From positions 1 through 35,114 of the forward strand of contig DAIDIF010000242.1 in the NCBI GenBank assembly GCA_027451805.1: a stretch of 35,114 nt of DNA, written 5' to 3'. Both the position numbers and the translations under genes were made by a program. Within the stretch, counting starts at the first letter, position 1. The number at the start of each line of letters is the position of its first letter. This stretch comes from Acidobacteriota bacterium (GTDB taxonomy: Bacteria > Acidobacteriota > Terriglobia > Terriglobales > SCQP01). This document shows, in pieces, positions 1-35,114 of this stretch. The notes beneath the pieces were generated by a model. The model was not told the DNA's origin, made no database searches, and was given only the letters and a program-made list of their open reading frames with translations.

Positions 1-470
1 CCGCCGCGCTGCTGCTGGAGACCGACGCCGCCCGGCTGCTGCGGGATCCCACGCTGGGCGAGGAGCTGTTCGGCCCGGCCACCATCGTCGTCCGCCACGC
101 CGGCCCGGACGAGCTGCTGCGCCTGGCCCGCAGCCTCAGCGGCCATCTCACCGCCACCGTGCACGGCACGGAGGAGGATTTCCGCGAACATGGCGAGCTG
201 CTCTCCGTGCTGGAGACGCGGGTGGGGCGGCTGGTGATCAACGGCTTTCCCACCGGCGTCGAGGTCACCTCGGCGATGGTGCACAGCGGCCCCTATCCCG
301 CCGCCTCCTCGCCCGCCAGCTCGGTCGGCACCCGCGCCATCTACCGCTTCGCGCGCCCGGTCTGCTATCAGGACGCGCCCGACTTCGCTCTGCCGGCAGA
401 GCTGCAGAACGCCAACCCGCTGGGCATCTGGCGGTTGCTCGACGGCACCCTCTCCCGCGACGCCGTCTAG
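1..470 (+). CDS. Aldehyde dehydrogenase, C-terminal fragment (probable 2,5-dioxovalerate / alpha-ketoglutarate semialdehyde dehydrogenase)
   Basis: The gene enters from the left edge in the frame starting at base 3 and ends at TAG 468-470, so about 155 C-terminal residues are visible. They include EELFGPATIVV, the conserved 'E-x-FGP' end of the aldehyde dehydrogenase catalytic domain, then NGFPTGVEV, a stretch like VHSGPYPA, and SVGTRAIYRFARPVCYQ followed by NANPLGIWRLLDG. This series is typical of the NADP-dependent alpha-ketoglutaric semialdehyde dehydrogenase branch, which oxidises 2,5-dioxovalerate to 2-oxoglutarate in pentose and uronic acid breakdown. The catalytic Cys and Glu lie outside the window. 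The gene ends 13 bp before the convergent GntR regulator. The family call is firm; the exact substrate is inferred from subfamily resemblance. Confidence 0.85.
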   Translation, partial: AALLLETDAARLLRDPTLGEELFGPATIVVRHAGPDELLRLARSLSGHLTATVHGTEEDFREHGELLSVLETRVGRLVINGFPTGVEVTSAMVHSGPYPAASSPASSVGTRAIYRFARPVCYQDAPDFALPAELQNANPLGIWRLLDGTLSRDAV

Positions 471-483
471 AGCGGGCGGATCG

Positions 484-1188
484 TCATTTCGCCGAGATCT
501 TTTCCAGCGGGTGCGCCATGCGCCGCGCTTCCAGCAACTCGCGCAGTGAGCGCCCGGCGTGGCGCACGTGTTCGCCCAGCAGGGCGCAGGCGGCTTCCGT
601 GTCCTTGCGCCGGCAGAACTCCAGCAGGCGCTGATGCTCATCCACGGCGCGTTCGCGGCCTTGGGTGAGAAACAACTGCAGCCGGGTGTAGCGCTCGCCG
701 TTGTTGTTGATGGTGCGCAGAATCGCCTTGAACTGCGGCAGCGCGGCGCCGGCGTACAACGCCGCATGGAATTGCGTGTTCAGCCGCCCCCAGGCGCTCA
801 CGCCCTCGGAGTGGAGCAGTTCGGCGCGGAAACGCTCCTGGATGGCCGCCGCCTCCGCCAGGTCCGCCGCGCTCAGGTGGGGGATCGAGGCGCGCAGCAT
901 CTCCCGCTCCAGCACCGAGCGGATCTGGAACAACTCCTCGATCTCCGCCGGCGTCAGCGCCGAGACCACCGCCCCGCGGTTGGGGTTGATGTTCAGCAGC
1001 CCTTCCGCCAGCAGCTCGCGGAACGCCTCCCGCACCGGAATCCGGCTGACCTGAAACTCAGCCGCAATCTCGTCCTGCCGCAACTGCTCGCCTTCCTGCA
1101 ACTCGCCCAGGATGATTTTGTCGCGCAACTTGTCGGCCACCGCGGAGGCGAGCGACTGGCGGGGTATGGGCGTGTTCGCCACCTGCAC
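484..1188 (-). CDS. GntR-family transcriptional regulator with FCD ligand-binding domain
   Basis: This 234-residue protein has an N-terminal winged helix-turn-helix at about residues 10-75. It includes the GntR signature 'LREDEIAAEFQVSRIPVREAFRELLAEGL'-like segment and the wing (NPNRGAVV). An all-helical FCD domain follows at about 85-215 with the usual Asp/His positions (LNTQFHAAL, DEHQRLLEF, HVRHAGRSL) that often bind a metal and a carboxylate ligand. The length is normal for the FadR/FCD subfamily. The start is GTG at 1188; AGGAA lies about 6 nt upstream on the minus strand. It is divergent from the FAD oxidoreductase at 1441 and convergent with the aldehyde dehydrogenase. The intergenic region carries several GTGCAC-type sites, so autoregulation and control of the oxidoreductase are plausible. 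The effector is unknown; a sugar-acid intermediate is a guess from the neighbour. Confidence 0.9.
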   Translation of the reverse strand: MQVANTPIPRQSLASAVADKLRDKIILGELQEGEQLRQDEIAAEFQVSRIPVREAFRELLAEGLLNINPNRGAVVSALTPAEIEELFQIRSVLEREMLRASIPHLSAADLAEAAAIQERFRAELLHSEGVSAWGRLNTQFHAALYAGAALPQFKAILRTINNNGERYTRLQLFLTQGRERAVDEHQRLLEFCRRKDTEAACALLGEHVRHAGRSLRELLEARRMAHPLEKISAK

Positions 1189-1333
1189 AGTGTATTCCTA
1201 CGTCAACGGGATATAGCAACACAAAGACAAAAACAGTAGTCGTAGAGCGGAAAGAACTGCGGATTTCGCCCCTAGCAGCCTGCCTTGCCGTAGGTTGCGG
1301 GTTCCGGGGGGAGTGGAAAACCGCCCCGAAACG

Positions 1334-1412
1334 GTGCACCGCTGTGCACCGCCGTGGCACGCCAAGCACGATGCACACGCCCCCCGCAGCGTAATGCACA
1401 GCTTGTGCACAA
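1334..1412. promoter_or_regulatory. Cluster of GTGCAC/ATGCAC sites, putative GntR operators
   Basis: Five hexamers occur in 77 bp: GTGCAC at 1334-1339, 1344-1349 and 1405-1410, and ATGCAC at 1371-1376 and 1394-1399. The last GTGCAC is the centre of a perfect 10-bp palindrome TTGTGCACAA (1403-1412), similar in form to the TTGTnnACAA half-site arrangement of many GntR/FCD operators. That palindrome overlaps the putative -35 element of the downstream gene, as expected for repression. Binding by the adjacent regulator is inferred from position and symmetry only. Confidence 0.5.
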
Positions 1413-1434
1413 GGGTGGACGGCCGTGATAACGT
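1403..1434 (+). promoter_or_regulatory. Putative promoter of the FAD oxidoreductase gene
   Basis: TTGTGC (1403-1408) and GATAAC (1427-1432) are separated by 18 bp. The overlapping TAACGT (1429-1434) also fits the TANNNT pattern seen before other genes in this window, ending 6 nt before the proposed ATT start at 1441. The -35 is inside the TTGTGCACAA palindrome. Confidence 0.4.
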
Positions 1435-1440
1435 AGCCGC

Positions 1441-2880
1441 ATTCGCGAAACCACCGAGCAGCGCGCGCTGGTGATCGGCGCCGGGCCCAATGGTCTGGCG
1501 GCAGCGGTGGCGTGGGCGCGATCCGGCCGCCCGGTCACGGTGTTCGAAGCCGAGGCCCAGCCCGGCGGGGGCGCGCGCAGCGGCGAGCTCACGCTGCCGG
1601 GTTTCGTTCACGACCTCGGCTCCGCCGTGCATCCGATGGCGGTGGCCACTTCCTTCCTTCCGGCGCTGCCGCTCGAGCGGTTCGGGCTGGAGTGGATCCG
1701 CTCGCCGCTTTGCCTAGCGCATCCGTTCGACGACGGCTCCGCCGCCGCCCTGGGCGCATCGCTCGACGCCACCGCCGACGCGCTCGGCAGCGATAGCCGC
1801 GCCTACCGCAACCTCATGGCGCCGGTGGTCGAGCATTGGCGCGCCATCGAAGCCGACCTGCTCGGTCCGCCGCGCCTACCGCGCCATCCCGTCGCCGCCG
1901 CGCGCTTCGTCCGCCGCGCGCTTCGCCCGGCCGCCGGCCTGGCGCGCGCGGTGTTCGCCACGCCGGCGGCACGCGGGCTCTGGGCGGGCCTGGCGGCGCA
2001 CAGCGTGGTCCCGCTCGAAGCCCCCGGCAGTGCGGCGATTGCGCTCATCCTGGCGGCCGCCGGCCATCGCGCCGGCTGGCCGATTCCGCGCGGCGGCGCG
2101 CAAGCCATCACCGAGGCCCTGATCGCCTATCTGCGCTCGCTGGGCGGCGAAGTGGTCTGCGGCCAAAGGATCGCCTCGCTGCGCGAGCTGCCGCCCGCGG
2201 CCGCGGTGTTCTGCGACGTTGCGCCGCGGGCGCTGGCGGCGCTCGCCGGCGAGCGCCTGCCCGCCGCCTACCGCCGCCGCCTGGAAGGCTTCGAGCCCGG
2301 CCCGGGGGTGTTCAAGATGGACTGGGCCTTGCGCGCGCCCATCCCCTGGCGCGCGGCCGCCTGCGCCCAGGCCGCGACCGTGCATCTCGGCGGCACGCTG
2401 GAGGAGATCGCGGCGTCGGAGGCCCAGGCCTGCGCCCGCCGCGGCGCGCGCGCCCCCGCGCGGCCGTTCGTGCTGCTCGCCCAGCCCAGCCGCTTCGATC
2501 CCACCCGCGCCCCGGGCGGGCAACACACGGCCTGGGCCTACTGCCATGTCCCCAACGGCTGCACCGAGGATATGGGCGCGCGCATCGAGGCCCAGATCGA
2601 GCGTTTCGCTCCCGGCTTCGGCGGCCTCATCCTAGCCCGCGCGGTCTGGCCGCCCGCCGCGCTGGAGCGGCAGAACGCCAGCCTGATCGGCGGCGACATC
2701 ACCGGCGGCCGCAACAGCCTGCGCCAGCTACTCCTGCGCCCCCGGCTGCGTCCCTATGCGACGCCGCTCGCCGGCGTCTATCTCTGTTCCGCCTCCACCC
2801 CGCCCGGCGGGGGGGTGCACGGCCTCTGCGGCGCGCAGGCCGCCCGGGTTGCGCTCGAGCAACTCCGCCGCCTGGGGTAG
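1441..2880 (+). CDS. FAD/NAD(P)-dependent oxidoreductase, phytoene desaturase-like
   Basis: The protein starts with the dinucleotide-binding motif ALVIGAGPNGLAAAVAWARSGRPVTVFEA, followed by GGGARSGELTLPGF and DLGSAVHPM, as in the CrtI/phytoene dehydrogenase-related family of FAD flavoproteins. The C-terminal part ends with a second FAD-contacting segment, YLCSASTPPGGGVHGLCG. Length is about 479 residues, usual for the family. Natural substrates of this subfamily are mostly unknown, and no carotenoid genes are nearby. The start is a problem. The first standard codon in frame is GTG 1471, which would cut off the first beta strand (residues A-L-V). The frame is open from 1432, and upstream in-frame candidates are ATT 1441 and CTG 1468. 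ATT 1441 is preferred because TAACGT ends exactly 6 nt before it. The family call is firm; the start is uncertain. Confidence 0.8.
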   Translation: MRETTEQRALVIGAGPNGLAAAVAWARSGRPVTVFEAEAQPGGGARSGELTLPGFVHDLGSAVHPMAVATSFLPALPLERFGLEWIRSPLCLAHPFDDGSAAALGASLDATADALGSDSRAYRNLMAPVVEHWRAIEADLLGPPRLPRHPVAAARFVRRALRPAAGLARAVFATPAARGLWAGLAAHSVVPLEAPGSAAIALILAAAGHRAGWPIPRGGAQAITEALIAYLRSLGGEVVCGQRIASLRELPPAAAVFCDVAPRALAALAGERLPAAYRRRLEGFEPGPGVFKMDWALRAPIPWRAAACAQAATVHLGGTLEEIAASEAQACARRGARAPARPFVLLAQPSRFDPTRAPGGQHTAWAYCHVPNGCTEDMGARIEAQIERFAPGFGGLILARAVWPPAALERQNASLIGGDITGGRNSLRQLLLRPRLRPYATPLAGVYLCSASTPPGGGVHGLCGAQAARVALEQLRRLG

Positions 2881-2892
2881 CATCGGAGGGGC

Positions 2893-3879
2893 ATGGCGCA
2901 TCGCGATCAGATCAATGTGCTGGCGATCGACGGCGGCGGCATTCGCGGCGTGATTCCCGCGCTGGTGCTGGGCGAACTCGAGCGGCGCCTGCAGGCGCGC
3001 CTCTGCGATGTCTTCGACGTGATCGCCGGAACCTCGACCGGCGGCATTTTGGCGCTCGGCCTGGGCAGCGGGTGCAAGGCGCCGGGCGAGCCGTACACGC
3101 CGGAGGAGTTGCTGGACATCTATCTCAGCGACGGCACGCGTATTTTTCCGGGCGGCCCGCGCTGGCGCTGGCGCGGCGTTTTTTCTGCCCTCTATCCGGC
3201 GCACCCGCTGGAGCAGGTGCTGCGGGAGCGCTTCGGCGACACCCGTCTCTCCGCGGCGCTCACTGCGCTGGTCGTCCCCAGCTACGATCTGCACATGGCG
3301 GGCTCGTTCTTCTTCAAGACCGCCGGCCGGGGCGCGCTTCCGCCCGGCGCCACCGACCACTTGATCCGCGACGCCGCGCGCGCCACCAGCGCCGCCCCCA
3401 CCTACTTCAAGCCGCTATTGCTGGCCGACGGCGGCCGCCAGCGGGTGCTGATCGACGGCGGCGTGGTGGCCAACAATCCGGCCATGGCGGCTTACGCCGA
3501 GGCGCGGCATCTTTTCCCCGATGCCAGCCGCGTCGTCGTGGTCACGGCCGGGACCGGGAGCCGCAAGGACACAGTCGGCTATCCCAACGCCCGCGGCTGG
3601 GGCCTGCTGGCGTGGGCCGATCACGTCGCCCCGGTGCTGCTGGAAGGCGACGCCGCGGCGGTGGATTACGAGATTCGCGCGCTCGCCTCGCCCGCCTGCG
3701 ACGTGTTTCGCTTCCAGCCGCCGCTCGCGGCGGACGAGACCGCCATGGACGACCCCGCGCCCGCCAACCTGCAGCGCCTCCAGGCCACCGCGCGCCAGTT
3801 GATGCAATCCCAATCGGACCGGCTCGCCGCCGCCTGCGCCGCCCTCACCCGCGCCGCCCGCGGCACCGCCGCCACCTGA
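2893..3879 (+). CDS. Patatin-like phospholipase
   Basis: The 328-residue protein has all patatin hallmarks. These are the glycine-rich oxyanion hole GGGIRG at residues 14-19, the nucleophile elbow GTSTG with Ser48, and the catalytic Asp188 in DGGVVANNP. Patatins are Ser/Asp-dyad lipid acyl hydrolases. No signal peptide is visible, so a cytoplasmic or membrane-surface role is likely. GGAGGGG just before ATG 2893 is a good ribosome binding site, and the gene follows the oxidoreductase by 12 bp. Patatins also serve as effectors in CBASS defence, but no cyclase gene is adjacent, so a housekeeping or regulatory lipase is the simpler reading. Confidence 0.92.
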   Translation: MAHRDQINVLAIDGGGIRGVIPALVLGELERRLQARLCDVFDVIAGTSTGGILALGLGSGCKAPGEPYTPEELLDIYLSDGTRIFPGGPRWRWRGVFSALYPAHPLEQVLRERFGDTRLSAALTALVVPSYDLHMAGSFFFKTAGRGALPPGATDHLIRDAARATSAAPTYFKPLLLADGGRQRVLIDGGVVANNPAMAAYAEARHLFPDASRVVVVTAGTGSRKDTVGYPNARGWGLLAWADHVAPVLLEGDAAAVDYEIRALASPACDVFRFQPPLAADETAMDDPAPANLQRLQATARQLMQSQSDRLAAACAALTRAARGTAAT

Positions 3880-3885
3880 TACATT
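3880..3885 (+). promoter_or_regulatory. -10-like hexamer TACATT, 6 nt before an ATG
   Basis: TACATT follows directly after the patatin stop codon (3877-3879) and ends 6 nt before ATG 3892. Transcription from it would start at or next to the ATG, giving a leaderless mRNA. No clear -35 is seen. Confidence 0.4.
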
Positions 3886-3891
3886 GGGGAC

Positions 3892-4545
3892 ATGAAGTGG
3901 GCGCCGGCCTGTTGTCTGGCTGGAATGCTGCTCGCCGCGGCGGCGCAAACCCCGCCGCTGGAGATCGTCACGACGCACCTGCCGTTGCCGCGCGCCGGCC
4001 GGGAGTATCGGGCCGAGTTGCGCGCCCGCGGCGGCACGCCGCCCTACCGCTGGAGCGCGCTCGATCCCGGCTTGCCGCGAGGGCTCGCGCTCGACGCCGC
4101 CACCGGGGTGATCCGGGGCGTCCCCGCAAGCGATGATGCCTTCCGCGTGCTGGTGCAGCTGCAGGATTCCGCCTCGCCGCCGCGGGCCGAAACCCGCCTG
4201 CTGCCCGCCGCCCAGGGCCCGCCGCTTGAGCTTGCCTGGCTCGAGCCGCCGGCGTTCTCCGAGGGCGAGATTCGCGGCGCGCTGCGGCTGCGCAACGCCA
4301 GCGGCGACACCGTCACCGCCACCGTGATCGTCGAGGCGGTGAACGAAACCGGCAAAGCCTTCGCCCTGCGCTACGACCACCGCGACCTCGCCCCCGGCGA
4401 CGCCACCCCCGCGCTCGCCTTCGCCGTCGCCCTCCCGCCCGGCGCCTACACCCTCGGCGCCGACGCCGTGGGCGAGATCCCGGCGCAAAAAGCCATCTAC
4501 CGCGTCCGCCTCGCCGCCCCCCGCTTCACCGTTCCCGGCAGGTAA
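3892..4545 (+). CDS. Secreted protein with putative Ig (He_PIG-like) domain
   Basis: The 217-residue product starts with a short signal peptide (about residues 1-20, ending AAAAQT). The segment at about 40-90 contains GGTPPYRWSA, LPRGLALDAATGVIRGVP and FRVLVQLQDSA. These are the characteristic phrases of the bacterial putative-Ig (He_PIG) fold found in cell-surface proteins. The remaining C-terminal half looks like a second beta-sandwich (NASGDTVTATVIVEAVNETG). Its role is unknown; extracytoplasmic adhesion or binding is typical for such domains. The stop codon TAA ends at 4545, immediately next to the stop of the convergent S1 gene, with no intervening base. Confidence 0.75.
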   Translation: MKWAPACCLAGMLLAAAAQTPPLEIVTTHLPLPRAGREYRAELRARGGTPPYRWSALDPGLPRGLALDAATGVIRGVPASDDAFRVLVQLQDSASPPRAETRLLPAAQGPPLELAWLEPPAFSEGEIRGALRLRNASGDTVTATVIVEAVNETGKAFALRYDHRDLAPGDATPALAFAVALPPGAYTLGADAVGEIPAQKAIYRVRLAAPRFTVPGR

Positions 4546-6222
4546 CTACGCCGGCTCGACTTCGATCCTGCTCTGCTCCGGCTCGATCCGCGTGATGCGG
4601 AACTTGCGCACTTCACCCGGCTTGAGTTGCACGCCCACCGGCGCGGGCGCGGCCTCGACCGGCTTCTTCCACACCGCCGCCAGCTTCGCCGCCAGCGTGC
4701 CCTCTTCCAGCACCCGCACCGGCGCGGCGGCGCTGGGGCAGGCGGCCTCGATGCCCTCGTCCAACTGCACCCGCCCCGGATACGCCTTCACCACCCGCCC
4801 GCTCAGCTCCTCGCCCACGTTGTGCGCCTCGACGAACGCCTCCAGCGGGGTCGGGATGAGCTGCTTCATCCCCAGCCGCAGCCGCCGCTTGGCCACGTCG
4901 ATTTCCAGCACCTTGGCGCGCACCGTGTCGCCCACCTTCAGCGCCGCGCTCGGATGCTGCAGCCGCTCGGGCGCGATGTCGCCGATGTGCACCATGCCGT
5001 CCACGCCCTCGGCGAGCTCGAGGAACGCGCCGAACTGCTGCAGGTTGCGCACCCTGCCCTCGACCACCGTGCCCTCGGCGTAGCGCGTCTCCGCCTCCGC
5101 CCACGGATCGCCCAGCGCCTGCTTCAGCCCGAGCGAAATGCGCCGCTCCTTGGGGCTCACGCCCAGCACCACCGCCTCCACCGTCTCGCCCAGTTGCACC
5201 GCGTCCTCGGGCTTGCGCACCCGCCGCGACCAGCTCATCTCGCTGATGTGGATCAAGCCCTCGACGCCGGGCGCGATCTCGACGAACGCGCCGAAGTTCG
5301 AGGTCCGCTTCACCGCACCCCGCACCCGCGCGCCCACCGGGAACTCCTCCACGACATGGGCCCAGGGATCGGGCGACAACTGCTTCACGCCCACCGACAC
5401 CCGCCGCTTGCCGCGGTCGAGCTTCAGCACCTTCACCTCGAGCGCCTGCCCCAGCGTCAGCGCCTGCGCCGGCTCGTCCAGCCGCGACCAGCTCAAATCG
5501 GAAATGTGCAGTAGCGCGTCGAGCCCGCCGATGTCGACGAAGGCGCCGTAGGTCGCCAGGCTCTTCACCGTGCCGGTGACCACGTCGCCTTCGGCCAATC
5601 GCTCCAGCGTCTGCCGCTGCTCCGCCCGCTGCTCCTCCTCCAGCAGGCTGCGCCGGTCGAGCACCAGGTTCTTCTCCTCCGGCGCGCGCGCGATGCGGCA
5701 GCGCACCTCCTGCCCCACCAGCTTGTGCGCCTCGGCGGGGTCGCGCACCCCGCTCTTGGATTGCGGCAGGAAGGCGCGCATGCCGACGTCCACCGTCAGG
5801 CCGCCCTTGACCATGCCCGTGACCTTGCCGCGCAGCACCAGCCCCTGCTCGAAGGCCAGCTTGGCGTCTTCCAGGTTGCGGGGATGGTCGGGCGAGTACG
5901 GGCTGAGCTTGAAGCTGCCCTCTTCGTCGCGCCCCTCGACCACCACCTCGAGCGCCAACCCCGGCGTCAGCTCGGTTCCCGGCCCGTGCTCGCGCCACAG
6001 CGCCAACGGCAACACGCCCTCGGCCTTGGCCCCGATGTCCACCAGCGCCACGTCCTCGCGCAGGTTGACGATGTGGCCGGTGCGGCGCTCGCCCACCGCC
6101 GGCCCGGCGGCCGCGCTCTGGCTCTCGAACTGCTCGAGCATCTGGGCAAACGAGGATTCTTCGCCCGGCCGCGAAACGGTCGCGGCGGATTCAGGCGCGG
6201 GGGGAGGGGCAAATTCCTGCAT
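4546..6222 (-). CDS. rpsA: Ribosomal protein S1-like protein with six S1 domains
   Basis: The 558-residue protein is a chain of S1/OB-fold RNA-binding repeats at about residues 46-115, 128-195, 210-283, 296-369, 381-455 and a diverged sixth at about 468-555. Repeats 3-5 are the most canonical, with GxVxxxxxFGAFVEI, GLIHISEMSW and ISLGLKQ phrases. Bacterial S1 has six repeats and about 550 residues and loads mRNA onto the 30S subunit, so the length and order fit. The N-terminus carries a low-complexity acidic/proline segment. It lies 48 bp downstream of folP on the same strand and is probably cotranscribed. The sixth repeat is weak, which is also usual in non-proteobacterial S1 proteins. Confidence 0.9.
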   Translation of the reverse strand: MQEFAPPPAPESAATVSRPGEESSFAQMLEQFESQSAAAGPAVGERRTGHIVNLREDVALVDIGAKAEGVLPLALWREHGPGTELTPGLALEVVVEGRDEEGSFKLSPYSPDHPRNLEDAKLAFEQGLVLRGKVTGMVKGGLTVDVGMRAFLPQSKSGVRDPAEAHKLVGQEVRCRIARAPEEKNLVLDRRSLLEEEQRAEQRQTLERLAEGDVVTGTVKSLATYGAFVDIGGLDALLHISDLSWSRLDEPAQALTLGQALEVKVLKLDRGKRRVSVGVKQLSPDPWAHVVEEFPVGARVRGAVKRTSNFGAFVEIAPGVEGLIHISEMSWSRRVRKPEDAVQLGETVEAVVLGVSPKERRISLGLKQALGDPWAEAETRYAEGTVVEGRVRNLQQFGAFLELAEGVDGMVHIGDIAPERLQHPSAALKVGDTVRAKVLEIDVAKRRLRLGMKQLIPTPLEAFVEAHNVGEELSGRVVKAYPGRVQLDEGIEAACPSAAAPVRVLEEGTLAAKLAAVWKKPVEAAPAPVGVQLKPGEVRKFRITRIEPEQSRIEVEPA

Positions 6223-6270
6223 GACGGGGGTCCTTCGGGGGTAGGCCGGAGCGGCCAGCGACTCATTTTC

Positions 6271-7134
6271 TCACAACGAGGCCGGTTCCAGCAGCCGGTC
6301 GGCGATCCGCGCCGCCGCCCGCGTGGGGCCCACGTCGTGCACCCGCAGCACGTGCGCCCCGGCCAGCACCGCCGCCGTCGCTGCCGCCAAGGACGCCGGC
6401 AGCCGCGCCTCCGCGGGCTCGTCCGCGGCGGCGCGCAAAAACGACTTGCGCGACACCCCCACCACCAGCGGCGCGCCCAAGGCATGCAGCGTCCCCAGTT
6501 CGCGCAGTACCGGGAAGTTCTCCTCCAGCTTCTTGCCGAAGCCGAAGCCGGGGTCGAGCGCCAGGCAGGCGGGCGCGATGCCGGCGGCCCGCGCCCGCGC
6601 CACGATCTCCGCCAGCCCTGCGCGCACGCACGCTGCCGGATCGGCCAGCGGCGGCAGTTGGTGCATCGTCGCGGGCGTGCCGCGCAGGTGCATCGCGATC
6701 ACCGCCGCGCCCGCCCGCGCCGCCGTCTCCGCCAGCGCGGGGTCCGCCAGCCCACCGACGTCGTTGAGCAGATCCGCGCCCGCCTCCAGCGCCCGCCGCG
6801 CCGTGGCCGCGTGGCGCGTATCCACCGACAGCAACGCCTCCGGCCAGCGCCGCCGCACCGCCGCCAGCGCGGGGAGCAGACGCGCCGATTCGGCCTCCGC
6901 GTCCACCGCCGCCGCGCCCGGCCGGGTCGACTCCGCCCCCAAGTCGAGGATGTCGGCGCCTTGCTCCAGCGCCGCCCCCGCCGCCGCCAGCATCCGGTCC
7001 AAGCCCGCCACCCGGCTGGCGGCGTAAAACGAATCCGGCGTCAGGTTCAAAACGGCCATGAGCCAGGTCCGCCGCCCCAGCTCCCAGTCCCGGCGCCCAA
7101 TCCGCCACCGCCGAACCGGCCTACCATAGTGCAC
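6271..7134 (-). CDS. folP: Dihydropteroate synthase
   Basis: This enzyme condenses p-aminobenzoate with dihydropterin pyrophosphate to form dihydropteroate in folate synthesis. All signatures are present in 287 residues: LNLTPDSF at 29-36, LGAESTRPGA, LSVDTRHA, LLNDVGG, the pterin-pocket segment ALDPGFGFGKK and the C-terminal SRKSFL loop. The product is a cytoplasmic TIM barrel of normal length. The start is GTG 7134, and TATCAT ends 5 nt upstream of it on the minus strand. It precedes the S1 gene, and the two likely form an operon. No other folate genes are in the window. Confidence 0.95.
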   Translation of the reverse strand: MHYGRPVRRWRIGRRDWELGRRTWLMAVLNLTPDSFYAASRVAGLDRMLAAAGAALEQGADILDLGAESTRPGAAAVDAEAESARLLPALAAVRRRWPEALLSVDTRHAATARRALEAGADLLNDVGGLADPALAETAARAGAAVIAMHLRGTPATMHQLPPLADPAACVRAGLAEIVARARAAGIAPACLALDPGFGFGKKLEENFPVLRELGTLHALGAPLVVGVSRKSFLRAAADEPAEARLPASLAAATAAVLAGAHVLRVHDVGPTRAAARIADRLLEPASL

Positions 7135-7139
7135 AGGCC

Positions 7140-7145
7140 ATGATA
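7140..7145 (-). promoter_or_regulatory. -10-like TATCAT before folP
   Basis: On the minus strand TATCAT (7145 to 7140) is followed by GGCCT and then the GTG start at 7134. The same bases read CATGATA on the plus strand, so a -10 for the divergent gene at 7233 may overlap here, leaving that mRNA a leader of about 80 nt. Confidence 0.35.
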
Positions 7146-7232
7146 GTGCGACGGTCGCGTTGCGAAACCCGTCAGCCGGAACATTCGTCGAATGTCACAG
7201 GGCGCCGCCAGGGGGTTGGAGGAGGAGTGTGT

Positions 7233-8594
7233 ATGAAGCTGCCGAAACCGTCGCTCGCGGCACTGGCGCTCCTGGCGCTGGCCTTTGCCGCCGCCCCGGC
7301 GCTCTTGCGCGCCCAATCCGGGGGCACCGACCCGGCCTACGTCGCCGGCTACAACGCCGGCTATCCGCTGGGGCAGCAGGATCAACGCCAGGGCTTCGCC
7401 GCCAACGCGCACAAATTTAGCGCCTATCAGCAGGCCGACGCGGGCTACACCCCCGACTACGGCACCCGCACCGCCTGGCGCGCCGCCTTCCAAAGCGGCT
7501 TCGACGACGGCTACGGCGACGGCTACGGCGGGCGCCCGCGCTCGGTGATGCTCGCCGGCGGCACTTCGGCCGCCCCCGCGCCCGGCGGCGGCGGCGCCGC
7601 CACCCCTCCGGTCCTGATCGGCGGTGACACCGCGCCGGCCGCGCCGGCCGCATCCACGGCGCCGCCTCCACCCCCGACGCCGGAGCTGGTCAAGACCGCC
7701 CGCGGCAACGGCTATCGCGAGGGCTACAACATCGGCCAGTCCGATGCCGACTCCAACGCCGTCTACAACGCCACCGCCAGCCGCGAGTACCAAGACGCCA
7801 ACATCGGCTACTCCGCCGCGCTCGGCTCCAGCGCCGACTACCAGGAGGAGTTCCGCCTCGGCTTCTCCGCCGGCTACGACGACGGCTTCAATCATCGCCT
7901 CTACAACACCGCCGAGGGGGCGCGCACCGCGCCCCCGGCGGCTGCCGCGACCGCCTCCGCGGGGGGCAACAACCTGCCCACCAGTCCCAAGCGCGCCGCG
8001 GCGCGGCCGAGCGGGGTTTACGACAACGGCATCCTGGTGGCGCAGGGCACGCAACTGCAGACCACGCTCGATAGCGAGCTCGACACCAAGAACTCCTATG
8101 GTGGCGAGGCCTTCACGCTCACCACCACCGTCCCCGTCTGGGTGGGCAGCGTGGCCGCAATCCCCGCCGGCAGCAAGATCGAAGGCATCGTGGAAAAGGT
8201 CACCCGCGGCGGCAAGCTCAGCGGCCACGCCCAGATTCAGTTGCAGTACAACACCCTCACCCTCCCCGGCCAGACGCCGATCGCGCTCAACGCCACCACC
8301 TACGCTGTCGGCGCCGCCGCGCAATCGGTCAACTCCAACGAGGGCACGGTCAACGGGCAGGGGCCCAGCACCGCCAAGCACGCCGCCACCGGCGCCGCCA
8401 TCGGGGCGATTCTCGGCGGCATCTTCGGCGGGGGCGGAGGCCTGCTGCGTGGCGGCATCGCCGGGGCCGCGGTCGGGACCGCCGGCGTGCTGATCTCGCA
8501 CAAGAAGGACATCGCGCTGCGCCAGGGCGAGCAGATCACCGTACGGCTCGACCAGCCGCTCGAGTTGCCCAAGATTGGCACGGCGAGCAACTAG
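7233..8594 (+). CDS. Secreted protein with duplicated Gly/Tyr-rich module and glycine-zipper C-terminus
   Basis: ATG 7233 is preceded by a strong GGAGGAGGAG ribosome binding site, giving 453 residues with a signal peptide (1-27, ending LLRAQ). Two copies of a module of about 65 residues follow, at roughly 36-101 and 158-222. Both share the pattern GYxxGYxxGQxD, then YQxAxxGY, then FxxGFxxGYxDGxxxR. A Pro/Ala/Gly linker separates them. The C-terminal half (about 265-450) has IPAGSKIEGIVEKVTRGGKLSGHAQIQLQYNTLTLPGQ-type sequence, then a glycine-zipper segment (AATGAAIGAILGGIFGGGGG) and a final beta segment (ITVRLDQPLELP). This C-terminal arrangement is seen in acidobacterial exported proteins of unknown function. 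A role in the envelope is inferred; no enzyme motif is seen. Confidence 0.8.
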   Translation: MKLPKPSLAALALLALAFAAAPALLRAQSGGTDPAYVAGYNAGYPLGQQDQRQGFAANAHKFSAYQQADAGYTPDYGTRTAWRAAFQSGFDDGYGDGYGGRPRSVMLAGGTSAAPAPGGGGAATPPVLIGGDTAPAAPAASTAPPPPPTPELVKTARGNGYREGYNIGQSDADSNAVYNATASREYQDANIGYSAALGSSADYQEEFRLGFSAGYDDGFNHRLYNTAEGARTAPPAAAATASAGGNNLPTSPKRAAARPSGVYDNGILVAQGTQLQTTLDSELDTKNSYGGEAFTLTTTVPVWVGSVAAIPAGSKIEGIVEKVTRGGKLSGHAQIQLQYNTLTLPGQTPIALNATTYAVGAAAQSVNSNEGTVNGQGPSTAKHAATGAAIGAILGGIFGGGGGLLRGGIAGAAVGTAGVLISHKKDIALRQGEQITVRLDQPLELPKIGTASN

Positions 8595-8598
8595 TTCG

Positions 8599-9951
8599 AT
8601 GGGCGGGTTGGGTCGCCGGGGTCGCGCCGCTCCCGCTCTCGCCGGCGCGGTGCTGGCCCTGCTCGCCGCCGCCGCCCGCCCGGGTCCGCAAGCGCGTGCC
8701 GCGGTACCGTCCGGCGGCCCCGCGCCGACGTTCTACCGGAATGTTCTGCCGATTCTGCAGCAACACTGCCAGAGCTGCCACCGGCCGGGTGAGATCGGGC
8801 CCATGCCGCTCGAGAGCTACGCCCAGGCGCGCCGCTACGCCGCCGCCATCCGCCGCAAGACCTCGGCGCGCGCCATGCCGCCCTGGTTCGCCCAGCGCGG
8901 CATCGGCCGCTGGGCCAACGATCCCTCGCTGACCGCCGCGCAGATCCGCACGCTCGCCGCCTGGGCGGCCGCCGGCGCGCCCGCCGGCGACCCGCGCGCC
9001 GCGCCCCCGCCCCGGCACTGGACCCGCGGCTGGAACATCCCGCCCCCCGACCGCGTCTTCCGCATGCCGGTCGCGGTGCACCTGCCTGCGCACGGAGACG
9101 TCGCCTACACCTACGAGATCGTGCCGACGCACTTTCGCCACGCGCACTGGGTGCGGATGGTCGAGGTCCGCCCCTCCAGCCGCGCCAACGTGCACCACGC
9201 CGTGGTCTACGTGCGCCCGCGGGGCTCGGGCTGGCTGCGCGGCGCTCCGGTGGGCGAGCCGTTTACCGCCGAATCGCTGCTTGGGCGGCGCTACCTGCGC
9301 AACGCGCTGGCCACCACCAGCGATATTCTGCTGGTCTACGCGCCCGGCAGCGCGCCCGGACGCTGGCCCCATTCGATGGGCGAAAAGATTCCGGCCGGCG
9401 CCGACCTGGTCTTCCAGATGCACTACATCACCTCCGGCCGCCCGGCGGTGGATCAGGCCAGCGTCGGGCTGGTGTTCAACCGCAAGCCGCCGGCGCAGCG
9501 CGTGCTCACGCTGCAGCTCACCAACAGCAGCTTCGTGATTCCGCCCCACGCCGCCAACTACCGCGTCGAGGTCCACGGCTCGCTGCCCGGCAACGCCACG
9601 CTGCTCAGCTTTTTCCCGCACATGCACCTGCGCGGCAAGCGCTTCGCCTACAACCTCATCGGCCGCGACGGCCGCATCCATCCGCTGCTGATCGTGCACT
9701 GGAACTTCTACTGGCAGCGCAGCTACATTCTGGCCAAGCCGTTGTTTCTCAAGGCCGGCACCGTGCTCCAGGCGGTGGCCTGGTACGACAACTCCAGCGC
9801 CAACCCCCACAACCCCAACCCCAACGTCGCCGTGCGCTGGGGCGACCAGACCACCAGCGAAATGATGGTGGGGTTTTTCGACATCGCAGTGCCGGCCAAC
9901 ATCAACAAACAGCGGTACTTTGCCGAACGCGGCTCCCGCGCCGGCCGCTGA
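8599..9951 (+). CDS. Heme-c / copper type II ascorbate-dependent monooxygenase-like protein
   Basis: The 450-residue exported protein begins with a hydrophobic signal segment. A cytochrome c heme site, CQSCH at residues 57-61, and the downstream MPPW segment follow. The rest resembles the PHM-type copper monooxygenase fold. Candidate copper ligands are the HH pair in NVHHAVVYV, the His in QMHYITSG, the HMH of FPHMHLRGK and the Met of SEMMVGFF. These match the two-copper arrangement (HHH and HHM) of peptidyl-glycine monooxygenase relatives. Bacterial members with a fused N-terminal heme domain are known mostly from acidobacteria and planctomycetes, and their substrate is unknown. ATG 8599 is 4 bp after the previous stop. 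An upstream in-frame TTG at 8575 is less likely. Confidence 0.8.
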   Translation: MGGLGRRGRAAPALAGAVLALLAAAARPGPQARAAVPSGGPAPTFYRNVLPILQQHCQSCHRPGEIGPMPLESYAQARRYAAAIRRKTSARAMPPWFAQRGIGRWANDPSLTAAQIRTLAAWAAAGAPAGDPRAAPPPRHWTRGWNIPPPDRVFRMPVAVHLPAHGDVAYTYEIVPTHFRHAHWVRMVEVRPSSRANVHHAVVYVRPRGSGWLRGAPVGEPFTAESLLGRRYLRNALATTSDILLVYAPGSAPGRWPHSMGEKIPAGADLVFQMHYITSGRPAVDQASVGLVFNRKPPAQRVLTLQLTNSSFVIPPHAANYRVEVHGSLPGNATLLSFFPHMHLRGKRFAYNLIGRDGRIHPLLIVHWNFYWQRSYILAKPLFLKAGTVLQAVAWYDNSSANPHNPNPNVAVRWGDQTTSEMMVGFFDIAVPANINKQRYFAERGSRAGR

Positions 9952-9979
9952 TAGAGTAGTAGCAGCGGGTGCCGCAGGC

Positions 9980-10873
9980 TTGCACGCCATCCTCATCTAC
10001 TGCTTCCTTCTCGGCCTGCTCCACGGCATCGTGCCGGACGAGCACACCTGGCCGATCACCTTCAGCTACGCCATCGGCAGCGGCGGGAGCTGGGAGGGGA
10101 TGCGCCGCGGCATTTACTTCGCCGCCGCCTTCACGGTGCAGCGCGCGCTCATGTCCGAGCTCGCCTACCTCGCGCTGGCGCAGTTTCTTCGCCGTCCCGC
10201 GGTCAACGCCATCGTCTACGTTGTGGTGGGACTGGCGATGTCGCTCGCGGGCTGGATCTTGCTGCGCAGCGGCCGCTACGGCCACATCCATCTGCTCGGC
10301 CATCACCATGAATGCGAAGAAGAGATGGAAACCTCGGGCGCGTTGCTCGGCCGCCGCCATGCTCCCTGTGACGAGCCCGGCCACGTCCCCGCCGAGGTCC
10401 ACGATGGCGCGCTGCCGGCGCGCTGGACCATCGTGCACGGGTTCATCGCCGGTTTCGGCATCGGCGGCTTCGGCGTCTACGTCAACGGGGTGGCCGCGCC
10501 CGCGATGCCCAACGCCTGGGCGGCGGTACTGCCGGGCCTGCTCTTCGGCCTTGGCACCATCGTCACGCTGGGGCTCATCGGCGCCGCCTTCGGGGCCGGC
10601 CTGCCGGCGCTCACCAAGCTGCAACGCGCCGACGTGCAGCGCTTCGGCGCCCACGCCGGGGCGCTGATCCTGTTCGCCGGCGGTTTCCTTTTCATGCTGG
10701 CCGGCATCCTGCTGGGCTTGGGGGTGGGCGGCCGTTGGCCGGTGGATTTTGGCTACATCGTGATCGCCGCGTTCGTGCTGGCGGTGGCCATCCCGGCGCT
10801 GGTCTACGCCTGGCGCAAGACCCCGCGCCCGCCCGCTGCCGCGGCAAGCGAGCCCCGCGACGCCCCGCATTGA
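9980..10873 (+). CDS. NicO/UreH-like metal transporter, membrane protein
   Basis: The protein has about six hydrophobic segments. The first contains LLHGIVPDEHTWP, a histidine/acid motif like the HX4DH signature of nickel/cobalt permeases, though with different spacing. A cytoplasmic-type loop is rich in His, Cys and acidic residues (HIHLLGHHHECEEEME, then HAPCDEPGH), consistent with metal binding. The second half has HGFIAGFGIGGFGVY, a repeat of the first motif. Transport of Ni, Co or another divalent metal is inferred. The start is uncertain. The frame is open from TTG 9920, overlapping the previous gene, but TTG 9980 places the first membrane helix at the N-terminus and avoids overlap. TAGAGT at 9952-9957 could be its -10. 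Confidence 0.7.
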   Translation: MHAILIYCFLLGLLHGIVPDEHTWPITFSYAIGSGGSWEGMRRGIYFAAAFTVQRALMSELAYLALAQFLRRPAVNAIVYVVVGLAMSLAGWILLRSGRYGHIHLLGHHHECEEEMETSGALLGRRHAPCDEPGHVPAEVHDGALPARWTIVHGFIAGFGIGGFGVYVNGVAAPAMPNAWAAVLPGLLFGLGTIVTLGLIGAAFGAGLPALTKLQRADVQRFGAHAGALILFAGGFLFMLAGILLGLGVGGRWPVDFGYIVIAAFVLAVAIPALVYAWRKTPRPPAAAASEPRDAPH

Positions 10874-10888
10874 CGGGCGCCGGGGTGC

Positions 10889-11587
10889 TTATTGCACGGG
10901 GTTGATGATGATGCGGCCGGTCTTGATGTCTTTGCCGTCCAGCTTGAACTGCACGCTGTCGTACTCGCTGGGGCAGCACTTGCGGTCCCCGGGGGCGTAG
11001 CGCGCGGCCCGCAGCGTCAACTGGCGCTTCTTCGCGTTCCAATCCGCGCCCGCGCCGCCGCGGCAATCGTAGCTGAACTGCTGCGCCAGCATCAACCGGC
11101 CCTGCTTCAGCTCCATCACCTGCACGATGCCGGTGCAGCTGGCCAGCTTCTTGCCGGTATAGAGCACGCTGTAGACCAGCAACGCCGACTTGCCCGGCGC
11201 CTTGGGGAGCTCCACCGGGGTGGCTTTGATCACCTGGAACTCGAACGGATTCTTTTCGTCCTGGCTGTGATCGTACAGCCCGCGCACCACCGGGATCATC
11301 GTCGGCGCGCCCGTGGCGCTGTCGCCCGGCACCATGCCGTCAATGCCCAAAGCGTCGGTGGGGTAAAGGGCGTAGGTGAAGCTCTGCAGCGGAAACTGCG
11401 ACAGACTGGCGAGCGGGGGCGCGTGCAGGGGCGCGTTGAGCACGAATGAGGTGATGCGTCCGTAGCTCTTGAATCCGGAGGACTTGGTGTGCTTGAACAG
11501 CCCAAGCTGCCCCCAGGCGGGCAGCGCCAGCCAGGCCCCCAGCAGGGCGGCCAGCATCCAGCGTGACGGCGGCGACAGGCGAAACAC
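10889..11587 (-). CDS. Exported protein of unknown function
   Basis: The 232-residue protein has an N-terminal signal peptide (about residues 8-26, LAALLGAWLALPAWGQ). The mature part is mostly beta in character. It contains five cysteines: one in LASCTGIV, one in SYDCRGG, and a CC pair within GDRKCCPSEY near the C-terminus, suggesting disulfides in the periplasm or outside. The GDxKCCPS-Y phrase near the end recalls LppP/LprE-type lipoproteins, but there is no lipobox. The start codon is GTG 11587. It is convergent with the NicO-like gene (15 bp apart) and divergent from the Ca2+/H+ exchanger. On the minus strand TACACT lies 13 nt before the start. No function is assigned. Confidence 0.6.
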   Translation of the reverse strand: MFRLSPPSRWMLAALLGAWLALPAWGQLGLFKHTKSSGFKSYGRITSFVLNAPLHAPPLASLSQFPLQSFTYALYPTDALGIDGMVPGDSATGAPTMIPVVRGLYDHSQDEKNPFEFQVIKATPVELPKAPGKSALLVYSVLYTGKKLASCTGIVQVMELKQGRLMLAQQFSYDCRGGAGADWNAKKRQLTLRAARYAPGDRKCCPSEYDSVQFKLDGKDIKTGRIIINPVQ

Positions 11588-11620
11588 GGCGATGATTTTC
11601 AGTGTACCGTGTTTTCAGCG

Positions 11621-12733
11621 ATGCCCAGCGAACCCGCGGAACCCCGCTCGCGCCTGACCGGCTCGCGCGCCCTGGACGCCCTGCTGCCCGCCGGCGTCAT
11701 TGCCATCGCGCTGGCGCTGTTGCACCTGCCGCCGCTGTGGTCGTTTCTGTTCGCCGCCGTCGGCCTGGTGCCCGCCGCCTCGCTTTTGGGCCGCGCCACC
11801 GAGGAGCTGGCCTCGCGGCTCGGCTCCGTCGCCGCCGGATTGGTGCAGGCCACGCTCGGCAATGCCAGCGAACTGATCCTCGGCATCGTGGCGTTGCATG
11901 CCGGCCTGGTGGAGGTGGTCAAAGCCTCGCTCGCAGGCAGCATCATCAGCAACCTGCTGCTCATTTTGGGCATGGCGATGCTGTTCGGCGGCCTGCACCG
12001 CCCGCGCCAGCGCATTGACCGCGACCTCGCCCGCACCAACGCCGCCACGCTGTTTCTCGCCGCCGTCGGCCTGGTCGTGCCCGCCGTCTTCGCGCTCAGC
12101 ATCTACGGCGATCTCGGCGCCAACCGCCCGGCGGTCGAGAACATGAGCTTGTGGACCGCCGGCATCCTGATCCTGGTCTATATCGCCAGCCTGCGCTACC
12201 AATTCGATTCCACCGCGTCCGCGCGCCGCCGGCGCACCTCCACCGGCCGCCGCAGCGGCCCGCTCGCCGCCATGGCCCTCACCACCGCCTACATCGCGGT
12301 GCTCAGCGAACTGCTGGTCAGCGGTCTGCAGTCGGCCCAGCAGGCCTTCCACGGCACCGACCTGTTCTGGGGGGGCGTGGTCTTCGCCATCATCGGCAAC
12401 GCCGCCGAGCACGCGGTCGCGGTCTCCGCCGCCCGCCGCAACGACATGGACCTGGCCATGGCCATCGGCGTCGGCTCCAGCCTGCAGATCGCGCTGCTGC
12501 TCGCCCCCGCGCTGGTGTTCGTCTCGCTCGCCTTCGGCCATCCCATGTCGTTGGTGTTCACCGGCATCGAAGTGGTGGCGGTGGTGCTCTCCACCATCCT
12601 GGTCGGCATGATCGCCTCCGACGGCGAAACCAACTGGTTCGAGGGCGCGCAGCTGCTCGCCGTCTACGCCATCCTGGTGGTTGGATTCTACTTCGCGCCC
12701 CTGCTGGAGCGCGTCGCCAGCACCAGCCGGTAG
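11621..12733 (+). CDS. Calcium/proton exchanger (CaCA family, CAX type)
   Basis: About eleven transmembrane segments are arranged as two homologous halves carrying the CAX alpha repeats. These are GNASELILGIVAL in the first half and GNAAEHAVAVSAA in the second, with the paired Glu residues that bind the ion. A basic loop (SARRRRTSTGRRSG) separates the halves. The protein exchanges cytoplasmic Ca2+ for H+ across the inner membrane. Length (about 370 residues) is typical. ATG 11621 is preferred; an in-frame GTG at 11609 would add four residues. The 3' end overlaps the convergent DedA-type gene by 46 bp. Confidence 0.92.
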   Translation: MPSEPAEPRSRLTGSRALDALLPAGVIAIALALLHLPPLWSFLFAAVGLVPAASLLGRATEELASRLGSVAAGLVQATLGNASELILGIVALHAGLVEVVKASLAGSIISNLLLILGMAMLFGGLHRPRQRIDRDLARTNAATLFLAAVGLVVPAVFALSIYGDLGANRPAVENMSLWTAGILILVYIASLRYQFDSTASARRRRTSTGRRSGPLAAMALTTAYIAVLSELLVSGLQSAQQAFHGTDLFWGGVVFAIIGNAAEHAVAVSAARRNDMDLAMAIGVGSSLQIALLLAPALVFVSLAFGHPMSLVFTGIEVVAVVLSTILVGMIASDGETNWFEGAQLLAVYAILVVGFYFAPLLERVASTSR

Positions 12734-13311
12734 ATCGAGTACGCGCTGGCGATGATCGCCACCACCATCAATGCCTCGATGAAGCGCTCGAACCCGGGCG
12801 TGCTGAGCCAGCCCGCCACCGCCCGTCCAAAGTAGAGCGCCGCCAGCCCTTCCGCCAGAAAGCGCGCGAACCGCATCAGCGCCAGCGTGCCCAGAAACGG
12901 CGCCTGCCGCACCTCCAACGCCCCCGCCCCGAGCACGAACGCGGTGAACGGAAACGGCGGCGGGATCAGCGCCGGCACCGCCAGCAGCACCGGCCCTTTG
13001 CGCCCGATGGTGTGCTGCATGCGGTCGAAGCGCGGCTTCGACATATGCGCCCGGATGAAGTTTTCACCCCCGGCCCGGCCCACCGCATACATGACCCAGC
13101 AGCCGATCACCGACCCCAGCGTCGCGGCGAGCACGTAGGCCGGCAACAACTTGTGGTGCAGCGACACCATCACGATCACCGCGATGTCGTTGGCGAACGG
13201 CAGGGTCAGAACGCTCGAGTCGAGCGCGCCCAGCAGCACCAGCCCCGGCGGCCCCAGCCGGAGAAAGAAGTAGAAAAAGGCGGCCAGCCAGCCGTGGCCC
13301 GTGGGCAGCAT
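12688..13311 (-). CDS. DedA / VTT-domain membrane protein
   Basis: The protein has four to five hydrophobic segments. The early motif LGALDSSVLTLPFANDIAVI matches the re-entrant loop and the Glu/Asp-containing helix of VTT (SNARE-associated, YqaA/DedA) proteins. GSVIGCWVMYAVGRAGG and ALIPPPFPFTAFVLGAGAL give the G-x-x-x-G and Pro-rich second motif. These proteins are lipid scramblase/flippase-like and in bacteria recycle undecaprenyl phosphate or act on phospholipids. ATG 13311 is chosen. A TTG at 13335 would overlap the upstream stop in a TTGA arrangement and is an alternative. The C-terminal 15 codons overlap the Ca2+/H+ exchanger on the other strand. Confidence 0.85.
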   Translation of the reverse strand: MLPTGHGWLAAFFYFFLRLGPPGLVLLGALDSSVLTLPFANDIAVIVMVSLHHKLLPAYVLAATLGSVIGCWVMYAVGRAGGENFIRAHMSKPRFDRMQHTIGRKGPVLLAVPALIPPPFPFTAFVLGAGALEVRQAPFLGTLALMRFARFLAEGLAALYFGRAVAGWLSTPGFERFIEALMVVAIIASAYSIYRLVLATRSSRGAK

Positions 13312-13331
13312 CGCTGGATTGGATGCCGGGC

Positions 13332-13928
13332 TCAATAGTACGCCGCCGACAGCGTCATCTTCACCAGCCGCCCGCGCGCGTCGAAGCTCGACTCCAGAAT
13401 CTGCGGCTTCGAACTTCCGGCCCAGGAGAAGTTGAACACGATCAACCGCATCGTCTGTCCGCGCCAGCTCGCTTGCCCGACAAAAAACGGCTTGCCGTAG
13501 ATGGCGAGCAGTTGCCGTGGCGAGTCACCCAGCCGCAGGCCCCGCCCGGTGGCGAAGCGGCGCGGCGGGAGAGACCCGCGGCAGGCATTTCCGGCGCGCG
13601 CCCGCTCCACCGTCACCGCGCGGATGACGCCCCGCGGGTTGGCCTCCAGGCTGATCTCAAGGTTGCGCCGCGCGTCGCACCAATCGTACACATCGCGCTC
13701 GTCCGCCGACGGATGCCGCCAGTCCGCCCCCAGCCGCTGCTCCGCCGTGCGAATGTCCGTCTGCCCCGGGCGCAGCCCCGCCAACGTGAGCTCGTTGACG
13801 TTGCCGGGCGGATGATCGGCGCTGTCGGCCGGGTCCTGCGCCCGCGCCCGCGCCAGCAGCAGCAGCGCCAGCGCGGCGAAAACGGCCGCGCGCACGACGT
13901 TGGGCACAAAGGGGCGAGCCACCGGCAC
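13332..13928 (-). CDS. Exported hypothetical protein
   Basis: The 198-residue product has a signal peptide (about residues 10-31, ending ARARAQ). Two internal phrases, LTLAGLRPGQTDIRTAEQRLG and GRGLRLGDSPRQLLAIYGKP, look like two copies of an 'LxxGxxxxxxxxxxG' unit, as in small SmpA/BLIP-like alpha-beta proteins. One pair of cysteines (YDWCDARR, GNACRG) could form a disulfide. It begins at GTG 13928, 3 bp after the stop of the upstream gene, and is followed by the DedA-type gene on the same strand. The three genes probably form an operon. No function is recognised. Confidence 0.6.
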   Translation of the reverse strand: MPVARPFVPNVVRAAVFAALALLLLARARAQDPADSADHPPGNVNELTLAGLRPGQTDIRTAEQRLGADWRHPSADERDVYDWCDARRNLEISLEANPRGVIRAVTVERARAGNACRGSLPPRRFATGRGLRLGDSPRQLLAIYGKPFFVGQASWRGQTMRLIVFNFSWAGSSKPQILESSFDARGRLVKMTLSAAYY

Positions 13929-13931
13929 GCT

Positions 13932-14561
13932 TCACCCGTTACCTGCGTCGCCCAGGACCTCTTGCCCGGCTTCCCCGGCGGCATCGCGCAGGCGCTGCAC
14001 CAGCTTCTGCGTCCAGTCGGTCTCTTCGTCCGACCACAACCGCCGCATCCGCGGGCGCATTTGCTGCTGGGCCTTGTGGCAATAGGCCAGCAGCTGCAGG
14101 ATGTTCGCCTGCAGATGCCGGCGCGTGTCCACGTTCCAGGGCGCCGCCTCCGCCAAAAACGCCTCGTCCAGCCCGAAATCCACGCTCAACTGGCCCTCTT
14201 CCGCGGCTAGCCCTTCGGCGAAGCTGGGCCCCAGGCTGGTGAACCGCACCGGGTGCAGCGCCTGCTCCCACCCTTGCGCGCCGTAGCGCCACAGCATCCA
14301 CGCCAGATCCATCTCGCAGGCGCAGTCCTCGTGCACGAACCCGCGCATCTCTTCCAGCGCTTCCGCCACCGTCATTCCGCCGGTGGCGCGCTCTTCCACC
14401 AGCGCCGGTTCGCTCCAGTTCAGCGCCACGACCCGGAACTGCTGTACGCCCCGCTCCAGCGCCTCAATTGGCAGCACCTCGGCGGCATGCGCCAGCCGGG
14501 GCAGGATCTGCGCCGTCGTCTGGCTGTCGAACCAGAGACTGAAGCGGATACGATCGCCCAT
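13932..14561 (-). CDS. Cytoplasmic hypothetical protein
   Basis: This protein of about 209 residues starts at ATG 14561 (MGDRIRFSLWFDSQ). It has no signal peptide or membrane segment and is rich in Glu, Trp and Leu. It contains HEDCACEMD with two cysteines, and a helical C-terminal half (ANILQLLAYCHKAQQQM) that looks alpha-helical. The upstream frame stays open to 14636, but the ATG is preferred because TACGCT on the minus strand ends 6 nt before it, the same layout as other genes here. It heads a likely operon with the exported protein and the DedA-type gene. No family is recognised. Confidence 0.55.
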   Translation of the reverse strand: MGDRIRFSLWFDSQTTAQILPRLAHAAEVLPIEALERGVQQFRVVALNWSEPALVEERATGGMTVAEALEEMRGFVHEDCACEMDLAWMLWRYGAQGWEQALHPVRFTSLGPSFAEGLAAEEGQLSVDFGLDEAFLAEAAPWNVDTRRHLQANILQLLAYCHKAQQQMRPRMRRLWSDEETDWTQKLVQRLRDAAGEAGQEVLGDAGNG

Positions 14562-14567
14562 TCTTAC

Positions 14568-14573
14568 AGCGTA
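14568..14573 (-). promoter_or_regulatory. -10-like TACGCT, 6 nt before ATG 14561
   Basis: On the minus strand TACGCT is followed by GTAAGA and the ATG. The same bases form a near-palindrome GCGTATGC on the plus strand, so a plus-strand -10 for the gene at 14607 may overlap. Confidence 0.4.
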
Positions 14574-14606
14574 TGCGGTGGCCTTGCCGGAGGCAAGCCG
14601 CATCCA

Positions 14607-14822
14607 ATGGAGTTCGGAGTCTACGTGGAATCGCACCAGGAACGAGCCTACCGCTCCGCCTTCCGCAAGGTGGAGGCACTACAGATTGAGCTGGCCCGCC
14701 ACGTCTACTCGGTGCAGCGCCGCCAGGAAGCGGAGCGCAAGCTGAGCGAAGCATTGGCGGTGCTCGACCGCACCCGCCGCGAGCTGATCCAGCAGCGCAA
14801 CCACCCGCGCGCGGCCGCCTGA
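14607..14822 (+). CDS. Small coiled-coil protein
   Basis: This 71-residue protein is almost entirely alpha-helical with heptad-like spacing (RKVEALQIELARHVYSVQRRQEAERKLSEALAVLDRTRRELIQQ), so a coiled coil is likely. It is highly charged, with no membrane segment. A GGAGG at 14589-14593 lies 13 nt upstream, a long but usable spacing. The compact start and the change to normal coding character support a real gene, but no family is recognised. It is followed 47 bp later by a membrane protein on the same strand. Confidence 0.5.
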   Translation: MEFGVYVESHQERAYRSAFRKVEALQIELARHVYSVQRRQEAERKLSEALAVLDRTRRELIQQRNHPRAAA

Positions 14823-14857
14823 GCGCCTTGGACGGGCGCGGCCGCCCGTGGCTGGCG

Positions 14858-14863
14858 TATGCT
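14858..14863 (+). promoter_or_regulatory. -10-like TATGCT, 6 nt before GTG 14870
   Basis: TATGCT is followed by GGGCGC and then the GTG start, again predicting a leaderless transcript. Confidence 0.4.
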
Positions 14864-14869
14864 GGGCGC

Positions 14870-15529
14870 GTGAACCGCCTGCTGCGTTTCCTGGGTCCGG
14901 CACTGGCCGTCGCCGCCCTGTTTGCACTGCCTGCGCTCCGGCTGGTGCTGCCCATGCTGCCGCCGGCGCAATGGAGCGTGGCCGGCATGGCTGCCGAGAT
15001 CATGCCCGCCGCCCGCTCCAACCCTCCCGCGCCCCCGGGGGCGCGCCAGCCGGATCTGCGCGAGCTGCTGCGGCAGGCGCGGACGATGCAGCAGCAGTTC
15101 GGCGGCGGCGGCGACGCGGCGTTGCAGCGGGGGTTCGCCGCCGCCGCGCTCATCCCGGCCGCGGCGCTGGCCGCCGGCGTGCTGGCGCTGCTGAGCTGGC
15201 TCTGGCTGCTGCTCGGCTGGCGGGCGGTGGCGATGGTCAACGCCGCCGGCGGCGCCGCGGCCGCGCTCTACGCCATCGGGGCCAGCGCCTGGCTGACGCA
15301 TCTGGCCCGCGCCGCCGCGGCGCAGGCGATGGCGCGCATGCAGCAGAACCTCTCCGGCATCATGCGCACGCTGGACTGGGGCAAGCTCGGGCATGAGCTT
15401 GCCGGCAACATTGGCCTGGTGCCTGAGGCCGGCCTTTACGTGCTGCTGCTCGCCTTCCTCGCCATCCTGCTGGCGCCGCCGGCGCAGCGCCGCCCGCCGG
15501 TGGCTAGCGATGGGCCAGCCGCAAATTGA
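14870..15529 (+). CDS. Multi-pass membrane protein of unknown function
   Basis: The protein of about 219 residues has a hydrophobic helix near the N-terminus (ALAVAALFALPALRLVLPM). A Pro-rich external-type loop with LRELLRQARTMQQQF follows, then two helices (AAALIPAAALAAGVLALLSWLWLLLGW and a following Ala/Gly-rich one), an amphipathic stretch and a last helix (YVLLLAFLAILLAPP). GTG 14870 is chosen over TTG 14828 because it starts just before the first helix and has TATGCT 6 nt upstream. The 3' end overlaps the convergent SDR gene by 26 bp. No function is recognised. Confidence 0.6.
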   Translation: MNRLLRFLGPALAVAALFALPALRLVLPMLPPAQWSVAGMAAEIMPAARSNPPAPPGARQPDLRELLRQARTMQQQFGGGGDAALQRGFAAAALIPAAALAAGVLALLSWLWLLLGWRAVAMVNAAGGAAAALYAIGASAWLTHLARAAAAQAMARMQQNLSGIMRTLDWGKLGHELAGNIGLVPEAGLYVLLLAFLAILLAPPAQRRPPVASDGPAAN

Positions 15530-16280
15530 GCCAGCTTCCGTCCGCCGTCCAGCCGCCGTCCACCGCCAGCGCCTGGCCGTTGATGAAGCCGCTTTCGGCC
15601 GGATCGGCCAAAAACGCCACCGCCCGCGCGACATCGTCCGGCAGCGCGAACCGCCCCATCGGCACCCGCCCGGTGATGTCGGCGTCGGTGTACAGCCCCG
15701 AATGCTGGGCGGAATCGTCCATGGCGGTCTTCACCCAGCCCGGGCAGACCGCGTTGGAGCGCACGCCGCGGCCGCCCCACTCCGCCGCCAGGGTGCGCGT
15801 CAGGCCGATCAATCCGTGCTTGCTGGCGTTGTAGGCGGCGCGGTCGGCGATGCCCACCAGGCCGGCGACGGAGGCGATGTTGATGATGCTCCCCATCGCC
15901 TGCTCCAGCATCATCGTCCCGAATGCCTGGCAGAGCAGAAACGGCCCCACCAAGTTGACCTCCAGCACCCGGCGCAGGTCCGCGGCGGCCACCGACTCCG
16001 CCGGGCAGATGAAGCTGACCCCGGCGTTGTTCACCAGCACGTCGGCGTGGCCCCAGCGCTCGCGCACCGCGGCGGCGAAGCGGCCGACGGCCGCGGCGTC
16101 GCTCACATCGCCGCGAAACTCCAGCGGTGCTTCCGGCGTGCCCAACTCGCGCACCGCGGCCGCAGTCTCGGCCATGGGCTCGCGGTCGAACAGCGCCAAG
16201 CCGTAGCCCCGCTCCGCCAGCACCTCCGCCGTCTTGCGCCCGATGCCCTGGGCCGCCCCGGTGATCGCTGCCACTCGCAT
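15504..16280 (-). CDS. Short-chain dehydrogenase/reductase
   Basis: The 258-residue classical SDR has the cofactor motif TGAAQGIG at 7-14, an Asp (LALFDRE) at the end of beta-2 suggesting NAD(H) preference, NNAG, and the catalytic Ser (NIASVAG) and YNASK (Tyr and Lys). It ends with FINGQALAVDGGW, typical of FabG-like family members. It is a cytoplasmic oxidoreductase acting on an alcohol or ketone; the substrate cannot be told. It is divergent from the radical SAM gene with only 38 bp between the start codons. TATGCT lies 6 nt before its ATG. Confidence 0.93.
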   Translation of the reverse strand: MRVAAITGAAQGIGRKTAEVLAERGYGLALFDREPMAETAAAVRELGTPEAPLEFRGDVSDAAAVGRFAAAVRERWGHADVLVNNAGVSFICPAESVAAADLRRVLEVNLVGPFLLCQAFGTMMLEQAMGSIINIASVAGLVGIADRAAYNASKHGLIGLTRTLAAEWGGRGVRSNAVCPGWVKTAMDDSAQHSGLYTDADITGRVPMGRFALPDDVARAVAFLADPAESGFINGQALAVDGGWTADGSWLNLRLAHR

Positions 16281-16286
16281 CCGAAC

Positions 16287-16292
16287 AGCATA
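16287..16292 (-). promoter_or_regulatory. -10-like TATGCT for the SDR gene
   Basis: On the minus strand TATGCT is followed by GTTCGG and the ATG at 16280. It is 13 bp from the oppositely directed TACAAT of the radical SAM gene. Confidence 0.45.
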
Positions 16293-16305
16293 CCGCGGGG
16301 AAGCC

Positions 16306-16311
16306 TACAAT
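16306..16311 (+). promoter_or_regulatory. -10-like TACAAT for the radical SAM selenoprotein gene
   Basis: TACAAT differs from the sigma-70 consensus by one base and ends 7 nt before ATG 16319. No good -35 is seen. A leaderless start is predicted. Confidence 0.5.
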
Positions 16312-16318
16312 CGCTTCT

Positions 16319-17701
16319 ATGCGGGTGGTCCTGATCTCGACCTACGATCTGGGCCACCAGCCCTTTGGCCTGGCCTCGCCCGCCGCCTGGCTGCGCCGCG
16401 CCGGGTTCGACGTCGTGCTCGCCGACACCTCCCGCCGGCCGCTGCCCGCCGCCGAACTCGCGGGCGCCGGTCTGATGGGGCTCTTCCTGCCCATGCACAC
16501 CGCCACCCGCCTGGCGCTGCGCCTGCTGCCGGGGCTGCGCGCGGCCGCTCCCCGCGCCCATGTCTGCGCGTACGGCCTGTACGCCCCGCTGCATCGCGCC
16601 CACCTCGAAGCGTCCGGCGTGGACACCGTTCTCGGCGCCGAGTTCGAGGCCGAGCTACTCGCCCTCGCCGAAGCGGTGCGCGCCGGTGCACCGCCGCCCG
16701 CCCGGGGCGCGGCGGCGCTCCCGCGGCTTGACTTTCTGCCGCCCGATCGCGCCGGCCTGCCGCCGCTCGACCGCTACGCCCGGCTGGTCCTGCCTGACGG
16801 CAGCGAGCGCCTCGCCGGCAGCACCGAAGCCACGCGCGGATGCCGGCATCGCTGCCGCCACTGCCCGATCACGCCGGTCTACCAGGGCCAACTGCGCGTC
16901 GTCCGGCGCGATGCCGTCCTGGCCGACATCCGCCAGCAGGTCGCCGCGGGCGCCGGGCACATCACCTTCGCCGATGCCGACTTCTTCAACGGCCCGGCCC
17001 ACGCGATGCGCATCGCGGAGGCCCTGCACGCCGAGTTTCCCTCCCTCAGCTTCGACGCCACCATCAAGATTGAGCACCTGCTGCGCCATCGCCGCCTGCT
17101 GCCGCGCCTGCGCGAGTGCGGCTGCCTGATGGTCACGACCGCGGCTGAATCTTTCGACGACGCGCTGCTCGCCAAGCTGGACAAGGGCCATACCGCCGCC
17201 GATTTCGAACGCGCGCTCGCCCTGACCGCCGCCGCCGGGCTCGCCCTCAACCCCACCTTCCTCGCCTTCACTCCCTGGACCACGGTTTGCGGCTACGGCG
17301 AGATGCTCGCCCATCTCCGCCGCCTCGGCCTGGCGGAACAGATCGCGCCGGTGCAGCTCGGCATGCGCCTGCTGATCCCGCCGGGCTCGCCCCTGCTGGA
17401 GCTGCCCGACGCCGGCGCCTGGCTCGGCGCTTTTATCCCCGCCGAGCTGAGTTACCGCTGGCGCGGGCTCGATCGCGACGCCGAGGGCCTCTACGCCCGG
17501 GTGCAGGCGCTGATCGCGCGCGCCAGCAAGGCCGGCCGCCCGCGCGCCGAAATCTTCGCTCAACTCGAAGCGCTGGCTCCGCCCGGCGCCTACGATCCAC
17601 CGCCCCAGGCGCCGCCCCGCGCCACCATCCCCTACTTGAACGAACCCTGGTTCTGTTGAGCCGAGCCCACCGGCGAGCAGTTCGCCCGCCTAATGACTTG
17701 A
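16319..17701 (+). CDS. CUAEP-tail B12-binding-like radical SAM selenoprotein (TGA 17657 read as Sec)
   Basis: Residues 1 to about 115 resemble a B12-binding Rossmann-like domain, without the canonical DxHxxG. The radical SAM core follows, with the 4Fe-4S/SAM motif C175-x3-C179-x2-C182 (CRHRCRHCPI). A conventional reading ends after Cys446 at TGA 17657-17659. The frame continues with Ala-Glu-Pro and ten more residues (TGEQFARLMT) to TGA 17699-17701. The junction NEPWFC-U-AEP is exactly the C-terminal tail of the CUAEP/CCAEP-tail radical SAM family, in which the second position is Sec or Cys. A hairpin 12 nt after the first TGA fits a SECIS. The full product is 460 residues. Reaction and substrate are unknown; the redox-active Cys-Sec pair suggests thiol/selenol chemistry. 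An ATP-grasp ligase follows 29 bp later. The selA, selB, selC and selD genes must lie elsewhere. Confidence 0.88.
17672..17686 (+). promoter_or_regulatory. Putative bacterial SECIS apical stem-loop
   Basis: GGCGA (17672-17676), loop GCAGT (17677-17681) and TCGCC (17682-17686) form a perfect 5-bp hairpin beginning 12 nt after the in-frame TGA. Bacterial SECIS elements lie just downstream of the UGA inside the coding sequence, with a short apical stem and a G in the first two loop positions; the first loop base here is G. Binding by SelB is inferred. Confidence 0.65.
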
Positions 17702-17724
17702 CGAAACTGGAGCCGTGCTAGGTT
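17698..17724 (+). promoter_or_regulatory. Putative promoter of the ATP-grasp gene
   Basis: TTGACG (17698-17703) and TAGGTT (17719-17724) are 15 bp apart, slightly short. TAGGTT ends 6 nt before ATG 17731. The -35 overlaps the real stop of the selenoprotein gene. GGAAGG between -10 and ATG could also serve as a ribosome binding site for readthrough mRNA. Confidence 0.4.
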
Positions 17725-17730
17725 GGAAGG

Positions 17731-18999
17731 ATGGCCGCGCCTCCGCGCGTTTTGCTCGTCTCCGCCACCACCGGCTACCAGGCGGACAGCTTCCGCACCG
17801 CCGCCGAACGCCTGGGCGTGAGCCTCGCGCTGGCCACCGACCGCTGCGACCAACTCGGGGATCCCTGGCGCGACCAGGCGATTCCGGTGCGCTTCGACCA
17901 GCCCAAGGCTGCGCTCGAAGGTCTGCGCAAACGCCCGCCCTTTCAGGGCATCACCGCCATCGGGGATCGCGCCGCGCTGCTCGCCGCCCAGATTGCCGCC
18001 GGCTTCGGGCTGCGCTTCCACTCCCCGCTCTCGGCGGCGCTGGCGCACGACAAGTTTGCTTTCCGCCAGGCGCTGGCCGCCGCCGGCCTGCCGGCGCCCA
18101 AGTTCCGCCGCTTCGGTCTGGACACCGATCCTGCGGTCGCCGCTTCCCAGGTGGAGTATCCCTGCGTGCTCAAGCCGCTGATGCTTTCCGCCAGCCGCGG
18201 CGTCATCCGCGCCAACAACGCCGGCGAGTTCACCGCCGCCTTCGCCCGCATCCGCCAGTTGCTGGCCCGCCCCGAGATCCAGCAATGGCACAACCCCAAC
18301 GCCGCTTGGCTGCTGAGCGAAACCTACGTCCCCGGCCGCGAGGTCGCGCTCGAAGGTTGGATGGAGGCGGGCACGTTGCAGCGCTTCGCTTTCTTCGACA
18401 AGCCCGACCCGCTGGAGGGCCCGTATTTCGAAGAGTCGGTCTATGTCACGCCCTCGCGCTTGGAGTTGAACCAGCGCGCGCTGATCTGGGACGTCGTCGA
18501 ATCCGCCGCCCGCGCCGCCTCGCTCGGCCCCGGCCCCATCCATGCGGAGATCCGTTTCACGCCCGACGACACGCCCTACGTTCTCGAGATCGCCGCCCGC
18601 CCCATCGGCGGCCTCTGCGCGCGCACGCTGCGCTTCCGCCGTCCGCCCAGCCCCGAGCCCATTACGCTCGAGGAGTTGCTGCTGCGCGGCGCGCTGGGCG
18701 AGCCGCTCGCCGCCTGGGAGCGCGACACCGCGCCCGCCGGCGTGATGATGATTCCGGTGCCCGAGGGCGGCGTGCTCGATCGCGTGGACGGCATCGAAAC
18801 GGCGCGCCGCATCCCCGGGGTCGAAGCCGTCGAGATCACCGCAAAGCCGGGCGAACCGCTGGCGCCGCTGCCCGAAGGCGCATCCTACCTGGGCTTCATC
18901 TTCGCCCGCAGCGCCACGCCCGCGGCGGTCGAGCAGGCGCTGCGCGCCGCCCACGCCCGCCTCGCCATCCATATGCGCCAGGCGCTGCCGGTGGTGTAG
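17731..18999 (+). CDS. ATP-grasp ligase with L-amino-acid-ligase-type C-terminus
   Basis: The 422-residue protein has an N-terminal pre-ATP-grasp Rossmann-like segment (residues 1-105) and an ATP-grasp core at about 108-300. The core includes DKFAFRQALAAAGLPAPKF, YPCVLKPLMLSASRGV (ATP-binding Lys and glycine/serine loop), SETYVPGREVALEG and the Mg-binding segment IHAEIRFTPDDTPYVLEIAARPIGG. The C-terminal part (about 320-410) resembles the LAL_C2 domain of L-amino acid ligases. Such enzymes join a carboxylate to an amine through an acyl-phosphate. Position right after the CUAEP radical SAM gene suggests a shared pathway, possibly modification of a small amino acid or peptide. That is inference. 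No precursor peptide gene is evident between them. Confidence 0.87.
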   Translation: MAAPPRVLLVSATTGYQADSFRTAAERLGVSLALATDRCDQLGDPWRDQAIPVRFDQPKAALEGLRKRPPFQGITAIGDRAALLAAQIAAGFGLRFHSPLSAALAHDKFAFRQALAAAGLPAPKFRRFGLDTDPAVAASQVEYPCVLKPLMLSASRGVIRANNAGEFTAAFARIRQLLARPEIQQWHNPNAAWLLSETYVPGREVALEGWMEAGTLQRFAFFDKPDPLEGPYFEESVYVTPSRLELNQRALIWDVVESAARAASLGPGPIHAEIRFTPDDTPYVLEIAARPIGGLCARTLRFRRPPSPEPITLEELLLRGALGEPLAAWERDTAPAGVMMIPVPEGGVLDRVDGIETARRIPGVEAVEITAKPGEPLAPLPEGASYLGFIFARSATPAAVEQALRAAHARLAIHMRQALPVV

Positions 19000-19027
19000 A
19001 GCGCCGGGGCTCCGCCGCGCCTGCCGG

Positions 19028-19303
19028 CTATTTGCTGCGCTGCGGAACGAAGCCGGGCGGCAACTGCGCGCCTTGGCCGAAGAAGAACTGCTCCAGTTGC
19101 TCGTTGATGATCTTCTGCGCTTCCGGGGTCCAGGGCGCGAGGCGGTACTCGTTCATCAGCATCTTGGCGTGTTCCTTCCACAACGTCCACGCCTGCGCCG
19201 AGACGTTCTCGTAGATGCGCTGCCCCAGCTCGCCCGGCCAAGGCGGCTCCTCCAGGCCGGGCAGTTCCTGTCCGAATTTCACGCAATGGACCATGCGCGC
19301 CAT
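19028..19303 (-). CDS. yggX: Probable Fe(2+)-trafficking protein, YggX family
   Basis: The 91-residue protein [17 protein letters not shown], then [31 protein letters not shown] and a C-terminal FFFGQG match the YggX family, including the conserved Cys near the N-terminus (Cys7) and the Pro-Gly-x-x-G turn. YggX protects iron-sulfur clusters and reduces oxidative damage in the cytoplasm. ATG 19303 gives the canonical N-terminus; the frame upstream stays open but is antisense to fmt. It ends 28 bp from the convergent ATP-grasp gene and is divergent from fmt with only 18 bp between starts. Confidence 0.93.
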
Positions 19304-19308
19304 CCGAT

Positions 19309-19315
19309 TATGATA
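19309..19315. promoter_or_regulatory. Symmetric -10 region shared by yggX and fmt
   Basis: The plus strand reads TATGAT (19309-19314) and then 7 nt to GTG 19322 of fmt. The minus strand reads TATCAT (19315 to 19310) and then 6 nt to ATG 19303 of yggX. The two hexamers share five base pairs in an almost palindromic ATTATGATAAT. Both mRNAs would be leaderless. Confidence 0.5.
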
Positions 19316-19321
19316 ATCCAC

Positions 19322-20293
19322 GTGCGCATCGTGTTTCTGGGCACGCCCGAATTCGCCGTGCCCACGCTGGAACGCCTGGCCCGCGAGCCCGGCCTGGAGC
19401 TCAGCGCCGTGGTCTGCCAGCCCGACCGTCCGGCCGGGCGCGGCGGCGGGTTGCGCGCGCCGGCGGTCAAGCTCGCCGCCGCCGCGCTCGGGCTGCCGGT
19501 CTACCAGCCGCAGCGTCTGGGTGGGGCCGACGGCGTCGCCTGGCTGCGCCAGCAACAGCCGGACGCGCTGGCGGTGGTGGCGTTCGGCCAGTTATTGCCG
19601 CCCGCCATCTTCGAGCTCCCCCGCTTCGGCGCCGTCAACGCCCACGCCTCGCTGCTGCCGCTGTACCGCGGCGCGGCGCCCATCCAGCGGGCGATCGCGC
19701 AGGGGGAGACCCGCACCGGCGTCACCACCATGCGCATCAACGCCGGACTGGACACCGGCGACCTGCTGCTGCAGCGCTCGCTCGACATTCCGCCCGATGC
19801 CACCGCGCTCGAGCTCGCGCCCCGCCTGGCCGCGCTCGCCGCTGATCTCATGGCGGAGACCCTGCTGGGGCTGGAGGCCGGCCGCCTCATTGCCCGCCCA
19901 CAGCCGCCCGAAGGAACGCTCACGCCACGCCTGCGGCGCGAGGACGGCGAGATCGACTGGGCCTCCCCCGCCGGCGAAATCCACAACCGCTGGCGCGGGT
20001 TTCAGCCCTGGCCCGGTCTGCACACCCGCTTCCGCGGTCAGCAACTGGCCATCCTCGCCTGCCGCCCGATGCCGGCGTCCGCCGCCCCCACCCCGCCCGG
20101 CCAAATGGCACTGCGAGGCAATGAGCTCTCGGTCCAGTGCGGCGAGGGCCGTCTCGGCCTCGATCTGGTCCGCCTGGAAAGCCGCAAGGCCGTCTCCGGC
20201 GGCGATTTTGCCCGCGGCGCCCACCTTCAGCCCGGCGAAATCCTCGGCCCCCGAACCCGCCCCGCGCTTGACCCTTTTTCGGGGCTCCATTAG
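19322..20293 (+). CDS. fmt: Methionyl-tRNA formyltransferase
   Basis: The enzyme formylates initiator Met-tRNA using 10-formyl-tetrahydrofolate. GTG 19322 gives exactly the canonical N-terminus [19 protein letters not shown] 19310 would add four residues and is disfavoured. Other signatures are [28 protein letters not shown] (catalytic Asn/His region NAHASLLP) and [15 protein letters not shown]. The C-terminal OB-like tRNA-binding domain is at about 205-310 ([12 protein letters not shown]). Length is 323 residues, a normal size. No def gene is adjacent. Its 3' end contains the promoter of the atp operon, whose -10 overlaps the stop codon TAG 20291-20293. Confidence 0.96.
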
Positions 20294-20296
20294 AAT
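20268..20296 (+). promoter_or_regulatory. Promoter of the atp operon
   Basis: TTGACC (20268-20273) and TAGAAT (20291-20296) are separated by an ideal 17 bp, each one base from the sigma-70 consensus. It lies in the last codons of fmt. Transcription from about 20303 would give a leader of about 78 nt before the first ATG. Confidence 0.7.
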
Positions 20297-20380
20297 CAAT
20301 CTTTTCAGAGCCCTCCTGCGGAGCCGGACGCCTGGAGTGTCCCCGAGGCCCGGGCCGCGACTTGTCCGAACTGCGAAGCC

Positions 20381-20857
20381 ATGCAAATCGTCCTCCAAGA
20401 GTTGGGGCAATTACTGTTCGACAGCATCCCCACGATCCTCCTCTTCGTGCTGCTGCACTTCTACCTGAAACGGGTGCTGTACCGCCCGCTGCAGCGAATG
20501 TTGCACCAGCGTTCGGAGCGGATCGAGGGCCGGCTGAAGGCCGCGCGGGAACTGGTGGAGCAGGCGGAGCAGAAGCTGGGCGGCTATGAGGCCGCGCTCC
20601 GCGCCCGCCGTGTGGAAAATTACAAGCAGGTCGAAACCCGCCGCCAGGCGGCGCTGGCCGCCGGCCAGCAGCGCCTGGCGCAGGCGCGCCATGCCTCCGG
20701 CCAGGCGGCGGTGGAAGCGCGCCAGCATCTCGCCGCGCAAACCGAGGAGGCGCGCCGCAGTCTGCAGACCAGCGCCGACGTGCTGGCGGGCCAGATCATG
20801 AGCCAGATCCTCGGCGGCGCCCGCCATCCGGCCGCCTCGCCCGGAGCCGGCGCATGA
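20381..20857 (+). CDS. atpF: F0F1 ATP synthase subunit b (b'-like)
   Basis: The 158-residue protein has one N-terminal membrane segment (PTILLFVLLHFYL) followed by a long charged helix (RMLHQRSERIEGRLKAARELVEQAEQKL onward). This is the standard layout of the stator b subunit that links F0 to F1. It is the first gene of the operon and is followed by a second b-type gene with a 4-bp ATGA overlap, so the stator is likely a b/b' heterodimer, as in cyanobacteria and several acidobacteria. Which of the two is formally b' cannot be settled by eye. The upstream leader contains no strong ribosome binding site. Confidence 0.88.
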   Translation: MQIVLQELGQLLFDSIPTILLFVLLHFYLKRVLYRPLQRMLHQRSERIEGRLKAARELVEQAEQKLGGYEAALRARRVENYKQVETRRQAALAAGQQRLAQARHASGQAAVEARQHLAAQTEEARRSLQTSADVLAGQIMSQILGGARHPAASPGAGA

Positions 20858-21435
20858 CCCTGCTCTTCGCCCTCTGGCTGCAGGCCGCAACCGATGTCCG
20901 CAGCGTGAGCTGGTGGCTGCCGCACAATCCCGCGCTGCGCGGCGTCATCTGGTGGGCGGTGTTCACGCTCAACCTGTTGGTGCTGGTGTGGTTCCTCTAC
21001 AAAATGCTCTTCAAGGGCGCGCCCATGAACCTGCCGGCGGCGCTGCGCCAGCGCGGGCAGAGCATTCAGGAGCAGATCCGCGAGGCCGAGCAGGCGCACC
21101 GCGACGCCGAGACCCGCCTGCGCGATACCGAGGCCCGCATCGCCAACCTGCCGGCCGAGATCCAGGCGCTGGCGCTGGAGGCCGAGCGCGAAGCCGAGGA
21201 AGAGTACAAGCGCCTGGTGGAGGAGAGCGAGCGCGATGCGGAGCGCATCCTGCGCCAGGGGCGGCTCGAAATCGAGGCCGCGGCCAGGTTGGCGCAAAAG
21301 GAGCTGCAGCGGCTGGCGGCGTCGCTGGCGGTGGACCTCGCCACCCAGCGCCTGCGCGAGCGCCTCACGCCCGAACAGGATGAAACCGTGGTGGGCGCCG
21401 GCCTCGCCAGCCTCACGGCGGGACGGCCGCAGTAG
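20854..21435 (+). CDS. atpF: F0F1 ATP synthase subunit b
   Basis: The 193-residue protein has an N-terminal stretch (WLQAATDVRSVSWWLPHNP), then a membrane helix (GVIWWAVFTLNLLVLVWFLY), and a long helical stalk rich in Glu, Arg and Ala with heptad spacing (about 60-170). This is a second stator subunit, longer than the first. The start overlaps the previous stop (ATGA), implying translational coupling and equal dosage. The delta subunit gene follows after 9 bp. Confidence 0.88.
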   Translation: MTLLFALWLQAATDVRSVSWWLPHNPALRGVIWWAVFTLNLLVLVWFLYKMLFKGAPMNLPAALRQRGQSIQEQIREAEQAHRDAETRLRDTEARIANLPAEIQALALEAEREAEEEYKRLVEESERDAERILRQGRLEIEAAARLAQKELQRLAASLAVDLATQRLRERLTPEQDETVVGAGLASLTAGRPQ

Positions 21436-21444
21436 CGGGCGCGT

Positions 21445-21981
21445 ATGGGAGTCATCGAACAGCGCTACGCCGAAGCCCTCGCCGACCTGGTGGCGCGCGG
21501 CGGGGTCCCCGCGGCCGAGATCAGCCGCGACCTGGCCCAGGTGGGCGCGATGCTCGCCGAGCGCAACGGCCTGGCGACCGTGCTCGCCAGCCCGGCGGTC
21601 AACTGGCCGCGCAAGCGCGCGGTGCTCGATGCCCTCGCGGCCGGCGCCCAGCTCGCCCCCATCACCCGCAACTTCCTGCTGGTGGTGGTGCAGCGCGGCC
21701 GCACCGCCCGCATTCCCGGCATCGCCCGCGCCCTGGAGCAACTGCTGCTGGAGCGGCGCGGCATCGTGCGCGCCGAGATCGCCAGCGCCCGCACGCTGTC
21801 GGCGGCGGAGCGCGCCGCGCTCGAGCAGGCGCTGGCCCACCGGCTGGGCCGCCAACTCGAACCCCACTATCGCCTGCAACCCGATCTGGTCGGCGGCTTC
21901 ATCGCCCGTGTGGGCGACGACGTGTACGACGCCAGCATCCTGGGCCGCCTGCAGCGGCTCCGCCACCAGCTCACGGCTTGA
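21445..21981 (+). CDS. atpH: F0F1 ATP synthase subunit delta
   Basis: The 178-residue protein starts with IEQRYAEALADL, the conserved N-terminal OSCP/delta motif. It has the helical N-domain followed by a C-terminal segment with VRAEIASARTLS and LEPHYRLQPDLVGGFIARVGDDVYDASI, which matches the conserved 'D-x-x-l-iGG-x-x-ri-g-d-x-x-x-D-g-S' end. It sits on top of the alpha3beta3 hexamer and binds the b subunits. Length is normal and gene order agrees. Confidence 0.95.
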   Translation: MGVIEQRYAEALADLVARGGVPAAEISRDLAQVGAMLAERNGLATVLASPAVNWPRKRAVLDALAAGAQLAPITRNFLLVVVQRGRTARIPGIARALEQLLLERRGIVRAEIASARTLSAAERAALEQALAHRLGRQLEPHYRLQPDLVGGFIARVGDDVYDASILGRLQRLRHQLTA

Positions 21982-22013
21982 TGCCCCATCCCTTCGCACC
22001 CTAAGCAACGCCC

Positions 22014-23552
22014 ATGGCCATCCTTCGCACTGACGAAATCACCCAACTGCTGCGGCAGCAAATCGAAAACTACGATGCGGTCCTCGCCGTGGACGAGGTC
22101 GGCACCGTGCTCTCCGTCGGCGACGGCATCGCCCGCGTCTACGGCCTGGACAAGGTCATGGCGGGCGAGCTGCTGGAGTTCCCCAAAGGCGTGGCCGGCA
22201 TCGCCATGAACCTGGAGGAAGACCAGGTGGGCACGGTCATGCTGGGCGACTACACCGGCATCCGCGAGGGCGACCAGGTGAAGCGCACGCACCGCATCAT
22301 GTCGGTGCCGGTGGGCGAGGCTCTGGTCGGGCGCGTAGTCAACGCGCTGGGCCAGCCGATTGACGGCAAGGGCGCGATCGCGACCGAGCAGTTCAACGCG
22401 ATCGAGCGCATCGCCCCGGGCGTGCTCGACCGCTCCCCGGTGAAGGAGCCGATGCAGACCGGGCTCAAGGCGATTGACGCCATGGTGCCGATCGGGCGCG
22501 GGCAGCGCGAACTCATCATCGGCGACCGCCAGACCGGCAAGACCGCGGTCGCGCTCGACGCCATCCTCAACTCGCGCGGCAAGGACCTGATCTGCATCTA
22601 CGTCGCCATCGGCCAGAAGCGCTCCACCGTGGCCCAAGTGGTGGCGACGCTGGAGCGCTACGGGGCGATGGACTACACCATCGTGGTGGCCGCCACCGCC
22701 AGCGACCCCGCCCCGATGCTCTACCTCGCCCCCTACGCCGGCTGCGCCATGGGCGAGTATTTCCGCGACACCCAGCGCCACGCGCTGGTGATCTACGACG
22801 ATCTCTCCAAGCATGCCGCCGCCTACCGCGAGATCTCGCTGCTGCTGCGCCGCCCGCCCGGCCGCGAGGCCTATCCCGGCGACGTCTTCTACCTCCACTC
22901 CCGGCTGCTGGAGCGCGCCTCCAAGCTCAGCGCCGAGCGCGGCGGGGGCTCGCTCACCGCGCTGCCAGTGATCGAGACCCAGGCGGGCGACGTCAGCGCC
23001 TACATCCCCACCAACGTCATCTCCATCACCGACGGCCAGATCTTTCTGGACAGCGATTTGTTCAACAGCGGCGTGCGCCCCGCCATCAACGTCGGCATCT
23101 CGGTCAGCCGCGTCGGCGGCAACGCCCAGGTGAAGGCGATGAAGCAGGTTGCCGGCTCGCTGCGCCTGTCCATGGCGCAGTACCGCTCGCTCGCCGCCTT
23201 CGCCCAGTTCGGCAGCGACCTGGACAAGGCCACCGCCGCCCAGTTGTCGCGCGGCCAGCGGCTGGTCGAGCTGCTCAAGCAGGATCAGTACTCGCCGCTG
23301 CCGGTGGAGAAGCAGATCATCGCCATCTACGCCGGCACCAACGGCTTCCTGGACGATGTGGCGGTGGATCGGGTGCGCGCCTTCGAGGCCGCGCTCTATG
23401 CCTTCCTGGACGGGGCCCACCCCGGCCTGCTCGCCGAGTTGGCGAAGAAGAAAGCGCTCGACGACGAGCTCCGCGCCCGCCTGCAGCAGGTGCTGAAGGA
23501 AGCCAAGGCCCAGTTCCAAACCGAGGAGGTGGCGCGCGCCGGACGCGCCTGA
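22014..23552 (+). CDS. atpA: F0F1 ATP synthase subunit alpha
   Basis: The 512-residue protein has the N-terminal beta-barrel domain and the nucleotide-binding domain with Walker [10 protein letters not shown] at about 170-178. It also has [50 protein letters not shown], the family signature. Alpha subunits carry the non-catalytic nucleotide sites of F1. The downstream portion ([23 protein letters not shown]) and C-terminal helical domain are intact. It is full length and 3 bp from atpG. Confidence 0.98.
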
Positions 23553-23555
23553 GGC

Positions 23556-25926
<2,371 letters not shown>

Positions 25927-25928
25927 CC

Positions 25929-26189
25929 GTGCCCGCCACCCTCATCGCCCTCGCGGTAGTCACGCCGCAGCGCCAGGTGCTGGAAACCCAGGCGCTGTGG
26001 GTCGAGATTCCGGCCAGCAGCGGGCAGATGCGCGCCCTGCCGGAGCACGCCCCCACGCTGGGCGAGCTCGGCGCAGGGCTGGTGCGCTACGAAGCCGCCG
26101 GCGGCGGCGAACAGAGCTTCACAGTCAGCGGCGGCTTCTTCGAAGTCCTGGGCGACAAAGTGACGCTGCTCGCCGACGCGGCGAATTAG
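25929..26189 (+). CDS. atpC: F0F1 ATP synthase subunit epsilon, short form lacking the C-terminal helices
   Basis: The 86-residue protein from GTG 25929 covers only the N-terminal beta-sandwich: ALAVVTPQRQVLETQALWVEIPASSGQMRALPEHAPTLGELGAG, ending FTVSGGFFEVLGDKVTLLADAAN. Typical epsilon subunits have about 130-140 residues with a two-helix C-terminal domain that can inhibit ATP hydrolysis. Here the reading frame ends after the N-domain, so that inhibitory part is missing. The N-domain alone is enough to bind gamma and the c-ring. It is the last operon gene; the YSC84-type gene ends 7 bp away on the other strand. Confidence 0.93.
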   Translation: MPATLIALAVVTPQRQVLETQALWVEIPASSGQMRALPEHAPTLGELGAGLVRYEAAGGGEQSFTVSGGFFEVLGDKVTLLADAAN

Positions 26190-26196
26190 GCCGGGG

Positions 26197-26880
26197 TTAC
26201 CGGGCGCGGTGGTCGAGTTCGGCGAGCAGGGTGTTGACCTGCGCCGGGCGGGCCACCGCGCCGCTCAGAATCTGCTGCGCGGTCGCGTTCTTGTACATCC
26301 AGGCGTTGGCGTCGCGGTCCTGCGTGATCACGCCGCCCTTCACCGTGATGCCGCCGAAGAGGCCGCGGCTGCGCGAATAGGCCAGCATCCGGGCGCGCAT
26401 CCGCAAATCGGTCTGGGCGTCGGCGTCGCGGCCCACCGGTCCGGCGGTGGCGGCCATGTCGCCGCCGAGCGAGACCTTGTCCTTGAGCAGCGACAGCTCG
26501 CCCCGCTTGTTCATGATCAGCATCACCAGGTTGCTCTCTTCGGCGCCGATCTGCAGCCCGAAGCTGGCGCCGCCCAGGCTGACGAACAGCGGCGCCGACC
26601 ATCCCGCCGCGCCCACGCGGCAGGTGACCACGCCCTTGCCCATCTCGCCGCCGAACCCGAAGCCCGCCTTCTTATATCCCGGCACGATCATCACGCACTG
26701 GGCGTGCTGGAGGATGACATCGGGAATGCCGCCGTCGGGCGCCGCCATGACCGCGTGAAACACCTGCGCCGACCGCCGCAGCCGCTGCAACGCCTTCTGG
26801 GCCCGCGCCTGCGGCACCAGCCCGACCGCGGCCACCGCCAGCGCCACCGCCCCGCCGCAACTCCGCCCGAAAGGCCTCAT
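26197..26880 (-). CDS. Exported YSC84/SYLF lipid-binding domain protein
   Basis: The 227-residue product has a signal peptide (about residues 8-27, ending ARAQ). A SYLF/YSC84 domain follows, with IPDVILQHAQCVMIVPGYKKAGFGFGGEMGKGVVTCR, then SLGGASFGLQIGAEESNLVMLIMN and SRSRGLFGGITVKGGVI. This domain binds phosphoinositides in eukaryotes; in bacteria it is a common exported protein of unclear function. A strong ribosome binding site (GGAGGAGCAGGA on the minus strand) precedes ATG 26880. It is convergent with the atp operon. Confidence 0.88.
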   Translation of the reverse strand: MRPFGRSCGGAVALAVAAVGLVPQARAQKALQRLRRSAQVFHAVMAAPDGGIPDVILQHAQCVMIVPGYKKAGFGFGGEMGKGVVTCRVGAAGWSAPLFVSLGGASFGLQIGAEESNLVMLIMNKRGELSLLKDKVSLGGDMAATAGPVGRDADAQTDLRMRARMLAYSRSRGLFGGITVKGGVITQDRDANAWMYKNATAQQILSGAVARPAQVNTLLAELDHRAR

Positions 26881-26935
26881 TCCTGCTCCTCCTCTGCTCC
26901 CCGCTGTGGCAGGCGGTTGCGCCGGGCGCGCGCGC

Positions 26936-27349
26936 CTACTTGCTTTCCGGCGGCTTGTACCCCATGAGATAGAAGGCCTGCGACACGCCGCCCACCGGGC
27001 AGGCCGCGGTCCAGCGCAGCGTCTGCCGGATAACCGGATCCTGCTCCTCGCCGGTGTCGCACTCCACCTCGTGCGTCAGGCAGCGGAACACGCCCGCGCC
27101 GTCGTGGACAATCTCGCAGCCGCAGCGCCGCACCAGCCCCTGGCGCGCGCGCTCGATGGCGGCGCGCAACTCCGGATCGCCGGCGGTCTCCGGATCGAAG
27201 CGCTCGAGTTCGGAATCGTAATCCTCGAGCGTGAACACCGCCCCCAGTTCCGGCCCCGGAGCCAATTCCCCGGGAGCGACAAAGAACACGTCCAGCCCGA
27301 CCTGGCCGGCCAGCCAGCGCACGCGTTCACGGCAAGCGCGTTCGGTCAC
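26936..27349 (-). CDS. Hypothetical cysteine-containing protein
   Basis: This 137-residue protein begins at GTG 27349 and is acidic and soluble. It contains RRCGCEIV, FRCLTHEVECDTGEEQD and AACPVGG, giving six cysteines in total, four of which sit in two close C-x(n)-C pairs suitable for metal or disulfide. No signal peptide is seen. The C-terminus ends MGYKPPESK. TATACT on the minus strand (27373-27368) followed by a 12-nt leader with GGGGAGAGG makes a good promoter and ribosome binding site. It is divergent from lipA. The family is not recognised. Confidence 0.6.
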   Translation of the reverse strand: MTERACRERVRWLAGQVGLDVFFVAPGELAPGPELGAVFTLEDYDSELERFDPETAGDPELRAAIERARQGLVRRCGCEIVHDGAGVFRCLTHEVECDTGEEQDPVIRQTLRWTAACPVGGVSQAFYLMGYKPPESK

Positions 27350-27367
27350 CCGAGTACCTCTCCCCAG

Positions 27368-27382
27368 AGTATAGGGGATAAT
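27368..27382. promoter_or_regulatory. Divergent promoter pair between the unknown gene and lipA
   Basis: The minus strand carries TATACT (27373-27368) for the unknown protein and the plus strand carries GATAAT (27377-27382), one base off the consensus, ending 6 nt before the lipA GTG 27389. The two -10 elements are only 3 bp apart, so the polymerases should compete. Confidence 0.5.
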
Positions 27383-27388
27383 GGAAAG

Positions 27389-28309
27389 GTGGAATCCCTG
27401 GTGCAAATTGAAGCCGCTCCGGCGCGCGCCCCGCGTCCGGCGTGGCTGCGGGTGCGCGCCCCCGGGGGAGAAAACTTCCATCGCCTGCAGGGCCTTGCCC
27501 GCCGGCTGGAGTTGCACACCGTCTGCGAGTCGGCCCGCTGCCCCAATATCGGGGAGTGCTGGAATCAGGGCACCGCGACCTTCATGATTCTGGGCAACGT
27601 CTGTACCCGGCGCTGTGGCTTCTGCGCCGTGCCCAAGGGCCGCCCCGCGCCCCTCGACCCGGATGAACCACGCCGCGTCGCCGAGGCGGTGGAGCGCCTG
27701 GGGCTGCTGCACGCGGTCATCACCTCGGTCAACCGCGACGACGACAACCTGGGCGGGGCGCGCCTGTTCGCCCGCACCATCGCCGCCATTCGCGAGCGCA
27801 CGCCGGCGTGCGCGGTCGAGGCGCTGATCCCGGATTTCCGCGGCAGCGAGCCAGCGCTGCGGATGGTGGTCGAGGCCCGCCCCGACGTGCTCAACCACAA
27901 CACGGAAACCGTGCCCGCGCTCTATCGCTTCGTCCGCCCCGGGGCCAAATTCCAGCGTTCGCTCGATCTGCTGCGCAACGTCAAGCGACTGGATCCCGCC
28001 ATGCGCACCAAGAGCGGCCTCATGCTGGGCTTGGGCGAAACCCGGGAGCAGTTGCTGGAGGCGCTGGCCGCGCTCGCCGCCACCGGCTGCGACATCCTGA
28101 CCCTGGGGCAATACCTGCGTCCCTCGCGCGACCACCTGCCGGTGAAGCGCCTCTACTCCCCCCAGGAGTTCGCCGCACTGCGGCACGAGGCGCTGGCGCT
28201 GGGCTTCGGCCACGTGGAGGCGGGGCCGCTGGTGCGCAGCTCCTATCACGCCCGCGCCCAGGCGGCGGGTGTCGCCGGCAGTCCGCTGCCCGCCGCCAGC
28301 GCGAGCTAG
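27389..28309 (+). CDS. lipA: Lipoyl synthase
   Basis: This radical SAM enzyme inserts two sulfurs into octanoyl groups on lipoyl domains. The 306-residue protein has the auxiliary cluster motif C46-x4-C51-x5-C57 (CESARCPNIGEC) and the SAM-cluster motif C72-x3-C76-x2-C79 (CTRRCGFC), and ends with the conserved VRSSYHA serine that ligates the auxiliary cluster. VITSVNRDD and LNHNTETV are also family phrases. GTG 27389 is preferred for its -10 spacing (GATAAT, 6 nt); GTG 27401 is an alternative. No lipB or lipoyl-dehydrogenase gene is adjacent. Confidence 0.96.
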   Translation: MESLVQIEAAPARAPRPAWLRVRAPGGENFHRLQGLARRLELHTVCESARCPNIGECWNQGTATFMILGNVCTRRCGFCAVPKGRPAPLDPDEPRRVAEAVERLGLLHAVITSVNRDDDNLGGARLFARTIAAIRERTPACAVEALIPDFRGSEPALRMVVEARPDVLNHNTETVPALYRFVRPGAKFQRSLDLLRNVKRLDPAMRTKSGLMLGLGETREQLLEALAALAATGCDILTLGQYLRPSRDHLPVKRLYSPQEFAALRHEALALGFGHVEAGPLVRSSYHARAQAAGVAGSPLPAASAS

Positions 28310-28310
28310 C

Positions 28311-28565
28311 CATTGACGGGCGCGGGCCCCAGCGCGGCCGCGCCGCGCGTCCCGCTTGTGCCCCGCCCGGCTGTAGCTGCGCCGGGCGGGTGCTCGCGCC
28401 GGCACGGGGCCCCGAAATTCCCGTACCGGCGCTGCGCCTCGCTGGGGCCGCGCCTCCCCGCTCCCCGGGGCGGGCCGCCCTTGGGAATTACGACCACGCA
28501 GGCGCTCAGGGGGCCCCAGTTCGCGGCCTTTCCGCGCCCGCTTTGCCCGCGGGCAAAAGGCGCGG
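28311..28565 (+). repeat. GC-rich structured intergenic repeat, copy A
   Basis: The 310-bp gap after lipA has no convincing gene but is full of inverted repeats. CCCGCCCGGC/GCCGGGCGGG (28362-28371 and 28381-28390) is a perfect 10-bp stem. GCCGGCACGGG/CCCGTACCGGC (28398-28408 and 28420-28430) has one mismatch. CGAAATTCCC (28413-28422) pairs with GGGAATTACG (28483-28492). TTTGCCCGCGGGCAAA (28542-28557) is a perfect palindrome flanked by CCGCGCC/GGCGCGG. It shares three blocks in the same order with the region 34401-34193 on the minus strand: a 16-mer at 28311-28326, a 13-mer at 28444 and a stretch at 28520. It looks like a dispersed non-coding repeat. Confidence 0.55.
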
Positions 28566-28619
28566 CCCCCGCGACCGGATCCGAGTTGAATCCGCCGTCC
28601 GCGCATCTAAAGATGCAGC

Positions 28620-30083
28620 GTGGCTGTGCGCATCCTCCGCGGGTTCGGCATCGTTATGGCGGCGATCGGCATCTCCTTCGCCGCCACCATTCTGCTCGTT
28701 TTTTTCCAGGCCGACCGCGCGATCACCACCCTCGTCTACCTGCCCGGCATCGCTTTGGTCGAGGCGCTGTTCGGCTTCTGGCCCGGCGTCACGGCGGTAT
28801 TCCTCAGCGTTCTTGGCAGCGCCGCCTACCGCATCTGGTTCCTGCCGCTCCAGATCCCCGCCGTCCACCGCAGCGTCTACCGCACATGGGAAGAAGAGCT
28901 CATCCTGCTCGCGGTGGGGCTGTTCGTGGTGGCGCTGATGGAGGGCCGCCGCCGCAGCGGCGCGCGCGCCGCCTTAAACGCCGGCCAACTGGCCGCCATC
29001 CTCGAACACTCCGCCGACGCAGTCATCATCTTTAATCGCGACTTTCGCGTCGCCTCCATGAACCCTGCCGCCTACGCTCTCCTCAACCGGCCCGGCGAAA
29101 CCCTGGTGGGCCAGACCGCTACCGGGCTGCGCGAGCGCTTCCAGTTCGTCACCGAGCCCGAGCTCATGGACCTGACGCTGGAAGACGCCATGCGCGCCGG
29201 CCAGCCGGTACGCGCCCGGGGCAGCATTCTCGACGTCACCCATCAACGCCGCCTGCAGGTGCTGATGTCGGCCATCCCCTGGCACGACGGCCGCCACCGC
29301 CTGGCTGGCGCGGTCATTTTGCTGACCGATCTCACCGCGCTCACCGACCTGCGCCAGCGCGCCATCGTGGACGCGCGCCATCTCGCCGTGGCGCAGATGT
29401 TTTCCGGCCTCAGCCACGATTTCAACCATGTGCTCGACATCATCCGTCGCGCGGTGGCCGTGCTCGAGCTGCAGGAAAACGCCCCCGCGGCCGAGCGCCG
29501 CAAATACCGCGAGATGATCGAGCGCGCCGCGCGCGAAGGCGGCGTCATCGTGCGCCGCCTGCGCGACTATCTCGCCGGCGGCGGCCAGCCCGGCCCGGTG
29601 GATCTCGCCGCCATCGCCCACGACGCGGTCGAACTCACGCGCCCGCTGTGGCGCAGCCGCCCCGGCCTGGAAGTGGTCGAAACCCTCCAGCCCACGCCCC
29701 TGGTCGAGGGCAGCGCCGCCGACCTGCAGCGCGTGCTGGTCAACCTCATCTTCAACGCCATCGAGGCCGTCGGCGCCGCTCCCGGCCGGATCACCATCCA
29801 CACCGAGCGCGTTTCCGGCGCCCCACCCGGCGCCCGCGCCTGGATTGAAGATACCGGCCCCGGCATCCCCGAGACCTCCCGCGCCCACCTCTTCGAGCCC
29901 TACTTCACCACCAAGCCCCACGGCATGGGGCTGGGCCTCTTCGGCGCGCAGCGTATCGCCCTCGCCCACGGCGGCAGCCTGCGCTATGTGGACACGGCCG
30001 GCCACGGCGCGCGCTTCGTGCTCGATTTGCCCGCCCGCCCCGCCGCCGATCTCGCCGCCCCGCGCCGCCGCGAGTCGGCCTGA
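28620..30083 (+). CDS. Membrane-bound sensor histidine kinase with PAS domain (orphan)
   Basis: The 487-residue protein has three hydrophobic segments in residues 1-110, then a PAS domain at about 120-235 (LAAILEHSADAVIIFNRDFRVASMNPAAYALLNRPGETLVG). A HisKA-like helix follows with the phospho-acceptor His266 in FSGLSHDFNHVLDII. The ATPase domain has the N box (N375 and N379 in NLIFNAIEA), G1 (IEDTGPGIP), F box (LFEPYFTTKPHGMGLGLF) and G2. The HDFN form of the H-box marks the HDFNN-like kinase subgroup. No response regulator is adjacent, so the partner is elsewhere. The start is GTG 28620. The tRNA-Leu follows 30 bp after the stop. Confidence 0.9.
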   Translation: MAVRILRGFGIVMAAIGISFAATILLVFFQADRAITTLVYLPGIALVEALFGFWPGVTAVFLSVLGSAAYRIWFLPLQIPAVHRSVYRTWEEELILLAVGLFVVALMEGRRRSGARAALNAGQLAAILEHSADAVIIFNRDFRVASMNPAAYALLNRPGETLVGQTATGLRERFQFVTEPELMDLTLEDAMRAGQPVRARGSILDVTHQRRLQVLMSAIPWHDGRHRLAGAVILLTDLTALTDLRQRAIVDARHLAVAQMFSGLSHDFNHVLDIIRRAVAVLELQENAPAAERRKYREMIERAAREGGVIVRRLRDYLAGGGQPGPVDLAAIAHDAVELTRPLWRSRPGLEVVETLQPTPLVEGSAADLQRVLVNLIFNAIEAVGAAPGRITIHTERVSGAPPGARAWIEDTGPGIPETSRAHLFEPYFTTKPHGMGLGLFGAQRIALAHGGSLRYVDTAGHGARFVLDLPARPAADLAAPRRRESA

Positions 30084-30097
30084 CGGGTGATCTGGTG

Positions 30098-30103
30098 TAA
30101 ACT
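30098..30103 (+). promoter_or_regulatory. -10-like TAAACT before the tRNA gene
   Basis: TAAACT ends 10 nt before the mature tRNA-Leu 5' end, which fits a very short precursor leader. No convincing -35 is visible. Confidence 0.35.
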
Positions 30104-30113
30104 TTTGAGACGT

Positions 30114-30200
30114 GCCGCAGTGGCGGAACTGGCAGACGCGCGTGGTTCAGGTCCACGTTCTCGCAAGGGAGTGGGGGTTCGAGTCCCTTCTGCGGCACCA
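30114..30200 (+). tRNA. tRNA-Leu (anticodon CAG)
   Basis: The 87-nt cloverleaf has acceptor GCCGCAG pairing with CTGCGGC, then A and encoded CCA (30198-30200). The anticodon stem CGTGG/CCACG encloses loop TTCAGGT, with anticodon CAG reading CUG, the dominant leucine codon here. The long variable arm TTCTC-GCAA-GGGAG is a class II feature, and the T loop is TTCGAGT. All arms fold by eye, with some G-U pairs in the T stem. Confidence 0.96.
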
Positions 30201-30309
30201 CCTTTCGGCCGGCATCTCCGGCTTCCGGCGCCAGGCGCTCTCAAGCAACAGGTCTTTCGGCGGGCGGCATCGCACGCGGTAGCGTTAGAGCCGTAAAAGG
30301 AGAGCGCCC

Positions 30310-30807
30310 ATGCCGGACAACGTTGCCGATCTCAAAGCCCTGCTGGTGGACGAGATGGAAGACCTCCTCCACGCTGAGAACCAATTGGTCAAAGCGCTGC
30401 CGAAAATGGCCAAGGCCGTGCACTCGCCGGAGTTGCGCCAGGCCTTCAGCGATCATCTCGAGAAGACCCGCGGCCACGTCGACCGCCTGCATCAGGCGTT
30501 CGAGTTGCTGGGCGCCCGGCCCAAGGCGAAACCCTGCAAGGGCATGCAGGGCCTGGTGGCGGAGGGCGAGGAGAGCATCAGCGAGGGCAAGGACCTGGAT
30601 CCCTCCTGCGCCGATCTATCCGCGATCATCGCCGCGCAGAAGATCGAGCATTATGAGATCTCCGGCTACGGCTCGCTGCGCGCGCTCGCCGACCGCATCG
30701 GGGAATCGCGCGTTTCCCGGCTGCTGCTCGACAATGAGCGCGAGGAATCACAGGCGGACGCGCGCCTGACCGAGATCTCCCAGCCGCTGTTCGCCAAAGC
30801 GGCCTGA
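30310..30807 (+). CDS. DUF892 ferritin-like protein (YciE/YciF family)
   Basis: The 165-residue four-helix-bundle protein has MEDLLHAENQLVKALPKMAKA, HLEKTRGHVDRLHQAFELLG, AQKIEHYEISGYGSLRALADRIG and DNEREESQADARLTEIS. The conserved Glu and His residues (E-x-x-H, E-H) match the di-iron-like ferroxidase site of DUF892. Such stress-related proteins occur in the cytoplasm; the function is not settled. AAAGGAGA, 8 nt before ATG 30310, is a strong ribosome binding site. It is followed 6 bp after its stop by the convergent ArsR-type gene. Confidence 0.9.
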   Translation: MPDNVADLKALLVDEMEDLLHAENQLVKALPKMAKAVHSPELRQAFSDHLEKTRGHVDRLHQAFELLGARPKAKPCKGMQGLVAEGEESISEGKDLDPSCADLSAIIAAQKIEHYEISGYGSLRALADRIGESRVSRLLLDNEREESQADARLTEISQPLFAKAA

Positions 30808-30813
30808 GGGTTG

Positions 30814-31149
30814 CTACTCGGAGGAGGCGGCCGCCCAGGCCGTGTTCCACTCCCGGTCCACGCCCCGGCCCGCCTTCGGGCGGCGTTCCAGGTACTGCTC
30901 GATATCGTGCAGTACCGGAGCCACGTCCTCGACCAGGTGAAACATCTTGCGCTTGTCTTCCCAGCGGCAGGCGACGATGCCGGCGCGCTGCAGCCGTGCC
31001 AGGGAGTGCGAAACGCGGCTTTGCTCGAAGCCCAGGCTCTCGGCGATCTGCGTCACGGTGGCGCTGCGGCGGCGCAGCAGTTGCACAATCGCCAACCGGG
31101 AAAGGTTGGCCAGAGTGGAGAAAAACTCGCGGTAGTCGCTTTGTTCCAT
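30814..31149 (-). CDS. ArsR-type HTH transcriptional regulator
   Basis: The 111-residue protein from ATG 31149 is a winged helix: FFSTLANLSRLAIVQLLRRR, VTQIAESLGFEQSRVSHSLARLQRAGIVACRWEDKRKMFHLV. The recognition helix (EQSRVSHSLARL) and wing are clear. The metal-binding Cys pair of classic ArsR is absent from the recognition helix, so it probably does not sense metal there. Start TTG 31173 is possible but weaker. It ends 6 bp from the convergent DUF892 gene. Target genes are unknown. Confidence 0.85.
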   Translation of the reverse strand: MEQSDYREFFSTLANLSRLAIVQLLRRRSATVTQIAESLGFEQSRVSHSLARLQRAGIVACRWEDKRKMFHLVEDVAPVLHDIEQYLERRPKAGRGVDREWNTAWAAASSE

Positions 31150-31246
31150 GCCAGTATCCCCGGCGGAGCCCAAGGGTAATGGCCCGGTGGGAGCGCCTAC
31201 TGTTCACAACGGGAACCGTGGGCCAAAGTTACAGCCACGGCCAAAT

Positions 31247-32782
31247 TTAGTCGCCGGGATCGCTAAAGGTCTCCGTCCCGGCGGGGGAAACACCTGCATA
31301 TGCTTTGAGTTGCGGGAAGCGGCGCCGGAGCCAGCCGCGGTCGGGGGCCGCTTCTTCGTCCAGCAACTCCAGCACCCCGTCGGGCAGTTCGGACTCGGCC
31401 ACCGTCCCCACGCCGCAGGTGCGCAGCCTGGCCCGCGCCTCCTCCGCCCCCGGGGCCTGCGCCGGCATCACCGAGACCCGCGCGCAGCCGCAGCCGCGTA
31501 GAAACGCCAGCGCGTGATTCATCGCCAGGGCGTGCTGCCGGCTGGTCTGCCAGACCCGCATCGTCAGCTCCCCGTCCTCCACCGCCGGCGACAGCCGCAA
31601 GGCGGCGGTGAACTCGCGCACGCCATCCACGATGGTTGCGCCGCGCGCCGCCGCCCGCCGCTGCAGCCAGGCACCGTGCTCGAGCATCAGCGCCGGCGCT
31701 GCCGCACCCGCGGCGACCAGTTCCAACAGGCGCTGCACCGCCTGCAGGTGGGCCGCGGCTTCGGCGGCGGCGCCCGCGGTCACCGCCGCTCCGTCCCAGG
31801 TCGCCGCGAAGGCCTCCTCCAGCGTCTCCGCCAGGGCGCCGGGATCGTCGGGCGGCGAGAGGAAGCCATTCACGCCATGCACCACCTGCTCCGCCAGCCC
31901 GGCGACGGCGGTGGCTACCGCGCGCGCGCCCGCCGCCTGGGCCGCCGCCACCGCCAGGCTGAAGGGCGCGTCGTAGCGCGCCGGCGCCGCCACCACAGTG
32001 GCCGCATCCAGCCCCGGCCACGGCGCCGCCGGCGCGAGGTGCAGCTCGTGCGGCGGCGGCAGCGCCGCGCGCCAGCGCGCCCCGGCCACGGCATCCGCCG
32101 CCACCACGAGCCGCACCGCCGGGCGCACCTGCTCGAGCGCCGCTGCCAGCAGCTCGGCGCCCGCGGCCTCGTCCCAACCGCCGGCGAAGACCACCCGCCG
32201 CGGCGCGCCTTCGCCGGCGGCAGCGGCGGCCGCGGCCAGGGGAGCGATCACCGCGATCCGCTCCGGCGGGGCGCCCACCTCGGCCCAGAATTCGCGCGCG
32301 AAGCGCGAGGGCACGATCAGCGCCTCCGCGCCCGCCAGCGCCGTGCGCCACGCCCGCGGACGATGGCGGTAGAGCAGCGCGCGCAGCGGGACTTCGGCGG
32401 CTTGCCGGACCTGGCCGCCGCTGACGCACCAGGCGCACTTCCAGCCGGTGCGCCCCGGCCCCGAGCAGCGCTCGCCATGCCGGTGCCACAGCCGCTGCGT
32501 GGGGCAGATGGGCGCGAAATCGTGCAGGAAAGCCGCGAACCGCACGCCGCGCTCGCGCAGCAGCATCAGCAGCCCGGGGCTCGCCAGCCCGAGGTGAACC
32601 AGCGCCACCTCCGGCGCCGCCTGCGCCAGCGCCCGCTTCAGCGCCGCCTCCGCGCTCTCGCCCCGGGGCAGCTCGGCGAGCGCCAGCACCGCGCCGCCGG
32701 CCGCCGCCTGCACCCGGCCGGCCCACGCGCGTGCGCCGTCCACGCCGGCGGCTTCGCGGCCCACGATCTGCAGCAACTTCAT
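31247..32782 (-). CDS. Glycosyltransferase, GT4-like, with extra C-terminal region
   Basis: The 511-residue protein begins MKLLQIV and overlaps the hemY stop in an ATGA arrangement. The N-terminal Rossmann-like half has HLGLASPGLL and a cysteine cluster C93, C106, C116, C119 (ICPTQ, then CSGPG and CAWC), a feature of a subset of GT4 transferases. The C-terminal donor half shows VVFAGGWDEAAGAELL and ARYDAPFSLAVAAAQAAGARAVAT, with the usual E-x7-E-like region diverged. HGVNGFLSPPDD is the classic GT4 phrase. Beyond about residue 365 lies about 145 residues of unrecognised sequence, including GCGCARVSVMPAQAPG. Substrate is unknown; lipid or cell-wall glycosylation is a guess. Confidence 0.75.
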   Translation of the reverse strand: MKLLQIVGREAAGVDGARAWAGRVQAAAGGAVLALAELPRGESAEAALKRALAQAAPEVALVHLGLASPGLLMLLRERGVRFAAFLHDFAPICPTQRLWHRHGERCSGPGRTGWKCAWCVSGGQVRQAAEVPLRALLYRHRPRAWRTALAGAEALIVPSRFAREFWAEVGAPPERIAVIAPLAAAAAAAGEGAPRRVVFAGGWDEAAGAELLAAALEQVRPAVRLVVAADAVAGARWRAALPPPHELHLAPAAPWPGLDAATVVAAPARYDAPFSLAVAAAQAAGARAVATAVAGLAEQVVHGVNGFLSPPDDPGALAETLEEAFAATWDGAAVTAGAAAEAAAHLQAVQRLLELVAAGAAAPALMLEHGAWLQRRAAARGATIVDGVREFTAALRLSPAVEDGELTMRVWQTSRQHALAMNHALAFLRGCGCARVSVMPAQAPGAEEARARLRTCGVGTVAESELPDGVLELLDEEAAPDRGWLRRRFPQLKAYAGVSPAGTETFSDPGD

Positions 32783-34110
32783 GAGGGCGCGCCGAGATCG
32801 GCCGCCGCCGTCCGCCCGCTGGCGATGCAATCGGGCACGCCCACGCCTTGGTAGGCGTTGCCCGCCAACCGCAACCCCGGCCACCGCTCCAACCGCTGCC
32901 GCAGCGCCGCGACACGCGCCCCGTGCCCCGGCCCATACTGCGGCAGGGCCCGCAGGCAGCGCCGGATCTGCACCGCATCCGCCGCCTGGGCCACGCCCAG
33001 CGCGCGGCGGACGTCCGCCATCGCCTGCTGTTGCAGCCGGGCGTCGGGCCACTCCGCCGCCTCGGCGCTGTAGAACAGCCGCAGCAGCGCGGCGCCTGCG
33101 GGCGCGCGACCGGGAAACTTCTGATGCGCGAAGGTGCACGCCAGCAGCGGGCGATACCCGCCGCCGGCCAGAAACCCGTGTCCCGCCGGAATCGCCGGCG
33201 CGCTGCGGTAGGCCATATTGATGTTCACCGACGAGACGTAGGGGATCGCCTCCAGCGCCGCCGCCAGCTCCGCATCCAGCCCGCGCAACAGTTCCGCCGC
33301 CCGCCAGGCCGGGGTGGCCACGATCACCGCCGGCGCGGCGATCTCCTCGCGCCCGGCCAGCGCCACGCGAAACCCGGCCGCCTCCGCGCCGACCGCCGTC
33401 ACCGTGCAGCCGGTGCGCACGCTCCCCGGCTGCAGCCGCTCCAGCCCCGCCGCCAGCGCCTCGATCAGCGCGCCCATGCCGCGCCGCAGGCTGTGAAACA
33501 GCGGCGTGCCCGGCTTCACCGCCGCCGATTTCGCGCCCACGCCCAGCGCCTGCGCCGCCCCCAGCTTCTCCAGGTCGCCGCCGTAGACGCCGCCCAGCAG
33601 CGGTCCCGCGATCGCGCTGGCGATCGCCCCCCCGCCCGTCTCCCCGAATCGCCGCCGCAAATAGGCGCCCACCGTCTCGTCGTCGCGCGGCTCGGCTTTG
33701 CGGTGCCAGTGCAGCGCAATGGCGAGCTTGGCCCGCAGCGGCAGCAGGCGCGTTTTCGCCATCACCGGCCGTAGGCGCGTCGGCGCCGCCATGCGCCAGC
33801 CCGCCGGTAGCGGTTCCATCCGCCCGCGGTGCAGGATCTGCGCGCCCGTGGACGGCAACGTACCGACCACCTCGCTCTCCAGCCCCAACTCGCGGCACAG
33901 CGCGTCGCCTTCCAGCTTGGAGGTCAAAAACGAATCCGCCCCGCCCTCCATCACGAAGCCATCGCCGTCCTGGCTGGTAATCACCCCGCCCAGCCGTGGC
34001 GCGGCCTCCAGGACCGTGACCCGGCGTCCCGCCCGCGCCAGCGTCCACGCCGCGCTCAGTCCGGCGATGCCGCCGCCGACGACCACCACTGGTTCGGCCT
34101 GCGCGCTCAT
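32779..34110 (-). CDS. hemY: Protoporphyrinogen oxidase, HemY type
   Basis: This 443-residue FAD protein oxidises proto- or coproporphyrinogen in heme synthesis. The N-terminus VVVVGGGIAGLSAAWTLARAGRRVTVLEAAPRLGGVI is the FAD-binding motif, followed by FVMEGGADSFL, the family phrase. GPLLGGVYGGDLEKL and GRAPAGAALLRLF also fit, and the C-terminal LRLAGNAYQGVGVPDCIASGRTAA is the conserved FAD-contacting end. ATG 34110 is chosen; GATACT lies 6 nt upstream on the minus strand. It leads into the glycosyltransferase gene with a 4-bp overlap, an unusual pairing. Confidence 0.94.
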   Translation of the reverse strand: MSAQAEPVVVVGGGIAGLSAAWTLARAGRRVTVLEAAPRLGGVITSQDGDGFVMEGGADSFLTSKLEGDALCRELGLESEVVGTLPSTGAQILHRGRMEPLPAGWRMAAPTRLRPVMAKTRLLPLRAKLAIALHWHRKAEPRDDETVGAYLRRRFGETGGGAIASAIAGPLLGGVYGGDLEKLGAAQALGVGAKSAAVKPGTPLFHSLRRGMGALIEALAAGLERLQPGSVRTGCTVTAVGAEAAGFRVALAGREEIAAPAVIVATPAWRAAELLRGLDAELAAALEAIPYVSSVNINMAYRSAPAIPAGHGFLAGGGYRPLLACTFAHQKFPGRAPAGAALLRLFYSAEAAEWPDARLQQQAMADVRRALGVAQAADAVQIRRCLRALPQYGPGHGARVAALRQRLERWPGLRLAGNAYQGVGVPDCIASGRTAAADLGAPS

Positions 34111-34116
34111 GTCATT

Positions 34117-34122
34117 AGTATC
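34117..34122 (-). promoter_or_regulatory. -10-like GATACT, 6 nt before hemY ATG
   Basis: On the minus strand GATACT is followed by AATGAC and then the ATG at 34110. It fits the leaderless pattern, though it lacks the first T of TANNNT. Confidence 0.35.
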
Positions 34123-34192
34123 CGTCGCATTACCTCCTCCGCGCCGCACGCGGGGGTCGCGCCGCTGGCACCCTGGGCCAGGTCGGCGCGAG

Positions 34193-34401
34193 AAGGCCGC
34201 GAAACTCAGCAGGGTGGCCTGCCCCCGGCCAGCAACGAGGCGCGGCCCCGGCTGGCCGGGGCGCCCCGGGGCCCCCGGCCGGCCACGGTGACCCGCCAGA
34301 CCGCGCAAGTCACGCCTTAAAAGGTACAGGATCGCGTGGCGAACGTGTCCCGTCGTCACAGCCGGGACCGGAAACCGCCCGGGGTCCCGCGCCCGTCAAT
34401 G
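34193..34401 (-). repeat. GC-rich structured intergenic repeat, copy B
   Basis: Reading the minus strand from 34401, CATTGACGGGCGCGGG (34401-34386), GGGGCCGCGCCTC (from 34249) and TTCGCGGCCTT (34203-34193, continuing CTCGCGCC) occur in the same order as in copy A at 28311, 28444 and 28520. The spacings are 152 and 46 bp here against 133 and 76 bp there, so only the blocks are conserved. It lies in a 489-bp gap (34111-34599) with no convincing coding sequence. Confidence 0.5.
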
Positions 34402-34472
34402 ACCGCAGTCATCGGCGGCCGCCGGGGAATAAGCGGTAGGAGCCGGGCGGAGGATTGCACCCCGGCAGCCGT

Positions 34473-34494
34473 CCCAGAACCCAGCCGTTCTGGG
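34473..34494. other. Perfect 8-bp inverted repeat
   Basis: CCCAGAAC, loop CCAGCC, GTTCTGGG. It has no T tract, so it is not a standard intrinsic terminator. It lies about 105 bp upstream of the small membrane protein gene at 34600 and 37 bp before TAGACT (34531-34536), a possible -10. Confidence 0.5.
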
Positions 34495-34599
34495 AACCCC
34501 GGCGACGCGGGCGCGCGACCTCGCTCGGGGTAGACTGGTGCGACTCGCCAGCGAGGGCTCGAGCGTTGGGATCAACGCCGGGAGCGCAGGCAGGAGCGG

Positions 34600-34950
34600 A
34601 TGATTCGACCGATGCCGGCGCGAAGACGTTTTCCTGCCACCGCCGTATTCCTGCTCTGGGCACTATCGCTCGCACCGCCGCCTTTACGATCGCAGAGCGC
34701 GGCCCCGGCGCCGCACTCTGCGGCGTCCTCCGCATCTCGGGCCGGCTCCGCGCCTCGGCGCCGCGTCGGGCCCGGCGCTCCGGCCATCGCAGCACCGCCG
34801 GCGGCGGCTCGAAAATCGCATCATCCCCGGTGGGTCACCGTGGCGCTCGTCGCCGCCGAGGTTATTGTCGCCGTGCTGATCGTTCACCACCTCGCGAAGG
34901 GTGGCCAGTGCTCCAATGGCTGCGTTCAGGCCGCGAGCGGGGTGCCATAG
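34600..34950 (+). CDS. Small membrane/exported protein of unknown function
   Basis: The 116-residue protein has a basic start, a hydrophobic stretch (TAVFLLWALSLAPPPL), a low-complexity Ser/Ala/Pro region and a second membrane segment near the C-terminus (WVTVALVAAEVIVAVLIVHHLA). It ends with GGQCSNGCVQ, with two cysteines. AGGAG lies 3-4 nt before ATG 34600; an ATG at 34612 is better spaced and may be the start. TAGACT at 34531 could be its -10. No family is recognised. Confidence 0.55.
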   Translation: MIRPMPARRRFPATAVFLLWALSLAPPPLRSQSAAPAPHSAASSASRAGSAPRRRVGPGAPAIAAPPAAARKSHHPRWVTVALVAAEVIVAVLIVHHLAKGGQCSNGCVQAASGVP

Positions 34951-35055
34951 GCGCCCGCCCGTGCGCACCGGGCAGGCGATGGAGATCGCTAGCTTCGGAC
35001 GCCACGCCAGTGTCATAATGCCGCCGCAGTCCAATTTTTATCTCCCGAGGTTGGC

Positions 35056-35114
35056 ATGAAGAAAATGACCTGGCGCGGCGCGATTGCGCTTCTGCCTCTG
35101 TTGGCGCTGTGCGC
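35056..35114 (+). CDS. Start of an exported protein, cut by the window edge
   Basis: ATG 35056 is preceded by GAGG at a suitable spacing. The visible residues MKKMTWRGAIALLPLLALCA form a signal peptide, possibly a lipoprotein type because of the Cys after LLAL. CATAAT at 35014-35019 is a possible -10. Nothing more can be said. Confidence 0.6.
   Translation, partial: MKKMTWRGAIALLPLLALC

What the first reader, a model, noticed from the sequence alone, without database searches (positions are those of the whole stretch)
16319..17701. Radical SAM gene is a selenoprotein: in-frame TGA in a CUAEP tail
Directly seen: the frame reads Cys(17654)-TGA(17657)-Ala-Glu-Pro and stays open to TGA 17699, adding 13 sense codons. 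A GGCGA/TCGCC hairpin with loop GCAGT begins 12 nt after the first TGA. Known: one radical SAM family is defined by a C-terminal CUAEP or CCAEP tail in which U is Sec. Inference: the TGA is recoded, and a standard annotation would truncate the protein to 446 residues and lose the Cys-Sec-Ala-Glu-Pro end.
Basis: partly seen in the sequence, partly recalled or inferred. Interest (0 to 1): 0.92.

Follow-up and report, generated by a model that had tools for sequence, protein, structure and literature searches.

The report
Radical SAM selenoprotein with Cys-Sec tail
This gene's apparent stop codon is almost certainly read as selenocysteine, which adds a Cys-Sec-Ala-Glu-Pro tail to a radical SAM enzyme; the family is already in NCBI's curated library, but its chemistry is unknown, and its kinship to the arsinothricin enzyme and its amino-acid-ligase partner gene give a testable lead.

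Summary
The observation and the interpretation both hold. The frame 16319-17701 is open apart from TGA 17657-17659 and reads ...EPWFC-U-AEPTGEQFARLMT. It scores 593 bits against NCBIfam NF040546, 'CUAEP/CCAEP-tail radical SAM (seleno)protein' (cut-off 500): a new member of a known, curated kind. The genome has tRNA-Sec, SelA, SelD and a broken-off SelB. Among 87 homologs, 56 have TGA and 31 have Cys codons at this column. TGA homologs keep a SECIS hairpin far beyond what their amino acids require (5.7 against 1.9 stem pairs, z about 25); Cys homologs have mostly lost it. U/C switched at least 15 times on the tree.

Beyond the finding: (i) the nearest relative is ArsL (arsinothricin synthesis), whose C-terminus also has a Cys pair; (ii) most loci with room have an L-amino-acid-ligase-like ATP-grasp gene alongside, as do 5 of 6 ArsL clusters inspected; (iii) two Chloroflexota members have Sec at the first position (U-U, U-C). 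Best guess: the tail presents a soft substrate for 3-amino-3-carboxypropyl transfer and the ligase uses the product. That chemistry is inference.

The parts
16319..17701 (+). Full read-through reading frame of a CUAEP-tail radical SAM selenoprotein, 460 residues with Sec at 447
   Evidence: NF040546, 593 bits, residues 3-456 matched to profile 1-467 of 468; PF04055 Radical_SAM
16841..16864 (+). CxxxCxxC motif (Cys175, Cys179, Cys182) for the SAM-binding [4Fe-4S] cluster
   Evidence: invariant in 51 aligned members and in four ArsL; cluster role from established knowledge of radical SAM enzymes
17654..17656 (+). Cys446 codon TGT, first residue of the vicinal pair
   Evidence: Cys in nearly all members read through the tail; Sec in L072 and L123
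17657..17659 (+). TGA read as selenocysteine 447
   Evidence: 56 TGA, 31 Cys codons at this column among 87 homologs
17672..17690 (+). Bacterial SECIS hairpin GGCG.GC(AGUUC)GC.CGCC, loop at 17679-17683, 19 nt after the TGA
   Evidence: meets the bSECIS rules quoted in PMC13188914
17699..17701 (+). Actual stop codon TGA
   Evidence: family tails end within a few to about 50 codons after AEP
17731..18999 (+). ATP-grasp ligase, L-amino acid ligase type, 29 nt downstream of the radical SAM gene; likely co-transcribed partner
   Evidence: PF13535 and PF18603 LAL_C2; best PDB match 3vot L-amino acid ligase BL00235, 5e-31; beside the radical SAM gene in most loci with room
15504..16280 (-). Divergent SDR-family dehydrogenase; seen beside few relatives, probably not part of the system
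   Evidence: only 5 of 89 loci hit
19028..19555 (-). ORF that holds a YggX-like Fe(II)-trafficking protein, convergent with the ATP-grasp gene; frequent neighbour, role uncertain
   Evidence: YggX-like in 38 of 89 loci, mostly convergent about 1.5-1.9 kb downstream; identified from memory of the family sequence

Best explanation
The gene encodes a 460-residue radical SAM selenoprotein of family NF040546. SelB with Sec-tRNA reads TGA 17657 as selenocysteine by using the hairpin at 17672-17690, which gives a C-terminal Cys-Sec-Ala-Glu-Pro tail. This part is shown by comparative evidence and I hold it at about 0.96. The tail is predicted to be mobile and works like the vicinal Cys pair at the end of the sister enzyme ArsL: it binds and presents a soft, thiophilic (probably metalloid) substrate at the radical SAM site. 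[quoted passage not shown] This part is inferred from relationship and gene pairing, is not shown, and I hold it at about 0.4. The confidence given here is for the whole statement.
For: Sec: family match 593 bits; tRNA-Sec, SelA, SelD and SelB GTPase part in the same genome; TGA 56, Cys 31 at the column; at least 15 U/C switches on the tree, 9 forced by well-supported branches; TGA homologs have 5.74 contiguous stem pairs against 1.92 for synonymous recodings (z about 25) and 54 of 55 keep loop AG[GU], Cys homologs have 1.84 pairs; selA in 19 of 20 TGA genomes but 19 of 30 Cys genomes (Fisher p 0.016). Mechanism: second-best family is ArsL, 237 bits over residues 4-395; about 30% identity to four ArsL, whose C-terminal KRCCLKC puts a Cys pair in the same columns; ArsL is described as transferring aminocarboxypropyl to As(III) (PMC8552651); AlphaFold model pLDDT 92 overall but 62-78 in the last 40 residues; ATP-grasp of L-amino-acid-ligase type on the same strand within 1.2 kb in 47 of 75 loci with room, 53 of 75 with it anywhere in the stretch; ATP-grasp gene in 5 of 6 ArsL clusters inspected.
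Against: No arsenic genes lie near the family: tblastn with ArsM, ArsR, ArsQ, ArsN1, aquaporin and the arsenic transporter found ArsM-like genes in at most 3 of 89 loci and the others in none. Binding of As(III) by the ArsL tail is my expectation and was not found in the papers read. The window's ATP-grasp resembles 3vot (111 bits) more than the ArsL-cluster ATP-grasps (47-56 bits), so the shared pairing may be independent. The window SECIS has an A.C mismatch and the fold energy of its 45-nt stretch alone is unremarkable. SelB is incomplete in the assembly.
Confidence: 0.4

Rival explanations
1. The TGA is a true stop; the protein ends at Cys446 and the downstream AEP reading is relic or chance.
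For: The window hairpin alone is not exceptional by folding energy (z -1.27 on 45 nt); the assembled SelB is incomplete.
Against: AEP and the following Q are conserved across about 87 homologs with TGA or Cys; a stem maintained far beyond coding needs; Sec genes present; an intact 7-pair stem in the same-genus L025.
Confidence: 0.02
2. It is a selenoprotein, but the Cys-Sec pair is a redox tail (selenenylsulfide, as at the C-terminus of mammalian thioredoxin reductase) that re-reduces the enzyme, its cluster or its product, and the reaction is not aminocarboxypropyl transfer.
For: Vicinal Cys-Sec near a flexible C-terminus resembles the thioredoxin reductase tail (knowledge); no arsenic genes nearby; best fold matches are AprD4, OxsB and TsrM, which do other chemistry.
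Against: The closest family by sequence is ArsL with a C-terminal Cys pair in the same columns; the ATP-grasp partner fits an amino acid product.
Confidence: 0.35
3. A cobalamin-dependent radical SAM methyltransferase that modifies a small molecule, with the Sec tail as an accessory.
For: Weak B12-binding match (PF02310, below its cut-off); structural neighbours OxsB and TsrM bind cobalamin.
Against: The best fold match is AprD4, which as I recall works without cobalamin; ArsL is closer by sequence.
Confidence: 0.12

Closest known systems
NCBIfam NF040546 rSAM_CUAEP (CUAEP/CCAEP-tail radical SAM (seleno)protein)
   Same: Whole-length match over the curated cut-off; Cys-Sec-Ala-Glu-Pro tail; Sec/Cys interchange
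   Different: Nothing essential; this copy has a one-mismatch SECIS stem. Variants CUSEP (L021, L022, L096), U-U (L072) and U-C (L123) are not in the family's name
ArsL, arsinothricin biosynthesis radical SAM (NF040542, RCCLKC tail)
   Same: About 30% identity; same CxxxCxxC; a vicinal Cys pair at the C-terminus; ATP-grasp gene in 5 of 6 clusters inspected
   Different: 237 bits against a cut-off of 450, so not a member; ArsL ends RCCLKC without Sec or AEP; it lies in ars clusters, CUAEP genes do not
Mammalian thioredoxin reductase C-terminal Gly-Cys-Sec-Gly
   Same: Vicinal Cys-Sec near a mobile C-terminus (knowledge)
   Different: Unrelated fold and no SAM chemistry; an analogy only
L-amino acid ligase BL00235 (PDB 3vot)
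   Same: Closest solved relative of the partner ATP-grasp protein
   Different: Substrates of the window protein are unknown

Membership tests
NF040546 rSAM_CUAEP | Score over the curated cut-off of 500 bits, full length | tested here: met
   593.3 bits, profile 1-467 of 468
NF040546 rSAM_CUAEP | C-terminal CUAEP or CCAEP tail with Sec (TGA) or Cys | tested here: met
   EPWFC-TGA-AEP at 17642-17668
Bacterial selenoprotein gene | bSECIS: loop 3-9 nt, upper stem 4-16 bp, G in first two loop positions, loop 16-37 nt from UGA, MFE at or below -7.5 (PMC13188914) | tested here: met
   Loop AGUUC, 6 pairs with one A.C mismatch, 19 nt from UGA, -8.0 to -9.4 kcal/mol
Bacterial selenoprotein gene | Sec insertion genes selA, selB, selC, selD in the genome | tested here: met
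   selA, selC, selD over cut-off; selB GTPase part over cut-off, the rest cut by a contig end and apparently frameshifted
Bacterial selenoprotein gene | Sec shown in the protein | not testable with these tools
   Needs mass spectrometry or selenium labelling
ArsL (NF040542) | Score over 450 bits and RCCLKC tail | tested here: not met
   237.3 bits; tail CUAEP
ArsL (NF040542) | Ars gene neighbourhood (arsM, arsR, arsQ, arsN1) | tested here: not met
   ArsM-like in at most 3 of 89 loci, others in none
Radical SAM superfamily | CxxxCxxC and Radical_SAM domain | tested here: met
   PF04055 44.6 bits (cut-off 29.5), Cys175/179/182 invariant

The most novel reading that the evidence does not exclude
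CUAEP radical SAM enzymes and their ATP-grasp partners form a widespread, mainly chromosomal module, sister to arsinothricin synthesis, that makes a peptide of an unusual (possibly metalloid- or chalcogen-containing) amino acid. A C-terminal vicinal pair presents the soft substrate, and either or both positions may be Cys or Sec (C-C, C-U, U-C, U-U).
Probability: 0.3. Interest if true: 0.75.

Novelty: new member of a known kind. Interest (0 to 1): 0.42.

Why it matters
Annotation pipelines can cut such genes at the Sec codon and lose the likely functional tail; a RefSeq record does exactly that. One scan found 542 genome loci that encode relatives, yet no paper in the held library names the family by its motif or accession. 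Its kinship to ArsL, the shared ATP-grasp association and the interchangeable Cys/Sec pair turn an unknown selenoprotein into a testable enzyme hypothesis.

Tried and rejected
Rfam on the window gave only a tRNA-Leu. Paper searches for CUAEP and NF040546 found nothing; the Haft papers were not held. I rejected arsenic as a demonstrated substrate because ars genes are absent from the neighbourhoods. I rejected membership in ArsL on score and tail. I rejected the SDR neighbour as part of the system (5 of 89 loci). The largest neighbour cluster is probably antisense reading of the ATP-grasp gene and was discarded. The folding energy of the 45-nt tail in the window was not significant on its own, so the argument rests on comparison. 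A pattern scan of 400 Chloroflexota genomes for first-position Sec found only the one already known.

Full report
Observation. The reading frame at 16319 is open to 17659 (446 aa) and, if TGA 17657-17659 is read through, goes on for AEPTGEQFARLMT to TGA 17699. All coordinates in the finding are right. The hairpin starts at 17672, 12 nt after the TGA.

Identity. The read-through protein scores 593 bits against NF040546, 'CUAEP/CCAEP-tail radical SAM (seleno)protein' (cut-off 500), over nearly the whole profile. The next family is ArsL at 237 bits (cut-off 450). The finding is therefore correct but already catalogued as a kind.

Sec machinery. The window's own genome (3.16 Mb, 305 contigs, 95% complete) holds tRNA-Sec (71.9 bits, gathering score 47, called SeC by ARAGORN), SelA (467 bits), SelD (365 bits) and the GTPase part of SelB (270 bits). 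The SelB gene lies at a contig start and its frame closes at 340 aa; sequence that by eye looks like the next SelB region continues in another frame but scored no family, so an assembly error is likely but not shown.

Comparative test. Nine of 60 relatives searched carry members over the cut-off, eight with TGA and one with Cys. A scan of genome contigs gave 542 relatives; the best 80 plus the relatives and the window were read at the tail: 56 TGA, 26 TGC, 5 TGT at the column, and two with TGA one codon earlier. In a Chloroflexota survey 71 of 301 genomes held a member over the cut-off, and the tails read again mixed TGA and Cys codons. On a tree of the protein bodies the state changes at least 15 times (shuffled mean about 26), 9 of them forced by well-supported branches. 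This is a quick tree with SH-aLRT support only.

SECIS. The tail aligns without gaps, so pairs can be counted directly. TGA members have on average 5.74 contiguous pairs next to the loop, against 1.92 for synonymous recodings with each gene's own codon use (z about 25, which ignores relatedness among the sequences); 54 of 55 keep a loop that starts AG followed by G or U. Cys members have 1.84 pairs (null 1.24) and 11 of 31 have such a loop. Several stem pairs vary in a compensated way (A-U, G-C, C-G). Thermomicrobia-like members keep the rule with other amino acids and a CG[GU] loop. The window stem carries an A.C mismatch at the third pair that L021 shares; the same-genus L025 has a perfect 7-pair stem. 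By the bSECIS rules quoted in PMC13188914 the window element qualifies.

Genome-level test. selA was over its cut-off in 19 of 20 genomes with TGA members and 19 of 30 with Cys members (Fisher p 0.016). Many of these are incomplete metagenome assemblies.

Surroundings. The ATP-grasp gene at 17731-18999 follows by 29 nt. Its best solved relative is L-amino acid ligase BL00235 (3vot, 5e-31). A homolog lies within 1.2 kb downstream on the same strand in 47 of 75 loci with enough sequence, and 53 of 75 have one somewhere in the stretch. A YggX-like gene is a frequent convergent neighbour (38 of 89); the divergent SDR is not conserved. Of six ArsL loci on plasmids, five (two Priestia, Alicyclobacillus, Pantoea, Klebsiella) hold an ATP-grasp gene within a few kb of arsL; the Pseudomonas one does not. 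The two ATP-grasp groups are only 25-26% identical, and the window's is closer to 3vot, so the shared pairing is suggestive and not proof of one ancestral module.

Mechanism. Alignment with four ArsL puts their C-terminal Cys-Cys in the columns of Cys446-Sec447; the tail is short there and the alignment of those columns is helped by gaps. ArsL is described as transferring the 3-amino-3-carboxypropyl group of SAM to As(III) (PMC8552651). The model of the window protein is confident (mean pLDDT 92) except in the last 40 residues (62-78), as expected of a mobile tail; its fold neighbours are AprD4, OxsB and TsrM. My reading is that the tail presents or reduces a soft substrate and the product is an amino acid for the ligase. 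The substrate element is open: ars genes are essentially absent nearby. I hold recoding and family identity at about 0.96, and the proposed chemistry at about 0.4.

Side finding. L072 (Chloroflexi bin.33) reads W-Y-U-U-A-E-P with two adjacent TGA, and L123 (Anaerolineae CHL1) reads W-Y-U-C-A-E-P. Both have a stem of the family form at the usual place, although in L123 another fold is slightly better in the stretch tested, and both genomes have selA. They are rare: one 2-TGA member in the 301-genome survey, one hit in a 400-genome pattern scan. Each rests on a single metagenome assembly.

Noticed in passing
L072:7345-7389 (JAACFF010000287.1; same as L178) and L123:7340-7383 (JAHDWK010000010.1): Sec at the first position of the vicinal pair: tandem U-U in L072, U-C in L123, with a SECIS-like stem in place and selA in both genomes. 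In L123 the lowest-energy fold competes with the expected hairpin.
   Followed up: partly
L182:7935-9371 (NC_011961.1, Thermomicrobium roseum, TRD_RS12835): The RefSeq CDS ends at the Sec TGA; the in-frame AEP and hairpin follow. A cultured organism for testing.
   Followed up: partly
L001:1-1208 (G000:C23, contig start): selB of the window's genome loses its frame after about 340 residues close to a contig end; probable assembly error or split gene.
   Followed up: partly
L184, L185, L186, L187, L188: Five plasmid ArsL (RCCLKC) clusters hold an ATP-grasp gene, some with an MFS transporter and a GTP-binding protein, which hints at a peptide form of the product.
   Followed up: partly
L096 and L097: Near-identical loci in genomes labelled Verrucomicrobia and Acidobacteria: probable binning error in one of them.
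   Followed up: no
L087 and six other loci, mostly within about 100 nt downstream of the radical SAM gene: A gene that looks like DUF169 (from memory) follows the radical SAM gene; in L087 it lies between the radical SAM and the ATP-grasp gene.
   Followed up: no
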